DNA of 64,000 nt from Streptomyces sp. SJL17-4 (GTDB taxonomy: Bacteria > Actinomycetota > Actinomycetes > Streptomycetales > Streptomycetaceae), in assembly GCF_036826855.1 (NCBI RefSeq), contig NZ_CP104578.1, positions 5,739,501 through 5,803,500 on the forward strand. The letters run 5' to 3'. A program made the translations under genes and the position numbers. Positions 1-64,000 of the stretch are shown here, piece by piece; position 1 is the first letter of the stretch; every line of letters begins with the position of its first letter. A model generated the notes under the pieces. It saw nothing but the letters and a program-made list of their open reading frames with translations. It was not told the origin of the DNA and ran no database searches.

Positions 1-195
1 CCCTGGGACCACCTGGACTCCGGTCTCGACAAGGACTGGCTCTGGGAGGACTGGCAGGACTCGCTCGACGAGACCGAGGTCGAGGACTGCCGCTGGACCC
101 CGTGCTTCGACTGCGGCGTCTGCCCGCAGATGGACACCCACATCCAGATCGGCCCCACCGGCAAGAAGCTGCTGCCGCTGACGGTCGTGAAGTAG
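1..195 (+). CDS. Radical SAM B12-binding protein (TIGR03960-type), C-terminal fragment
   Basis: The window opens inside this gene; the last 64 codons are visible, ending at TAG 193-195. The tail carries a short cysteine motif, TPCFDCGVC, followed by a conserved IGPTGKKLLPLTVVK end. This is how I recall the C-terminus of the large B12-binding radical SAM proteins that accompany a DUF2344 (TIGR03936) protein in actinobacteria. That partner does occur downstream at 10229, but about 10 kb away instead of adjacent. The substrate of this family is not established. A strong hairpin follows the stop at once. The family call rests only on the tail and on the distant partner, so it is moderately sure. 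Confidence 0.65.
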   Translation, partial: PWDHLDSGLDKDWLWEDWQDSLDETEVEDCRWTPCFDCGVCPQMDTHIQIGPTGKKLLPLTVVK

Positions 196-203
196 TCCGC
201 CGC

Positions 204-253
204 CACACGAAGAGGCGCCCGGAGCGGGTTCGCTCCGGGCGCCTCTTCGTGTG
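204..253. terminator. Strong bidirectional terminator
   Basis: A perfect 23-bp stem (204-226 with 231-253) closes a GGTT loop. It lies between the convergent ends of the radical SAM gene and the minus-strand glycosyltransferase, so it can stop transcription from both sides. There is no clear U-tract, as is common in streptomycetes. Confidence 0.85.
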
Positions 254-266
254 TGGGGCCGCCGGA

Positions 267-2582
267 CTAGTGGTCGGCGTGGGCCCCGGTGAGCTTGTCC
301 TCGTCCGTCCGGCGCGGCGGGACCGATGCGGTGGCCTCGGCCACGCGCGGCGACGGGGCCGGGGTGCGCTCGGACACCGGTACCACGGCCGGCCGCGGGC
401 GCTCCTCGCCGAGGAAGACCCGGCGGACGACCCGCTCGGCGGCGAAGCCGTCGTCCCAGGAGCAGAAGCGCTCCCGGAAGGCCTGCCGCAGGGCGGCGGC
501 CGGCGCGGCGTCCCACGCGCCGCCGCGGAAGGCCTCGATCAGTTCGTCCTCGGTGGTGGTGATCACACCGGGGGTGTCACCGGGCTCGCCGGAGAGCAGG
601 TCGAAGGTCACACCGCGGCAGGTCCGGTACATCTCCCAGTCGTCCGCGTACGTCACGATCGGCCGGTCGAGGTTGGCGTAGTCGAACATGATCGACGAGT
701 AGTCGGTGATCAGGGCGTCCGACGCCAGGCAGAGCTCCTCCACCGACGGATGCCGCGAGACGTCGATCAGCGCGCCCCGCTCGGCGAGCGCGTTCAGCTC
801 CGGGTCGCCGCCGTAGAAGTAGTGGGCACGGACCAGCAGGACGAAGTCCGGGCCGAGTTCGCGGGCGAAGCGGGCGAAGTCGAGGCGCGGGACGAAGGCG
901 TCCTTCTGGTGGTCGCGCACGGTGGGGGCGTACAGGATCGCCTTCTTGCCGTGCCCGATGCCGAGTTCGCCGCGGATCCGGCGGACGTCCGCGGCGGTGG
1001 CGCGGTAGTAGACGTCGTTGCGGGGGTAGCCGGTGTTCAGGGTCTGGAAGGCGGCCGGGTAGACCCGCTCCCAGTGCTCGGTGGAGTGCAGGTTCGACGA
1101 GACGCTCCAGTCCCAGCGGTCCACGCGCTCCAGGAGCTTGTCGAAGTCCATGCTGCGGGCGACGGCCGGGTACTGCTGCTGGTCGAGGCCCATCCGCTTG
1201 AGCGGGGTGCCGTGGTGGGTCTGCAGGTGCACCTGGCCGGGGCGCTTGACCACGGAGTCCGGGAAGTTCACGTTGTTGACCAGGTACTTGGCCCGGGCGA
1301 GCGCCTTCCAGTAGCCGAAGGTCGCCGGGGCGATCCGGGTCAGACCGGCCGGCACGCTGCCCGCGTACGCCTGGTTCACGACCCACACGCCACGCATCCC
1401 GGGCGCGAGCTTCTTGGCGGCCTCGTGCACCGCGAGCGGGTTGCAGCCGGGGGTGCGGCCCCAGTACGCCGAGTAGACGGCGAGGTTCTCGTCGAGGGGG
1501 AGGCGGCGCTGCACGCCGTAGTAGGCGCGCAGGGCCTTGCGGCCGCCCCAGCGCTTGGTCCGGCCGAGGGCGCCGAAGGCCGTCTCGCGGGTGCCGTTGA
1601 CCGTCTTGAGGGCCTCGAAGGCGGCGTACGAGCCGGTCCGCATCACCTTGAACTTCAGGCCGAGCATGCCGGGCGGCGGGGTGAAGCCCGTGGGCTCGTT
1701 CCGGCGGTAGGTCTTGCCGGCCTGCTTCAGATAGGCGCGCCGGTGGCTGCGGGGTATTCGGAAGCCGCGGGCGAAGGTGAAGAGGAAGTGGGCGACCATC
1801 CGCTCGAAGACGAGCCTGCGGTACGCGTCGAGGCCGGGACGGCCTTCGAGGTAGTCGAAGACCCGCTGGTACTGCTCGAAGATCACGAAGTGCTTGCGCG
1901 GGGAGCTGCTGCGCATCGAGCTGCCCTGGCGGCGCTGGCGGTACTCGACGACCACGTACTCCAGGCCCGCGACGCGCTGGGCGGCGGCCATGGTCGTGTA
2001 GACCATGAGCGCGTCCTCGTACAGGCCGTCGGTGAACGTGTAGCCCTCGCCGGTGAAGAAGTCCCGGCGGTAGACGCGGTTCCACACCACGGCGAAGATC
2101 CGCAGCAGTTCGAGCTCGTCGACCGGGCGGACCACCCGGTCGCGGATGGCGGCCAGGTACGGGCCGGTCTTGCTGGCCTCGACGCTGCCGTCCACATGGG
2201 TGCGGACGTGGTCGAACAGCAGGATCTCGGGGTCCTGCGCCGCGTCGAGACGGTCGGCCATGGCCTGCAGGGAGCCGGGGCGGATCGAGTCGTCGCCGTC
2301 GATGAAGAGCAGGTAGTCGCCGCGGGCGTGCTCGACGCCGGTGTTGCGGGCGGCGCCGATGCCGCCGTTCTCCGCGCGGTGGACGGCGCGGACCCGCGGG
2401 TCGCGGGCGGCGAACTCGTCGATGATGGCGCCGCTGCTGTCCAGGGAGCAGTCGTCGACCGCGATGACCTCGAAGTTCTCGTACCCCTGCGACGTCACCG
2501 ACTCGAGGCACTCACGGATGTAGCCCTCGACCCCGTAGACAGGGATGATCACGCTGAATCTGGGGGTAGCTGCAGCCGGCAT
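267..2582 (-). CDS. Bifunctional GT2 / CDP-glycerol glycerophosphotransferase-like protein (771 aa)
   Basis: Two enzymes are fused. Residues about 8-230 form a family 2 glycosyltransferase (SVIIPVYG start, VDDCS nucleotide-binding motif, DGDD metal-binding motif near residue 94). Residues about 385-740 resemble the TagF/TarF glycerophosphotransferase fold, with HHGTPLKRMG near residue 454 and TDYSSIMFDY near residue 627; the HGT histidine and this second motif are typical of the active site in that family. It is probably a membrane-associated cytoplasmic enzyme that adds sugar and polyol-phosphate, or sugar-phosphate, units to a wall glycopolymer. The start is ATG 2580-2582. It is divergent from the gene at 3001. 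Donor and acceptor cannot be read from sequence. Confidence 0.85.
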   Translation of the reverse strand: MPAAATPRFSVIIPVYGVEGYIRECLESVTSQGYENFEVIAVDDCSLDSSGAIIDEFAARDPRVRAVHRAENGGIGAARNTGVEHARGDYLLFIDGDDSIRPGSLQAMADRLDAAQDPEILLFDHVRTHVDGSVEASKTGPYLAAIRDRVVRPVDELELLRIFAVVWNRVYRRDFFTGEGYTFTDGLYEDALMVYTTMAAAQRVAGLEYVVVEYRQRRQGSSMRSSSPRKHFVIFEQYQRVFDYLEGRPGLDAYRRLVFERMVAHFLFTFARGFRIPRSHRRAYLKQAGKTYRRNEPTGFTPPPGMLGLKFKVMRTGSYAAFEALKTVNGTRETAFGALGRTKRWGGRKALRAYYGVQRRLPLDENLAVYSAYWGRTPGCNPLAVHEAAKKLAPGMRGVWVVNQAYAGSVPAGLTRIAPATFGYWKALARAKYLVNNVNFPDSVVKRPGQVHLQTHHGTPLKRMGLDQQQYPAVARSMDFDKLLERVDRWDWSVSSNLHSTEHWERVYPAAFQTLNTGYPRNDVYYRATAADVRRIRGELGIGHGKKAILYAPTVRDHQKDAFVPRLDFARFARELGPDFVLLVRAHYFYGGDPELNALAERGALIDVSRHPSVEELCLASDALITDYSSIMFDYANLDRPIVTYADDWEMYRTCRGVTFDLLSGEPGDTPGVITTTEDELIEAFRGGAWDAAPAAALRQAFRERFCSWDDGFAAERVVRRVFLGEERPRPAVVPVSERTPAPSPRVAEATASVPPRRTDEDKLTGAHADH

Positions 2583-3000
2583 GCCTTGATGTCTCCTCAG
2601 TCGAACCGCTCAGATGAAGTATGACAGGAGCGCTTCCGCGCCCCCGAGGCCGCGGGCGGCCGCCGCGGCGGCGCTCCCGCCCACGTCACCGCCGTTTTCA
2701 CCCCCTGCGGGGCCCTCTGTCCGATCGGTGATATGGCGACCGGAGGGTGATCCCGGACACAACGGCAGGAAAACGCCTGTGGTACGGATCGTCTATTCTG
2801 GAGCGCTGCGGCGGCCGGGGGGTCGCCGCAGAGTCGTATAGGCCGAGCGGAACCAGGTCTTGCCGAGGGCTGGGCGGGTTTTTCCCGGAGGACGGAGACG
2901 TCCTCGTCGGTCCGCAGGAAAACCGAAGAGCACGCCCCGTCACCCCTCAGGCGCTCGAGCTTGTCGAGCGGGTCTGAAACGGAAAGGAACGCAGAACTAC
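2583..3000. other. Divergent intergenic region, 418 nt
   Basis: This region separates two divergent TagF-like genes and must carry promoters for both. I see an 8-bp hairpin at 2806-2831 that would lie in the leader of the plus-strand gene, and a TATTCT element at 2794-2799 that could be a -10, but no convincing -35. A good Shine-Dalgarno (GAAAGGAA, near 2981-2988) precedes ATG 3001. No gene is evident. Confidence 0.5.
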
Positions 3001-6000
3001 ATGGCACCCCGGCTCAGCGTCATCGTCCCGATCTACAACGTGGCGCAGTACCTGCCCGCCTGCCTCAACTCGTTGGCCGTGCAGACCTTCCAGGACCTGG
3101 AAGTGCTCATGATCGACGACGGCTCCACCGACGAGTCCAACGCGATAGCGGCGGAGTTCGCGGCCAAGGACGCCCGTTTCCGGCTGATACGCAAGGAGAA
3201 CGCCGGCCTGGGTGCCGCCCGTAACACGGGTCTCGACAGCCTGGCCCCGGAGAGCGAGTTCCTGGCGTTCGTCGACAGCGACGACATGATCCCGCCGGAC
3301 GCGTACCGGATGATGATCAGCAGCCTGGACGAGACCGGCTCCTCCTTCGCCACGGGCAACGTCGAGCACATCAACTCGACCAAGGTGTGGCAGTCCCCGA
3401 TGCACCGGTTCCTTTCCCGGGGCGCGGTCAAGCGCACGCACGTCAGCAGGAAGCGTCAGCTCCTCACGGACCGGATCGCCTGCAACAAGGTGTTCCGGCG
3501 TGACTTCTGGGAGCAGCACGCGCTGCGCTTCCCCGAGGGTGTGCTGTACGAGGACACCCCGGTCATCGTGCCGGCCCAGTACCTCGCCGAGTCCGTCGAC
3601 ATCATCAGCCAGGCCACGTACTACTGGCGGCTGCGCGAGGGCGAGGCGAGCCCCTCGATCACCCAGCGCCGCAACGAGCCCAAGGCCGCCCGCGACCGGG
3701 CGTCCGCCGTGGAGTCCGTGAGCCGCTTCTTCGCCGCGCAGAAGGACCCCGTCGCCGACTCGCTGAAGCGTGAGTACGACCACACCGTGCTCACCGGCGA
3801 CCTGCGCATCTTCCTCAACGTGCTGCCCGACGGCGACGAGGAGTACCGCGCGGAGTTCCTGCGCGTGGCCAACAAGTACCTCGACCAGGTCGACATCAAG
3901 GCCCTCGACCGGCTGCCCACCGCGCTGCGCGTCAAGTGGCTGCTCGTCCGCAAGCACGCCATGACCGAGATCCTCGAGTTCATCGAGGCGGAGCGGCTGG
4001 GCGAGCCCGTCGAGCTCGGCGGTGTCATCCGCAAGTACGCCAAGTACCCCTCGCTCGAATCCCACGCGAACCTGCTGCCCAAGAAGTTCCTCCGGGTCGA
4101 CAAGGACCTCCAGCTGCGCTCCCCGCTGAAGGAGCTGTCCTGGGAGAACGGCAAGCTGCGACTGGCCGGTCACGCCTGGATCGACCGCGTCGACCAGACG
4201 GGCAAGCGCAGCGTCGTCAAGCTGCTGCAGCTGAAGAAGGACGGCACCCAGCGCCGCATGCTGCTGCCGCTGGCCAACATCTTCAATCCCGAGGCCACCA
4301 CCGGCTCCGGCCACAAGGGGCGCGGTCACAGCTTCGACTGGGCCGGCTGGGAGACGGTCATCGACCCGGCCCGGTTCCGCAAGGGCGACCAGTGGCAGGA
4401 AGGCCTCTGGCACGTCGGCATGCGCGTGCTGTCCGGCGGTCTCGTGCGCTCCCGCTCCGTGCACTCGTACGGCTCCGACCGCCTGACGTACCCGCCCTAC
4501 CAGTGGCTCGACGACGACTACCGGATGGTCCCGGAGATGCGGCGCGCGGCCCTCAAGCTGCGCATCGAGAAGGTCCCGGTCCTGATCACCGGCTTCGAGC
4601 AGTCCGGCGACGACATCCTCGTCGAGGGCGACCTCCGCGAGGCCGTCGCCCCGGGGACCGAGATATCCCTGCGGGTCGCCAACCAGAACAGCGGTGAGGT
4701 GCTCCTCTACCCGGCGGAGGTCCTCCCGGCCGTCGGCGGCCGTACGCCGCTGCGGGTCCGCGTTCCGCTGCGCGACATCGCCCTGCTGCCGGAGCACCTG
4801 GACACCGCCGCGGCCCGCGCCGCGGGCGGCGCCGACCCGGCGAAGCTGATGCGCCGCAACTGGAGCACGCAGATCCAGATCGAGGAGCCGGAGAAGAACC
4901 CGCGGAAGGTCCGGGTCGTCGTCCGGGACGGTCTCGCCGACCTCCAGATCCGGCTGTCCGAGGCGTTCGGCGAGGAGGCCTCGCTGAACGAGGTGGCCGT
5001 CCTCTCCGGTGCCAACGGCTACCTGAAGTTCTCCGGCCGCCCGCTGCGCGCCACGATCACCGGCATCTCCGAGGCCGACGGCGCGTTCACGATCCGCGGC
5101 ACGGCCCCCGTCGAGCTGTCGGGCCACCACCTGGTCGTCAGCGCCAAGAACCGCTTCGACGAGAAGACGGTTCCGCTGACGGTCCTCCCGGACGGCGGCT
5201 TCGAGGCGACGTTCCGTCCCTCCACGATGTCGGGTGCCGACGGCAGGCTGCCGCTGAAGGCCGGCCGCTGGGTGTTCCGTCTGGACGGTGCGGAGGACGA
5301 GCCGTCGATCCCGCTCGTCGTGGACCGCCTCGCCGCGACCCAGTTCCCGCTGGAGGGCACGCACAACGGCCGCGAGTACCAGCTCGAGGTCCACTGGCAG
5401 GACCACCCGCAGCTCAACTGCATGACCGACCTCACGGCCATGGAGAAGGGCGCGAACCGTCAGTACCAGCTGCGCCAGGAGGTCTACGAGGCCGGTCGTG
5501 AGCTGCCGCTGCGCGACTCGGTGCTGTACATCAGCTACAACGGCAAGCAGTACTCGGACAGCCCGCGCGCCGTCCACGAGGAGCTGCTGCGCCGCGGTGC
5601 GGACGTCGAGCACCTGTGGCTGGTACGGGACGGCCAGGTCGAGCTCCCCGACACGGTCAAGGCCGTCAAGTTCCAGGGCAAGGACTGGTACGAGGCGCTG
5701 GCGCGCTCGCGCTACATCGTCACCAACGCCCACCTGCCGCACTGGATCAAGCGGCGCGAGGGCCAGGTGATCGTGCAGGCCTGGCACGGCACGATGCTGA
5801 AGAAGATCGGCCTGGACATCGACGCTCCGAAGTTCGACCCGAACTACCACGAGCGGCTGGTCCAGGAGGCGGCGAACTGGAACATCCTCGTCTCGTCGAA
5901 CCGTTTCAGCACCCCCATCCTGAAGCGCGCCATGGGTTACAACGGCCTGATCGCCGAGACGGGTTACCCGCGCAACGACTACCTCTACGCCGAGGACCGC

Positions 6001-6609
6001 GACGAGCGGGCCCGTGAGGTGCGGGAGAAGCTGGGGCTGCCCGAGGGCAAGAAGGTCGTGCTGTACGCGCCGACCTGGCGCGACGACCTCTCGCACAGCC
6101 GCGGTCAGTTCAAGTTCGACCTCCGGGTCGACCTGGAGGACGCCCGCCGCCGGCTCGGGGACGACCACGTCTTCCTCATCCGGCGCCACTCCAACATCGT
6201 GGACAGCATCCCCGGTGCCGGGAACGGCTTCGTCTACGACGTCTCCGAGTACCCCGACATCGCGGACCTCTACGTGGCCGCCGACATCATGATCACGGAC
6301 TACTCCTCGGTCATGTTCGACTACGCGCACCTGCGTCGCCCGATGCTGTTCTTCACGTACGACCTGGAGCACTACCGGGACAAGCTGCGCGGGTTCTACT
6401 TCGACTTCGAGAACGACGCCCCGGGTCCGCTGGTCGACAACTCGAACGACCTGCTCCAGGCCATCCGGGAGATCGACGAGGTCGAGGCCGAGTACCGGGA
6501 GAAGTACGACGAGTTCCACCATCAGTTCTGCGACCTGGACGACGGCCACGCGGCCGCCCGTCTCGCCGACCTGATGTTCAAGATCGCCGAGGACGGCGCG
6601 CCGCTGTAG
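3001..6609 (+). CDS. Large GT2 / CDP-glycerol glycerophosphotransferase-like fusion (1202 aa)
   Basis: The start is ATG 3001, preceded by an AAGGA ribosome site; the open frame runs further upstream but encodes no family sequence there. Residues 1-230 are a GT2 domain (LSVIVPIYN, DDGSTDE, DSDD near residue 92). A middle section, about 390-830, looks like beta-sandwich repeats of unknown role. Residues about 835-1190 are TagF-like, with WHGTMLKKIG near 927 and TDYSSVMFDY near 1099. Its likely role is polymerisation of a teichoic-acid-like or sugar-phosphate wall polymer at the inner membrane face. It is the longest of three such fusions in the window; the size of the middle section is what sets it apart. 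A terminator follows directly. Confidence 0.85.
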   Translation: MAPRLSVIVPIYNVAQYLPACLNSLAVQTFQDLEVLMIDDGSTDESNAIAAEFAAKDARFRLIRKENAGLGAARNTGLDSLAPESEFLAFVDSDDMIPPDAYRMMISSLDETGSSFATGNVEHINSTKVWQSPMHRFLSRGAVKRTHVSRKRQLLTDRIACNKVFRRDFWEQHALRFPEGVLYEDTPVIVPAQYLAESVDIISQATYYWRLREGEASPSITQRRNEPKAARDRASAVESVSRFFAAQKDPVADSLKREYDHTVLTGDLRIFLNVLPDGDEEYRAEFLRVANKYLDQVDIKALDRLPTALRVKWLLVRKHAMTEILEFIEAERLGEPVELGGVIRKYAKYPSLESHANLLPKKFLRVDKDLQLRSPLKELSWENGKLRLAGHAWIDRVDQTGKRSVVKLLQLKKDGTQRRMLLPLANIFNPEATTGSGHKGRGHSFDWAGWETVIDPARFRKGDQWQEGLWHVGMRVLSGGLVRSRSVHSYGSDRLTYPPYQWLDDDYRMVPEMRRAALKLRIEKVPVLITGFEQSGDDILVEGDLREAVAPGTEISLRVANQNSGEVLLYPAEVLPAVGGRTPLRVRVPLRDIALLPEHLDTAAARAAGGADPAKLMRRNWSTQIQIEEPEKNPRKVRVVVRDGLADLQIRLSEAFGEEASLNEVAVLSGANGYLKFSGRPLRATITGISEADGAFTIRGTAPVELSGHHLVVSAKNRFDEKTVPLTVLPDGGFEATFRPSTMSGADGRLPLKAGRWVFRLDGAEDEPSIPLVVDRLAATQFPLEGTHNGREYQLEVHWQDHPQLNCMTDLTAMEKGANRQYQLRQEVYEAGRELPLRDSVLYISYNGKQYSDSPRAVHEELLRRGADVEHLWLVRDGQVELPDTVKAVKFQGKDWYEALARSRYIVTNAHLPHWIKRREGQVIVQAWHGTMLKKIGLDIDAPKFDPNYHERLVQEAANWNILVSSNRFSTPILKRAMGYNGLIAETGYPRNDYLYAEDRDERAREVREKLGLPEGKKVVLYAPTWRDDLSHSRGQFKFDLRVDLEDARRRLGDDHVFLIRRHSNIVDSIPGAGNGFVYDVSEYPDIADLYVAADIMITDYSSVMFDYAHLRRPMLFFTYDLEHYRDKLRGFYFDFENDAPGPLVDNSNDLLQAIREIDEVEAEYREKYDEFHHQFCDLDDGHAAARLADLMFKIAEDGAPL

Positions 6610-6630
6610 GCGCCCCCCGGGCGTACGGAA

Positions 6631-6668
6631 GAGCCCCGGTCCGCAGGTCTCCCTGCGGGCCGGGGCTC
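6631..6668. terminator. Terminator between convergent glycosyltransferase genes
   Basis: A 16-bp stem with one G-U pair (6631-6646 with 6653-6668) and a 6-nt loop lies 21 nt after the stop of the 1202-aa gene and beyond the end of the minus-strand GT4 gene, so it probably serves both. Confidence 0.75.
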
Positions 6669-6751
6669 CGTCGTGCGGGCGGCTCCGTCGTGCGGGCCGG
6701 GCTTCCCGCGGGTTTCCCCGCGGGGCCGGGGGTCCGTCTACCGGTCGCCCG

Positions 6752-8779
6752 TCACTTCTTGTCGATGATCTTCAGCGAGAGCTGGCCGTTGCTGGCGAAG
6801 TAGGGGCGCAGCTCGTGCTTGACGCCGCCGGTGACGGCGGCGGGGACGGTCGAGGACAGCCGGTTGCGCCAGCCGCTCTTCGCCTTGGTGTCGGCGACGG
6901 CCGCGACCGGGGCGCCGGAACCGTTCACCACCGGGTACGGGTAGGTGAAGACGCTCATCGGGGTGAGCACGTCGGTGGCCAGCTTGCAGACGCGGATCCG
7001 GGCGGAGTCGCGGTCCGGCAGCAGCCAGAGGTCCCAGATGTCCTCGGTGCCGGGCTGGTGGAGGCGGGCCGCGGCGGCGTTGTCCAGGGAGGCCGTGAAG
7101 CGTCCGTCGGCGCCGGCCTTCACCGGGACGGTGAAGTTCTTGTCGGCCTCCTTGCGGTGGACGGCCTCGATCACGCTGCCCTTGCCGGGCTCGACGCCCC
7201 AGGCCGCGGCGTCGATGACGATCGAGGTGGCGCCGGCGTGCACCGCCGCGACCTCGACGTGCTGGGCGCGCACCCGGCTCTGCACCCGCAGGGTGCCGTC
7301 CGTGTGGTCGTGCGGCAGCAGCAGGGACAGGGCGGGGCCCTCGGCGCGGGGCAGCTTCAGCGACAGGATCTGGAGGGTGTCGCAGCCGGTCGACCGCAGC
7401 GGCATGTCGAAGCCGGCGGCGCGGATCGTCAGCTCCCAGTCGCCCTCGACGAGCGTGCCGAGGGCGGGCACCAGCGCCTCGCCGCCGATGAAGGGGAGGA
7501 CGACCTCGTCGGCCTTCTTGCGGATGTCCTTGCACACCAGCTGGGCGTCGCTGCCGGCGGGCAGCCCCTCGACCTTCACCCGGACGTCGCCCTGCGGGGT
7601 GACCACGGCGGCGGCCGTGCGGGGGATGGCCCGGCGGGCCCGCATGGTCTCCACGAGCTGCTCGAAGCGGGTGACGGTCTCGGCCTCGTGGAAGCGGACC
7701 ACGTTGGCGACGGCGGCGGCCGCCATCTTCCGGCGCAGGTCCTCGTCGGCGATCAGCTTCTCGATGTGCTCGGCGAGCGCCTTCTTGTCGCCGAGCGGCA
7801 CGACGTAGCCGTCCTCGCCCTGCCTGATGATGTTGCGCGGGCCGTGCGGCGCGTCGTACGCGACCACCGGCAGGCCGGCCGCCATCGCCTCGACGGTGAC
7901 GTTGCCGAAGGCCTCCAGGCGGGAGGGGAGGACGAAGACGGACGCCTTGGCGAACTCCGGGGTGACGGGGGTGGCCGGGCCCATCAGGAAGACCTGGTTG
8001 TTGCTGCCCGAATCGTTGATCTTCTTGCGCAGCTTGCCGTGCTCGGGGCCGGAGCCGTAGATCCGCAGGCTCCAGTCCGGGTGACGCGGCGCCACGGAGG
8101 AGAAGGCCTCGATGAGGTCGTCGAAGCCCTTGTGCGGCTTCAGCAGGCCGGCGGTGACGACGATCTTGTTGTCGCCGGTGGACATCTGGCCCTCGTGGGC
8201 CGGGATGCAGTTGGGCATGGGGGAGAGCAGGTGGCTCACGCCGGGGACGACCCCGGCGATGGTCCGGCACTCGTCCGGCGTCGGCGCGGTGATCGCGTCC
8301 ATCTTCGGGTACGCGTCCTTGAAGAGCGCGTCCCGGATGTGCGGGCCGTACTGCGCGGGCCGCGAGTGCTCCATGGCGACCTTGAGGAAGTCGCGGTCCG
8401 CGTAGGCCAGCATGATGGTGATCTTGGGGTTGTTGCTGACCACCACGTCGGCGTCGGTCGTGGCCAGGTACTCCATCAGCCGTCGCTCGGCCAGGCGGCT
8501 GATCCACGGCTTCTTGTCCGTGGGCTCGTTCGGGTAGATGTGCGGGAACGCCTCGATCATCGGGTCGTCGCCGTCGTACGTGTGGGAGTGCTTCCGCATG
8601 TCGCTGAGCGCGAGGGTCTTCACCCGGGGGTCGAGGGGGAAGAACGCCTGGTCGCGGTTGCGGCGGAGGGAGACCAGCTCTACCTCGTGGTGGTCCGCGA
8701 GCGCCTTGGCCAGGTTGTGGATCGCGCTGACCACGCCTCCGATGTGGCAGCGATCGACCAGAAGAAAGGATATTTTCAT
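6752..8779 (-). CDS. GT4-type glycosyltransferase with C-terminal extension (675 aa)
   Basis: The N-terminal 375 residues have the GT-B layout of family 4 glycosyltransferases: MKISFLLVDRCHIGGV at the start, and a FGNVTVEAMAAGLPVVAYD segment near residue 293 that holds the donor-binding glutamate. Residues about 390-675 are an extra, probably beta-rich region not present in ordinary GT4 enzymes. The enzyme would transfer a sugar from a nucleotide donor to a lipid-linked or polymer acceptor. Its place beside two TagF-like fusions argues for wall glycopolymer decoration or backbone synthesis. The start is ATG 8777-8779; the ribosome site is weak (a GAGG about 9 nt upstream on the coding strand). 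Confidence 0.8.
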   Translation of the reverse strand: MKISFLLVDRCHIGGVVSAIHNLAKALADHHEVELVSLRRNRDQAFFPLDPRVKTLALSDMRKHSHTYDGDDPMIEAFPHIYPNEPTDKKPWISRLAERRLMEYLATTDADVVVSNNPKITIMLAYADRDFLKVAMEHSRPAQYGPHIRDALFKDAYPKMDAITAPTPDECRTIAGVVPGVSHLLSPMPNCIPAHEGQMSTGDNKIVVTAGLLKPHKGFDDLIEAFSSVAPRHPDWSLRIYGSGPEHGKLRKKINDSGSNNQVFLMGPATPVTPEFAKASVFVLPSRLEAFGNVTVEAMAAGLPVVAYDAPHGPRNIIRQGEDGYVVPLGDKKALAEHIEKLIADEDLRRKMAAAAVANVVRFHEAETVTRFEQLVETMRARRAIPRTAAAVVTPQGDVRVKVEGLPAGSDAQLVCKDIRKKADEVVLPFIGGEALVPALGTLVEGDWELTIRAAGFDMPLRSTGCDTLQILSLKLPRAEGPALSLLLPHDHTDGTLRVQSRVRAQHVEVAAVHAGATSIVIDAAAWGVEPGKGSVIEAVHRKEADKNFTVPVKAGADGRFTASLDNAAAARLHQPGTEDIWDLWLLPDRDSARIRVCKLATDVLTPMSVFTYPYPVVNGSGAPVAAVADTKAKSGWRNRLSSTVPAAVTGGVKHELRPYFASNGQLSLKIIDKK

Positions 8780-8958
8780 ACCAAGCCTCAGCGTGTCGGG
8801 GGTAGGCGGAACGGACGTACAGACTCAGGCTACGGGGCCACCCCCACAGGCGGTGTCCGTCAGTCCGGTTACAGCGGCGCCCACCGTAACGCCACGACGG
8901 GCCAACCCCGAATGGCCCCGGACGAAACCGCAGGTGGACGTTGCGCGTCTCCAGGCAC

Positions 8959-10146
8959 ATGCACCAGGAGAAAACCGCCCGCCCACCGGAGCCCGAGGGC
9001 TGTCTGACGGCGGCCATCAGGATTCCCGTACGGATCGTGGTGCTGGTCCTCGTCGTACCTCTGCGCCTCGGGTGGGACGCACTCGTCCTGTGCGGCGCGT
9101 TCCTGGGCAGGATGCTCCGCCCGCTGGGCCGGGCGCTCGGCTGGTTCCGCGACCAGGTGCTCGCCCCGGTGGGCCGCGCCGTCGCCCGAGTGGCCGAGGC
9201 TGTCGCCACCGCGTCCTGGTGGCTGTTCACCACGCTGTTCAAGACCGTCTTCTACTGGCCCTGGCTCGGCCTCTGGCGGTACGTGCTCGTGCCGGTCGCC
9301 GTCCACGGGATCGCGGCCCCGGCGGCCTGGCTGTACCGGACCGTCCTCGCACCACTCGGCCGCGGCCTCGCACGCGGCACGGCGTGGGTGTACGTCCGCC
9401 TGCTCGCCCCGCTCGGACGCGGCACCGGACGGGTGCTGTGGGCCGTGCTCGTATGGCCGTGGACAGCCCTGTGGCGGTACGTGACCGTGCCCGTCGCGAC
9501 CTGGACGTACCGCTGGATCCTCACCCCGCTGGGCCATGCCCTCTCCTGGCTCGCCAGGGGCGCGGGACAGGGTCTCGCCCTGATCGGCAAGGGATTCGCC
9601 CTGCTCGGCCGGGGTCTCGTGCAGGTGGGACGGGGCCTCGGGTGGCTGCTGCGGGTCCTCTTCGTCGTCCCTGTCGTGTTCCTGTACCGATGGGTCCTCA
9701 CCCCCGTCGGACGGGTCCTCGCGGTGATCGGCCGCGAGCTCGCCGACGCCCTCGCGGTCGCCTGGCGCGTCGCCGGGTACATCTCACGGGCGGTCGGCCG
9801 CGCCCTGAAATGGCTCGCACGGAACCTGATCGGCCGACCCGTGACCTGGTTCTACCGCAACGTCTGCACCCCCGTCGGGCACCTCGTCCGCGACGCCGTG
9901 TGGCGCCCGGCCAGGAAGGCCGCCGTCGAGACCGGCCGGGCGGTGTCCGCCGCCCTCGCCTCGGCCCGCGCGACCGTGGCCGCCGCCCGCCGCGACGCGT
10001 GGCGCGCCCTCTTCGGAGGGCCCCGGGAGCCCGAGCCCGTGCCCGGCATCCCCGGTCGGGCGCGTAACCTGGGAGGTGCTGCATCACGACAGACCGTTCC
10101 CGGCGCGGCGGCCGAGTCCGAGATCTCCCTGCACAAGGGGGGATGA
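8959..10146 (+). CDS. Repeat-rich membrane-associated protein of unknown function (395 aa)
   Basis: I do not recognise the family. The body is built of repeats of the form (W/F)-(L/T/F)-YR-x-(V/I)L-x-P-(L/V)-G(R/H), seen at least six times (near nt 9160, 9328, 9388, 9502, 9679 and 9847), plus two longer near-copies, WPWLGLWRYVLVPVA and WPWTALWRYVTVPVA. The segments alternate hydrophobic and arginine-rich faces, suggesting amphipathic or re-entrant membrane helices more than clean transmembrane spans. The C-terminal 80 residues are charged and probably soluble. I chose ATG 8959; a TTG at 8941 is also in frame, and neither has a good ribosome site. It lies between GT genes and the DUF2344 gene. 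Confidence 0.65.
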   Translation: MHQEKTARPPEPEGCLTAAIRIPVRIVVLVLVVPLRLGWDALVLCGAFLGRMLRPLGRALGWFRDQVLAPVGRAVARVAEAVATASWWLFTTLFKTVFYWPWLGLWRYVLVPVAVHGIAAPAAWLYRTVLAPLGRGLARGTAWVYVRLLAPLGRGTGRVLWAVLVWPWTALWRYVTVPVATWTYRWILTPLGHALSWLARGAGQGLALIGKGFALLGRGLVQVGRGLGWLLRVLFVVPVVFLYRWVLTPVGRVLAVIGRELADALAVAWRVAGYISRAVGRALKWLARNLIGRPVTWFYRNVCTPVGHLVRDAVWRPARKAAVETGRAVSAALASARATVAAARRDAWRALFGGPREPEPVPGIPGRARNLGGAASRQTVPGAAAESEISLHKGG

Positions 10147-10228
10147 GCCGGCTGCCCCCGAGAGAGCCCCCCGTACATTCGAGGGCGGCGCGCCCCCCGC
10201 GCCCGCCCCGCACCGAGGAGAAGAACCA

Positions 10229-11062
10229 CTGGGCAAGCGACAGCCCGAAGGCCCGCCGCCCGCACCGGCGGTGCAGCGCATCCGACTGCGCTACACCAAG
10301 CGCGGCCGCCTCCGGTTCACCAGCCACCGTGACTTCCAGCGCGCCTTCGAGCGTGCGCTGCGCCGTGCCGAGGTGCCCATGGCGTACTCGGCCGGCTTCA
10401 CCCCGCACCCCAAGGTGTCGTACGCCAACGCCGCCCCCACGGGCACGGGCTCCGAGGCCGAATACCTGGAGATCGCCCTCACCGAGGCGCGCGACCCGGA
10501 GACCCTGCGGGTCCTGCTCGACGAGTCCCTCCCGGCCGGCCTCGACATCACCGACGCCGTCGAGGCCCGGACCTCCGGCCTCGCCGACCGGCTCACCGCC
10601 TCCATCTGGGAGCTGCGCCTCGAAGGCGTCACCGTCGAGGACGTGGAGAAGGCCACCGAGGCGTTTCTCGCGGCCGAGACCGTGGAAGTACAGCGCAAGA
10701 CCAAGAACGGCGTCCGCACCTTCGACGCACGCTCCGCGGTCACCGAGCTGACGGCAGCCGCTCCCCAGGGCGATCCCCAGGGTGATAGGCCGCTGGACAG
10801 CGCCTGTGCGATACTGCGGCTGGTTGTTCGGCACGTGACACCTGCCGTACGACCCGACGACGTCCTGTCCGGTCTCCGAGCTGTGGCCGACCTGGCGCCG
10901 CCGGTCCCCGCTGCGGTGACCAGGCTGGCGCAGGGGCTCTTCGACGAGGAGTCCGGCACGGTGACCGACCCGCTCGCGCCCGACCGCGAGGCAGTGACGG
11001 CCGCATCTACCACGGCCGCCGCGACCGCCTCTGCGACGGCGCCGGGTACAGGCATCGCGTAG
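10229..11062 (+). CDS. DUF2344 / TIGR03936 radical-SAM-linked protein, probable CTG start (277 aa)
   Basis: The sequence from IRLRYTKRGRLRFTSHRDFQRAFERAL onward (nt about 10280) matches my memory of the TIGR03936/DUF2344 family, the usual partner of the B12-binding radical SAM protein whose tail opens this window. The PHPKVSYANA segment is also typical. Function is unknown; a role in RNA modification has been suggested from neighbours. No ATG, GTG or TTG follows the only good ribosome site (GAGGAG, 10215-10220) at a sensible distance. A CTG at 10229 does, giving LGKRQPEGPPP. The alternative, GTG 10271, lacks a ribosome site. C-terminal residues after about 240 are low complexity. Confidence 0.8.
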   Translation: MGKRQPEGPPPAPAVQRIRLRYTKRGRLRFTSHRDFQRAFERALRRAEVPMAYSAGFTPHPKVSYANAAPTGTGSEAEYLEIALTEARDPETLRVLLDESLPAGLDITDAVEARTSGLADRLTASIWELRLEGVTVEDVEKATEAFLAAETVEVQRKTKNGVRTFDARSAVTELTAAAPQGDPQGDRPLDSACAILRLVVRHVTPAVRPDDVLSGLRAVADLAPPVPAAVTRLAQGLFDEESGTVTDPLAPDREAVTAASTTAAATASATAPGTGIA

Positions 11063-11143
11063 GGAGCGGTCGTCGTAGCGCCGCCCTGGTACTCGGGAGC
11101 CACCTGGGTCGGGCAGCGCACTGACCAGGAGACTTTCGCCAGG

Positions 11144-11164
11144 CCGTCCGCACAGTGCGGACGG
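11144..11164 (+). other. Hairpin in the rne 5' region
   Basis: A 9-bp perfect stem (11144-11152 with 11156-11164) with a 3-nt loop lies in the 233-nt gap before rne. RNase E genes of other bacteria are autoregulated through 5' UTR hairpins, so this one could be a target, but it could equally be a weak terminator for the upstream gene. Confidence 0.35.
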
Positions 11165-11295
11165 AACCGGCGAGCCAGACATAGAGCTCCCGTGCGGCGC
11201 CCGCGCCCCGGACGGCGGCACCGCGCCCCAGGCGCGACCGTGCCGCCGGACCGGACCAAGACGCGGCGCCCGGGAGCGTGACGGGAGAACCCCGC

Positions 11296-14200
11296 ATGCT
11301 CGAGTCCAACGAAGACACCAACGCCCCCGGTGACAAGCTGCCGCCGCGCCGCAGGCGCCGCGCCGCTTCCCGCCCCGCCGGTCCGCCGGTGACGGGTGCG
11401 AACGCCGAGACCGCAGAGACCACGGCGGCCACGGACGGCACCGAGACCGCGGCCGTGGAGGCCGCCCCGGCCGAGACCGAGACCGAGGCCGCACCCGCGC
11501 CGCGTGCCCGCCGCCGCGCCACCCGCAAGGCCACCGCACCGGCCGCCGAGACCACGGCACCCGCCGCGGAGACCCCGGAGCCGGTCGTGGAGACCCCCGC
11601 CGCCGAGGCCGTCGCCACGGAGGCCGTCGAGGAGGCCCCCGAGGCCGCCCCGGCCCGCACGCGCCGCCGCGCCACCCGTAAGGCCACTTCGCCGGTGACC
11701 TCCTCGGTCGCCGCCGAGGCCCCCGAAGAGCCCGCCGCGGTCACGCAGGCCGAGCCCGCCGTGGAGGAGGCCCCCGAGGCCGCCCCGGCCCGCACCCGCC
11801 GCCGTGCCACCCGTAAGGCCACCGCCCCGGCCGGCGCGCCCGCCGCCGCCGAGGAGACCGTGGTCGTCGAGACCGCTCCGGCCGCCGAGGTCGCCCCGGC
11901 CGCCGAGGTCGCGGAGGAGGCCGCCGCGCCCGCCCCGCGTACCCGCCGTCGTGCCACCCGTAAGGCCACCTCGCCCGAGGTGACCACCGAGGCCGCCGCC
12001 ACCGGCGAGTCGCTGCCGACCGCCGCCGTCGCGCAGATCGCCGCCGAAGAGGCCGAGGTCACCGCCGCCGAGACCGCCGCCACCCGTGGCCGCGGCCGCC
12101 GCCGCGCGGCCTCCCCGCAGTTCACATCCGAGCCCGCCCCGGCCCGCGAGTCGCGCCGTGCCGCGCGCCCGTCCGTCGCCGTCTTCCAGGCGCCGGTCTT
12201 CACCGAGCCCATGTTCCAGACCCCGGAGACGGCCGCCGCGGCCGCGGCCGCCGTCCCGGTGGAGCCGGAGGACGAGGAGACGGTCGAGGAGATCGAGCTC
12301 GTCGAGGCCGAGGCCGAGGTCGAGGCCGAGGAGACCCCCGAGCCCGTCGAGCGCCCCGAGGGCTCCCGCCGCCGCCGTCGCCGCCGTGGCGAGCCGGTCG
12401 CCGTCGAGCCCGTCCCGGCCACCGTCGCCGACGAGCCCGAGGTCGAGGCCGTCGCCGACGAGGTCGAAGAGGCCGAGGAGGCCGAGGAGACGGACGAGTA
12501 CGAGGACCGCCCGTCCCGTCGCCGCCGCCGCGGCGGCCGTCGCCGTCGTCGCGGTGAGCTCACCGAGGTCGAGGAGGCCGAGGAGGGCGAGGGCCCGCAC
12601 GCGGAGGACGAGACCGACGAGTCCGAGGACGGCGAGGAGGAGCACGACGAGGCCGAGGCCTTCGCCGGCGGCTCCAGCAGCTCCCGTCGCCGTCGTCGCC
12701 GCCGCCGTCGCAGCGGGGACGCCGCCGCCGACGTCGAGGGCACCGACGAGGAAGGCGTCCGTACGGTCGTCAAGGTCCGCGAGCCCCGCCCGGCCCGTGA
12801 GAAGGCCGAGCCCGGCACCGGTGCCGACGAGGTCCAGTCCATCAAGGGCTCGACCCGCCTGGAGGCCAAGAAGCAGCGCCGCCGCGAGGGCCGCGAGCAG
12901 GGCCGCCGCCGCGTCCCGATCATCACCGAGGCCGAGTTCCTGGCCCGCCGCGAGGCCGTCGAGCGCGTCATGGTCGTCCGCCAGAGCGGCGAGCGCACCC
13001 AGATCGGCGTCCTGGAAGACAACGTGCTCGTCGAGCACTACGTCAACAAGGAGCAGGCCACCTCGTACGTCGGCAACGTCTACCTGGGCAAGGTCCAGAA
13101 CGTCCTGCCGTCCATGGAGGCCGCCTTCGTCGACATCGGCAAGGGCCGCAACGCCGTCCTGTACGCCGGTGAGGTCAACTTCGAGGCGCTCGGCATGGGC
13201 AACGGCCCGCGCCGCATCGAGACCGCCCTCAAGTCCGGCCAGTCGGTCCTCGTCCAGGTGACGAAGGACCCGATCGGCCACAAGGGTGCCCGTCTGACCA
13301 GCCAGGTCTCGCTGCCCGGCCGCTACCTCGTGTACGTCCCCGAGGGCTCGATGACCGGCATCAGCCGCAAGCTCCCGGACACCGAGCGCGCCCGCCTCAA
13401 GACCATCCTCAAGAAGATCGTCCCCGAGGACGCGGGCGTCATCGTGCGCACCGCCGCCGAGGGCGCGAGCGAGGACGAGCTGCGCCGCGACGTCGAGCGA
13501 CTGCAGGCGCAGTGGGAGGACATCCAGAAGAAGGCGAAGAGCGGCAACGCGCCGACGCTGCTCTACGGCGAGCCGGACATGACCGTCCGCGTCGTCCGCG
13601 ACATCTTCAACGAGGACTTCTCCAAGGTCATCGTCAGCGGTGACGACGCATGGGAGACCATCCACGGGTACGTCCACCACGTCGCCCCGGACCTGACCGA
13701 CCGTCTGTCCAAGTGGACGAGCGAGGTCGACGTCTTCGCGACGTACCGGATCGACGAGCAGCTCATGAAGGCGCTCGACCGCAAGGTCTGGCTGCCGAGC
13801 GGCGGCTCGCTGGTGATCGACAAGACCGAGGCGATGATCGTCGTCGACGTCAACACCGGCAAGTTCACCGGCCAGGGCGGCAACCTCGAAGAGACCGTGA
13901 CGAGGAACAACCTCGAAGCGGCCGAGGAGATCGTGCGCCAGCTCCGCCTGCGCGACCTCGGCGGCATCGTCGTCATCGACTTCATCGACATGGTCCTGGA
14001 GTCCAACCGCGACCTGGTGCTGCGCCGCCTCCTGGAGTGCCTGGGCCGGGACCGGACCAAGCACCAGGTGGCCGAGGTCACCTCGCTCGGCCTGGTGCAG
14101 ATGACCCGCAAGCGGGTCGGCCAGGGCCTCCTGGAGTCCTTCTCCGAGACCTGCGTCCACTGCAACGGCCGCGGTGTCATCGTGCACATGGAGCAGCCGA

Positions 14201-15195
14201 CCACCGCCGGTGGCGGGGGCGGCGGCAAGCGCTCGAAGAAGCGCGGCCGCGGCGGCGCCGAGCACGTCCACGAGCACGAGCACGCCGAGGCCACGGAGAC
14301 CGGGGCCGAGACCGCCGAGGCCGAGACCGAGACCGAGGCCGAGGTCGCCGCCGAGCTGGCCACCCCGGTGGCCCTGCCCGAGCCGATCGCCGCGGACGAG
14401 GAGCTGTACGGCTCCATCGCCGAGGCGGAGGCCGCCGCCACGCGCGGTCGTGGCCGTCGCCGGGCGACCCGCCGGGTGTCGGCGCCGGCCGCCGCGCGGC
14501 AGGTCGTGGAGACCGAGGCCGTCGAGTACGAGTCGAAGCCGAAGGCCGAGCCGAAGCCGAAGCCCGTCGCGGCGCCGGAGCCGGTCGTCGAGCCGGAGCC
14601 CGTCGTGGCCCCGGTCGCCGAGGCCGTCGTCGAGCCGGTCGCCGAGCCGGTGGTCGAGGAGACCGCCGCCCCGGCCCCGCGCGGCCGTCGCCGTGCCACC
14701 CGCAGGGTGACCTCCCCGGTCGTCTCGACCACGGAGCCGGCCGCCGCGCCGACCGTCGTCGAGCCGGTCGTCGAGACCGCCCCGGAGCCGGAGCCCGTCG
14801 TGGCGCCGGCCGCCGAAGCCGTGGCGCCGGTCGCCGAGCCCGTCGTCGAGGAGGCCCCCGTGGCCGCCCCGCCGCGGGCCCGCCGCCGGGTGGTCCGTAA
14901 GGCCACCGCTCCCGCCGGTTCGCCCTCGGGCGCCGAGGAGGCGGCCGTCGTCGTGGTGACCACGGCCCCGGCCGAGGCCACCGAGACGGCTCCGCAGGCC
15001 GCCGAGGCCGAGGCCGAGCCCGCCCCCGTCAAGAAGACGGCGGCGCGCAAGACCGCGGCGAAGAAGACCACGGCCAAGAAGGCCGCCACCAAGAAGACGG
15101 CGGCGACCAAGAAGACCGCGGCGAAGAAGACCACCACCAAGAAGGCCCCGGCCAAGAAGGCAGCGGAGAAGACCGCCGCCCCGGCCCAGGACTGA
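11296..15195 (+). CDS. rne: Ribonuclease E/G with long charged arms (1299 aa)
   Basis: This is the endoribonuclease that processes and degrades RNA. The start is ATG 11296 with GGGAG 8 nt upstream; an in-frame GTG at 11278 lacks one. Residues 1-530 are low-complexity, alternating acidic stretches with repeats of RRRATRKAT(S/A)P. The catalytic core covers about 540-1000: an S1-like RNA-binding part near 565-630, the DNase-I-like region with VDVNTGKF near 849 and DLGGIVVIDFIDM, and a CVHCNGRG zinc-link near 953. Residues 1000-1299 are again repeats, ending in lysine-rich KKTAAKKT histone-like blocks. In S. coelicolor the equivalent RNase ES has about this size and also carries arms around a central core. 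Confidence 0.95.
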   Translation: MLESNEDTNAPGDKLPPRRRRRAASRPAGPPVTGANAETAETTAATDGTETAAVEAAPAETETEAAPAPRARRRATRKATAPAAETTAPAAETPEPVVETPAAEAVATEAVEEAPEAAPARTRRRATRKATSPVTSSVAAEAPEEPAAVTQAEPAVEEAPEAAPARTRRRATRKATAPAGAPAAAEETVVVETAPAAEVAPAAEVAEEAAAPAPRTRRRATRKATSPEVTTEAAATGESLPTAAVAQIAAEEAEVTAAETAATRGRGRRRAASPQFTSEPAPARESRRAARPSVAVFQAPVFTEPMFQTPETAAAAAAAVPVEPEDEETVEEIELVEAEAEVEAEETPEPVERPEGSRRRRRRRGEPVAVEPVPATVADEPEVEAVADEVEEAEEAEETDEYEDRPSRRRRRGGRRRRRGELTEVEEAEEGEGPHAEDETDESEDGEEEHDEAEAFAGGSSSSRRRRRRRRRSGDAAADVEGTDEEGVRTVVKVREPRPAREKAEPGTGADEVQSIKGSTRLEAKKQRRREGREQGRRRVPIITEAEFLARREAVERVMVVRQSGERTQIGVLEDNVLVEHYVNKEQATSYVGNVYLGKVQNVLPSMEAAFVDIGKGRNAVLYAGEVNFEALGMGNGPRRIETALKSGQSVLVQVTKDPIGHKGARLTSQVSLPGRYLVYVPEGSMTGISRKLPDTERARLKTILKKIVPEDAGVIVRTAAEGASEDELRRDVERLQAQWEDIQKKAKSGNAPTLLYGEPDMTVRVVRDIFNEDFSKVIVSGDDAWETIHGYVHHVAPDLTDRLSKWTSEVDVFATYRIDEQLMKALDRKVWLPSGGSLVIDKTEAMIVVDVNTGKFTGQGGNLEETVTRNNLEAAEEIVRQLRLRDLGGIVVIDFIDMVLESNRDLVLRRLLECLGRDRTKHQVAEVTSLGLVQMTRKRVGQGLLESFSETCVHCNGRGVIVHMEQPTTAGGGGGGKRSKKRGRGGAEHVHEHEHAEATETGAETAEAETETEAEVAAELATPVALPEPIAADEELYGSIAEAEAAATRGRGRRRATRRVSAPAAARQVVETEAVEYESKPKAEPKPKPVAAPEPVVEPEPVVAPVAEAVVEPVAEPVVEETAAPAPRGRRRATRRVTSPVVSTTEPAAAPTVVEPVVETAPEPEPVVAPAAEAVAPVAEPVVEEAPVAAPPRARRRVVRKATAPAGSPSGAEEAAVVVVTTAPAEATETAPQAAEAEAEPAPVKKTAARKTAAKKTTAKKAATKKTAATKKTAAKKTTTKKAPAKKAAEKTAAPAQD

Positions 15196-15201
15196 CCGGT
15201 G

Positions 15202-15237
15202 GGTACGGGCCGCCCCCTCACCGGGGCGGCCCGTACC
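15202..15237 (+). terminator. Terminator after rne
   Basis: A perfect 15-bp stem (15202-15216 with 15223-15237) and 6-nt loop begin 7 nt past the rne stop. Confidence 0.8.
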
Positions 15238-15249
15238 GAACGGGCGAAT

Positions 15250-15279
15250 TTGACCCTCCGAGGCAGCCGCCCGTAACCT
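15250..15279 (+). promoter_or_regulatory. Predicted promoter of rplU-rpmA
   Basis: TTGACC at 15250-15255 and TAACCT at 15274-15279 are separated by 18 nt, close to the HrdB-type consensus. Transcription would start near 15286, giving a leader of about 150 nt that contains a hairpin at roughly 15310-15346. Confidence 0.65.
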
Positions 15280-15437
15280 AGACCGTCGGCGTGTCTATCG
15301 ACGCGTCGCGCCTCTGAGCACCTCCCTCCCGCCCGTCGGGAGAGGCCGCTCGTCCGATTCCGGAACGCCGCGGGCCCTCGGGTCCGTGTGAGCGGCTGGC
15401 TTCAGAGGTTTCGATCCCGAGTGAGAGAGAGATCCGC

Positions 15438-15758
15438 GTGTACGCCATCGTGCGCAGCGGTGGTCGCCAGCACAAGGTTGCTGTCGGCGACATCGTTGAG
15501 GTTGACAAGATTTCCACTGCCAAGGTTGGCGACACGGTCGAGCTCTCGACCCTGCTCGTTGTCGACGGCGACGCCGTGACCAGCGACCCGTGGGTCCTGG
15601 CCGGTATCAAGGTCACGGCCGAGGTCGTGGACCACCACAAGGGCGCCAAGATCGACATCCTGCGCTACAAGAACAAGACCGGCTACCGCCGTCGCCAGGG
15701 TCACCGTCAGCAGTACACGGCGATCAAGGTCACCGGTATCCCCGCGGCTGCGAAGTAA
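15438..15758 (+). CDS. rplU: 50S ribosomal protein L21
   Basis: The 106-aa product begins [18 protein letters not shown], the canonical L21 start, and keeps the [12 protein letters not shown] basic C-terminal segment that contacts 23S rRNA. GTG 15438 is the start, after a purine-rich GAGAGAGAG. The gene has its own predicted promoter and is followed 13 nt later by rpmA, so both large-subunit proteins are made from one transcript. A long leader could host autoregulation. Confidence 0.97.
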
Positions 15759-15771
15759 GAGGGACTGAGAC

Positions 15772-16026
15772 ATGGCACACAAGAAGGGCGCATCGTCCAC
15801 CCGGAACGGGCGCGACTCCAATGCCCAGCGGCTCGGCGTGAAGCGCTTCGGCGGTCAGGTCGTCAACGCGGGTGAGATCCTGATCCGCCAGCGTGGCACC
15901 CACTTCCACCCGGGCTCCGGCGTCGGCCGTGGCGGCGACGACACGCTGTTCGCCCTGCAGGCCGGTTCGGTGCAGTTCGGCACCCACCGTGGCCGCAAGG
16001 TCGTGAACATCGTTCCGGTCGCCTGA
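15772..16026 (+). CDS. rpmA: 50S ribosomal protein L27
   Basis: The 84-aa protein starts [24 protein letters not shown], the standard L27 N-terminus that reaches towards the peptidyl transferase centre; there is no N-terminal prepeptide of the Firmicutes type. ATG 15772 follows AGAGGGA. It forms an operon with rplU and ends at a terminator hairpin before obg. Confidence 0.97.
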
Positions 16027-16041
16027 TCGGTTCATTTGCGG

Positions 16042-16080
16042 AGGCGGACCTCACTTCCCGTTCGGGAAGCGGGTCCGCCT
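16042..16080 (+). terminator. Terminator after rpmA
   Basis: An outer 9-bp stem (16042-16050 with 16072-16080) contains an inner stem near 16055-16066 and is followed by TTCG. Confidence 0.7.
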
Positions 16081-16131
16081 TTCGCGTGTTACTAGATAGA
16101 CATTCCGCACGTAATTGATGGAGGCACACCC

Positions 16132-17571
16132 ATGACCACCTTCGTGGACCGCGTCGAGCTGCATGTCGCCGCGGGTAACGGAGGCCACGGCTGCGCCTCC
16201 GTTCACCGGGAGAAGTTCAAGCCGCTCGGCGGACCCGACGGCGGCAACGGCGGCCGTGGCGGCGATGTGATCCTGGTCGTCGACCAGGCGATCACCACGC
16301 TGCTCGACTACCACCACTCGCCGCACCGCAAGGCGACGAACGGCCAGCCCGGCGCCGGCGACAACCGCTCCGGCAAGGACGGCCAGGACCTCGTCCTGAA
16401 CGTGCCCGACGGCACCGTCGTCCTCGACAAGGAGGGCAACGTGCTCGCCGACCTCGTCGGCCAGGGCACCACCTTCGTCGCGGGCCAGGGCGGCCGCGGC
16501 GGCCTCGGCAACGCGGCGCTGTCCTCCGCGCGCCGCAAGGCCCCCGGCTTCGCGCTCCTGGGCGAGCCCGGCGAGGCCCGGGACATCGTCCTGGAGCTGA
16601 AGACCGTCGCCGACGTGGCGCTCGTCGGCTACCCGAGCGCCGGCAAGTCCTCGCTGATCTCGGTCCTGTCGGCCGCCAAGCCGAAGATCGCGGACTACCC
16701 CTTCACCACGCTCGTCCCGAACCTGGGCGTCGTCACGGCCGGCTCGACCGTCTACACGATCGCCGACGTGCCGGGTCTGATCCCGGGCGCCAGCCAGGGC
16801 CGTGGCCTGGGCCTGGAGTTCCTGCGCCACGTCGAGCGCTGCTCGGTCCTGGTGCACGTACTGGACACCGCGACCCTCGAATCGGACCGTGACCCCGTCA
16901 CCGACCTCGACATCATCGAGGAGGAGCTGCGGCAGTACGGCGGCCTTGAGGACCGGCCCCGCATCGTCGTCCTCAACAAGGTCGACATCCCCGACGGCCA
17001 GGACCTCGCGGACATGATCCGACCGGACCTGGAGGCCCGCGGCTACCAGGTCTTCGAGGCCTCCGCCGTGGCCCGGCTCGGCCTCAAGGAGCTCTCCTTC
17101 GCCCTCGCCGGCATCGTCGCCGAGGCGCGCGCGTCGAAGCCGCAGGAGGAGGCGACCCGTATCGTCATCCGCCCGAAGGCCGTCGACGACGCGGGCTTCA
17201 CGGTCACGTACGACGAGGCCGAGGACGTGTACCGGGTGCGCGGCGAGAAGCCGGAGCGCTGGGTCCGCCAGACCGACTTCAACAACGACGAGGCCGTGGG
17301 CTACCTGGCCGACCGCCTCAACCGCCTCGGCGTCGAGGACCAGCTGATGAAGGCGGGCGCCCGCGCGGGCGACGGCGTCGCGATCGGCTCCCTGGAGAAC
17401 GCGGTCGTCTTCGACTGGGAGCCCACGATGATGGCCGGCGCCGAAATGCTCGGCCGCCGAGGCGAGGACCACCGCCTGGAAGCCCCGCGTCCTGCGGCCC
17501 AGCGCCGCCGCGACCGCGAGGCGGAGCGGGACGACGCGCAGCGCGCGTTCGACGAGTTCGACCCGTTCTAG
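16132..17571 (+). CDS. obg: Obg-family GTPase
   Basis: A 479-aa GTPase that binds the 50S subunit and, in Streptomyces, has been linked to the onset of differentiation. The glycine-rich Obg fold covers residues 1-158. The G domain follows, with GYPSAGKSS (G1, near 166), DVPGL (G3, near 212) and NKVD (G4, near 282). A C-terminal OCT domain and an acidic/arginine tail complete it. ATG 16132 has GGAGG upstream. It is separated from rpmA by a terminator, so it may have its own promoter, although rplU-rpmA-obg is a conserved trio. Confidence 0.96.
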
Positions 17572-17606
17572 CGGGACGGCTTCGCGCTGCCCCTCTGGTT
17601 CGTCAA

Positions 17607-17660
17607 CCGAATGGCCTCTCTCACCCGTCCTGTTGGACGGGTCGGGCAGAGGCCATTCGG
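17607..17660 (+). terminator. Two-part terminator after obg
   Basis: A 13-bp outer stem (17607-17619 with 17648-17660) encloses an 8-bp inner stem (17623-17630 with 17635-17642). It lies within the open frame upstream of the next gene, which supports a start for that gene beyond it. Confidence 0.8.
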
Positions 17661-17688
17661 GCGTTCGGGCGCCCGTAGCATCCTCGAT

Positions 17689-19341
17689 GTGAGCAGCATC
17701 ACGTCCACTGAGGTGGCAGGAAAGCTCGGCGTCGTCGTCATCGCGCACAACGACGAGGCGCTGGTGGGTGACGCGATCCGGTCCGTGCTCGACCAGGGAC
17801 CCGTCGTCGCCGAGGTCGTCGCCGTCGACGACGGATCGAGCGACGGTACGGCCCGGGTCCTCGACGAACTGGCAGCGCTGCACCCCCGGCTGCGTGTCGT
17901 CCACCGCACGGTCAACAGCGGCGGCTGCGGCACCCCCCGCAACGACGGCTTCCGGGCCGTCACCGCGCCCGTCGTGATATTCCTCGACAGCGACGACGTC
18001 CTGCCCGAGGGCGCGGCCGAGACGTTGGTGGCGGCGGCCGAGCGCCATGGCGCCCCCGTCGCGGTCGGCGCCTGCGTGCGGCGCGAGCTGCCCGAGGGCC
18101 GCGATGTGCGCTGGCAGCCCGCGCTCTACCGCGAGCCCGCCGTCCTCGAGACCGCGGACGACCTCCTGCCACTCGTGCACGACACGCTCTGCGTCAACAA
18201 GGTCTACGACCGCGCGTTCCTCGCCGAGCACGGCATCCGCTTCCCCGACGGCCGCTGCGTCTACGAGGACTTCCTCTTCACCGCCCGCGTCCTGGCCGCC
18301 GCCCCGCGCGTCGCGGTCGTCCCCGACACCGTCTACATCTGGCATGTGCGCCGCGCCACCGCCCGGCTGTCCATCTCCCTCGACCGGGACGGCATCGCCA
18401 ACTGGCAGGCCCGGATCGGAGCCCACCGCACCGCCGTGGAGACCTTCGAGGCGGCCGGCCGCAAGGAACTCGCCTCCGCCTGCCGCACCAAGTTCCTCGA
18501 ACACGACCTGCGCCTGTACGCCCGTGACCTGAGGTCGCACGACGTCGCGTACCGCACCGCGTGGTGGGAGCTCACCCGCGCGTACCTCGGGACCTTCGGG
18601 GAGGGCGAGATCGCCGCCGCGGCCGCGCCCGCCCGCTGGGCCGCCCGGTTCGTCCTGGCCGCCGAGGAGCCGCGGGACCTGGAGCGGCTCTCCCGGCTCA
18701 CCGCCGACCCCGCCCGGCTGCTGCCGCCCCACGCCCTGAGCGGCGGGGGCGTCGCCGTCTGGTCCGAGGACCTCCCCGTGGAGCTGGACGGCCTGGACGC
18801 GCTGCCGCTCGACGGCCTCCCGCTGCTCGTCGACGGTGACCTGCGCGCCGGAGCGACGGGCGGCGCGGGCGCGGGTGTGGGCGGCGAACTGCGGTTCACC
18901 GTCCGCGACCTGTACGGACGGCTGAGCGCCGCCGTTCCCCGTACCGCGCGGGTCGACTTCCTGCCCCGGGGCGCCGACACCCCCGCCCGTACCGCCCGTA
19001 CCGAGCTGACCGAGGGAGCCGGCGGCTGGTCCGGCCGTGTCCCCGCCGGACTCACCGGCCTGGCCCGCGAGGGCCGCCGCGGGGGGAACCGGGGCGTCCA
19101 GCTCTGGGACGTCCGGGCCACGGTGACCTGTGCGGACGGCGCGGTCTTCACGACGGCGCTCCGACTGCCGGCGGAACGGCAGCGTCGGTCGCTCGTGCCG
19201 AGCAGCCGGTACGGTGTACTGCTGGTGCGGCAGTACACGACGGCGAACGGATCGCTGGCGGTACGGCTCGCACCGGGTGTCCGTGACGGGCTCCGGGCGA
19301 TCGGGGCAAAACTCCGCAGGATCTCCCGTAGCTCTCATTGA
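17689..19341 (+). CDS. Family 2 glycosyltransferase with C-terminal extension (550 aa)
   Basis: The start is taken as GTG 17689, since the frame upstream runs through the obg terminator. Residues about 10-240 form a GT2 domain (LGVVVIAHND, VDDGSSDGT, NSGGCGTPRND, DSDD). No TagF-like domain follows; residues 330-550 instead are an uncharacterised, probably beta-rich tail. The GT2 part closely resembles that of the 956-aa fusion at 21613, sharing the SGGCG-PRN signature. It is 15 nt from galE and probably cotranscribed with it, so a galactose-containing or epimerised sugar donor is plausible. It would act in the cytoplasm on a wall-polymer precursor. Confidence 0.8.
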   Translation: MSSITSTEVAGKLGVVVIAHNDEALVGDAIRSVLDQGPVVAEVVAVDDGSSDGTARVLDELAALHPRLRVVHRTVNSGGCGTPRNDGFRAVTAPVVIFLDSDDVLPEGAAETLVAAAERHGAPVAVGACVRRELPEGRDVRWQPALYREPAVLETADDLLPLVHDTLCVNKVYDRAFLAEHGIRFPDGRCVYEDFLFTARVLAAAPRVAVVPDTVYIWHVRRATARLSISLDRDGIANWQARIGAHRTAVETFEAAGRKELASACRTKFLEHDLRLYARDLRSHDVAYRTAWWELTRAYLGTFGEGEIAAAAAPARWAARFVLAAEEPRDLERLSRLTADPARLLPPHALSGGGVAVWSEDLPVELDGLDALPLDGLPLLVDGDLRAGATGGAGAGVGGELRFTVRDLYGRLSAAVPRTARVDFLPRGADTPARTARTELTEGAGGWSGRVPAGLTGLAREGRRGGNRGVQLWDVRATVTCADGAVFTTALRLPAERQRRSLVPSSRYGVLLVRQYTTANGSLAVRLAPGVRDGLRAIGAKLRRISRSSH

Positions 19342-19356
19342 AAGGGGTTTGGGGCA

Positions 19357-20343
19357 ATGACTTATCTGATCACCGGTGGCGCCGGCTACATCGGCTCCCA
19401 TGTCGTCCGTGCCATGACGCAGGCCGGCGAGCGGGTCGTCGTCCTCGACGACCTGTCCACGGGATACGAGGAGCGGGTGCCGGAAGGCGTCCCCCTGGTG
19501 GTCGGCTCCACGCTCGACCGCGAGGTGCTGGACCGCACGATCGCCGAGCACGGCGTGACCGGCGTCGTCCACCTCGCCGCGAAGAAGCAGGTCGGCGAGT
19601 CGGTCGAGCTGCCGCTGCACTACTACCGCGAGAACATCATCGGCCTCACGGTCCTCCTGGAGGCCGTCGCCGCCGCCGGCGTGCGGAACTTCCTCTTCTC
19701 CTCCTCCGCCGCCGTCTACGGCATGCCGGACGTCGACCTCGTCACCGAGGAGACCCCCTGCCTGCCGCTGAGCCCGTACGGCGAGACCAAGCTGGCCGGC
19801 GAGTGGCTGGTGCGCGCCGCGGGTGCGGCGCACGGCATCTCCACGGCCTGCCTGCGCTACTTCAACGTGGCCGGCGCGGCGGCCCCCGAGCTGGCCGACA
19901 CCGGCGTCTTCAACCTGGTCCCGATGGTCTTCGAGCGCCTGGACGCGGGCGAGGCCCCGCGGATCTTCGGCGACGACTACGCGACGCCCGACGGCACCTG
20001 CATCCGTGACTACATCCACGTCGAGGACCTGGCCGACGCGCACCTCGTCGCCGCGCGCAAGCTCGCGGAGTGGGCCGAGGCGGGCGAGCCGCGCGACCTG
20101 ACGGTCAACATCGGCCGTGGCGAGGGCGTCTCCGTCACCGAGATGGTCGAGCTGATCAACGAGATCACCGGTCACACCACCGAGCCGCTCGTCACCCCGC
20201 GCCGCCCCGGCGACCCCGCCCGGGTCGTCGCCGCCGCCGACCGCATCGAGTCGGAGCTGGGCTGGAAGGCCCGTCACGACGTGCGCGACATGATCACCTC
20301 GGCCTGGGCCGGCTGGGTCGCGCGCCGCGGCGCGTCGGTCTGA
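19357..20343 (+). CDS. galE: UDP-glucose 4-epimerase
   Basis: A 328-aa extended short-chain dehydrogenase that interconverts UDP-glucose and UDP-galactose with bound NAD. The Rossmann motif GGAGYIGSH covers residues 7-15; the SSSAAVYG strand precedes the catalytic YGETK (Tyr near 140, Lys near 144). The CLRYFNVAGA segment is typical of GalE. ATG 19357 has GAAAGGGG upstream. The setting, between glycosyltransferases, suggests it supplies UDP-sugar for a wall polymer more than Leloir catabolism. Related epimerases acting on other UDP-hexoses cannot be excluded. A terminator follows. Confidence 0.9.
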   Translation: MTYLITGGAGYIGSHVVRAMTQAGERVVVLDDLSTGYEERVPEGVPLVVGSTLDREVLDRTIAEHGVTGVVHLAAKKQVGESVELPLHYYRENIIGLTVLLEAVAAAGVRNFLFSSSAAVYGMPDVDLVTEETPCLPLSPYGETKLAGEWLVRAAGAAHGISTACLRYFNVAGAAAPELADTGVFNLVPMVFERLDAGEAPRIFGDDYATPDGTCIRDYIHVEDLADAHLVAARKLAEWAEAGEPRDLTVNIGRGEGVSVTEMVELINEITGHTTEPLVTPRRPGDPARVVAAADRIESELGWKARHDVRDMITSAWAGWVARRGASV

Positions 20344-20364
20344 CCGCCCGGGGGACCGCAGTGT

Positions 20365-20398
20365 GAAGGGCCGGGGAGTCTCCACTCCCCGGCCCTTC
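20365..20398. terminator. Terminator between galE and the convergent GT4 gene
   Basis: A perfect 15-bp stem (20365-20379 with 20384-20398) with loop CTCC; it can serve both converging transcripts. Confidence 0.85.
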
Positions 20399-20425
20399 CC
20401 CGTACCCGCCGCTCTCCCGTACCGC

Positions 20426-21616
20426 TCAGCGTTCCAGGAAGGCGAACAGCGCCTCCCAGCGATCGGTGATCCGGTCGGCGGAGTACCGCTTGACGTTCTC
20501 GAAGGCCGCGTCGCCCATGCGGTCCCGCAGTTCCTTGTCGGTGATCAGCGTGCTGATGCGGCCGCCGAGTTCCACGGTGTTGCCGAGCCGGGCCAGCAGA
20601 CCGTCCTCGCCGTCCCGGATGATCTCGCGGACACCCGGCGCGCAGTCGAACGCGGCGCAGGGCACCCCGGCCGCCATCGCCTCCAGGAGGGTGATCGGAA
20701 AGCCCTCGGCGCGCGAGGCCTGGGCGAAGACCGAGGCCCGGGAGAGCGCCCCGAGGACGTCGTTGGTACGCCCCATCCATGCGACGGAGCCGTCGAGACC
20801 GAGGGCGGTCGTGCGCTGCCGCAGCGACTCCTCCTCGTCCCCGGCGCCGTAGATCCGCAGCGTCCAGTCGGGGTGGCGGTGCGCGATCTCGGCCCAGCTG
20901 TCGAGCAGTATGTCCACGCCCTTCTCGTGCGAGAGGCGGCCGACGGAGACGACGGCCTTCTCGGTGCGCGGCACCGGGGCCGCGGGCATGAAGGGCAGGG
21001 CGTTGGGCATGTGGCCGACGTTGTCCATGCCGGCCCGGATCCAGCGGTCCGCGTCGCCGGGGGTGAGGACGAGCAGCCGGTCGACGTCCCGGTAGTAGCG
21101 CTTCACCCGGGCGAGCCGGGAGGCGGCCGCGCTCGCGGCGTACGACTCGTGGCTCATGCCGATGACGACGAGGCCCTTGGTGTCGGCGAGGGACACCCAT
21201 TCCATCGCCCACACCTGGGCCACGATCACCACGGCCCCGGGCCGGGCGGCGGCGAACAGGGCCGTCATCCGCTCGGCCCGCTCCCGCATCCCGGCGGCGC
21301 GGACCGCGTGCCGACGGCGTTCGGCGGCGTTGAGCCTGCCCCTGAGGCCGCGCAGCGAGCGGACCTGCGGCGGGTGCGCGTCGTACAGCGTGGTGGTGGG
21401 GTACGGCAAGGGCTCGGGGAAGTCGTGCCCGCGTCCCTCGGGGGCCGGCCGGATCCCGATGACGTGCACCCGGTGGCCCCGGTCGGTGAACGTCCGGGCC
21501 ATCTGGTGCGTCCAGGTCGTCACCCCGCCCATCTCGTCCACGCTGTTGGCGACGATGAAGATGTCACGGCCGCCGTCCGCGGGGGACGCGGGCGCCCCAT
21601 GGGTCTCGTTGGTCAC
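20426..21616 (-). CDS. GT4-type glycosyltransferase (396 aa)
   Basis: This is a GT-B fold retaining glycosyltransferase. The N-terminal part has the MGGVTTWTHQMA acceptor-side motif; the C-terminal part has SVGRLSHEKGVD and EGFPITLLEAMAAGVP, whose glutamate near residue 312 positions the nucleotide sugar. The start GTG (21614-21616) overlaps the stop of the upstream 956-aa gene as GTGA, so the two are translationally coupled and belong to one operon. The sugar and acceptor are unknown; the partner indicates a lipid-linked wall polymer. Confidence 0.85.
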   Translation of the reverse strand: MTNETHGAPASPADGGRDIFIVANSVDEMGGVTTWTHQMARTFTDRGHRVHVIGIRPAPEGRGHDFPEPLPYPTTTLYDAHPPQVRSLRGLRGRLNAAERRRHAVRAAGMRERAERMTALFAAARPGAVVIVAQVWAMEWVSLADTKGLVVIGMSHESYAASAAASRLARVKRYYRDVDRLLVLTPGDADRWIRAGMDNVGHMPNALPFMPAAPVPRTEKAVVSVGRLSHEKGVDILLDSWAEIAHRHPDWTLRIYGAGDEEESLRQRTTALGLDGSVAWMGRTNDVLGALSRASVFAQASRAEGFPITLLEAMAAGVPCAAFDCAPGVREIIRDGEDGLLARLGNTVELGGRISTLITDKELRDRMGDAAFENVKRYSADRITDRWEALFAFLER

Positions 21617-24483
21617 TTCCCGCTCCCGGTGAAGAACGTGGTGACGATCCGGCGGGCCGCGTCGCCCCGGTCGTACTCGCTGAAGTCCGCGTTGAACCGC
21701 TGCCGGGCCGCCGCGTACTTGGTGTCGGCCTCGTCCTGCAGGTTGGCGATCACTCCGAAGAGCGCGTCCTCCGTGGCCACGACGGGACCGGGGGCGTGTT
21801 CCTTCAGGTCGAAGTAGGTGCCGCGGTTCTCCTGGGCGTACTCGTCGTAGTCGTACGCGAAGAAGATCATCGGGCGGTCGAGCAGCCCGTAGTCGAACAT
21901 CACGGACGAGTAGTCGGTGATCAGCCCGTCCGCGAGGGCGAGCAGCGGGGTGACGTCGTGGAGCCGGGACACGTCGACGACCCGGCCCCGGACCGACGGC
22001 GGCAGCGACACGCTGTTCAGGTAGTGCGTCCTGATCAGCAGTGTGTACGTGTCGCCGAAGCGGTCGGCGAACTCCTCGATGTCGAAGGGGGCCTCGAAGG
22101 CGCGGACCTTGCCGCCGGGCGCCGCGCGGAACGTCGGCGCGTACAGCAGGATCTTCTTGTCCGGGTCGATGCCCAGCTCGGCCGCGAGCGGTCCGCGCTC
22201 CCGGCGGCCCGTCCTCGTCTCCGCGCGGCGCGCCTCGACGAGGCTGTCATTGCGCGGGTAGCCGACGGGCAGCAGCACCTCGTCGCGGAGCCGGAAGGCC
22301 CGCGCGAGGGTGCGCCGGTCGTGCTCGCCTCGGATCAGGAAGTGGTCGAAGCGGTCCAGGGCCTGCTGGAAGGAGGCCTGGGCGGCGAGGCCGCGCGACT
22401 TGGTGTGGGGCTCGTCGAAGCCCATCCGCTTGAGCGCCGTGCCGTGCCAGGTCTGGATGTACGTGGTCCCCGCGCGCTTGGTGAGCCGCAGCGGGAAGCC
22501 CTGGTTGTCGATCCAGAACTCGGCCTGCGCCAGCGCCCGCAGATACGGCCAGCTCCAGCGCTTCACCAGGGTGGCGTCCTCGGGGAAGCCGGTCGGTCTG
22601 GCACCCGCGTACGACCAGACGGCCCCGAAGGCGACGCCCTGGCGGCGCATCTCCTCGTAGATGGCCCGGGGGCTGTCGCTGTACTGCTTGCCGAGGTGGC
22701 TCTCGAAGACCACCAGGCCCTTGCGGATCGGCAGTCGGCTGTAGACCTCGTGGTAGACGCGCAGCTTGGTCTCGCCCGAGTTCAGGTCCTTCCTCGCCCT
22801 GAGCAGGCGGCGCAGGCCGGTCTTCGCCAGCCGGGCGGTGCGCCCGCGCATGGCGCCCTCGATCATCGCCGTGGTGTGCACGGCGGCCCTGCCCTCGGCG
22901 GTGAGGACGTAGGACAGATTGCCCTTCCGGGTGACCTGGGGCACGAAGCGGTCGGACACCAGCCTGGTCAGCCGGGGGCGGATCCGCAGGCTGTCGGCCT
23001 CGTCGACGGGGGCGCCGCCGACGGACACCCGGGTCCGCAGGTCCTGCCCGTCGACCGTGAGGATCAGCCGGACGTCCCAGACCGCGTCGATGACGCCGAG
23101 CGGACGGACCGCGCGGGCGACGTCCGCCTCGCCCTCCCACTCGATCCAGGCACCGGCGTGCCGGAGCGTGGTGACCGGGATGCGGGCGGTCCGGCCGCCG
23201 ACGCTGCGGCGGGCCGAGAACTCCAGGACGGCGCCGAGCTCCGCGTCCGGGCGGATCCGGCCCAGCGGGTTGACCACGCGCCCTGCGAGGCTGACGACCC
23301 CGGCCCTGCTGGAGTACGAGGTCAGCCGGTTGCCGAGGGCGAGCGAGGTCAGCGGTTTCGAGTCGTAGTGGGAGGAGGTGACGTCCAGGATCTGGCGGCC
23401 CTGCTCGGTGTCCAGGTGCTCGGCGCACCAGTAGACCTGCCCGTCCCGCTCGGCGAGCGGGGTGGTGAGCCGGCCGGGGTTGGTGAGCGCGTCGGTGGCC
23501 GGGAGGAGGTTGGGCCAGTCCTCCTTGCTCAGCAGGTAGGCGCAGATGGCGTGCATGCGCTGCACCTCCTCGTACGCCCGGGGGTCGATCTCGGCGAGGT
23601 AGCCGTTGGCCAGCCGGGCGAACTCGCGCCGGTAGTCGTCGCCGAGCAGCGGCAGGTCGCGCAGGTGGAGGACGAGGTCGTGCTTGAGGAACTTGATGTC
23701 CTTGCGGTACTTGAGCTCGTCGTAGCCCTTGCTCTCCAGGAGGGCGTCCACCCGGCGGTGGATCTCCATGCGGTGCACGAAGTTGGCGATCTCGTGGCGC
23801 CGGTTGCTGATCGACTTGGCGGCGGCGTTCTCCTGCACGTTCCAGTAGTAGACGTGGTTCGGGATGAGCGTGATCCGGCGCGCGGCGACGTAGGCCTGGG
23901 CGGAGAAGAGCAGGTCCTCGTAGTGGATGCCGACCGGGAACTCCAGACCCTGTTCGAGGAGGAACGCGCGCCGGTAGCACTTGTTCGTCGACAGGGTGTC
24001 GAACACCAGCAGGTCGGACAGCTCGGTGATCGACTCGATCGTCCGGGTCTGCGCGTAGAGCCAGGGATACCACTCGGTGGTCTTCTTGCGGCGGCTGTCG
24101 AGGTGGACACGGACGCAGAGGCCGGAGACCAGGTCGGAGCCGGTGCTCTCGGCGGCGTCGAGCATGTTGCGGCAGGCGTTGCGCTCCAGCACGTCGTCGC
24201 TGTCGAGGAACATGACGTACGTACCGGTGGCGCGCTGGATGCCGTGGTTGCGGGGGGCACCGCAGCCGCCGCTGTTCTCCGGCAGCTGGAACGCCCGGAC
24301 CCGGTCCGGGTTCTCGGCGGCGAGAGCCTGGGCGACCGTGAAGGTGTCGTCCTTGCTGCAGTCGTCGACGATGACGACCTCGACGCCGTGCAGGGTCTGC
24401 TCCAGCACCGACCGGACGGCCGCCGGCAGACGCTCTGCGTCGTTGTAGGCGATGACGATCACGGAGACGTCAGGCACGTGCAC
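21613..24483 (-). CDS. Bifunctional GT2 / CDP-glycerol glycerophosphotransferase-like protein (956 aa)
   Basis: This is the third GT2-TagF fusion of the window. Residues 1-240 are GT2 (VSVIVIAYND, VDDCSKDDTF, DSDD). A middle section of about 300 residues follows. Residues about 620-940 are TagF-like, with WHGTALKRMG near 680 and TDYSSVMFDY near 858. It probably extends or modifies a phosphate-containing wall polymer. The start GTG 24481-24483 is followed by a second in-frame GTG two codons later; the first is used here. It is coupled to the downstream GT4 gene through a 4-nt overlap. Several hundred residues on the other strand stay open, a composition artefact. Confidence 0.85.
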   Translation of the reverse strand: MHVPDVSVIVIAYNDAERLPAAVRSVLEQTLHGVEVVIVDDCSKDDTFTVAQALAAENPDRVRAFQLPENSGGCGAPRNHGIQRATGTYVMFLDSDDVLERNACRNMLDAAESTGSDLVSGLCVRVHLDSRRKKTTEWYPWLYAQTRTIESITELSDLLVFDTLSTNKCYRRAFLLEQGLEFPVGIHYEDLLFSAQAYVAARRITLIPNHVYYWNVQENAAAKSISNRRHEIANFVHRMEIHRRVDALLESKGYDELKYRKDIKFLKHDLVLHLRDLPLLGDDYRREFARLANGYLAEIDPRAYEEVQRMHAICAYLLSKEDWPNLLPATDALTNPGRLTTPLAERDGQVYWCAEHLDTEQGRQILDVTSSHYDSKPLTSLALGNRLTSYSSRAGVVSLAGRVVNPLGRIRPDAELGAVLEFSARRSVGGRTARIPVTTLRHAGAWIEWEGEADVARAVRPLGVIDAVWDVRLILTVDGQDLRTRVSVGGAPVDEADSLRIRPRLTRLVSDRFVPQVTRKGNLSYVLTAEGRAAVHTTAMIEGAMRGRTARLAKTGLRRLLRARKDLNSGETKLRVYHEVYSRLPIRKGLVVFESHLGKQYSDSPRAIYEEMRRQGVAFGAVWSYAGARPTGFPEDATLVKRWSWPYLRALAQAEFWIDNQGFPLRLTKRAGTTYIQTWHGTALKRMGFDEPHTKSRGLAAQASFQQALDRFDHFLIRGEHDRRTLARAFRLRDEVLLPVGYPRNDSLVEARRAETRTGRRERGPLAAELGIDPDKKILLYAPTFRAAPGGKVRAFEAPFDIEEFADRFGDTYTLLIRTHYLNSVSLPPSVRGRVVDVSRLHDVTPLLALADGLITDYSSVMFDYGLLDRPMIFFAYDYDEYAQENRGTYFDLKEHAPGPVVATEDALFGVIANLQDEADTKYAAARQRFNADFSEYDRGDAARRIVTTFFTGSGK

Positions 24484-24551
24484 CTCGATTCACTTGTCGT
24501 TCGTCCACTCCCCCTCAAACTACCTGGTGTTCACTATCCGTTACGCAATGT

Positions 24552-24568
24552 CACCCCTCGCAGGGGTG
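24552..24568 (-). terminator. Possible weak terminator
   Basis: A 7-bp perfect stem (24552-24558 with 24562-24568) lies just after the end of the minus-strand 537-aa membrane-protein gene and before the 956-aa gene on the same strand. Without a T-run it may only attenuate. Confidence 0.35.
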
Positions 24569-24573
24569 TTCGG

Positions 24574-26187
24574 TCAGGGCCGGTTGATCCGGTCCACGCC
24601 GTAGTACCCGGCCGTACACCGGGCGGCCCAGTCCTTCTCGTACACCTTCGTGAAAAAGGGCTCGGCGAGCCCGCCGATGTACAGCGGGCGGTACGTGACC
24701 TCGCTGCGGCCGGCCGCCACCTCCGCCCGGATCCGGGCGTCCTGCCGGTCCCATGCCAGGCTGCGCGCCACCGTGTGCGTGGTCAGCGTCCGCACCGCGG
24801 GCACCAGGGCCGCCGTGCTCGCCACGGCCACGGCGCCGGTGACGACCAGGGCCGCGAGCCGGGCGGCGCGGACACCGGGGGGTGACGGCGCCGCCCCGCG
24901 CTCGGGCCCGTCCCCGGCGGCCGGCGCAGGCGGCGAGACGAGCCCGCGCCCGTCCCCCGGTGCCGGTGCCGGCGACGCGACGAGCCCGCGCCCCAGGCGG
25001 TACCCCAGCCACGCCCCGTAGCCGCAGAGCGCCAGCAGGAACGGCACCACGAAACTGGTCCACGTGCGCGCGTACGTCCAGCCGCCCACCCCGTAGCCGC
25101 TGCGCAGTCCGTACGCGGCCACCAGGCTCCCGAGCGCGATCAGCGGCAGGGGCAGCACCAGGACGGCGACGCGAAACGTTCCGCCCGAGGTCCGGCCGGT
25201 CCCGGCCTCCTCGCCGTCGGCCCCCGTGTCCCCGCCGTGCGGGCGGCGCGCCGAGAGGGCCACCGCGAGGCCGAGGAGCACCCCGGCCGCGAGAGCGCCG
25301 ACGTATGCCCACTGCCCGCCGATCGTCTCCCAGATCCGGTACCAGTCGCGGACCGTCTCCCCGGCCCCGGCCAGGGTCAGCGGCTCCTTCGGCTGCTGGG
25401 CGCGCCGCCAGCGGGCGCCGGGGGAGGTGGTGAGCAGCACCAGGCCGATCAGGAGGCCCAGGCACCAGGCCGCGCACCAGGTCGACGCGAACCGGTCGCG
25501 CGTCCGGCCGAACCGGGGCAGGCAGAGCACGCCCGCCGCGGCGGCGATCAGCCCGGACATCGCGACGAAGGGCTCGCTGAGCATGCCGGCCGCGGTGCCG
25601 AGCACCGCCGCGGCGCCGACGGCGGTGCCCCGCGCCCAGCGCCGGCGGCTGCGGGCGGCCCCCACGGCCATGAGCACCGCCCAGACGCCGAGGACGCTCG
25701 GGAGGGTGTGGGAGATGGTGGCCGGAGCCCAGAGCAGCACCTGGTACGCGCGGGTCCCCGCGAAGAACAGCAGCGCTTCGAGCACCAGGACCGCCGCCGC
25801 GGCCGCCGCCGCCGGGAACGGCAGCCGGAGCGCCCGCAGGGTGGCGCGGGCGAGGAGGAACAGTCCCGAGCCGAGCGCGACCACGAGGAAGGCCGGCAGC
25901 AGTTTCGGCCCCCGCATGTCGTCGGAGTAGAGCAGCCCGGTCAGGAGGGCGTTGGTGACGCGTCCGTTCTGGGTGAGGTAGAAGTCCGACGTGATGCCGA
26001 GGACCCCCATGTCCCGGGTCTTCCACAGGGCGCACCAGTCGTCCGACGTGGGCCGTACGTACAGACCCAGGAAGGCGCCGACCGAGAGCAGCGCACCCGC
26101 TCCGGTGGCGATGACCAGCGCGATCCAGGGGAGTGCCTGCCGGAGGCCGCGCGCCGCGTCGCTGTTCTGTTCTTCTTCGTCCGACAT
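24574..26187 (-). CDS. Polytopic membrane protein, DUF6056-like (537 aa)
   Basis: About ten hydrophobic segments are spread over the protein. After the first comes the extracytoplasmic sequence VRPTSDDWCALWKTRD, with the paired acidic residues that recall integral-membrane GT-C glycosyltransferases and the DUF6056 group. The start is set at ATG 26187 (MSDEEEQNSDAARG); the frame is open for 34 further codons upstream, but these look non-coding. GT-C enzymes use polyprenyl-phosphate sugars, and a GtrB/GtrA-like pair that could provide such a donor is encoded divergently next door, which makes a functional link plausible. The family call is tentative. Confidence 0.65.
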   Translation of the reverse strand: MSDEEEQNSDAARGLRQALPWIALVIATGAGALLSVGAFLGLYVRPTSDDWCALWKTRDMGVLGITSDFYLTQNGRVTNALLTGLLYSDDMRGPKLLPAFLVVALGSGLFLLARATLRALRLPFPAAAAAAAVLVLEALLFFAGTRAYQVLLWAPATISHTLPSVLGVWAVLMAVGAARSRRRWARGTAVGAAAVLGTAAGMLSEPFVAMSGLIAAAAGVLCLPRFGRTRDRFASTWCAAWCLGLLIGLVLLTTSPGARWRRAQQPKEPLTLAGAGETVRDWYRIWETIGGQWAYVGALAAGVLLGLAVALSARRPHGGDTGADGEEAGTGRTSGGTFRVAVLVLPLPLIALGSLVAAYGLRSGYGVGGWTYARTWTSFVVPFLLALCGYGAWLGYRLGRGLVASPAPAPGDGRGLVSPPAPAAGDGPERGAAPSPPGVRAARLAALVVTGAVAVASTAALVPAVRTLTTHTVARSLAWDRQDARIRAEVAAGRSEVTYRPLYIGGLAEPFFTKVYEKDWAARCTAGYYGVDRINRP

Positions 26188-26515
26188 CCGTGCGTCACCG
26201 AGGTCCGACAGGGTCGTTCTACTCACGGGGCATTGCTCCAGGGGGCCGAGTTCCGTGGCACGAGGGCGCCGCCTCCGTGGCGTCGCCAAGGTATCGGCAC
26301 AACGGCTCTACGGGTGACAAAAGACAAAAAATGCCGTGTATACCAATATCTTGCTCACATGCTTTGCCGCATGGACGACATGCCGACCGGGCGCGGCCAC
26401 CCGGGCGACGCCGGACGGTCACCGCCCCTTCGTACCGTGGCCGCGCTGCTCGAAGGCGAGTTCGGTGGCGGTCCCTCAGGACGTACTCTTGCCCATCCCT
26501 CTGGAGTGACCGTTC
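26188..26515. other. Divergent intergenic region with an AT-rich patch, 328 nt
   Basis: The stretch at about 26315-26365 is strikingly AT-rich for this genome and lies between the divergent DUF6056-like and GtrB-like genes, so it probably holds their promoters and perhaps a regulator site. I cannot assign hexamers with confidence. A GGAG lies about 9 nt before ATG 26516. No gene is apparent. Confidence 0.45.
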
Positions 26516-27511
26516 ATGACCAGGCTTTCCGTCGTCGTCCCCTGCTTCAACGAGGAGGACGTCGTCGAACGCTTCGACGCGCGGATGCGCCAGGTGCTCG
26601 ACACCCTCCCCGTCGGTTACGAGATCTGCTACGTCGACGACGGCAGCTCCGACGGAACGCTGGACAAGCTGCGCGAGATCGCCGCCCGGCACCCGCACCG
26701 CACCCAGTACGCCTCCTTCAGCCGCAACTTCGGCAAGGAGGCCGCCATGCTCGCCGGCCTGCGCAAGTCCACCGGTGACGCCGTGGTCATCATGGACGCC
26801 GACCTCCAGCACCCGCCCGAGCTCCTCGCGCGCATGCTGGACCTGCACCACCAGGGCCACGACCAGGTCATCGCGCGCCGGACCCGCGAAGGCGACAAGA
26901 AGCTCCGCTCCGCGCTCAGCCGGATGTACTACCGGGCGGTCAACCGCTGGGTCGACGTGGAACTCACCGACGGCGTCGGCGACTTCCGCCTCCTGTCCCG
27001 CCCCGCCGTCGACGCGCTGCTCTCGCTGCCCGAGTACAACCGCTTCTCCAAGGGCCTCTTCTCCTGGATCGGCTTCGACACCGTCACCTTCGACTATCAG
27101 AACGCCGCACGCGAAGGCGGTGAGACGAAGTGGAAGTTCAGCTCCCTGATCAACTACGGCATGGACGGGCTGATCTCCTTCAACAACCGTCCGCTGCGCA
27201 TCGCCCTCTGGCTCGGCATGACACTCACCGGCCTCGCCGCCCTCTACGCGGCCTGGGTCGTCGTCGCCGCCCTCACCCAGGGCGTCACCGCCCCCGGATA
27301 CGTCACCCTGGTCGCGATCATCGCGGGACTCGGGGGAGTACAGATGGTGATGCTGGGGCTGATCGGCGAGTACATCGGCCGCATCTACTACGAGACGAAG
27401 CGCCGGCCGCACTTCCTCGTCAAGGAGACCCACCGCTCCTTCGGCCGCGGGGCGTCCGAGCGCGCCGCCGCCGAACGGATCCGCGTCGTGGCCACCGACG
27501 GAGAGCACTGA
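26516..27511 (+). CDS. Polyprenyl-phosphate glycosyltransferase, GtrB/DPM-like (331 aa)
   Basis: Residues 1-230 are a GT2 domain of the dolichol-phosphate-mannose synthase type: LSVVVPCFNEED, YVDDGSSDGT, FSRNFGKEAAMLAGL, MDADLQHPPEL with the metal-binding DAD, and GDFRLLSR. Two transmembrane helices follow (about 240-262 and 272-295). The enzyme transfers a hexose from a nucleotide sugar to undecaprenyl phosphate on the cytoplasmic face. The stop codon overlaps the start of the GtrA-like gene by one base (TGATG), so the two are coupled. The lipid-linked sugar would feed a GT-C enzyme outside the membrane. Confidence 0.9.
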   Translation: MTRLSVVVPCFNEEDVVERFDARMRQVLDTLPVGYEICYVDDGSSDGTLDKLREIAARHPHRTQYASFSRNFGKEAAMLAGLRKSTGDAVVIMDADLQHPPELLARMLDLHHQGHDQVIARRTREGDKKLRSALSRMYYRAVNRWVDVELTDGVGDFRLLSRPAVDALLSLPEYNRFSKGLFSWIGFDTVTFDYQNAAREGGETKWKFSSLINYGMDGLISFNNRPLRIALWLGMTLTGLAALYAAWVVVAALTQGVTAPGYVTLVAIIAGLGGVQMVMLGLIGEYIGRIYYETKRRPHFLVKETHRSFGRGASERAAAERIRVVATDGEH

Positions 27512-27978
27512 TGGGAGACGGGACTCCCACCGCGCGGCGCGGACGGCTCGCCGAGATCTTCCGCTTCGCCCTCGTCGGCGGCGTCAACACCGGTACCTTC
27601 TTCGGCTGTTACCTGCTGCTCCACCCGTGGATGCCGTACTTCGCCGCGTACTCCCTCGCCTTCGTCCTCAGCATGATCGGCTCCTTCTTCCTCAACACGT
27701 ACTTCACCTACCGCACCCGGCCGACCTGGAAGAAGTTCGCCCTCTTCCCGCTCACCAACGTCACCAACTACCTGGTGCAGAGCGTCGGTCTGTACGCGCT
27801 CGTCACCTGGGCCGGGATGGACGACAGAATCGCGCCACTCGTCGCGGCCGTCGTCGCCATCCCCTTCACCTACCTCATCTCCCAGCGGATCCTCGTCCCC
27901 CGGAACAACGGGCAGGACACCGACGACTCCGGTCCAGGGAGCGAAACGGACGAGCGGCAGCCCTCCCGGCTCGCGTAG
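27511..27978 (+). CDS. GtrA-family membrane protein (155 aa)
   Basis: A small protein with four predicted transmembrane helices, beginning FRFALVGGVNTGTFFG and containing SFFLNTYFTYRTR, the typical GtrA signature. Members are thought to help flip undecaprenyl-phosphate sugars across the membrane. ATG 27511 shares its A with the stop of the GtrB-like gene, and a GGAGAG lies upstream within that gene. The hydrophilic tail is acidic. With the preceding gene it forms a compact lipid-sugar module. Confidence 0.88.
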   Translation: MGDGTPTARRGRLAEIFRFALVGGVNTGTFFGCYLLLHPWMPYFAAYSLAFVLSMIGSFFLNTYFTYRTRPTWKKFALFPLTNVTNYLVQSVGLYALVTWAGMDDRIAPLVAAVVAIPFTYLISQRILVPRNNGQDTDDSGPGSETDERQPSRLA

Positions 27979-28097
27979 ATTGCCTGGCAGTCGCGGCGGG
28001 AACACGCGGCGCGTGGGACAGCTGAGTGAGGACGACGCAGGTGGCGGCACAGGTGACGACGCAGATGACCGGAGAGACGGACGACGCGAGGCGATAT

Positions 28098-29201
28098 GTG
28101 ACGGAGGCCCGCAGGATCGTCATCAAGGTCGGCTCCTCCTCCCTCACCACCGCCTCCGGAGGCCTCGACGCCGACCGCGTCGACGCCCTCGTCGACGTGC
28201 TCGCCAAGGTCCGCAGCGGCGGCGAGAAGGAGATCGTCCTCGTCTCCTCCGGCGCCATCGCCGCAGGACTCGCACCGCTCGGCCTCACCCGCCGTCCCAA
28301 GGACCTCGCCCGGCAGCAGGCCGCCGCCAGCGTCGGCCAGGGCCTCCTCGTCGCCCGGTACACCGCCTCCTTCGCCCGCTACGGCGTCCGCGTCGGCCAG
28401 GTCCTCCTCACCACCGACGACACCAGCAGGCGCGCCCACTACCGCAACGCCTACCGGACCCTCGACCAGCTCCTCGCGATGGGCGCGCTGCCGGTCGTCA
28501 ACGAGAACGACACCGTCGCCACCGACGAGATCCGCTTCGGCGACAACGACCGGCTCGCCGCCCTCGTCGCCCATCTCGTCCGCGCCGACCTGCTCGTCCT
28601 GCTCTCCGACGTCGACGGCCTCTACGACGGGGACCCCTCCAAGCCCGGCACGTCGAGGATCGCCCAGGTCACCGGCCCCGACGACATCGCCCATGTGGAG
28701 ATCGGCTCCGCCGGAAAGGCGGGCGTCGGCACCGGTGGCATGGTCACCAAGGTCGAGGCCGCCCGGATCGCCGCCGCCGCCGGCATCCCCGTGGTCCTCA
28801 CCTCCGCGAGCCGCGCCGCCGACGCCCTCGCCGGGCGCGACACCGGTACGTACTTCCACCGCACCGGCCGCCGCTCCGCGGACCGGCTCCTGTGGCTGGC
28901 CCACGCCTCCACCCCGCAGGGCTCTCTCACCCTCGACGACGGAGCCGTACGAGCCGTCGTCGAAGGAAAGAAGTCCCTGCTCGCGGCTGGTGTCGCGGGC
29001 ATCGAGGGCGACTTCGTGGCGGGCGACCCGGTCGAACTGCGCGACACCGCCGGCCGGGCCGTCGCCCGCGGACTCGTCAACTTCGACGCCAAGGAGATGC
29101 CCCGGATGCTCGGGCGCTCCACCCCCGAGCTCACCAAGGAGCTCGGACCCGAGTACGAGCGCGAGGTCGTCCACCGCGACGACCTGGTCGTCATCCGCTG
29201 A
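28098..29201 (+). CDS. proB: Glutamate 5-kinase
   Basis: First step of proline synthesis: ATP-dependent phosphorylation of glutamate. The frame is open from GTG 28026, but GTG 28098 has GAGG at a good distance and gives TEARRIVIKVGSSSLT, matching the usual ProB N-terminus and a length of 367 aa, which is the normal size. The amino acid kinase domain covers residues 1-260 (VSSGAIAAG, NENDTVATDEIRFGDND, SDVDGLYDGDP); a PUA RNA-binding-like domain ends the protein. Feedback by proline is usual for the family. Confidence 0.93.
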   Translation: MTEARRIVIKVGSSSLTTASGGLDADRVDALVDVLAKVRSGGEKEIVLVSSGAIAAGLAPLGLTRRPKDLARQQAAASVGQGLLVARYTASFARYGVRVGQVLLTTDDTSRRAHYRNAYRTLDQLLAMGALPVVNENDTVATDEIRFGDNDRLAALVAHLVRADLLVLLSDVDGLYDGDPSKPGTSRIAQVTGPDDIAHVEIGSAGKAGVGTGGMVTKVEAARIAAAAGIPVVLTSASRAADALAGRDTGTYFHRTGRRSADRLLWLAHASTPQGSLTLDDGAVRAVVEGKKSLLAAGVAGIEGDFVAGDPVELRDTAGRAVARGLVNFDAKEMPRMLGRSTPELTKELGPEYEREVVHRDDLVVIR

Positions 29202-29358
29202 CCCTCGCGACCCTCCCGAAACGGCTGAAAGTGCGGCCATCCGGAAGGGACGTTTACCAAAACCGCCCCACGTGCCGCCTCGGGCTGGTCAACTTTGTCT
29301 CGGGGGTAAGAGAGCAGGGCGGGGTACAGCACCACACGCATCACACAGGAGGCCGCCG

Positions 29359-29880
29359 GTGAGACGAGCGCGCCCAGGGGCACCGCCCCGAGGGACTGCC
29401 GAACGCGCCCTGACCAGTGTCGAGGCCGGAGCCGACTTCGACGAGGCACGGGACAGGTCCACGGACACCAAGACCGAGACCACCACCGAGACACGCGAGG
29501 TTCGCGAGGCACGTGAGGCACGCGCCAAGGAACAGCCCGTGTCCAAACTCTGGCACATCACGCTCAGCGTGTCGGGTGTGGAGTCACCGCTGAAGGAGGT
29601 GCGACGAGGGCTCGAACAGCTGGCCCACGACCACCCCTTCCTGCTGACCAGCCGGTACGCCAACGATCACGCCGAGATCCGGTACTGGGAGGAGGCCCGC
29701 GACCTGCACGACGCCGCGGCCGTCGCCCTGCGCCTGTGGGGCGAGCACCGGCAGACCGCCAAGCTGCCGCCGTGGGAGATCGTCGGCCTCGAGGTCATCG
29801 ACCGCGAGACCTACCACCAGCGGATCGCGGAGGGCTACGGCCCACCGCCCGCGGCCCCGGTCGGCGTCCACCCCTACTGA
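29359..29880 (+). CDS. Conserved actinobacterial protein between proB and proA (173 aa)
   Basis: Function is unknown. A perfect AGGAGG (29345-29350) precedes GTG 29359, which favours the longer form. The first 60 residues are disordered, with T-E-T-T-E and R-E-V/A-R-E-A repeats. The compact domain begins near residue 61 ([21 protein letters not shown]) and is rich in W, H and charged residues. A shorter protein from GTG 29539 would contain just this domain and has AAGGA upstream, so two products are possible. Its place within the proline genes need not mean a metabolic role. Confidence 0.7.
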
Positions 29881-30001
29881 GGGCCGCGCGTCTCGCCGTA
29901 CAGGGCCGTGGCCGGGGCCGTGCGTCTCGCCGCAGCGCCTGTACGTCTCGCAGTGCGGGATACGTGAGGGATGTCCGCAGGGGTGCCAGTACCCTGCGGG
30001 C

Positions 30002-31285
30002 ATGACCTCGCTCACGCCCCTCGACAACCTGTCCCCGGTCACCCGGGCCGCCTACCGGGCCCGTGGCGCCGCCGCCGAAATCGCGCCACTCCCGCGCGCG
30101 GCCAAGGACGACGCCCTGCTGGCGATCGCGGACGCCCTCGAAGTGCGCACCGCCGAGATCGTCGAGGCCAACGCCGAGGACATCGCCAAGGCCCGCGAAG
30201 CCGGGACCAGCGAGGCGATCATCGACCGACTCACCCTCACCCCCGAGCGCGTCCGGGCCATCGCCGCCGATGTCCGCCACGTGGCCGCGCTGCCCGACCC
30301 CGTCGGCGAGGTCGTCCGGGGCCAGACCCTGCCCAACGGCATCGACCTGCGCCAGGTCCGCGTCCCGCTCGGCGTCGTCGGCATCATCTACGAGGCCCGG
30401 CCCAACGTCACCGTCGACGCCGCCGCCCTCTGCCTCAAGTCAGGCAACGCCGTCCTGCTCCGCGGCTCGTCCTCCGCCTACGCCTCCAACAGCGCCCTGG
30501 TGAAGGTCCTGCGCGACGCCATCGGCGGCGCCGGGCTGCCCGCGGACGCCATCCAGCTCGTCCCCGGCGAGTCCCGCGAATCGGTCCGTGAGCTGATGCG
30601 CGCCCGCGGCCTCGTCGACGTCCTCATCCCGCGCGGCGGAGCCTCCCTGATCAAGACGGTCGTCGAGGAGTCCTCCGTCCCGGTCATCGAGACCGGCACC
30701 GGCAACTGCCACGTCTACGTCGACGCCCAGACCGACCTCGACATGGCCGTCGACATCCTGATCAACTCCAAGGCCCACCGGGTCAGCGTCTGCAACGCCG
30801 CCGAGACCCTCCTCGTCCACCAGGACGTCGCCGCGGCCTTCCTGCCCAGGGCCCTCGACGCGCTCGCCGAGGCCGGCGTCACCGTCCACGCCGACGAGCG
30901 GGTCATCGCCCTCGCCGAGGGCTCCAAGGCCACCGTCGTACCGGCCACGCCGGAGGACTGGGAGACCGAGTACCTCTCGTACGACATCGCCGCCGCCGTC
31001 GTCGACTCCCTCGACAAGGCCGTCGAGCACATCCGGACCTGGTCCTCCGGTCACACCGAGGCCATCGTCACCACCTCGCAGGCCGCGGCGCGCCGCTTCA
31101 CCCAGCTGGTCGACTCCACCACGGTCGCCGTGAACGCCTCCACCCGGTTCACGGACGGCGGACAGTTCGGCTTCGGCGCGGAGATCGGCATCTCCACCCA
31201 GAAGCTGCACGCCCGGGGCCCCATGGGCCTTCCGGAGCTCACCTCGACCAAGTACATCGTCACCGGCGACGGTCACGTGCGGTAA
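30002..31285 (+). CDS. proA: Gamma-glutamyl phosphate reductase
   Basis: Second step of proline synthesis: NADPH-dependent reduction of gamma-glutamyl phosphate to the semialdehyde. The 427-aa protein has the aldehyde-dehydrogenase-like fold, with [25 protein letters not shown] and [13 protein letters not shown] blocks and the catalytic cysteine in [31 protein letters not shown] near the end is canonical. ATG 30002 is used. ProB lies upstream with one gene between them. In the 121-nt gap before it, three copies of an element like CGTCTCGC (near 29889, 29923 and 29944) may be regulatory. Confidence 0.96.
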
Positions 31286-31301
31286 TCACTCCTTTCGGTA
31301 C

Positions 31302-31331
31302 GGGCGGGGAGGGTTCGCACTCTCCCTGCCC
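31302..31331 (+). terminator. Terminator after proA
   Basis: A 10-bp stem with one G-U pair (31302-31311 with 31322-31331) follows 17 nt after the proA stop. The downstream gene's predicted start is at 31362. Confidence 0.55.
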
Positions 31332-31361
31332 AAAACCACCTCGCGGGTCTACTCTGAATCC

Positions 31362-31922
31362 GTGCCGGACGACGTGGGGGGCACGCCGTTCCAGGACGGC
31401 GGGGACCCTGAGGACTCTGTCGACCGCGGAGGCGCCGACGAGGTCTACGCCGACGTGGTGTTCGACGAGGACTTCGTACGGGCCGCGACCGTTCACGAAC
31501 CCACCGCTGTCGAGCGGCTCCTCGCCGCCGCCCAGGCCCGCGCGGAGGCCGAGTCGGCCCGCGCCCTGGCCGGCGGAGGATCGGGCGACGACGACCTCTA
31601 CGAGGACTTCCACGACCCCTCCGGCCTCACCTACGAGCCGGACGACGTCGGCGACGACGCCAGCCCCTACGGCCGCCACGGCGGCGCTCTGCGCCCCTAC
31701 CGGGGCAGCGCCCGCTGGCACCGGCCCGTCGCCTGGCTCCTCGCCCTCGTCATGGGGGTCGGCATGGTCGCCCTGGCGTTCAGCGCCGTCTACCGGGGTG
31801 CGGCCGCCAACCGCCAGGACCAGATCCCGCCGCCGGCCACGACCGGTGTCGACACGCCCAATCCGAACCCGGCCCCGCCCGCCGCCCACGCGCCCGCGGC
31901 CCGCTCCGCGTCCCCCGAATAG
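31362..31922 (+). CDS. Single-pass membrane protein with FVRAA motif (186 aa)
   Basis: A cytoplasmic acidic N-terminus of about 120 residues precedes one transmembrane helix (about 124-146, WLLALVMGVGMVALAFSAVY) and a short proline-rich outer tail. Residues 27-48 read YADVVFDEDFVRAATVHEPT, a motif repeated in the next gene. By position after proA it corresponds to S. coelicolor SCO2584, which, as I recall, was reported to interact with the Mre spore-wall complex; I could not check this. The start is GTG 31362. A degenerate repeat of TCCCCCGAGT begins in its last codons and continues beyond the stop. Confidence 0.75.
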   Translation: MPDDVGGTPFQDGGDPEDSVDRGGADEVYADVVFDEDFVRAATVHEPTAVERLLAAAQARAEAESARALAGGGSGDDDLYEDFHDPSGLTYEPDDVGDDASPYGRHGGALRPYRGSARWHRPVAWLLALVMGVGMVALAFSAVYRGAAANRQDQIPPPATTGVDTPNPNPAPPAAHAPAARSASPE

Positions 31923-32018
31923 GCCCTCCTCGGCCCCCGACGCAGGCGCTCCTCGTCCCCCGAGTGGGACCGCTCCACGTCCCCCGGCAGGGTCTCGGCC
32001 GGCCCGCGTCCCCCGAGT
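31911..32018 (+). repeat. Short degenerate direct repeats (TCCCCCGAGT-like)
   Basis: Five copies of a 10-nt element occur at 31911, about 31932 (variant), 31956, 31980 and 32009, spaced 21-29 nt. The array starts in the last codons of the 186-aa gene and fills much of the gap to the next gene. Confidence 0.55.
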
Positions 32019-32131
32019 GGTCGAGCCGTACGGCTCTCTGGCGGCGCATACCCACCCTGACGGCGGAATTCTTCCGAACTTGTCGTGTACCTGGGCGTTT
32101 ACCGAAGCCCGCGCCGACCTACCCTGAAGGT

Positions 32132-33217
32132 ATGGCAGGGCGTGGCGACCCGCCTGAGGGGACACCCGAGGGTCTCCCCGGTGGTGAGGACGAGTACAGG
32201 TCCGTCGTCTTCGACGAGGCGTTCGTCCGTGCTGCCCACCTCCAGGAGTTCTCGGCCCGGGAGCGGATGGGCGAGCACACCGAGGCCGTCCGCAGCCGCC
32301 CCTCCTCCTGGGAGGGCCGGAGCGGCTCCCGCCAGGCCCTCATGCTGGTCCTGCTGATCCTCCTCGCCTTCGGTACGGCCATCTATCTGGGCGTCCGCAA
32401 CCCCTACCAGCCGCCCGTCGACCAGCGGGCCGAGCCACTGCGGACCACCGTGGTCCCGCTCGCCCCGCAGGGCCCCGTCGTCGGCGGTGTGCCCGACCGG
32501 CTCTTCGACCACAGCCCGGTCGCCGAGTACCGCACGGGAGCCGCCGGCATCAACCTCCCTGTCGCGGGCCGCACCACCCACTTCGCCGAGAGTCAGGTCG
32601 TCACCGCCCTGAGCATCGCCAAGGACTATCTGGTGGCCTCGTCCCTGGAGCCCGACGTCCTGTCCGGGGTCACCGTGCGCCCCGCGCGCCTGCTGCTCGA
32701 CCCCGACCAGCTGGAACAGTTCGACCGGAGCGTGGAGGCACCGGCCGACGACGGCCGGCACGCCCTCGCCGCCTGGCTGGTCCGCTTCGACCCGCGCCAG
32801 GCCGTCCTCGCGGACCCCGCGGCCCGTGTCCAGGGCACCCTCCGCTTCGAGGAGACCGGTCCCGACACCCTGGACGTCACCGCGGACCATACGTACACCT
32901 ACGCCCTCCGCCCGGCCTCCCAGGGCGCGGGACCGGTCGGTCAGGCCTCGCTCTTCACCGTCCACCGTGAGGTGCACTTCCGCTTCGACCGCGAGGACCT
33001 GCGCATGCACCGGGCCGAGCTGGTGACCAGCACCGTCGAGGCGGGCCCGCAGGCGTGCGGCGCGGACACCTCCGGTTCCCTGAAGCCGCTCCTGGCCGGA
33101 GCGAGGGCCTCCGACGTGGGCGGCGGACCGCCGGTCACCGACCCGTACGCCACGGGCCGGCCCGCCGCCCCCTCACTGTGCGGAGCGCTGGCACCGGCCG
33201 CCCAGCCCTCACTCTGA
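32132..33217 (+). CDS. Membrane-anchored protein with FVRAA motif and extracytoplasmic domain (361 aa)
   Basis: ATG 32132 begins a cytoplasmic stretch of about 68 residues with YRSVVFDEAFVRAAHLQE, followed by one transmembrane helix (about 70-90) and a 270-residue extracytoplasmic domain with two cysteines near the C-terminus that could form a disulphide. I do not recognise the outer domain; QVVTALSIAKDYLVASSL suggests a solute- or polymer-binding fold, but this is a guess. It shares the N-terminal motif with the preceding gene, so the two may bind the same cytoplasmic partner. It ends inside a convergent terminator. Confidence 0.75.
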   Translation: MAGRGDPPEGTPEGLPGGEDEYRSVVFDEAFVRAAHLQEFSARERMGEHTEAVRSRPSSWEGRSGSRQALMLVLLILLAFGTAIYLGVRNPYQPPVDQRAEPLRTTVVPLAPQGPVVGGVPDRLFDHSPVAEYRTGAAGINLPVAGRTTHFAESQVVTALSIAKDYLVASSLEPDVLSGVTVRPARLLLDPDQLEQFDRSVEAPADDGRHALAAWLVRFDPRQAVLADPAARVQGTLRFEETGPDTLDVTADHTYTYALRPASQGAGPVGQASLFTVHREVHFRFDREDLRMHRAELVTSTVEAGPQACGADTSGSLKPLLAGARASDVGGGPPVTDPYATGRPAAPSLCGALAPAAQPSL

Positions 33218-33239
33218 GGGCCGAGCGCGCTCGGCCCTC
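33216..33239. terminator. Bidirectional terminator overlapping a stop codon
   Basis: A 10-bp perfect stem (33216-33225 with 33230-33239) begins inside the TGA of the 361-aa gene and ends one base before the stop of the convergent M48 peptidase gene. Confidence 0.75.
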
Positions 33240-33240
33240 G

Positions 33241-34383
33241 TTACTGAGCGTCCCCGGTGCCGCTGTTGCCGCTGTCCGGGCCGCTCTTGCCGTCCCCGTC
33301 GGTTCCGTCGGATCCGTCGGTCCCGGCGGCGTCCGGCTTCTTCGGGCCCTGGCCGCCGCCGAAGGCGTTGCGCAGCTTCCCGCCCAGGTCGCCCGCCAGG
33401 TCCCCGGCGCCACCGGCTATGTCGCCGACCAGCTTCATCAGAGGATCCTTGCTGGTCCGCACGGTGTCGGCGTAGTGCCCCGCCGACTCGCGGAAGGAGT
33501 CCGTGACCGAGGTGTCCTTGTCCTCCGAGCGCTTCGGGTAGTGACCGTCCATGATCCGCTGGAAGTCGCGGCTCTCCGACCACTTCCTCAGCTCCGCCGC
33601 CCGGACGGTGGTGAAGGGATGCGTGCGCGGCAGCACGTTGAGGATCTTCAGGACCGAGTCCCGCAGGTCCCCGGACTTCTCGTACTCGTCGGCCTGGGCG
33701 AGGAACGCGTCCACGTTCATCTCGTGGAGGTGGTTGCCGCCGGCGATCTTCATCAGACCGCGCATCGACGCCTGCACGTCCTGTCCGACGAGGAGCCCGG
33801 CCCGGTCGGCGGAGAGCTCCGACTTGCGGAACCACTCGCGCAGCGCCGTGACGATGGCCATGATCGCGACGTTCCCCAGCGGGATCCAGGCGACCTTGAG
33901 CGCCAGACCCGTGAGGAAGAGCAGCACCGTCCGGTAGACGGAGTGCCCGGACAGCGCGTGGCCGACCTCGTGGCCGACGACCGCACGCATCTCCTCCTCG
34001 TCGAGGAGCTCCACCAGGCCGGTGGTGACGACGATGATCGGCTCGTCCAGGCCGATGCACATCGCGTTGGGCTTCGGGTCCTGCGTCACGTACATCGGCG
34101 GGACCTTCTCCAGGTCCAGGATGTAACAGGCGTCCCGCAGCATGTCGTTGAGATGGCTGAACTGCGCGTCGCTCACCCGGACGGAGTCCGAGAGGAAGAG
34201 CAGTCGCAGGCTGCGCTCCGGCAACAGTCCGCTGAGCGCCTTGAAGACCGTGTCGAAGCCGCTGAGCTTGCGCAGCGCCACCAGCGCCGAGCGGTCGGCC
34301 GGATGCTCGTAGGCCCGCGAGGAGATACCGGGGAACCGCTTCCGCTGCCTGCTCGGCACGTTCCCCTGGTCGTTCTCGGTCAT
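33241..34383 (-). CDS. M48-family membrane metallopeptidase (380 aa)
   Basis: A zinc protease of the HtpX/Ste24 type: VVGHEVGHALSGHS carries HEXXH, and the SELSADRAGLL segment gives the third metal-ligand region. A hydrophobic part after HEVGH (LLFLTGLALKVAWIPLGNVAIMAIV, in two pieces) probably forms two membrane helices. The C-terminal 60 residues are a disordered G/D/S/K tail. Such enzymes take part in membrane-protein quality control; substrates here are unknown. The start is ATG 34381-34383. It is convergent with the 361-aa gene and divergent from the small gene at 34512, with an E. coli-type DnaA box in the gap. Confidence 0.87.
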   Translation of the reverse strand: MTENDQGNVPSRQRKRFPGISSRAYEHPADRSALVALRKLSGFDTVFKALSGLLPERSLRLLFLSDSVRVSDAQFSHLNDMLRDACYILDLEKVPPMYVTQDPKPNAMCIGLDEPIIVVTTGLVELLDEEEMRAVVGHEVGHALSGHSVYRTVLLFLTGLALKVAWIPLGNVAIMAIVTALREWFRKSELSADRAGLLVGQDVQASMRGLMKIAGGNHLHEMNVDAFLAQADEYEKSGDLRDSVLKILNVLPRTHPFTTVRAAELRKWSESRDFQRIMDGHYPKRSEDKDTSVTDSFRESAGHYADTVRTSKDPLMKLVGDIAGGAGDLAGDLGGKLRNAFGGGQGPKKPDAAGTDGSDGTDGDGKSGPDSGNSGTGDAQ

Positions 34384-34466
34384 GGATGCCCCCTGTTCGT
34401 ACGAGTCGGTGCTCGTCCCCCTGACGAACCCCAGCCTAGGCGCTGGCGCTACCGTGTGCCGGAGCC

Positions 34467-34475
34467 TGTGGATAA
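34467..34475 (-). promoter_or_regulatory. DnaA box (TTATCCACA)
   Basis: An exact match on the minus strand to the 9-mer bound by DnaA in most bacteria, in the 128-nt gap between divergent genes. Confidence 0.5.
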
Positions 34476-34511
34476 CTCGGGCACCAAGGACGACCGAGGA
34501 GCACGACCGAC

Positions 34512-34748
34512 ATGCCGGACACCGTCGACACCGCCGCCACCCTGCTCGCGGCCGCCGCGCAGCAGGGGCCGGGCGACACGCTCCGTATCGTGCTGCTGGT
34601 CTCGATCGTGGGTGGCGTGCTGCTCGCCTGGTTCCTGCTGCGCGGCTACCGCACCGACGGCACGGGTGACGCCAGTGCCGCCGACGGCGCCGTCGGCGGC
34701 ACCGACGTCGGCCCGGGCGGCAACACGGACCGTGACGCGAGTGCCTGA
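34512..34748 (+). CDS. Small single-pass membrane protein (78 aa)
   Basis: An N-terminal region of 22 residues, one transmembrane helix (about 25-44, IVLLVSIVGGVLLAWFLL) and an acidic, glycine-rich tail. ATG 34512 has GAGGAG 10 nt upstream. It has no recognised domain. It precedes another tiny membrane protein and nadD; similar small membrane genes at this spot are, as I recall, common in streptomycetes. Confidence 0.7.
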   Translation: MPDTVDTAATLLAAAAQQGPGDTLRIVLLVSIVGGVLLAWFLLRGYRTDGTGDASAADGAVGGTDVGPGGNTDRDASA

Positions 34749-34831
34749 GTCGGCGTGAGCCCGTCCGGACCGCCCGCATACGATGTGCGCGAAGTCTCCG
34801 CTCCCATCCCCGATCGATAGGTCTGCCGAAG

Positions 34832-34993
34832 ATGAGCCTCCACAGCACCGCCGCCAACCTGGTCTCTCTCGCCGAGGGCGCCGAGCACGGCGGCAACCAC
34901 GACAGCCTCAGCCCCTACCTCACCGGCTTCGGCGCCTTCGGCGCGCTGCTTCTGCTGCTGTGGATCACCACTCGCTTCAACCGCGACCGCTGA
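34832..34993 (+). CDS. Very small membrane protein upstream of nadD (53 aa)
   Basis: The frame from ATG 34832 to TGA 34991-34993 encodes MSLHSTAANLVSLAEG, a polar histidine-rich stretch, one transmembrane helix (about 29-47, TGFGAFGALLLLLWITT) and RFNRDR. The positive-inside pattern places the C-terminus in the cytoplasm. Codon use is G/C at third positions. No function is known to me. A TACGAT element at about 34779-34784 could be its -10. nadD follows about 50 nt later. Confidence 0.65.
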   Translation: MSLHSTAANLVSLAEGAEHGGNHDSLSPYLTGFGAFGALLLLLWITTRFNRDR

Positions 34994-35044
34994 ACCGGCG
35001 ACCCTGATCCGGCGTCCGCTGCCGTGCCAGTAGGCTCTGCACGC

Positions 35045-35665
35045 ATGGGAGAGCAGGAAATGCCTACTGGCGGGCGCGGGAAGCGCCGACTCGGCGTGAT
35101 GGGCGGAACCTTCGACCCGATCCACCACGGACACCTGGTGGCGGCCAGCGAGGTCGCCGCCCTGTTCCACCTGGACGAGGTCGTGTTCGTACCGACCGGG
35201 CAGCCGTGGCAGAAGAGCGACCGGGCCGTCTCGGCGGCCGAGGACCGCTATCTGATGACGGTCATCGCCACGGCCTCCAACCCGCAGTTCTCGGTCAGCC
35301 GGATCGACATCGACCGCGGCGGCGCGACCTACACCATCGACACCCTGCGGGACCTGCGCTCCCTCAACAGCGACTCGGACCTCTTCTTCATCACCGGGGC
35401 CGACGCGCTGTCGCAGATCCTCACCTGGCGCGACGCCGAGGAACTCTTCTCGCTCGCGCACTTCATCGGCGTCACCCGGCCGGGCCACGACCTCACCGAC
35501 GACGGACTGCCCAAGGGCGGCGTCTCGCTGGTCGAGGTTCCCGCGCTCGCCATCTCCTCCACCGACTGCCGGGCGAGGGTCGCGCAGGGCGATCCCGTCT
35601 GGTACCTGGTCCCGGACGGCGTGGTGCGCTACATCGACAAGCGCCAGTTGTACCGCGGCGAGTGA
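35045..35665 (+). CDS. nadD: Nicotinate-nucleotide adenylyltransferase
   Basis: Joins ATP with nicotinate mononucleotide in NAD synthesis. [18 protein letters not shown] holds the (H/T)xGH nucleotidyltransferase motif, and [22 protein letters not shown] near the end contains the ISST-R second signature. Length is 206 aa from ATG 35045. An in-frame ATG at 35060 has a better ribosome site (GGAG, 8 nt away) and would remove only five residues. The gene lies upstream of the LCP protein and rsfS, a conserved order in actinobacteria. Confidence 0.95.
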
Positions 35666-35684
35666 GCTTCGGGGAGGGCCACCG

Positions 35685-37406
35685 GTGAACGATCAGCAGC
35701 ATCCGTACGACCCGTACTATCCGCAGCCGCAGATCATCGGCTACGACGAGTACGGGCAGCCGGTGTACCAGCAGCAGCAACAGCAGCAGGGATACGGATA
35801 CGACCCGTACGCCCCGCAGCAGTATCCGGAGCAGCAGCAATACCAGGAGCAGCCCCAGCAGTACCAGGGGCAGTCCCAGCAACCTCAGCAGTCCCAGCAG
35901 TCCCATGGGCCGCAGTACGACCCGTACGGGCAGCAGGGGTACAGCTACCCCTCCTACGACACGGGGCAGCAGTGGGCCGCCCAGCCCGAACCCGCCGCCG
36001 CGCCCGCCGCCCCGGCCGCGCCCGCCGCCCCGGCCGCACCCCCCGTGGCGCCGGCCGCATCCGTCGCGGCCCCGGCGGGGGTCCCCGGTCAGCGTCCCGC
36101 CTCCGAGCGCTCCGCCCCGGCCCGGCCGGCCCCCGAGGACGACCGGGAGTACCGCACCGAGCAGTTCTCGTTCATCGAGGAGCCGGACGAGGACTCCGAG
36201 GACGTCATCGACTGGCTGAAGTTCACCGAGAGCCGTTCCGAGCGGCGCGAGGAGGCCAGGCGCAGGGGCCGCAACCGGATCATCGCCCTCGTCGTCGTGC
36301 TCGTCCTCGCGGCCGTGGGCGGCGTCGGCTACCTCTGGTCCGCGGGCATGCTCCCCGGGGCGTCCGAAGAGGAGCGGAAGGGGAACACCGCGACCGGTCC
36401 GCAGAAGCGCGACACGATCGTCGTCCACCTCCACAACACCACGGGAGGCGGGACCTCCACCGTCCTGCTCGTCAACAACACCACCACCCGCCAGGGCACC
36501 TCGGTCCTGATCCCCAACTCCGTCGTCGTGGCCGACGGCGAGGGCGCCGCGACCACCCTCGGCAAGTCGGTCGAGGACGACGGGTCCAGTGGGACCCGTG
36601 AGGCGATCGGCAACCTCCTCGGCGCCCCGATCACCGGCACCTGGCGCCTGGACACGCCGTACCTGGACACCCTCGTGGACCTCGTCAGCGGTATCGAGAC
36701 CGACACCGACACTGAAGTGCCCGACTCGAAGAAGGGCGCCGATCCGCTGGTCAGGAAGGGCGAGAAGCAGTCCCTGAACGGCCGCGCCGCTGTCGCCTAC
36801 GCGACCTACCGGGCACCCGGCGAGGCCGAGACCAAGCAGCTCCAGCGCTTCGGACAGGTCATGTACGCGGTGCTGCGCAAGATCTCGGACAATCCCGAGT
36901 CCGCCACGATGACCGTCGAGAGCCTCACCCAGATCTTCGACCCCTCGCTCTCCGAGAAGGACCTGGGCGCCGCCCTGGCCAAGCTCGCCGAGCACGCCAA
37001 GGTCGGCGACTACAAGACGGCCCTGCTCCCGGTGGGGCAGGATGGCGCGCTGACCGAGGGCGCGAGCGACAGTGTGGTGAAGGACATCCTGGGCGGAAAG
37101 GTCACCGCCCCCGAGGCGGGCGACGTGCCCCGGGTCTCGCTGCGGGACGGTTCCGGCAAGAAGGCGACCGAGGCGGCCCGGATCGTCCTGATCAACGGCG
37201 GCTACACCTTCGTGGGCGGCGGCGAGGCGGACACCCAGGAGAAGTCGCAGGTCGTCTACGGTGACGACCTCCAGAAGGCGACGGCGGCCGAGGTGGCCAA
37301 GACACTGGGTCTGCCGGCCGGCTCGGTCACCAAGGGCAAGCCCTCGGGAGCGGCCGCGGTGACCGTGATCCTGGGCCAGGACTACAAGGTGCCGGGGGCC
37401 CGGTAA
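35685..37406 (+). CDS. LytR-CpsA-Psr (LCP) family protein, PdtA-like (573 aa)
   Basis: LCP proteins transfer glycopolymers from lipid carriers to peptidoglycan. The cytoplasmic N-terminus (about 1-195) is prion-like, rich in Y and Q (residues 1-105), then A/P-rich and acidic. A transmembrane helix lies near 203-223. The LCP-like domain covers about 240-420 (RDTIVVHLHNTT; YRAPGEAETKQLQRFGQ), and a LytR_C domain ends the protein (about 480-570). The usual SIPRD segment reads LIPNS here, so a key arginine seems absent. By position it matches S. coelicolor SCO2578, described as the polydiglycosylphosphate transferase PdtA. The start is GTG 35685 after GGGAGGG. Confidence 0.85.
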   Translation: MNDQQHPYDPYYPQPQIIGYDEYGQPVYQQQQQQQGYGYDPYAPQQYPEQQQYQEQPQQYQGQSQQPQQSQQSHGPQYDPYGQQGYSYPSYDTGQQWAAQPEPAAAPAAPAAPAAPAAPPVAPAASVAAPAGVPGQRPASERSAPARPAPEDDREYRTEQFSFIEEPDEDSEDVIDWLKFTESRSERREEARRRGRNRIIALVVVLVLAAVGGVGYLWSAGMLPGASEEERKGNTATGPQKRDTIVVHLHNTTGGGTSTVLLVNNTTTRQGTSVLIPNSVVVADGEGAATTLGKSVEDDGSSGTREAIGNLLGAPITGTWRLDTPYLDTLVDLVSGIETDTDTEVPDSKKGADPLVRKGEKQSLNGRAAVAYATYRAPGEAETKQLQRFGQVMYAVLRKISDNPESATMTVESLTQIFDPSLSEKDLGAALAKLAEHAKVGDYKTALLPVGQDGALTEGASDSVVKDILGGKVTAPEAGDVPRVSLRDGSGKKATEAARIVLINGGYTFVGGGEADTQEKSQVVYGDDLQKATAAEVAKTLGLPAGSVTKGKPSGAAAVTVILGQDYKVPGAR

Positions 37407-37499
37407 CGGCGCTCAACGGCGCTCCGGAAAACGTTGGCGGGGCCGTCGGCGGTCCGTGAGACCCTGGAGGGGTACTGGACCGCCGACGAAAGCCTGCTT

Positions 37500-37967
37500 G
37501 TGACCGCCACGGATCGTTCCATCGAGCTCGTCAACGCCGCCGCTCAGGCGGCCGCCGACCGGCTCGCGCACGACATCATCGCGTACGACGTCAGCGATGT
37601 GCTGTCGATCACCGACGCCTTCCTGCTCGCCTCCGCGCCCAACGACCGCCAGGTCAAGTCGATCGTCGACGAGATCGAGGAGCGCCTCAACAAGGACCTC
37701 GGCGCCAAGCCGGTCCGCCGTGAGGGCGACCGCGACGCGCGCTGGATCCTCCTGGACTACGTCGACATCGTCGTCCACGTCCAGCACAGCGAGGAGCGTG
37801 TCTTCTACGCGCTCGAGCGCCTGTGGAAGGACTGCCCCGAGCTCCCGCTCCCCGAGGACGCGGCGAAGACCCGCGGCAAGGGCGCCGAGCACGCCGCCCT
37901 GACCGGCGTCGACCTCTCCGAGCACGCCGCCGGCCTGCCCGACGGACCGGACGGTGAGCTGAGCTGA
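37500..37967 (+). CDS. rsfS: Ribosomal silencing factor RsfS
   Basis: RsfS binds L14 on the 50S subunit and blocks joining to the 30S in starving cells. The 155-aa product from GTG 37500 contains the full domain: HDIIAYDVSDVLSITDAFLLASAPNDRQVKSIVDEIEE and LLDYVDIVVHVQHSEERVFYALERLW. The frame is open 22 codons further upstream, but those residues are not family-like. Its TGA overlaps the CTG that appears to start the next gene (CTGA), so the two are probably coupled. Confidence 0.93.
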   Translation: MTATDRSIELVNAAAQAAADRLAHDIIAYDVSDVLSITDAFLLASAPNDRQVKSIVDEIEERLNKDLGAKPVRREGDRDARWILLDYVDIVVHVQHSEERVFYALERLWKDCPELPLPEDAAKTRGKGAEHAALTGVDLSEHAAGLPDGPDGELS

Positions 37968-38617
37968 GCACCACCAAGGGCGGTACTGGCCGCCGCATTG
38001 TTCTCTGGCGCCACGGCCAGACCTCCTGGAACCTGGAGCGCCGCTTCCAGGGCTCGACCGACATCGAGCTGACGGAGGCCGGCGCCGCCCAGGCGCGCCG
38101 GGCGGCCCGGCTGCTCGCCGCGCTGAAGCCGGACGCCATCGTGGCCTCCGACCTGAAGCGGGCGGCGGCCACCGCCGCCGAGCTGGCCGTGCTCACCGGC
38201 CACGCCGTCGCCCACGACTCCGCGCTGCGCGAGACGTACGCGGGGGAGTGGCAGGGACTGACCCACGACGAGATCGTGGCGCGGTACGGCGAGCAGTACG
38301 CCGCGTGGAAGCGCGGCGAGCCCGTGCGCCGGGGCGGCGGCGAACTGGAGACCGAGGTGGCCGACCGGGCCGCCCCGGTGGTCCTGGAGCACGCCGACAA
38401 GCTTCCCGAGGACGGCACGCTCGTCGTGGTGAGCCACGGCGGCACGATCCGCACCACCATCGGCCGGCTCCTCGGCCTGGAGTCCCAGCACTGGGAGAGC
38501 CTGGGTGGCCTCTCGAACTGCTGCTGGTCGGTCCTCGGCGAGGGCGCGCGCGGCTGGCGTCTGATGGAGCACAACGCGGGCACGCTGCCCGAGCCGGTCC
38601 TCGGCGACGACGACTGA
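37964..38617 (+). CDS. Histidine phosphatase (phosphoglycerate-mutase-like), CTG start (217 aa)
   Basis: RRIVLWRHGQTSWNLERRFQGSTDIELTE holds the RHG catalytic motif of the superfamily, and VVVSHGGTIRTTIGRLL supplies the second histidine. The domain begins only about 10 codons after the rsfS stop. In this frame a stop at 37955-37957 lies upstream, and between it and the catalytic RHG there is no ATG, GTG or TTG. The one plausible start is CTG 37964, overlapping the rsfS TGA, with GGTGAG 5 nt upstream. A start at 38141 would remove the active site. The substrate is unknown. Confidence 0.85.
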   Translation: MSTTKGGTGRRIVLWRHGQTSWNLERRFQGSTDIELTEAGAAQARRAARLLAALKPDAIVASDLKRAAATAAELAVLTGHAVAHDSALRETYAGEWQGLTHDEIVARYGEQYAAWKRGEPVRRGGGELETEVADRAAPVVLEHADKLPEDGTLVVVSHGGTIRTTIGRLLGLESQHWESLGGLSNCCWSVLGEGARGWRLMEHNAGTLPEPVLGDDD

Positions 38618-38630
38618 GCCCCACGACGGG

Positions 38631-38662
38631 CCTGCCGGACCCGGATTTCACTTTCCGGCAGG
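38631..38662 (+). terminator. Terminator after the histidine phosphatase gene
   Basis: A 9-bp perfect stem (38631-38639 with 38654-38662) with a 14-nt loop; it overlaps the promoter of the following tRNA. Confidence 0.55.
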
Positions 38663-38676
38663 TCACAGGCTAAAGT
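38647..38676 (+). promoter_or_regulatory. Predicted promoter of first tRNA-Ala
   Basis: TTCACT (38647-38652), an 18-nt spacer and TAAAGT (38671-38676). The -10 context CTAAAGTTCT resembles TTAATGTTCT before the second tRNA copy. Confidence 0.5.
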
Positions 38677-38712
38677 TCTTCTTGTTCGCAGCGCAGAGCG
38701 CGAAGAACACGA

Positions 38713-38785
38713 GGGGCTATAGCTCAGTTGGTAGAGCGCCTGCATGGCATGCAGGAGGTCAGGAGTTCAATTCTCCTTAGCTCCA
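38713..38785 (+). tRNA. tRNA-Ala (GGC)
   Basis: A 73-nt tRNA with a full cloverleaf: acceptor GGGGCTA with TAGCTCC, D-loop AGCTCAGTTGGTAGAGC, anticodon loop ATGGCAT (anticodon GGC, reading GCC/GCT), and T-loop GTTCAATTC. No CCA is encoded. It is identical to the copy at 42973-43045. GCC is the most used alanine codon in such genomes, so two copies make sense. Confidence 0.97.
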
Positions 38786-38795
38786 CAATCACCGG

Positions 38796-38821
38796 ATCCC
38801 GTCCCCAGCAGGGGGCGGGAT
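38796..38821 (+). terminator. Terminator after first tRNA-Ala
   Basis: A 10-bp stem with one bulged T (38796-38806 with 38812-38821) starts 11 nt past the tRNA. Confidence 0.7.
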
Positions 38822-38861
38822 TCGTCGTTCCCGGGGGTGGGGCGTTCCCAGGTCCGTCGCG

Positions 38862-39746
38862 CTACGGGGTCCGTCGTTCCGTCACCTCCCGCAGGGACGC
38901 GAGCCCGTGGCGGCTCTCCTCGTCGTTGGGCGTGTAGGCCACGATCCGGCACTCCGGCAGCCCGTTCACCGAGAGGGAGACCGAGGTCAGGCGGACCTCG
39001 CCGGTCCGCGGGTGACGGAAGACCTTCACCCGCGTCCCCGGCGGGACCACGTCGCCGCTGCGCCACAGCCGGGCGAACTCCGGGCTGGCCTCCGCCAGCG
39101 CCCGTACGAACTCCTCCCAGGCCGGCTCGCCGACATGGCGGCCGTACGCGCCCCGCAGCTGGGCCACCATCAGCGGAAGCTCCCGCTTCCGGTCGACCAC
39201 CGGGCAGGTGGGCCCGGTGTCGCTGAACAGCGCCCACATCACGTTGCGTATGCCGAACGGGCCGGTGTCCGGGCCGTCCCGGTCTTCCTGGAAGAAGAGC
39301 AGCTCGTACGTGGCGTTGGTCGCGAGCACGTCGTACCGCGCGTTGTAGAGCACCGCCGGGTGCGGGTCCAGGGCGTCGAGGATGCCCTGGATCTCCGGGC
39401 TGACCACCGCCACGTCCGAGCCCGACCGCTCCGGCGCGTACGGCACCTCGGCCAGGTGGTAGAGGTGCTCGCGCTCGGGTCGGTCGAGCCGGAGCGTCCT
39501 GGCCACCGCGTCGAGCACCTGCGCCGAGGCGTTGATCGGGCGCCCCTGCTCCAGCCATGTGTACCAGGTGACGCCGACGCCGGAGAGCTGGGCGACCTCC
39601 TCACGGCGCAGCCCCGGCGTGCGGCGGCGGAGCCCCGGAGGCATCCCCACGTCCTCCGGTGTCACCCTGGCCCGGCGACTGCGCAGGAACGCGGCCAGTT
39701 CAGGCCGTCGGCGCCGCTGTGTCGGTACTGCTGCCACGATCGTCAC
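38862..39746 (-). CDS. MmyB-type XRE-family transcriptional regulator (294 aa)
   Basis: An N-terminal helix-turn-helix (about 36-90, RREEVAQLSGVGVTWYTWLEQGRPINAS) is followed by the MmyB-like ligand-binding domain (LDPHPAVLYNARYDVLATNATYELLF), a PAS-like fold that in other members binds fatty acids. The start is GTG 39744-39746. It is divergent from an MFS efflux-type gene with a 101-nt shared promoter region, the standard arrangement for a local regulator of that transporter. The inducer is unknown. Confidence 0.88.
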   Translation of the reverse strand: MTIVAAVPTQRRRRPELAAFLRSRRARVTPEDVGMPPGLRRRTPGLRREEVAQLSGVGVTWYTWLEQGRPINASAQVLDAVARTLRLDRPEREHLYHLAEVPYAPERSGSDVAVVSPEIQGILDALDPHPAVLYNARYDVLATNATYELLFFQEDRDGPDTGPFGIRNVMWALFSDTGPTCPVVDRKRELPLMVAQLRGAYGRHVGEPAWEEFVRALAEASPEFARLWRSGDVVPPGTRVKVFRHPRTGEVRLTSVSLSVNGLPECRIVAYTPNDEESRHGLASLREVTERRTP

Positions 39747-39796
39747 ACCCCCATGGTCGAGTCCCCGTGCCGCCGCTGCCAGGTGGTGTCAGTACC
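39724..39796. promoter_or_regulatory. Inverted repeat pair in regulator/MFS promoter region
   Basis: GGTACTG at 39724-39730 and CAGTACC at 39790-39796 are inverted copies separated by 59 nt. The first lies in the start of the regulator gene and the second in the divergent gap, so they could be paired operator half-sites of the MmyB-type regulator. Confidence 0.35.
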
Positions 39797-39847
39797 AGCA
39801 TCAGCGGGCTCTCGTTACCCGTATCCGATCGAGGTCACGCTCGACGC

Positions 39848-41281
39848 ATGACCTCGACCACAACACGTCCCGTACTCAGTAAAGACGGTGGCACCGACAA
39901 CCGCCCCGGACTGTTGCTCGGCGTGGTCCTCGCCGCCCAGTTCATGGCGCTCCTCGACGTCTTCATCGTCAACGTCGCCGCGCCCACGATCCGTGTCGAA
40001 CTCTCCGCGTCCGGAGCCGCGCTCCAGCTCGTCGTCGCCGGATACACCATCGCCTACGCGGTGATACTGATCACCGGGGCCCGCCTCGGCGCCCTCGTCG
40101 GGCACCGCCGGATGTACCTCGGCGGCCTCGCCCTCTTCACCGCGGCCTCCCTCGCCTGCGGACTCGCCGCCGGAACCGGCCAGTTGATCGCCTTCCGGCT
40201 CGCACAGGGTGTGGGCGCCGCTCTGATGATCCCTCAGGTCCTCAGCCTCATCCAGCGCGAGTTCGCCGGCGAGCGCCGGGTGAAGGCGCTCAGCGCCTAC
40301 TCCGCGGTCCTGGCCACCGGCGCCGCCGCCGGGCAGGTCGTCGGCGGGATCCTGGTGAGCGCCGACCTCTTCGGCACCGGCTGGCGACCCGTCTTCCTTG
40401 TCAACGTCCCCATCGGCGTCGCCCTGCTCGTCCTCGGCGCCCGGGTCCTGCCCCGTGACGCCCGCACCGCGCCCACGCGTGCGCGTGCCCTCGATCTGCC
40501 GGGCCTCGTCCTGCTCGCCGGCGCAGTGTCCCTGCTGACCGTCCCCCTGGTCCTCGGCCAGGAACAGGACTGGCCGCTGTGGTCCTGGCTCTCGCTCGGC
40601 GGCTCCCTGGTCCTCCTCGCCCTCTTCGGCGTGTACGAGTCGCGGCTCGCCCGGCGCGGCGGCGCCCCGCTCATCGCCCCGCGCGTGCTGCGGCTCCGGG
40701 GCATGGGACGGGCCGTCCTCTGGATCGCGGTGTCGATGGGAGTCAACGCCGGCTTCCTGTTCACCCTCACCCTGCATCTGCAGGGCGGACTCGGCCACAG
40801 TGCGCTGCGTGCCGGGCTCACCTTCGGTCCCGCCGCCGTCGTCTTCGGCACCATCGGACTGACCTGGCGGCGCTGGCCGGCCCGGCTCCACCACGCGCTG
40901 ATCCCGGGCGGATTCCTGCTCGCCGCCGCGGGAGCCCTCGGCGTCGGCGGGCTGCTCGCGGACGGCGGTACGGGTGGCTGGGGGCTCTATCCGGCCCTGG
41001 CCGCGCTCGGCGCCGGGATCTCGCTGGCCTTCAGCCCCGCCCTGACCGGCGCGCTGGCCGCCGTACGACCGGAAGACGCGGCCGACGCGAGCGGGCTGCT
41101 CGCCACCGTCACCCAGCTCGGTCAGCTCATCGGGGTCGCCGCGTTCGGGACGCTCTTCCTTGCCGGGGCGGATGGATCTGGAGCGCAGAACTCCGCCGAC
41201 GCGCTGTGGACGACCATGATCGCCCTGGCTGTCGCCGCCCTCGCCGGCGCGGCGGCCGGACCGTGGCGCCGAGCACGCTGA
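39848..41281 (+). CDS. MFS transporter, DHA2 drug-efflux type (477 aa)
   Basis: About fourteen hydrophobic segments. The first reads GVVLAAQFMALLDVFIVNVAAPTI, with the D-x-x-I/V-V-N-V-A-P pattern of the 14-helix DHA2 family; ITGARLGALVGHRRMYLGG is the loop 2-3 motif (G-x-L-x-D-x-x-G-x-R-R/K). It is likely a proton-driven exporter of drugs or small molecules. ATG 39848 is used; the longer open frame upstream overlaps the divergent regulator. It is probably repressed by the neighbouring MmyB-type protein. Confidence 0.88.
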   Translation: MTSTTTRPVLSKDGGTDNRPGLLLGVVLAAQFMALLDVFIVNVAAPTIRVELSASGAALQLVVAGYTIAYAVILITGARLGALVGHRRMYLGGLALFTAASLACGLAAGTGQLIAFRLAQGVGAALMIPQVLSLIQREFAGERRVKALSAYSAVLATGAAAGQVVGGILVSADLFGTGWRPVFLVNVPIGVALLVLGARVLPRDARTAPTRARALDLPGLVLLAGAVSLLTVPLVLGQEQDWPLWSWLSLGGSLVLLALFGVYESRLARRGGAPLIAPRVLRLRGMGRAVLWIAVSMGVNAGFLFTLTLHLQGGLGHSALRAGLTFGPAAVVFGTIGLTWRRWPARLHHALIPGGFLLAAAGALGVGGLLADGGTGGWGLYPALAALGAGISLAFSPALTGALAAVRPEDAADASGLLATVTQLGQLIGVAAFGTLFLAGADGSGAQNSADALWTTMIALAVAALAGAAAGPWRRAR

Positions 41282-41286
41282 CCCCC

Positions 41287-41415
41287 TTGCGGGGCCATGG
41301 CAGAATCGGACGGCCGGAGGGGGACGAGGATCCGGACGGGAGGGTGGCCCAAGTGCTCGGCGACAACGGCGGGGTGTCCTATGGGTGCACGGCCTGCGGC
41401 CACAGCTGGAGCTGA
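41287..41415 (+). CDS. Tiny Cys-rich protein, start uncertain
   Basis: The frame ends with DGRVAQVLGDNGGVSYGCTACGHSWS and TGA 41413-41415. The C-terminal CTACGHSW resembles half of a zinc ribbon, as in short streptomycete proteins I have seen. The start could be TTG 41287 (42 aa) or GTG 41344 (23 aa); neither has a convincing ribosome site. The next gene follows 3 nt later with its own GGAG inside these last codons, which supports translation through here. Confidence 0.4.
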   Translation: MRGHGRIGRPEGDEDPDGRVAQVLGDNGGVSYGCTACGHSWS

Positions 41416-41418
41416 CTG

Positions 41419-41652
41419 ATGGGTGCACACAGGCGGAAATGCGACTGGTGCGGCAGCGGCACGCCCATCGTGCGCGACATGGACCCCGTCAACCCGGGGT
41501 TCCAGTACTGGTGCGAGGAGTGCGCGCGGGCGCTGATCATAAAAGGCGACCCCATCGAGACGTACCGCGAGCTGGAGGGGGAGCCGATCTACGGCCGGCT
41601 CCTCGACGAGCACTGCACCCTCAAGCGGTTCTACTCCTTCGCGACGGCCTGA
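41419..41652 (+). CDS. Small zinc-finger-like protein (77 aa)
   Basis: MGAHRRKCDWCGSG and YWCEECARALI give two CxxC pairs (residues 8/11 and 32/35) likely to bind one zinc ion. The rest is short and basic-acidic, ending LKRFYSFATA. ATG 41419 has GGAG 7 nt upstream. The last 22 nt overlap the 3' end of the convergent GT87 gene. Function is unknown; DNA, RNA or protein binding are all possible. Confidence 0.72.
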   Translation: MGAHRRKCDWCGSGTPIVRDMDPVNPGFQYWCEECARALIIKGDPIETYRELEGEPIYGRLLDEHCTLKRFYSFATA

Positions 41653-42851
41653 CGCCGCAGCGTCAGCGCGTATCCCACGAGCAGCGCCGTCGTCGTCAGC
41701 GGATAGATAGCGGACAGCACCATCTGACCCGCGTTCTGGTCCAGTTCCGGCCGGCCCGGGTCGTGCGGAACCCACCACAGCGCGAACGAGGCGAAGGCCA
41801 GGGCCACCGCCCCCGTCACCGGCCACGTGCGCGTGGCGCGGTCCGCGAGCAGGATCAGCAGCGGCACGCACCAGACCCAGTGGTGGGACCAGGAGATCGG
41901 GCTGATCATCAGCGCCGTGAACGCGCAGACGATCACCGCCACCGCCTTGTCCCCGCGCACCGCGGCGCGCACCGCGAGGACCATCGCCAGGCCGCCCAGG
42001 ACGGCCGCGGTCACCGCCCACCACAGGCCCGGGTCGTCGGTGTGCATCAGCCGGGCCAGGACCCCGCGGATCGACTGGTTGGCGGTCTCCTCGGCGAAGC
42101 CCACCCGGCCCGTCTCGAACAGCGTCTCCGTCCAGAAGCGCTTCGAGTCCGCCGGCAGGACGAGCGCCACGGCCAGCGTCGTCCCCAGGAACACCCCGGT
42201 CGCGGTCACCGCGGTGCGCAGCCAGGTGTTCCAGCTCCGGTCCCGGCGCCACAGCAGCACGCCCGCGACGAGCAGCAGGACCACGAAGAGCCCCGGTGTG
42301 AGCTTCACCGCGGTCGCCAGGCCGATGCCCAGGCCGGCCCAGCGGCTGTCCCGGCGCCGGGTGAGGTCCCAGAGCACCGCCACCGCTATGAGCAGATTGA
42401 TCTGGCCGTACCGCAGGGTCGTCCACACCGGCTCGCACCAGACCACCACCGCGGCGACCCACAGTGTCGTGCGCCACAGGTCCGTACGGGACAGCGACGG
42501 GCGGACCAGCTGGAGCGACAGCTGCACCAGCGCGACCACCAGGAGCAGGTTCCCCGCGGTGGCGAGCGTCCGCATCACGGGCACGCTCACCAGCGTCAGC
42601 GGGACGAACAGCAGGGCCGCGAAGGGCGGATAGGTCATGCCGAGGTTCGCCGAGGTCGCGCGCATCGCGTACAGATCGCCGCCCGCCCGGACCGTCTCGC
42701 CCTCGGCCCGGTAGACCATCACGTCGAGCATGTTCACGTGGGCGAGGCGTTGCGCCACCCAGAAGGCCACGAACGAGAGCAGGCAGATCGCCGCGGCGGT
42801 GGCCAGGGGCCACGGCCGGGCGCGGGTCTTGGAGAGCACGGAGACGGACAC
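41631..42851 (-). CDS. GT87-family membrane mannosyltransferase-like protein (406 aa)
   Basis: About ten transmembrane segments with LRYGQINLLIAVAVLWDL and the DVMVYR acidic motif after the first helix, features of the DUF2029/GT87 group of polyprenyl-phosphate-mannose-dependent alpha-mannosyltransferases. These act outside the membrane on lipoglycans or glycolipids. The start is ATG 42849-42851. It converges on and overlaps the small zinc-finger-like gene by 22 bp. The tRNA-Ala promoter lies just upstream on the opposite strand. Confidence 0.85.
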   Translation of the reverse strand: MSVSVLSKTRARPWPLATAAAICLLSFVAFWVAQRLAHVNMLDVMVYRAEGETVRAGGDLYAMRATSANLGMTYPPFAALLFVPLTLVSVPVMRTLATAGNLLLVVALVQLSLQLVRPSLSRTDLWRTTLWVAAVVVWCEPVWTTLRYGQINLLIAVAVLWDLTRRRDSRWAGLGIGLATAVKLTPGLFVVLLLVAGVLLWRRDRSWNTWLRTAVTATGVFLGTTLAVALVLPADSKRFWTETLFETGRVGFAEETANQSIRGVLARLMHTDDPGLWWAVTAAVLGGLAMVLAVRAAVRGDKAVAVIVCAFTALMISPISWSHHWVWCVPLLILLADRATRTWPVTGAVALAFASFALWWVPHDPGRPELDQNAGQMVLSAIYPLTTTALLVGYALTLRRQAVAKE

Positions 42852-42897
42852 AGTCGGCGACCCTACCCGGCAGGTCAGGAGGGCCCCGAGAATCGAT

Positions 42898-42927
42898 TTG
42901 GAGATCTGCCGGGAAGCCGGTTAATGT
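42898..42927 (+). promoter_or_regulatory. Predicted promoter of second tRNA-Ala
   Basis: TTGGAG (42898-42903), an 18-nt spacer and TAATGT (42922-42927), a good vegetative promoter about 45 nt before the tRNA. Confidence 0.6.
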
Positions 42928-42972
42928 TCTGTCTGTCGCCGCGAGGGAAACCGAAACGGAGACGGAAAGCAA

Positions 42973-43045
42973 GGGGCTATAGCTCAGTTGGTAGAGCGCC
43001 TGCATGGCATGCAGGAGGTCAGGAGTTCAATTCTCCTTAGCTCCA
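42973..43045 (+). tRNA. tRNA-Ala (GGC), second copy
   Basis: Identical over all 73 nt to 38713-38785, including the anticodon loop ATGGCAT. The identity runs one base upstream (G versus A differs before that) and about four bases downstream (CACA), so the repeat is essentially the tRNA itself. It has its own promoter and terminator. Confidence 0.97.
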
Positions 43046-43050
43046 CAGAA

Positions 43051-43087
43051 AAGAAGCGGGTCACCCGGACAGGGTGGCCCGCTTCTT
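43051..43087 (+). terminator. Terminator after second tRNA-Ala
   Basis: A 16-bp stem with one G-U pair (43051-43066 with 43072-43087) and a 5-nt loop. It isolates the leuS leader from tRNA transcription. Confidence 0.8.
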
Positions 43088-43133
43088 CGTATCCCGCTAC
43101 GTGGCACGCCGTGCCCTGCGGTACCCTGACCCC

Positions 43134-43172
43134 ATGCGTGCCGTACGCCTTCTGCTTACCGAGCCGCGCTGA
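43134..43172 (+). CDS. leuS leader peptide MRAVRLLLTEPR
   Basis: A 12-codon frame, ATG 43134 to TGA 43170-43172, with three consecutive leucine codons, CTT-CTG-CTT. CTT is rare in high-GC genomes. It ends 45 nt before a strong terminator that precedes leuS. There is no Shine-Dalgarno; TACCCT at 43122-43127 lies 7 nt upstream, so transcription could begin at the ATG itself and the peptide be read from a leaderless RNA. The arrangement is that of a leucine-sensing attenuator. Confidence 0.75.
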   Translation: MRAVRLLLTEPR

Positions 43173-43241
43173 TCAGTCCCGGCGGATGACAGACATCCGT
43201 CGGAGTCGGCGCGGCGTCCCCTCCTGTGCGAGGGGTTTTTT
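43173..43241 (+). promoter_or_regulatory. leuS transcription attenuator region
   Basis: After the leader peptide come a 6-bp hairpin (43183-43188 with 43194-43199), a segment (43209-43215) fully complementary to the end of the leader coding region (43163-43169), and the terminator at 43218-43241. These are alternative pairings of the kind expected for ribosome-position-dependent attenuation. Stalling at the leucine codons when charged tRNA-Leu is short would favour leuS transcription. Confidence 0.65.
43218..43241 (+). terminator. Attenuator terminator with U-tract before leuS
   Basis: A 6-bp stem, CCCCTC (43218-43223) with GAGGGG (43230-43235), a 6-nt loop and six T residues (43236-43241). 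A U-tract of this length is rare in streptomycetes and it lies 56 nt before leuS, not after a gene. Confidence 0.85.
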
Positions 43242-43297
43242 CATTTCACGGCAGTCCGTGGCAGTGGGCAGAGACGATCGATGGAGCTTCAAGGACC

Positions 43298-46174
<2,877 letters not shown>

Positions 46175-46196
46175 CCCACATAGGGATTTCCCCTAC

Positions 46197-46235
46197 GGGC
46201 AGGTTGGGGGTTCCGATGGAACCCCTGGCCTGCCC
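46197..46235 (+). terminator. Terminator after leuS
   Basis: An outer 7-bp stem (46197-46203 with 46229-46235) encloses an inner 8-bp stem (46207-46214 with 46218-46225), followed by GTTCCGTTT. Confidence 0.75.
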
Positions 46236-46296
46236 GTTCCGTTTACCGTGGAGGAACCACATCCGTGGGGACGTGACGGACGCCGGAGGGGCACCT

Positions 46297-47040
46297 ATGG
46301 AAGCCGCGATTATCACGATCATGGCGCTGCTCTTCTTGTCCTTCGTGGCGCTGGGGGTCTACGTCACGGTGAAGGCGGTCAAGGCCACCAAGCGCGGCGT
46401 GGACCGCACGATCGACCAGGCCCGGCGCACCGTCGAGGACACCACGCTGCGGGCCAAGAGCTTCGGCCAGGCAGGTACGGCGGGTGAGCTGGCCCGACTG
46501 CGGCTCTCGCTGCGCACCTCGATGCGGGCGACCCAGGAGGCGCTGCAGGCCGGGGTCGGCGAGGACGCCTCGCTGAAGGAGTCGCTGGAGCTGTTCCACC
46601 GGCTCAGCGCGCACGGGCTCGAACTGGACGAGGACCTCAAGCGGATCGAGCGGGAGCCCGACCGGGCCTGGGTGGCGGGGCAGCTTCCCGAACTCACCGC
46701 GCGGACCGAGCGAATCACCAGCTCGGCCGACGCACTGCGCCGCGCCGCCCGGGAGCGGGCCCTCAGGTTCGCCGAGGACGACCTGTCGTCGCTCAGCGCC
46801 CAGATCGACGTCGAGGCGGGTGCGCTGCGGCACTGGACGACGGCGGGTCCGGAGACCACGTCCGGGACGGCTGGGACGTCGGGGACGGCTTCCGGGAGTT
46901 CGGTGCCGGGTGGCCAGGGTGCCGCTTCCGGAAGTTCGGTGCCGGGAGCCGGCGGTGAGCCTTCCGCGATCACGGCGCCCGACCCCCGACTGACCTCCTA
47001 CCCCTGGGAGAAGTCGGCCCGCCCGGAGACCACCACCTGA
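46297..47040 (+). CDS. Membrane-anchored coiled-coil protein (247 aa)
   Basis: ATG 46297 follows GGAGGGG. One N-terminal transmembrane helix (about 4-26, IITIMALLFLSFVALGVYV) leads into a long helical, charged region (about 30-175) likely to form coiled coil, and a G/S/T-rich disordered tail with repeated GSSVPG. The topology places the body in the cytoplasm. It lies between leuS and degV; I know no function. Similar streptomycete proteins exist as hypotheticals. Confidence 0.75.
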   Translation: MEAAIITIMALLFLSFVALGVYVTVKAVKATKRGVDRTIDQARRTVEDTTLRAKSFGQAGTAGELARLRLSLRTSMRATQEALQAGVGEDASLKESLELFHRLSAHGLELDEDLKRIEREPDRAWVAGQLPELTARTERITSSADALRRAARERALRFAEDDLSSLSAQIDVEAGALRHWTTAGPETTSGTAGTSGTASGSSVPGGQGAASGSSVPGAGGEPSAITAPDPRLTSYPWEKSARPETTT

Positions 47041-47172
47041 CGGAACCGCGGACGCGGAAGCCCGGCGGGACGACGGGCGGGACGCCGCAGGGACGGGCAC
47101 TCGGTGCCGTCCCGGCGTTCACGACGGGGGCCGGGCTGCCGTGCGCCGGTCTCGGCGGGTAACCTCCCGCTC

Positions 47173-48018
47173 ATGTCCCGGCATGTCGCGATCGTCACCG
47201 ATTCCACGGCCTACCTGCCACGCCAGACCAGGGAGCGGCACGCCATCACCACGGTCCCGCTGACCGTCGTCATCGGCGACCGCGCCCTCGAGGAGGGCAC
47301 CGAGATCTCGGCCAAGGCGCTCGCCGAGGCCCTGCAGAAGAAGCGGGCCGTCACCACCTCGCGGCCCAGCCCCGAGATCTTCGCCGAGGCCTACCGCGAG
47401 GCCGCGGAGGCCGGGGCGAAGGGCGTCGTCTCCCTTCATCTGTCCGCCGAGGTCTCCGGGACCTACGACGCGGCCGTGCTCGCCGCGAAGGACGCTCCCG
47501 TGCCCGTGCGGGTCGTGGACACCCGCATGATGGGCATGGCCCTGGGTTTCTGCGCCCTCGCGGCGGCCCAGGTCGCCGAGGCCGGCGGATCGCTCGACGA
47601 GGCCGTCGCGGCAGCCGAGAAGCGCGCCGCGGGCACCTCCGCCTTTTTCTACGTCGACACCCTGGACTATCTGCGCCGCGGCGGGCGCATCGGGGCGGCC
47701 CAGGCGCTGCTCGGCTCCGCGCTCGCGGTGAAGCCGCTCCTCGAACTCGACGGCGGACGGATCGAGCTGCGGGAGAAGGTGCGGACGGCCTCGAAGGCCA
47801 TCGCCCGGCTCGAGGAGATCGCCGTGGAGCGGGCCGGTTCCGGCGCCGTCGACATCGCCGTCCACCATCTCTCCGCGCCCGAGCGGGCAGCCGCGCTCGC
47901 CGACCGGCTCGGGAAACGGGTGCCGGGCTTGGCGGAGCTGCACGTCAGCGAGGTGGGAGCGGTCATCGGCGCTCACACGGGACCAGGACTGCTCGCGGTC
48001 GTCGTCTCGCCGCGCTGA
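47173..48018 (+). CDS. DegV-family fatty-acid-binding protein (281 aa)
   Basis: MSRHVAIVTDSTAYLP is the DegV start; TSRPSPEIFAEAY and LHLSAEVSGTYDAA line the lipid-binding cleft in known structures, and YVDTLDYLRRGGRIG is a family signature. In Gram-positive bacteria the related FakB proteins present fatty acids to a kinase; no fakA is visible here. ATG 47173 is used, as upstream residues in the open frame are not family-like. A DnaA box follows the gene. Confidence 0.9.
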   Translation: MSRHVAIVTDSTAYLPRQTRERHAITTVPLTVVIGDRALEEGTEISAKALAEALQKKRAVTTSRPSPEIFAEAYREAAEAGAKGVVSLHLSAEVSGTYDAAVLAAKDAPVPVRVVDTRMMGMALGFCALAAAQVAEAGGSLDEAVAAAEKRAAGTSAFFYVDTLDYLRRGGRIGAAQALLGSALAVKPLLELDGGRIELREKVRTASKAIARLEEIAVERAGSGAVDIAVHHLSAPERAAALADRLGKRVPGLAELHVSEVGAVIGAHTGPGLLAVVVSPR

Positions 48019-48054
48019 TCCGTACGCGGTCCATCCCTCGGGAGAGTGACGGAG

Positions 48055-48063
48055 TTGTCCACA
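48055..48063 (+). promoter_or_regulatory. DnaA box (TTGTCCACA)
   Basis: An exact match to the DnaA 9-mer preferred in Streptomyces, in the degV-comEA gap; a weaker copy (CTGTCCACG) follows about 10 nt later at 48074-48082. Confidence 0.5.
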
Positions 48064-48132
48064 GCGCGGCCCCTGTCCACGGAACGTGGCTGAGCTCCGC
48101 ACAGCCCGCCGGGGATTCCTACCGTCACATGC

Positions 48133-49200
48133 ATGACTCTTCGTACACGCATCGCATCGACGACCTCCGGCGTTCTCGGCACGACGGGTGCTCCGACCAG
48201 CGGTCCCGGCAGGGCGCCGGGCTCCGACGGGAGGAGCCGCCCCGGAGCGCGTGGCGCGGCTCCAGGGCGGGCCAGGAGGCGGACCCGGGTGAGGAGGGTC
48301 GGGACGGTTCCCGAGGCTGTCGTACGGCGGCGAGGGGATGAGCTGTTCCCGGCAGCGGCTGCGGTGGAGGCGGCCGCGGCGGAGGAGGACGCGGTTGCGG
48401 ATCCGGAGGCGGGGGAGCGGGAATCTCCGTCGGGGGTACGCGATCGGGGTTCGCCGTCCGGGGCGCGGGCACGCCTCGCGGGGGTGCTGCGTGACCGGAC
48501 CCCGGTATGGGTACAGACGCGGATCGGGCTCGAACCGAGGGCGCTGGCCGCGCTGACCGTGGTCCTGGTCGTGGCGGCGGGTCTCGCGGGCGGCTACTTC
48601 TGGGCGGGGCGGCCCGAGCCGGTGCGTGCCCCGGAGCTCGTTCGCGCCGCGCCGGTGGCTGCCGCACCCGCCGTACCTGTGGCGCCTGCCACGAGGGCCG
48701 GGCCGGGGGCGGTGCCGGGGCGTGCGGCGGGTGGGGCGCGGGTGATCGTGGACGTCGGGGGCAAGGTGCGCAGGCCCGGGGTGCTGACGCTGCCGGCCGG
48801 CTCGCGGGTGGCGGACGCTCTGCGGGCCGCAGGCGGGGCGAAGCCCGACGCCGATCTCACCGGACTCAACCGGGCCCGTGTGCTGTTCGACGGTGAGCAG
48901 GTTCTGGTCGGGCTGCCGGGGCTGCCGGGGCTGCCGGTCGGTGGCTCCGGCTCCGGCTCCGTCGGCGGATCGGGGGCCGGGGGTGGCTCCGGTGGGGGTG
49001 GGCCGGGGGCGCCGTTGAGCCTCAACACGGCCACGGTCGAGCAGCTCGACACGCTTCCGGGCGTCGGTCCGGTGCTTGCCCGGCACATCGTCGACCATCG
49101 TGCGGAGCACGGCGGCTTCCGGTCGGTCGGGGAACTGCGGGAGGTCAACGGCATCGGTGAGCGACGGTTCGCAGAGCTGGAACGGCTGGTGCGGCCGTGA
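48133..49200 (+). CDS. ComEA-like DNA-binding protein (355 aa)
   Basis: The N-terminal 140 residues are arginine/alanine-rich and probably cytoplasmic. A transmembrane helix (about 138-158, ALAALTVVLVVAAGLAGGYF) anchors the protein. Outside lie a SLBB-type domain (VIVDVGGKVRRPGVLTLPAGSRV) and, after a glycine linker, a helix-hairpin-helix pair (LSLNTATVEQLDTLPGVGPVLARHI; LREVNGIGERRFAEL). In competent bacteria ComEA binds incoming DNA. The stop overlaps the comEC start (GTGA). Natural transformation is not known for Streptomyces, so the present role is uncertain. The start is ATG 48133. Confidence 0.88.
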   Translation: MTLRTRIASTTSGVLGTTGAPTSGPGRAPGSDGRSRPGARGAAPGRARRRTRVRRVGTVPEAVVRRRGDELFPAAAAVEAAAAEEDAVADPEAGERESPSGVRDRGSPSGARARLAGVLRDRTPVWVQTRIGLEPRALAALTVVLVVAAGLAGGYFWAGRPEPVRAPELVRAAPVAAAPAVPVAPATRAGPGAVPGRAAGGARVIVDVGGKVRRPGVLTLPAGSRVADALRAAGGAKPDADLTGLNRARVLFDGEQVLVGLPGLPGLPVGGSGSGSVGGSGAGGGSGGGGPGAPLSLNTATVEQLDTLPGVGPVLARHIVDHRAEHGGFRSVGELREVNGIGERRFAELERLVRP

Positions 49201-51755
49201 GGGCGGACGAGGCGACGGCGGATGAGCGGGGAGCCGGGGCGCCCTCCTGGGAGGAGGGGCCGGCCGATCTCCGGCTCGTGCCGCTCGCGGTGGCGGCCTG
49301 GGTGGCGGCGGCGATCGCGGTGGGGGTCGCCGGGTGGTGGACGGTGGCGGGCGTCGTGGTCTGTCTGCTGGGGGGCGGTCTCCTCCTGACGCCTGTGGCG
49401 GCTCGCTGGTTCGGCGGGACCGCCCGGCCCGATGAGGAGGGGGGCGGGGCCGCAGACGGGCCGACTCGGCCCGCAACCGCCGGGTGGCGGTTGCGGGCGA
49501 CGGCGTTCGCCGGGGTGCTGCTGTGTGCCGCCGCCGGGGCCGCGTCGGCCGGGCTGCACGCGGCGGATCTGCGACGCGGGCCCGTACCGGAGCTGGCGCG
49601 GGAGTACGCGCGGGCCCAGCTGGAGGTGACGGTGACCTCCGATCCCCGGCTCACCCGGCCCCGGGTGCGGGGCAGCGAGACGGTGCCGGTCTCCGTCGTG
49701 CTGGACGGCGAGGTGACCCGCGCCGAGCGGTCGGACGGTACGGTCCACCGGACGAGGGCGCCGGTGCTGCTGATCGTGCCGCCGGGGGAGGGGCGGGCGG
49801 AGTGGATGCGGCTGCTGCCCTCCACGCGGCTGAAGGTCGGTGCCCGCCTCGCGCCGCCCTCGCGTCCCGGCGATCCCTTCGCCGCGGTGCTCAAGGTCAG
49901 TGGTGCGGGACCGCCTCGGATCGTCGGCCCGCCGAGCGCGATACAGCGGACGGCGGGGGAGCTGCGCGCCGGCCTGCGGAGGGCGACCGAAGGCCTTGAC
50001 CCGGACGCGCGGGCCTTGTTGCCCGGCCTGGTCGTCGGGGACACCTCGCGGATCGGGTCCGAGCTGCGGGACGCCTTCGTGGCCACCGATCTCACCCATT
50101 TGCTCGCCGTGTCCGGCAGCAACCTCTCGGTGGTCCTGCTTCTGCTGGTCGGCCGTCCGGGGCGGGCTCATCAGGTGGAGCGCGGGGGGCTCGCGCCGCG
50201 GCTGGGGATGTCGCTACGGGTGACCGCGGTGGCCGGGGGAGCGTTGACACTCGCGTTCGTGGTGGTCTGCCGGCCCGACCCGAGCGTGCTGCGCGCCGCG
50301 GCCTGCGGACTTGTCGTGTTGCTCGCGGTCGGCACCGGTCGGCGGAGATCGCTGATCCCGGCGCTGGCCGCCGCCGTACTGATCCTGGTGCTCTACGACC
50401 CGTGGCTCGCCCGGAGTTACGGATTCCTGCTCTCGGTCCTCGCCACCGGGGCTCTCCTGACGGTGGCCCCGCGGTGGAGCGAGGCGCTGCGGCGGCGTGG
50501 CGTGCCCGGTCGTCTGGCGGAGGCCTTGGCGGCGTCCCTGGCGGCGCAGGCGGTGTGCGCTCCTGTCGTGGTGGTCTTCGCGGCCCGGGTGAGCCTGGTG
50601 GCGATCCCGGCGAATCTGTTCGCCGAGCTCGCGGTGGCGCCCGCGACGGTGTTCGGCTTCGCCACGCTCGCCGTGGCGGCGGTATGGATGCCGGCCGCGG
50701 AGGTGCTGGCCTGGGTGGCGGGATGGCCGGCCGGGTGGATCGCACGGGTGGCTCGTACGGGCGCCGCGCTGCCGGGGGCTGAGCTGAGCTGGCCCGGTGG
50801 GTGGTGGGGCGGGCTCGCTCTCGCCCTGGTGACCGCGGTGGTGGTGCTCGCGGCGCGCAAGCTGCCCTACCGGGGGCCGGTCGCCGGGCTCGTCGTCGTT
50901 CTGCTGCTGCTCGTGGTGGTGCGGCCGGTGCCGCTGACGCGGTGGGCCACCGGATGGCCGCCTCGGGGCTGGGTGTTCGCGATGTGCCAGGTGGGGCAGG
51001 GGGATGCGACGGTCCTCGCGGCGGGCGGGGACGCGGCCGTCGTGGTGGACGCGGGCCCCGATCCCGTACCGGTGGACCGATGTCTGCGGGAACTGGGGGT
51101 GCGCAGGGTGCCGTTGCTGGTGCTGACGCATTTCCACGCGGATCATGTGGCCGGGCTGCCGGGGGTGTTGCGGGGGCGTTCGGTGGGGGCGATCCAGACG
51201 ACGGGCCTTGAGGAGCCGCCGGCCCAGGCGGCGTTCGTACGGCGGACGGCGGCGGCCGCTCGGGTGCCGCTGATCCGTGCGGGGTCGGGGGAGCGGCGCA
51301 GGATCGGGGCGCTGGAGTGGAGTGTGCTCTGGCCGACGGCCGGTGGCGGGGCGGCCGGGGGAGGCCGCGGGGCGGCCGGCTCCGGTGGGGCGAACGATGC
51401 CAGTGTCGCGCTGCACGTGCGGGCCGTCGGCGGGCTGACGTTGCTGTTGCTCGGTGATCTTGAACCGCCGGCCCAGCGGGGACTGCTGCGGGCTCATCCG
51501 GGGCTCGCGCCGGTGGACGTGCTCAAGGTCGCGCACCACGGCTCGGCGCATCAGGACCCGGGGCTGATGGGGGCCGTAAGGCCGCGGCTCGCGCTGGTGT
51601 CGTCGGGGCGTGACAACCCGTACGGGCATCCCTCGCCCCGGACGGTGGAGTCGTTGCGGGCCGGTGGGGCGCGGGTGCTGCGGACGGATCGGGACGGGGC
51701 GATCGCGGTCGTCGGGGCGGGGCCGGGGCTCGTGGCCGTACCGGGGGGAGGGTGA
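49197..51755 (+). CDS. ComEC/Rec2-family membrane protein with metallo-beta-lactamase domain (852 aa)
   Basis: GTG 49197 overlaps the comEA stop. The first 100 residues include two helices; the competence core follows (LLPGLVVGDTSRIGSELRDAFVATDLTHLLAVSGSN, split here from nt about 50020) with many transmembrane segments. The C-terminal third is a metallo-hydrolase domain with THFHADHVAG (near nt 51124), HHGS and SSGRDNPYGHPS motifs, complete in its metal ligands. In competent species the channel carries single-stranded DNA into the cell and the hydrolase domain may degrade the other strand. Confidence 0.9.
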   Translation: MRADEATADERGAGAPSWEEGPADLRLVPLAVAAWVAAAIAVGVAGWWTVAGVVVCLLGGGLLLTPVAARWFGGTARPDEEGGGAADGPTRPATAGWRLRATAFAGVLLCAAAGAASAGLHAADLRRGPVPELAREYARAQLEVTVTSDPRLTRPRVRGSETVPVSVVLDGEVTRAERSDGTVHRTRAPVLLIVPPGEGRAEWMRLLPSTRLKVGARLAPPSRPGDPFAAVLKVSGAGPPRIVGPPSAIQRTAGELRAGLRRATEGLDPDARALLPGLVVGDTSRIGSELRDAFVATDLTHLLAVSGSNLSVVLLLLVGRPGRAHQVERGGLAPRLGMSLRVTAVAGGALTLAFVVVCRPDPSVLRAAACGLVVLLAVGTGRRRSLIPALAAAVLILVLYDPWLARSYGFLLSVLATGALLTVAPRWSEALRRRGVPGRLAEALAASLAAQAVCAPVVVVFAARVSLVAIPANLFAELAVAPATVFGFATLAVAAVWMPAAEVLAWVAGWPAGWIARVARTGAALPGAELSWPGGWWGGLALALVTAVVVLAARKLPYRGPVAGLVVVLLLLVVVRPVPLTRWATGWPPRGWVFAMCQVGQGDATVLAAGGDAAVVVDAGPDPVPVDRCLRELGVRRVPLLVLTHFHADHVAGLPGVLRGRSVGAIQTTGLEEPPAQAAFVRRTAAAARVPLIRAGSGERRRIGALEWSVLWPTAGGGAAGGGRGAAGSGGANDASVALHVRAVGGLTLLLLGDLEPPAQRGLLRAHPGLAPVDVLKVAHHGSAHQDPGLMGAVRPRLALVSSGRDNPYGHPSPRTVESLRAGGARVLRTDRDGAIAVVGAGPGLVAVPGGG

Positions 51756-51776
51756 CCCGCCGATGGAGAGAAACGC

Positions 51777-51805
51777 TTGTAAAGAAGTCTTTCTAAAGAT
51801 ACCTT
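51777..51805 (+). promoter_or_regulatory. Predicted promoter and operator of the HTH-MFS operon (leaderless)
   Basis: TTGTAA (51777-51782), a 17-nt spacer and TACCTT (51800-51805). ATG 51812 is 7 nt downstream, so transcription would start at the A of the start codon; no Shine-Dalgarno is present. The spacer holds an inverted repeat AAAGA-AG-TCTTT (51781-51792) and two TAAAGA direct repeats (51780, 51794), good candidates for autorepressor binding. Confidence 0.65.
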
Positions 51806-51811
51806 TTCATC

Positions 51812-52435
51812 ATGCCGGAGGAGAGTACCGACCAGAAGCGCGAGGGTGAACAGCCCCGCAGTATCCGACTCACCGACCCGCGAGCCCTGCGGGCCTATGC
51901 CCACCCCCTGCGGATGACGCTGGTGGGACTGCTGCGCAGCAGCGGCCCCTTCACCGCCACCCGGGCCGCCGAGCTGACTGGCGAGTCCGTGGCCAGCTGC
52001 TCCTACCACCTGCGGATACTCGCCAAGTACGGGCTCGTGGAGGAGGCGCCGGGCGGCCGGGGACGGGAGAAGCCCTGGCGGGCCACGGCCCAGTACACGG
52101 AGTGGCCGGAGTACAGCGAGGACCCCTCGATCGCCCAGGCGGCCGACGCGCTGAGCGCCGCCGTCGCCGAGCAGTACTTCGAGCGGGTCACCCGGGCCAT
52201 GACGAACCGGCACCGGCTGCCGAGGGAGTGGCAGGAGGCCGAGCAGTTCGGCGACTCGCTGCTCCACCTCACCCATGAGGAGCTGGCCGACCTCGGAGCG
52301 CGTATCGACGCGCTGCTCCGGCCCTATGAGGCCCGGACCTCCGACGCGTCCCTCCGCCCGGAGGGCGCCAGGCCCGTCAGTGTCCTGCGGATCGCCTACC
52401 TGGATCTGGACGTCCCCGACAGCGAGAAGGAGTGA
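51812..52435 (+). CDS. ArsR-like winged-helix transcriptional regulator (207 aa)
   Basis: The winged helix covers about residues 20-95 (ALRAYAHPLRMTLVGLLRSSGPFTATRAAELTGESVASCSYHLRIL, in two parts), of the HTH_20/ArsR type without metal-binding cysteine pairs. The C-terminal half is helical and may bind a ligand or dimerise. ATG 51812 has no ribosome site and fits a leaderless mRNA. The stop is followed 5 nt later by an MFS gene, so it is probably the local repressor of that transporter, acting at the AT-rich repeats upstream of itself. Confidence 0.85.
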   Translation: MPEESTDQKREGEQPRSIRLTDPRALRAYAHPLRMTLVGLLRSSGPFTATRAAELTGESVASCSYHLRILAKYGLVEEAPGGRGREKPWRATAQYTEWPEYSEDPSIAQAADALSAAVAEQYFERVTRAMTNRHRLPREWQEAEQFGDSLLHLTHEELADLGARIDALLRPYEARTSDASLRPEGARPVSVLRIAYLDLDVPDSEKE

Positions 52436-52440
52436 GCGGG

Positions 52441-53724
52441 ATGGCTCTCGTCGAACGCGTACCGGCGCTGCTGCGCGAGCGGACCTTCCGTCGCTACTGG
52501 ACCGGGCAGACCATCTCCCTCGCCGGGGACCAGATATCGCTCATGGCGATCCCCCTCGCCGCCGTCCTCGTCCTCGGCGCCGACGCCGCGGCGATGGGCT
52601 GGCTCAAGGCCGCCGAACTCCTGCCCGCGCTCCTGCTCAACCTGCCGTTCGGTGCCTGGGCGGACCGGCAGGCCAGCCGGAGACGGGCGATGATCGCGGC
52701 CGACATCGGGCGGGCGGCGCTGGTCCTGACCCTTCCCGTGGCCTATCTGCTCGACGTGCTGACACTCACCCAGCTGTACGTGGTGGCCTTCGGGATCGGC
52801 GCGCTCACCGTGCTCTTCGAGGTCTGCAACGCCACCCTCTTCGTGGCGCTCGTGCCCACCGAGCGCTATGTGCAGGCGAACTCGCTGGTGAACGGCAGCC
52901 GTTCGACGGCCTGGCTGGCGGGGCCCGGGATCGGCGGACTGCTCGTGCAGTTCCTCACCGCCCCCTTCGCCCTGGTCGCGGACGCCCTGACCTATCTGGT
53001 GTCGGCCGGGTACCTGGCCCGGATCAAGCCGGTCGAGCCCCCGCCGGCCCCCGTGGTCAAGGGGCACTTCACCGAGGGGCTGCGCTGGGTGGTCCGGGAG
53101 CGCTCGATGCGCGCGCTGTTCGCCGCCTCCGGCACGGTCCAGTTCTTCAACTACATGTTCCACACCCTCTTCGTGCTCTACGCGACCACCGAACTCGGCC
53201 TCGGTGCCGGGCTGCTCGGCCTGATCCTCGGAGCGGGAGCCGTGGGCGGACTCCTCGGGGCGGTCGTCAGCGGGGCGGTCGTCCGGCGGATCGGCATCGG
53301 GGGCTCGCTCCTCGCCGGCTTCCTCGGATTCACCCTGCCCCTGATCCTGATACCCCTGGCCGACGGCCCGCTGCCGCTCGTGGTGTTCGTGCTGTTCGCG
53401 GCGGAGTTCCTCTCCTGCGTCGGCGTGATGATCGTCGACATCGCCGCGGGATCGCTCCAGATGGCGCTGATACCCGACGCCGTGCGGGCCCGGGTCATGG
53501 GCGCCTTCCGGACGCTCAACCACGGCTTCCGTCCGCTCGGCGCGCTCGCCGGCGGTTTCCTCGGCACCGCGATCGGACTGCGCCCGACGCTGTGGATCGC
53601 CACCGTCGGAGCCGTCTTCGCCGTGCTGTGGGTGCTGCCCTCGCCGCTGCCGCGGATGCGGGAACTGCCCTCTCCGAAAGAGGAGTCGGAGCCGGTCGGA
53701 CGGTCGGGGGGCGAGAAGGTTTGA
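52441..53724 (+). CDS. MFS transporter, 12-helix exporter type (427 aa)
   Basis: ATG 52441 has AGGAG 9 nt upstream; a GTG at 52432 overlapping the previous stop is too close to that site. FRRYWTGQTISLAGDQISLMAIPL and ADRQASRRRAMIAADIGRA (loop 2-3 motif) are typical of the DHA3/EntS-like group that exports drugs or siderophores. Two half-domains of six helices are visible. It is coupled to the winged-helix gene, which probably controls it. The substrate is unknown. Confidence 0.88.
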   Translation: MALVERVPALLRERTFRRYWTGQTISLAGDQISLMAIPLAAVLVLGADAAAMGWLKAAELLPALLLNLPFGAWADRQASRRRAMIAADIGRAALVLTLPVAYLLDVLTLTQLYVVAFGIGALTVLFEVCNATLFVALVPTERYVQANSLVNGSRSTAWLAGPGIGGLLVQFLTAPFALVADALTYLVSAGYLARIKPVEPPPAPVVKGHFTEGLRWVVRERSMRALFAASGTVQFFNYMFHTLFVLYATTELGLGAGLLGLILGAGAVGGLLGAVVSGAVVRRIGIGGSLLAGFLGFTLPLILIPLADGPLPLVVFVLFAAEFLSCVGVMIVDIAAGSLQMALIPDAVRARVMGAFRTLNHGFRPLGALAGGFLGTAIGLRPTLWIATVGAVFAVLWVLPSPLPRMRELPSPKEESEPVGRSGGEKV

Positions 53725-53937
53725 GCGGGCAGACCGGCGCGTCGGCGCGGAGCCGATCACGCGGGCCAAGGGTGAGAGCGAGAGCCTGACGTGCTGCCGG
53801 TCGTTCGCGGTGGAATTCCCGATTCGAACCCTCGGTAACGCTTGCTCACCTCGTGACCGGTTTGCGTCGAACGCTCAGGCGGTGATCGAATGCGACTTTG
53901 TTGCATGGTGAACGAGTCGCACGGGGGTGCGTGAAGA

Positions 53938-54867
53938 ATGTTCGATCGTCTCTTCGGGAAGCGTGCGGCGGGCGCCGCGCGGGGCGGCCCGCTCGCCGGT
54001 CTCGCCGTCCCCGCCTCGGCGGGGATGCTGAGCTGCCGGGTGCTCGACCCCGTACACGAGCCGGTCCGGCAGGCCGAGTTCGTCCTCAGCGACGCCGCCG
54101 GGCGCAAGGTGATCGCCGGTGAGACGGACCCGTACGGCACGGCGCTCGCGACCGTGCCGGCGGGCGAGTACCGGCTCGCGGTCACCGCCGAGGGATACAC
54201 GCCGCACCACGGCAGGGCCGTCGTCACCGAGGGCGGCCACACGGGCCTCGACGACGTGCTGCTCCAGATCGCCCCGCAGCCCCAGCTCCCCGAGCCCGGC
54301 GACTGGGAGATCGACCCGGCGCACTCCCAGATCGGCTTCACCGCGCGCCACATCGGGCTCGCGCGGATCCACGGCCGGTTCAACAGCTTCGCCGGCGCGG
54401 TTCGGATCGGTGACCGCATGGAGCACTCCGCGATGCACGTCGTCATCGACGCGGCCTCCATCGACACCGGGGTGCAGATGCGCGACGACCATCTGCGGTC
54501 CGGCGACTTCCTCGACGTCGGCGCGTACCCGACGCTGGAGTTCTTCAGCGAGCGCTTCACACACAAGGGCGGCAGCCGTTGGGCCGTCACCGGGGCGCTC
54601 ACCCTCCACGGGGTCAGCCGCACGGTCACCCTCGACACCCAGTACCTGGGCCTCGGGAGCGGACTGGAGGGCGAGACCCGGTGCGCCTGCCGGGCCACCA
54701 CCGAACTGCACCGGGAGGACTTCACCCTCACCTGGCAGACGCTGCTCGCGCGGGGCATCGCGGCGGTGGGGTCGAGCATCAGCATCGATCTGGATGTGCA
54801 GATCGTGCCCAAGGCGGGGCGGGGCGGGGCGGCGCGGGGCGGGACTGAGGGGTCGGCCGGGCGTTGA
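53938..54867 (+). CDS. YceI-family protein with N-terminal Ig-like domain (309 aa)
   Basis: Residues about 30-112 look like a carboxypeptidase-regulatory/Ig-like beta domain (GETDPYGTALATVPAGEYRL). Residues about 121-290 are the YceI lipocalin-like domain (WEIDPAHSQIGFTARHIGLARIHGRFNSF; GDFLDVGAYPTLEF), which binds polyisoprenoids in studied members. There is no clear signal peptide, unlike periplasmic YceI, so it may be cytoplasmic. A polyisoprenoid-binding role would fit the undecaprenyl-linked chemistry encoded elsewhere in the window, but that is inference. The start is ATG 53938. Confidence 0.85.
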   Translation: MFDRLFGKRAAGAARGGPLAGLAVPASAGMLSCRVLDPVHEPVRQAEFVLSDAAGRKVIAGETDPYGTALATVPAGEYRLAVTAEGYTPHHGRAVVTEGGHTGLDDVLLQIAPQPQLPEPGDWEIDPAHSQIGFTARHIGLARIHGRFNSFAGAVRIGDRMEHSAMHVVIDAASIDTGVQMRDDHLRSGDFLDVGAYPTLEFFSERFTHKGGSRWAVTGALTLHGVSRTVTLDTQYLGLGSGLEGETRCACRATTELHREDFTLTWQTLLARGIAAVGSSISIDLDVQIVPKAGRGGAARGGTEGSAGR

Positions 54868-54887
54868 CCCTGCGGTCGGCCCGGAGG

Positions 54888-54906
54888 CGGCCCGGAGGCC
54901 GGGCCG
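54888..54906. terminator. Convergent terminator
   Basis: An 8-bp stem (54888-54895 with 54899-54906) with a 3-nt loop lies between the ends of the YceI gene and the small minus-strand gene. Confidence 0.55.
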
Positions 54907-54921
54907 GTGGTGGAGCGGGGC

Positions 54922-55182
54922 CTACGGGGCTTCCAGCCAGCCCTCGTACTCCGCCGCCAGGGAGTCCAGTGCCGTCGGGTCGAGCCGGCCGTCCGGGTCC
55001 TCGACGACCACCAGCCACTGGGCGTCCTCGGCGTCGTCCTCCCCGGCCAGGGAGTCCCGTACGAGCTGCGGTTCCTCGGGGACGCCGAAACGGTCGGGGA
55101 CTTCCCCGGCGACCTCCTCGGCGGCGTCGCGGTCGGGGAGTACCAGTACGTGTCGTTCACTCACCCCGCCATTCTCGGGCAT
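54922..55182 (-). CDS. Small acidic conserved protein (86 aa)
   Basis: An 86-aa acidic protein, MPENGGVSERHVLVLPDRDAAEEV and so on, with RDSLAGEDDAEDAQWLVVVED in the middle. No membrane segment or known motif. It could also start at the internal GTG 55162-55164. It is divergent from holA with only 38 nt between the starts, so the promoters must overlap. Its composition and conservation-like pattern (periodic D/E and V) suggest a real gene. Function is unknown. Confidence 0.68.
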   Translation of the reverse strand: MPENGGVSERHVLVLPDRDAAEEVAGEVPDRFGVPEEPQLVRDSLAGEDDAEDAQWLVVVEDPDGRLDPTALDSLAAEYEGWLEAP

Positions 55183-55220
55183 CGCCGCCCTGTCAGTGGT
55201 CCGTGGGATGCTGGACCGCG

Positions 55221-56213
55221 ATGGCCACCAGAAAGACTTCCCCCGACGACCTCCTCGGCCCCGTGACGCTCGCCGTGGGGCAGGAGGACCTGCTCCTCGA
55301 CCGCGTCGTCCAGGCGGTGGTGGCGGCCGCGCGTGCCGCCGACGCCGACACGGACGTGCGCGACCTCACGTCCGACCAGCTCCAGCCCGGTTCGCTGGCG
55401 GAGCTCACCAGCCCCTCGCTCTTCGCCGAGCGCAAGGTGCTGGTCGTGCGGAACGCCCACGATCTGTCCGCCGACACGATCAAGGACGTCAAGGCGTATC
55501 TCGACGACCCCATCGAGGACATCTCGCTCGTCCTGCTCCACGCGGGCGGCGCCAAGGGCAAGGGGCTGCTCGACGCCGCGCGCAAGGCGGGGGCGCGGGA
55601 GGTGGCCTGCCCGAAGACGACGAAGCCGGCGGAACGGCTGACGTTCGTGCGGCAGGAGTTCCGGGCGCTGGGGCGTTCGGCCACGCCCGAGGCCTGCCAG
55701 GCGCTCGTCGACTCCATCGGCAGCGACCTGCGGGAGCTCGCGTCCGCTGTCGCGCAGCTCACGTCCGACGTGGACGGGACGATCGACGAGGTCGTCGTCG
55801 GGCGCTACTACACGGGCCGCGCCGAGGCCTCCTCGTTCAACATCGCGGACCGCGCGGTGGAGGGGCGGGCGGCGGAGGCCCTCGAAGCGCTGCGGTGGTC
55901 GCTGTCGACCGGGGTCGCGCCGGTGCTCGTCACGAGCGCGTTGGCGCAGGGCGTACGGGCGATCGGCAAGCTGTCGTCGGCGCGGGGTGGGCGGCCGGCG
56001 GATCTGGCGCGGGAGCTGGGTATGCCGCCGTGGAAGATCGACCGCGTACGGCAGCAGATGCGGGGCTGGACCCCCGACGGGGTGTCGCTCGCGCTGCGGG
56101 CGATCGCGGAGGCGGACGCGGGGGTGAAGGGCGGCGGGGACGACCCGGAGTACGCCCTGGAGAAGGCGGTGGTCGCGGTGGCTCGGGCGGCGAGGATGGG
56201 GCGGGGCGGGTAG
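55221..56213 (+). CDS. holA: DNA polymerase III subunit delta
   Basis: The clamp-loader delta subunit, which opens the beta sliding clamp. The 330-aa protein from ATG 55221 has the AAA+-like N-terminal domain without a Walker A motif (LAVGQEDLLLDRVV), the SLFAERKVLVVRNA segment that contacts the clamp, and the C-terminal collar domain ending ALEKAVVAVARAARMG. It is an essential replication gene. Immediately after it lies a long repeat region. Confidence 0.92.
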   Translation: MATRKTSPDDLLGPVTLAVGQEDLLLDRVVQAVVAAARAADADTDVRDLTSDQLQPGSLAELTSPSLFAERKVLVVRNAHDLSADTIKDVKAYLDDPIEDISLVLLHAGGAKGKGLLDAARKAGAREVACPKTTKPAERLTFVRQEFRALGRSATPEACQALVDSIGSDLRELASAVAQLTSDVDGTIDEVVVGRYYTGRAEASSFNIADRAVEGRAAEALEALRWSLSTGVAPVLVTSALAQGVRAIGKLSSARGGRPADLARELGMPPWKIDRVRQQMRGWTPDGVSLALRAIAEADAGVKGGGDDPEYALEKAVVAVARAARMGRGG

Positions 56214-56404
56214 GGGGCGGCTGGGGCGGTCCGCTGGGCTGGGCTGGGCTGGGCCGTGGCCGTGCGCCTCTGTGCGTTCGGGGGCGGGCCTGCCGTGTGA
56301 GTCGTGCTGGGGGGTGGGGCCGGGGGCGGTTGTGCGGGCGAGTGGTGGCTGGTGCCGGGGTAGATTCCCCCACCCCGCCCCTTCCCGAAACCCTGCCGGG
56401 GGCT
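56214..56404. other. Low-complexity G-rich spacer after holA
   Basis: The stretch contains GGGCT microsatellite copies (56235-56255) and no gene that I can support. It leads into the tandem array. Confidence 0.5.
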
Positions 56405-56960
56405 GGTGGGAGCAGAGGAACGTTCCCGGGGGCTGCGCCCCGGACCCCGCCTGGGGCTCCGCCCCGGACCCCGCCTGGGGCTCCGCCCCTGGACCCCCGG
56501 AGGCTGTGCCCGGATCCGCGTGCGGTTGTGCCCCCGGGCCCCGTCTGGGTTTTCGCCGCTGGACCCCGTTTCGGGGCTGTGCCCCGGATCCCGCCTGGGG
56601 CTGCGCCCCTGGGCCCCGGAGGTTGTGCCTGGATCCGCGTGCGGTTGTGCTTCCGGGCGCTGTTTCGGGGCTGTGCCCCGGATCCCGGAGGCTGTGCGCC
56701 GGATCCCGCCTGAGGCTGCGCCCCTGGACCCCCGGAGGCTGTGCCACGATCCGCGTGCGGTTGTGCTCCCGGGCCCCGTTTCGGGGCTGTGCCCCGGATC
56801 CCCGGCTGTGCGCCGGATCCTGCCTGGGGCTGCGCCCCTGGGCCCCGGAGGCTGTGCCCGGATCCGCGTGCGGCTGGGCCCCCGGGCCCCGTCTGGGGTT
56901 TCGCCCCTGGACGCCGCCTGGGCTCTGTCCCTGGGCCCCGCCCCAGAGCCCGGGCCGTGC
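56405..56960. repeat. Degenerate tandem repeat, about 116-bp unit, 4-5 copies
   Basis: The marker GATCCGCGTGCGG recurs at 56513, 56632, 56748 and 56861, giving periods of 119, 116 and 113 bp. Between the markers are many short GGGGCT-(C/G)-GCCCC palindromes. The unit pattern weakens at both ends. No stable coding sequence explains it; the open frames across it are products of its composition. The RNA or single-stranded DNA would be highly structured. Confidence 0.85.
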
Positions 56961-57030
56961 CCCCCTCCGCAGCACCGCGTGGTGCCCCCCCGGCCCTGGG
57001 CAGGGTCGTCTCCGCATCGCCGCGACGCCA

Positions 57031-57071
57031 AAGGCCCCACCACCTCCTGGGGAAGGAGGTGGTGGGGCCTT
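57031..57071. terminator. Terminator after rpsT
   Basis: A perfect 18-bp stem (57031-57048 with 57054-57071), loop GGGGA, about 120 nt beyond the end of the minus-strand rpsT gene; it also bounds the tandem repeat array. Confidence 0.8.
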
Positions 57072-57192
57072 CGGTGTTGAGCTGGTGGGCTCGCACCCGC
57101 GTGGCGAACGCGTCCGCGTGCGAGTCCTGGGTGGCCGGGTGGGAGCGGGAGAGAGGGCCCGCTGGGTCCCGTGCGGCCGGTTACATCAGAGC

Positions 57193-57459
57193 TCAGCCCT
57201 GGAGAGCGGCAACCTTGGTGGCCAGCGCCGACTTCTTGTTGGCGGCGGCGTTCTTGTGGATGACGCCCTTCGAGACAGCCTTGTCGAGCGCGCGGGAGGC
57301 GGCGCGGGAAGCCACGGTGGCCTTCTCGACGTCACCCGCGGCGACGGCCTCGCGGGCCTTGCGGATCGCGGTCTTGAGCGAGGACTTGACGGCCTTGTTG
57401 CGCAGGCGCGCCTTCTCGTTCGTCTTGTTCCGCTTGATCTGGGACTTGATGTTCGCCAC
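57193..57459 (-). CDS. rpsT: 30S ribosomal protein S20
   Basis: An 88-aa basic helical protein starting [22 protein letters not shown] from GTG 57457-57459; the open frame extends 21 codons upstream, but that part is not S20. It binds the 5' domain of 16S rRNA. AAAGG lies upstream of the GTG. It is transcribed away from lepA; the shared 184-nt gap contains a predicted promoter with a DnaA-box-like sequence across its -10. Confidence 0.96.
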
Positions 57460-57531
57460 GAAAAGAGCCTTTACAGGTTCGATGTTCCTTCTGGATGCGT
57501 CTCGCAGGCTGAGAGGGCACACGAGACACAG

Positions 57532-57567
57532 CTGTCCACAGTATCAGCGACCCTCGCGCCCGCCCAA
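57532..57567 (-). promoter_or_regulatory. Predicted rpsT promoter overlapping a DnaA-box-like site
   Basis: Reading the minus strand, TTGGGC (57562-57567), an 18-nt spacer and TACTGT (57538-57543) form a candidate promoter. CTGTCCACA at 57532-57540, one mismatch from the Streptomyces DnaA box, overlaps the -10. Confidence 0.45.
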
Positions 57568-57643
57568 ACCGGGCGCAGGGCGACGGGCATGGGACCATGG
57601 AGCCTACGTATCGATCCGACATCGCCCCGAGACGAGACCCTGC

Positions 57644-59509
57644 GTGCCCGCGACTCCTACCAACGTGCCCGAGCCGAGCCGTACCGACCCGGCTCTGATC
57701 CGCAACTTCTGCATCATCGCGCACATCGACCACGGCAAGTCCACGCTCGCCGACCGGATGCTCCAGCTGACCGGTGTGGTCGACCAGCGGCAGATGCGTG
57801 CCCAGTACCTCGACCGCATGGACATCGAGCGGGAGCGCGGCATCACGATCAAGTCCCAGGCGGTCCGGTTGCCGTGGGCGCCGACCGAGGGGCCGGCTCA
57901 GGGCGACACGCACATCCTGAACATGATCGACACCCCTGGGCACGTCGACTTCACCTATGAGGTGTCCCGGTCGCTCGCCGCCTGTGAGGGCACGATCCTG
58001 CTGGTCGACGCGGCCCAGGGCATCGAGGCGCAGACGCTCGCCAACCTGTACCTGGCGATGGAGAACGATCTGACCATCGTTCCCGTGCTGAACAAGATCG
58101 ACCTGCCGGCCGCCCAGCCGGAGAAGTTCTCCGAGGAGCTGGCCAACCTCATCGGCTGCCAGCCGGAGGACGTCCTCAAGGTCTCCGCGAAGACCGGTGT
58201 CGGTGTCGACGCGCTGCTCAACCGGGTCGTCCGGGACGTTCCCGCCCCGGTCGGTGTCGCCGACGCGCCCGCCCGCGCGATGATCTTCGACTCCGTGTAC
58301 GACTCGTACCGGGGTGTCGTGACCTATGTGCGAGTGGTCGACGGCCAGCTCAACAAGCGCGAGCGCATCAAGATGATGTCGACCGGCGCCACCCATGAGC
58401 TGCTCGAGATCGGTGTGTCGTCTCCGGAGATGACGCCGTCCGACGGTCTCGGCGTCGGCGAGGTGGGCTACCTCATCACCGGCGTTAAGGACGTCCGTCA
58501 GTCCAAGGTCGGTGACACGATCACCTCCCTGAACAAGGGCGCCACCGAGGCCCTCGGCGGTTACAAGGACCCGAAGCCGATGGTCTTCTCGGGCCTCTAC
58601 CCGCTGGACGGCTCGGAGTACCCGGACCTCCGCGAGGCCCTCGACAAGCTCCAGCTCAACGACGCCGCGCTGGTCTACGAGCCGGAGACCTCCGCCGCCC
58701 TGGGCTTCGGCTTCCGCGTCGGCTTCCTCGGGCTCCTGCACCTCGACGTCATTCGCGAGCGGCTGGAGCGGGAGTTCGGGCTCGATCTCATCGCCACCGC
58801 GCCCAACGTGGTCTACCGCGTGGTCATGGAGGACGGCAGCGAGCACACCGTCACCAACCCGAGCGAGTTCCCCGAGGGCAAGATCGACGACGTGTACGAG
58901 CCCGTCGTACGCGCCACGATCCTCGCCCCCAGCGAGTTCATCGGCGCGATCATGGAGCTGTGCCAGACCCGTCGCGGCACGCTGATCGGCATGGACTACC
59001 TCTCCGAGGACCGGGTCGAGATCCGCTACACCCTGCCCCTCGCCGAGATCGTCTTCGACTTCTTCGACCAGCTGAAGTCCAAGACGCGCGGTTACGCCTC
59101 CCTCGACTACGAGCCCACCGGTGAGCAGGCCTCCAGCCTGGTCAAGGTCGACATCCTGCTGCACGGCGACAAGGTCGACGCCTTCTCCGCCGTCACCCAC
59201 AAGGACGCCGCCTACGCCTACGGTGTGCGGCTCGTCGCCAAGCTGCGCGAGCTCATCCCGCGGCAGGCCTTCGAGGTGCCGATCCAGGCCGCGATCGGCT
59301 CCCGGGTCATCGCCCGCGAGACCATTCGCGCCATCCGCAAGGACGTCCTCGCCAAGTGCTACGGCGGTGACATCTCCCGTAAGCGGAAGCTGCTCGAGAA
59401 GCAGAAGGAAGGCAAGAAGCGCATGAAGATGGTCGGCTCGGTGGAGGTGCCGCAGGAGGCCTTCATCGCCGTTCTGTCGAGCGACGAGTCCTCCGGCAAG
59501 AAGAAGTAG
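57644..59509 (+). CDS. lepA: Elongation factor 4 (LepA)
   Basis: A translational GTPase that acts on stalled or mistranslocated ribosomes. From GTG 57644 the protein is 621 aa. G motifs are AHIDHGKST, the DTPGH segment and NKID; domains II, III and V follow, and the LepA-specific C-terminal domain ends [16 protein letters not shown]. The open frame extends far upstream through the repeat and the rpsT region, which is a composition effect. It is divergent from rpsT and followed by a terminator. Confidence 0.96.
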
Positions 59510-59543
59510 ATCAGGGCGCCCCAGGGAGCTGTCCTGTGCAGAC

Positions 59544-59578
59544 AACGGGTCCACGCGCCAGGTGCGCGTGGGCCCGTT
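59544..59578 (+). terminator. Terminator after lepA
   Basis: A 15-bp stem with one G-U pair (59544-59558 with 59564-59578) and a 5-nt loop. Confidence 0.8.
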
Positions 59579-59707
59579 CGTTATGAAGCGGCGCCCTGTA
59601 GGCCCTTACGCGCCGGACCTCGGGCCTTTACTCTGATCCCGGCTCGAAGGTTACTCGCCAGTTAGTTACGAACCACCAGAAGGCACCGCCGCCGCCCGGA
59701 GGACGTC

Positions 59708-61585
<1,878 letters not shown>

Positions 61586-61605
61586 CCTTCCCCCCTGTGG
61601 AGAGT

Positions 61606-61614
61606 TTGTCCACA
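61606..61614 (+). promoter_or_regulatory. DnaA box (TTGTCCACA) within an inverted repeat
   Basis: The exact Streptomyces-type 9-mer forms one arm of a hairpin-like inverted repeat (61594-61601 with 61609-61616) in the gap before hemW; the other arm, CTGTGGA, is a partial box in inverse orientation. Confidence 0.5.
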
Positions 61615-61666
61615 GGCCGGCATCGGACCGGGCATTCACCTCGGGCAGTACGGGACAATGGGGCTC

Positions 61667-62899
61667 ATGCCTTCCGTACTGCCCGATGGTGAGTCCGTTC
61701 CCGACGACGGGGCGCTGCCCCCGCACGCCCTGGAAGGGGCGGGGGAGCGGCCGCTCGGGTTCTACCTGCACGTGCCGTACTGCGCGACGCGCTGCGGTTA
61801 CTGCGACTTCAACACCTACACGGCCAGTGAGCTGCGGGGGACCGGGGGCGTGCTCGCCTCCCGGGACAACTACGCGGAGCAGGTCGTCGAGGAGATCCGG
61901 CTCGCCCGGAAGGTGCTCGGCGACGACCCGCGGCCGGTGCGGACCGTCTTCGTGGGTGGCGGTACGCCCACGCTGCTCGCCGCCGGCGATCTCGTACGCA
62001 TGCTGGGGGCCGTCCGCGAGGAGTTCGGGCTCGCCGACGACGCCGAGGTGACGACCGAGGCCAACCCCGACTCCGTGAACCCGGACTATCTGGCGGAGCT
62101 GCGGGCCGGTGGCTTCAACCGGATCTCCTTCGGCATGCAGAGCGCCAAGCAGCACGTCCTGAAGATCCTCGACCGGACGCACACCCCGGGCCGCCCCGAG
62201 GCGTGCGTCGGGGAAGCGCGGGCCGCCGGGTTCGAGCACGTCAACCTCGACCTGATCTACGGCACCCCCGGCGAGACCGACGACGACTGGCGGGCCTCGC
62301 TCGACGCCGCCATCGGCGCCGGGCCCGACCACATCAGCGCCTACGCGCTGATCGTCGAGGAGGGGACGCAGCTCGCGCGGCGCATCCGGCGCGGCGAGGT
62401 CCCCATGACCGACGACGACGTCCACGCCGACCGGTACCTGATCGCCGAGGACGTCCTCTCCGGCGCCGGCTTCGAGTGGTACGAGGTCTCCAACTGGGCC
62501 ACGTCCGAGGCCGGGCGCTGCCTCCACAACGAGCTGTACTGGCGTGGGGCCGACTGGTGGGGCGCCGGCCCCGGCGCCCACAGCCACGTCGGCGGCGTCC
62601 GCTGGTGGAACGTGAAGCATCCCGGTGCGTACGCCGCCGCGCTGGCCGCAGGGAAGTCGCCGGGGGCCGGACGGGAGCTGCTCTCCGACGAGGACCGGAG
62701 AGTCGAGCGCGTGCTCCTCGAACTGCGGCTCAAGGAGGGCGTCGAACTGTCCCTCCTCAAGCCGGCGGGCCTCGCGGCGTCCCGCAAGGCCCTCGCCGAC
62801 GGCCTGCTCGACGACGGGCCGTACGCCGCCGGGCGGGCGGTACTGACCTTGCGGGGGCGGCTGCTCGCCGACGCGGTCGTGCGGGACCTCGTGGACTAG
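61667..62899 (+). CDS. hemW: HemW-type radical SAM protein
   Basis: FYLHVPYCATRCGYCDFNTY carries the CxxxCxxC cluster motif. GGGTPTLL and FNRISFGMQS are conserved in HemW/HemN, and the protein ends with the HemW C-terminal domain. HemW is a haem chaperone and is often mis-annotated as coproporphyrinogen dehydrogenase; the single short CxxxCxxC without the extra HemN cysteine favours HemW. ATG 61667 matches homologues as I recall them; ATG 61658 is 9 nt upstream. Its TAG shares CTAG with the stop of the convergent MFS gene, inside a 26-bp tandem duplication. Confidence 0.9.
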   Translation: MPSVLPDGESVPDDGALPPHALEGAGERPLGFYLHVPYCATRCGYCDFNTYTASELRGTGGVLASRDNYAEQVVEEIRLARKVLGDDPRPVRTVFVGGGTPTLLAAGDLVRMLGAVREEFGLADDAEVTTEANPDSVNPDYLAELRAGGFNRISFGMQSAKQHVLKILDRTHTPGRPEACVGEARAAGFEHVNLDLIYGTPGETDDDWRASLDAAIGAGPDHISAYALIVEEGTQLARRIRRGEVPMTDDDVHADRYLIAEDVLSGAGFEWYEVSNWATSEAGRCLHNELYWRGADWWGAGPGAHSHVGGVRWWNVKHPGAYAAALAAGKSPGAGRELLSDEDRRVERVLLELRLKEGVELSLLKPAGLAASRKALADGLLDDGPYAAGRAVLTLRGRLLADAVVRDLVD

Positions 62900-62924
62900 C
62901 GGTCGTGCGGGACCTCGTGGACCA
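62873..62924. repeat. 26-bp tandem duplication at the hemW/MFS junction
   Basis: 62873-62898 and 62899-62924 are identical except for T versus C at the next-to-last base. The first copy encodes the hemW C-terminus (VVRDLVD) and contains the shared CTAG; the second lies after hemW but encodes the MFS tail LVHEVPHDR on the other strand. Confidence 0.9.
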
Positions 62925-64000
62925 GGGGTCTTGCCGATCGGGCCGGGCCGGCCCCCTGTGGCGAGAGCACCCCGCGTGACGGCAGGGCGATGAGCAGTGC
63001 GCCCAGGACGAGGAGGCCGCTCGCCCACAGCGGTCCGAGCGTCCCCGCCCCGGTCCTGAGGGCGACGGCGGCGACGAGCGGTCCGGCGGCCGCCCCCACG
63101 TTGAGTGCCGCGGTCGCGTAGGAGCCGGCCATGGTGGGGGCACCCGCGGCCTCGTGGAGGACCCGCGCGATCAGGGTGCCGCCCAGTGCGAACGACGCCA
63201 TGCCCTGCACGAACACGAGGGTGAGCAGCGCTACCGGCTTGTCGGCCAGCACGGCCAGGGCGGGCCAGCCGACGAGCAGCAGCGGACCGCCGACCGCGAC
63301 GACCTGGCCCGGGTACCGGTCGGACCACCGTCCCGCGAGGGTGATCCCGGCGAAGGAGCCGACCCCGAAGAGGACAAGGGCGACCGGGACCCACAGGTCG
63401 CCGAGCCCGGCGGAACCGGTCACGACGGGCGCCAGGAACGTGAAGCCGGCGAAGGTCGCCGCGTTCACCAGGGCGCCGAGCAGCATCACCAGGAGCAGCC
63501 GCGGCCGCCTGAGCCGCGCCAGCTCCGCGCGCAGGTCCGGCACCTCGGCCGTGCCCTCCTGAGCGGGCCGCGCCGGGAATCCCCGGAGGACGCCGAGGGC
63601 CGCGGGCAGGCAGAGCGCGGCGACGGCCCAGAACGTGGCCCGCCAGTCGAGCAGCGTGCCGAGCAGCGATCCCGCGGGGACCCCGGCGATCGTGGCCACC
63701 GTCGTCCCCGACAGCAGCACGGCCAGCGCGCGCCCCTTCCGGTCCGGCGGCACGAGCCGGGTGGCGGTCGTCAGGGCCAGGGCCAGGAACCCGGCGTTCG
63801 CGAGGGCCGCGACGACCCTGGTGGCGAACAGGACGGCGAAGCTGGTGGTGACGGCGCCCAGGACGTGCGCCGCCGAGAACACGAGGACGAACCCGAGCAG
63901 GCTGGCCCGCACCGGCCAGGTGCGGGCGAGAGCGGCCAGGAGCGGGGCACCGACGATCATTCCGACGGCGAAGGCCGAGGTGAGCAGGCCCGCGCTGCCG
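62896..64000 (-). CDS. MFS transporter, DHA1/chloramphenicol-resistance type, N-terminus missing
   Basis: The gene runs off the window's right edge; 368 codons are visible. GLLTSAFAVGMIVGAPLLA and TRLVPPDRKGRALAVLLSGTTVATIAGVPAGSLLG (seen in two stretches) match the CmlR/Cml-like 12-helix exporters, with the conserved G-x-P-x-G motif of helix 5. About ten helices remain. The stop codon is formed at a tandem duplication in the 3' end of hemW, so the last nine residues (LVHEVPHDR) are encoded by antisense hemW sequence. Export of a small hydrophobic compound is likely. Confidence 0.85.
   Translation of the reverse strand, partial: GSAGLLTSAFAVGMIVGAPLLAALARTWPVRASLLGFVLVFSAAHVLGAVTTSFAVLFATRVVAALANAGFLALALTTATRLVPPDRKGRALAVLLSGTTVATIAGVPAGSLLGTLLDWRATFWAVAALCLPAALGVLRGFPARPAQEGTAEVPDLRAELARLRRPRLLLVMLLGALVNAATFAGFTFLAPVVTGSAGLGDLWVPVALVLFGVGSFAGITLAGRWSDRYPGQVVAVGGPLLLVGWPALAVLADKPVALLTLVFVQGMASFALGGTLIARVLHEAAGAPTMAGSYATAALNVGAAAGPLVAAVALRTGAGTLGPLWASGLLVLGALLIALPSRGVLSPQGAGPARSARPLVHEVPHDR

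Follow-up and report, generated by a model that had tools for sequence, protein, structure and literature searches.

A leucine-codon leader with a covarying helix at its end in front of leuS in Streptomyces and other families of its class: a probable transcription attenuator

The window analysed here, a stretch of 64,000 nucleotides from Streptomyces sp. SJL17-4, carries on its forward strand a gene for leucyl-tRNA synthetase (LeuRS), the 958-residue product of which matches TIGR00396 with 900.8 bits at a cut-off of 548.4. The region in front of this gene holds a promoter box, a short leader open reading frame with three successive leucine codons and an intrinsic terminator, as well as a helix, called P1, that came to light in the comparison with related genomes.

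43122..43127, + strand: TACCCT, the -10 box of the leader promoter; its T, A and final CT do not vary among the 90 genus regions
43134..43172, + strand: leader open reading frame, encoding MRAVRLLLTEPR, 12 codons, with ATG at 43134 and stop codon TGA at 43170-43172
43149..43157, + strand: three leucine codons, CTT (43149), CTG (43152) and CTT (43155), as read from the sequence
43163..43173, + strand: 5' strand of helix P1, the end of the leader frame including the stop codon (fold and covariation)
43179..43203, + strand: P2, a variable hairpin inside P1, seen in the genus; many of the wider loci lack it or have another one
43205..43215, + strand: 3' strand of helix P1, 2 nt 5' of the terminator stem (fold and covariation)
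43218..43241, + strand: intrinsic terminator with a 6-bp stem, composed of CCCCTC (43218-43223), loop CTGTGC, GAGGGG (43230-43235) and TTTTTT (43236-43241)
43225..43226, + strand: UG dinucleotide in the terminator loop, its U being the tenth nucleotide after P1; candidate site of a hairpin-stabilised pause
43298..46174, + strand: leuS, leucyl-tRNA synthetase

An earlier, sequence-only reading of this DNA had pointed out the 12-codon frame with its CTT-CTG-CTT run and a GC stem of 6 bp with six T residues ending 56 nt before leuS, and both descriptions are borne out by the sequence: the codons occupy 43149-43157, and 56 nt separate the last T of the terminator (43241) from the leuS ATG (43298). 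The same reading took the TACCCT box, placed 7 nt before the ATG, as the sign of a leaderless leader. There are 6 nt between box and ATG, with the A as the seventh nucleotide, which is a leaderless geometry, and a leaderless transcript is thus to be expected. Its remark that CTT is a rare codon is also correct, since the two coding sequences of the window that were counted use no CTT among 138 leucine codons and 20 leuS genes of class relatives use it for 22 of 1412 (1.6%). As it had further stated, T-boxes are absent: apart from tRNA, no Rfam family matches the window at its gathering score, and the only matches being two tRNAs, there is no T-box in the window. A tRNA gene and, after it, an inverted repeat that resembles its own terminator are located at 42973-43090, directly 5' of the leader promoter.

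In their passages on this gene, two papers already make a leuS attenuator known for Streptomyces. In S. avermitilis and S. coelicolor, leuS was predicted by Seliverstov et al. (2005; PMC1262725) to have a classical attenuator, with a leader peptide frame and a terminator at the same gene as here, whereas the antiterminator hairpin that they state has no counterpart with covariation support in our analysis, which also adds further genera, and other families of the class, to the two species that they name. The RNA-seq-based reannotation of S. lividans TK24 (PMC8079986, 2021) lists LeuL2, MRAVRLLLSEPR, a leaderless frame 5' of leuS that is followed by a hairpin and a U run. It differs from MRAVRLLLTEPR in one residue and is otherwise, to judge from its description, the same element. 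By its sequence and its position, the window element is the counterpart of LeuL2. What goes beyond the relevant parts of PMC1262725 and PMC8079986 is the wider range, the covariation of P1, the bias towards CTT, the occurrence with two LeuRS types and the doubt about the antiterminator. The term 'leuS' does not occur in the main text of PMC8269248, PMC4833913 and PMC2965389. Among the matches listed in a search that had subscription literature outside its coverage, there were no further titles on a leuS attenuator. A paper by Lopatovskaya et al. from 2010, cited in related literature, is said to be comparative in nature.

Within the genus, a query with the N-terminal part of leuS gave a match in all 295 Streptomyces genomes. 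Upstream regions were compared for 90 of these, being the 30 best matches and 60 more, all from the better-scoring half of the leuS-query matches. A leader with three consecutive leucine codons and a terminator is present in each of the 90 regions, and the loss of leucine codons or terminator in relatives, which the sequence-only reading had named as the outcome that would speak against it, was not encountered. Most leader positions are invariant across the 90 regions, synonymous third positions included, and together with the complete conservation this argues that leader and terminator are more than a chance arrangement. The first leucine codon is CTT in 80 and CTC in 10 regions, the middle one CTG in all 90, and the last one CTT in 88 and CTC in 2.

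A covariance model built on 37 of the 90 genus sequences (R1) found a match in all 121 sampled genomes of the family (Streptomycetaceae), representing 17 of 17 genera. In the class sample (Actinomycetes), 127 of 394 genomes were matched by R1; 40 of these belong to the own genus, for which no miss was present among the misses listed, and 87 of the 354 genomes from other families, distributed over 23 families by hand count, were positive as well. The gene directly downstream is leuS in 79 of the 80 R1 matches examined, the remaining one running off its contig, and the 80 wider loci considered below comprise 20 from other genera of the family and 60 from other families. A second model derived from the wider alignment (R2) extended the matches in the class sample to 182 of 394 genomes at E <=0.1, with 148 of them at E <=1e-6 (hand count), and yielded a match in 17 of 296 genomes of the phylum sample, where two R2 matches lie outside the class, one with leader and leuS and the other unrelated. 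The weak R2 matches include false positives. Twenty R2 matches were checked, 17 in the class that had been missed by R1 and three from the phylum sample. Seventeen of them precede leuS, one resembles a cimA leader and two, one of these a weak match in the class, are unrelated. In ten genomes with two R2 matches the second was never located at leuS. Most sampled genomes outside the family gave no match, a statement that concerns matches to the models and not the sequence upstream of leuS as such. The leuS attenuator thus appears to be more widespread than the published description for Streptomyces.

For a closer look at the leader, an alignment of 81 rows (A2) was used, composed of the window, five genus loci and 75 of the 80 wider loci; it omits L257, L269, L308, L316 and L329 on account of long inserts, the missing of a standard terminator or a contig end. 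Two aligned leucine codons are present in all rows and three in 76 of 81, and in 79 of the 80 wider loci a leader was found in which two or more leucine codons follow each other, the remaining locus being cut by the end of a contig. The last aligned leucine codon (43155-43157 in the window) is CTT in 75 rows and CTC in 6. Each of the 79 leaders found in the 80 wider loci has, 6 or 7 nt ahead of its start codon, the end of a TAnnnT motif (as compared to 0.35% for upstream positions taken at random), a count that is favoured by the procedure, since equal leucine-run candidates were resolved toward starts preceded by TAnnnT. The distance from the last aligned leucine codon to the start of P1 is 5 nt in 81 of 81 rows; in one of the loci (L307) an extra leucine codon lies in between. 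Together, the TAnnnT spacing, the bias towards CTT and the fixed distance to P1 point to a leaderless leader in which the last leucine codon would be the main sensor.

P1 itself is an 11-bp helix between the last codons of the leader with its stop codon and the sequence just 5' of the terminator, usually formed in A2 by GCCGCGCTGA, which includes the stop codon, and TCAGCGCGGC. Over the 81 sequences 96.5% of the P1 cells are paired, and moving the partner strand by 1 to 3 columns lowers this to 24-48%. Six of the 11 pairs have changed on both sides, with 62 such cells as compared to a mean of 8.7 after shuffling. Leaders ending in PC have GCCGTGC, which pairs with GCACGGC; variants with PH have GCCGCAC, which pairs with GTGCGGC; and leaders that stop earlier carry GCCGCGTCG, which pairs with CGACGCGGC. 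The predicted pairing is maintained although the end of the peptide varies. The gap between P1 and terminator is 1-3 nt in all 81 rows and 2 nt in 65 of them, and the terminator stem covaries too, five of its six pairs being changed on both sides (7 such cells vs 0.9 in shuffled alignments). In the fold of the window P1 and the terminator are compatible and not mutually exclusive, which touches on the alternative pairings proposed in the sequence-only reading: a candidate for these can be folded in the window, but the strong helix is one that coexists with the terminator.

The candidate antiterminator pairs the 3' strand of P1 with the terminator loop (GCGCGG:CUGUGC) at -6.5 kcal/mol, as compared to -10.8 kcal/mol for the terminator. 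The general form GCGCGG:CUGNGC is paired in 86.3% of cells, a value equalled by 496 of 500 shuffles, which gives no covariation support, and when partners were swapped the natural combinations were slightly worse, with 271 and 289 out of 300 swapped sets matching or surpassing them. The power of such a test is limited because both strands are highly conserved. Foldable as it is in the window, this antiterminator was set aside for its lack of covariation support. At equilibrium the terminator prevails in the prediction, its probability being on average 0.84 with P1 masked and 0.82 unmasked. With the footprint length generally taken for a ribosome, the first bases of P1 would be covered when the last CTT is in the A site, and barely reached when the ribosome stands at the first leucine codon. 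If the ribosome edge is made 3 nt shorter in the model, P1 mostly stays, with a mean of 0.66 and values over 0.5 in 80 of 81 rows, and the opening of P1 by a stalled ribosome is therefore sensitive to the true footprint.

The attenuators of the trp, his and pheST operons of E. coli consist of a leader peptide with control codons, a helix at the leader end and a U-run terminator, all of which the leuS leader shares. The latter differs from the E. coli type in being leaderless, in having a leader-end helix that holds the stop codon and adjoins the terminator, and in that no stable antiterminator was found. The LEU element before leuA of Actinobacteria, as it is presented in PMC1262725, is a pseudoknot of which the base stem pairs leucine codons with the Shine-Dalgarno box, and the leuA leader of S. 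lividans is given in PMC8079986 as one without a typical terminator, unlike the leuS leader with its U-run terminator.

Leaders of similar architecture that contain isoleucine codons (e.g. MFYGLLIIGRRAG) were seen before a citramalate synthase-like gene (L360, L361, L362, L367, L387 and, in the own genome, L408 and L411). For a 137-residue piece at L361 the best NCBIfam match is TIGR00977, with 161.9 bits and thus below the cut-off for the whole protein; the other calls were made by eye, and L387 is known from its leader alone. A terminator-like arm of the CGAGGG/GAGGGG type with a T run precedes the citramalate synthase-like homologue in 19 of 22 loci from 21 relatives, the own genome included. 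No literature title on an isoleucine leader before such a gene was among the matches listed. At L364 a leader VRYDILVLP, a helix and a terminator lie before an acetolactate synthase gene of the ilvB type.

The gene behind the leuS leader is of two kinds. The N-terminal identity to the LeuRS of the window is at least 60% at 46 of 79 loci and 36-45% at the other 33, and a comparison of 20 full-length proteins, from which L335 was left out, gave two groups with identities of at least 55% within and 36-44% between groups. The LeuRS cut-off is passed by one protein of the first group, that of the window, and by two of the second. Both types are present in each of two families (f9 and f20), and one genome (G590; 93% complete, 2% contamination) even has both, each behind its own leader (L277 and L320). 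This is most simply read as an exchange of leuS behind a leader that stayed or travelled.

The arrangement is best explained as a leucine-sensing, ribosome-mediated transcription attenuator, to which we assign a probability of about 0.85, and leader and terminator would very likely serve to tune the level of leucyl-tRNA synthetase to the supply of leucine. That leuS is subject to leucine-specific attenuation by the ribosome had been proposed in the sequence-only reading; this idea is not new and fits the comparative evidence. Transcription would start at or adjoining the leader ATG, so that a ribosome initiates on a leaderless mRNA. With ample Leu-tRNA it would pass CTT-CTG-CTT, reach the stop codon and depart, after which the leader end can pair with 43205-43215 to form P1, and the terminator that follows would halt transcription. 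When Leu-tRNA is scarce, the ribosome would stall at the leucine codons, chiefly at the last CTT, and, by occupying the start of P1, keep this helix from forming; RNA polymerase would then continue into leuS. Conservation of the promoter box, leader, leucine codons, P1 and terminator, and the fixed spacing, are established by comparison of the loci; we infer the stalling, the response to leucine and the failure of the terminator when P1 does not form. The freed 3' strand of P1 could slow the terminator kinetically by pairing with its loop (GCGCGG with CUGUGC), or P1 may alternatively serve as a pause hairpin for the polymerase. What counts against the attenuator reading is that no covarying antiterminator was found, that in the prediction the terminator forms about as readily when P1 is masked, that P1 mostly stays in the model with the shorter ribosome edge, and that published mutational tests on two leaders of S. 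coelicolor, those of ilvB and leuA, were at odds with classical attenuation, as cited in PMC1262725.

That P1 acts mainly as a pause hairpin, with the polymerase pausing at the UG of the terminator loop until it is freed by the translating ribosome, and that the timing of ribosome and polymerase instead of a stable antiterminator decides the outcome, is possible, if on balance doubtful. It would agree with the short P1-terminator gap in every row of A2 and with the failure to find an antiterminator with covariation, as well as with the frequency of a TG of which the T lies 10 to 12 nt beyond P1: 82 of 98 sequences have one, as do 60 of 76 distinct 16-mers and 23 of the 35 distinct ones without CCTG. 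Shuffling the loop letters, which is a crude control, places TG there in a mean of 24 and a maximum of 40 of 98. The TG is, however, missing from these positions in 16 of 98 sequences, the loop may owe its conservation to common descent or to its place in the terminator, and not to pausing, and the geometry is borrowed from the his and trp leaders of E. coli. Control of synthetase genes by T-boxes is common in other phyla, but that a tRNA-sensing T-box or a metabolite riboswitch precedes this leuS is extremely improbable: the T-box was rejected for want of a match at the gathering score, nothing in Rfam besides tRNA reached its threshold in the window, and the conserved part consists of a reading frame with control codons and simple helices. 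Somewhat easier to defend, but still unlikely, is a constitutive terminator that lowers basal leuS expression, the peptide being a byproduct of a leaderless start that takes no part in amino acid control. The terminator is indeed predicted to form regardless of the ribosome, and codon changes in the ilvB leader of S. coelicolor were reportedly without effect (as cited in PMC1262725). Such a terminator leaves the rare CTT at the last leucine position and the constant 5-nt spacing to P1 unexplained, and does not account for covariation that alters the end of the peptide and yet keeps the pairing.

The attenuator reading can be extended to a more speculative picture, which we offer tentatively: an old, leaderless leucine sensor of the class may have been kept while the two deeply diverged LeuRS types were swapped behind it, with no stable antiterminator, a covarying pause helix at the leader end that decides on termination and has its timing set by the ribosome at the rare CTT, and the same design at cimA and ilvB.

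The comparison thus provides a precise anatomy of the element, in that it points to a particular codon, helix and spacing, and it exposes a gap, as the usual antiterminator fails to explain how stalling of the ribosome would prevent termination. It also extends the published Streptomyces case to other families of the class, where the leader is attached to two deeply diverged lineages of leuS. The leuS element fits a control of the synthetase that is linked to leucine by way of attenuation and not by a T-box.
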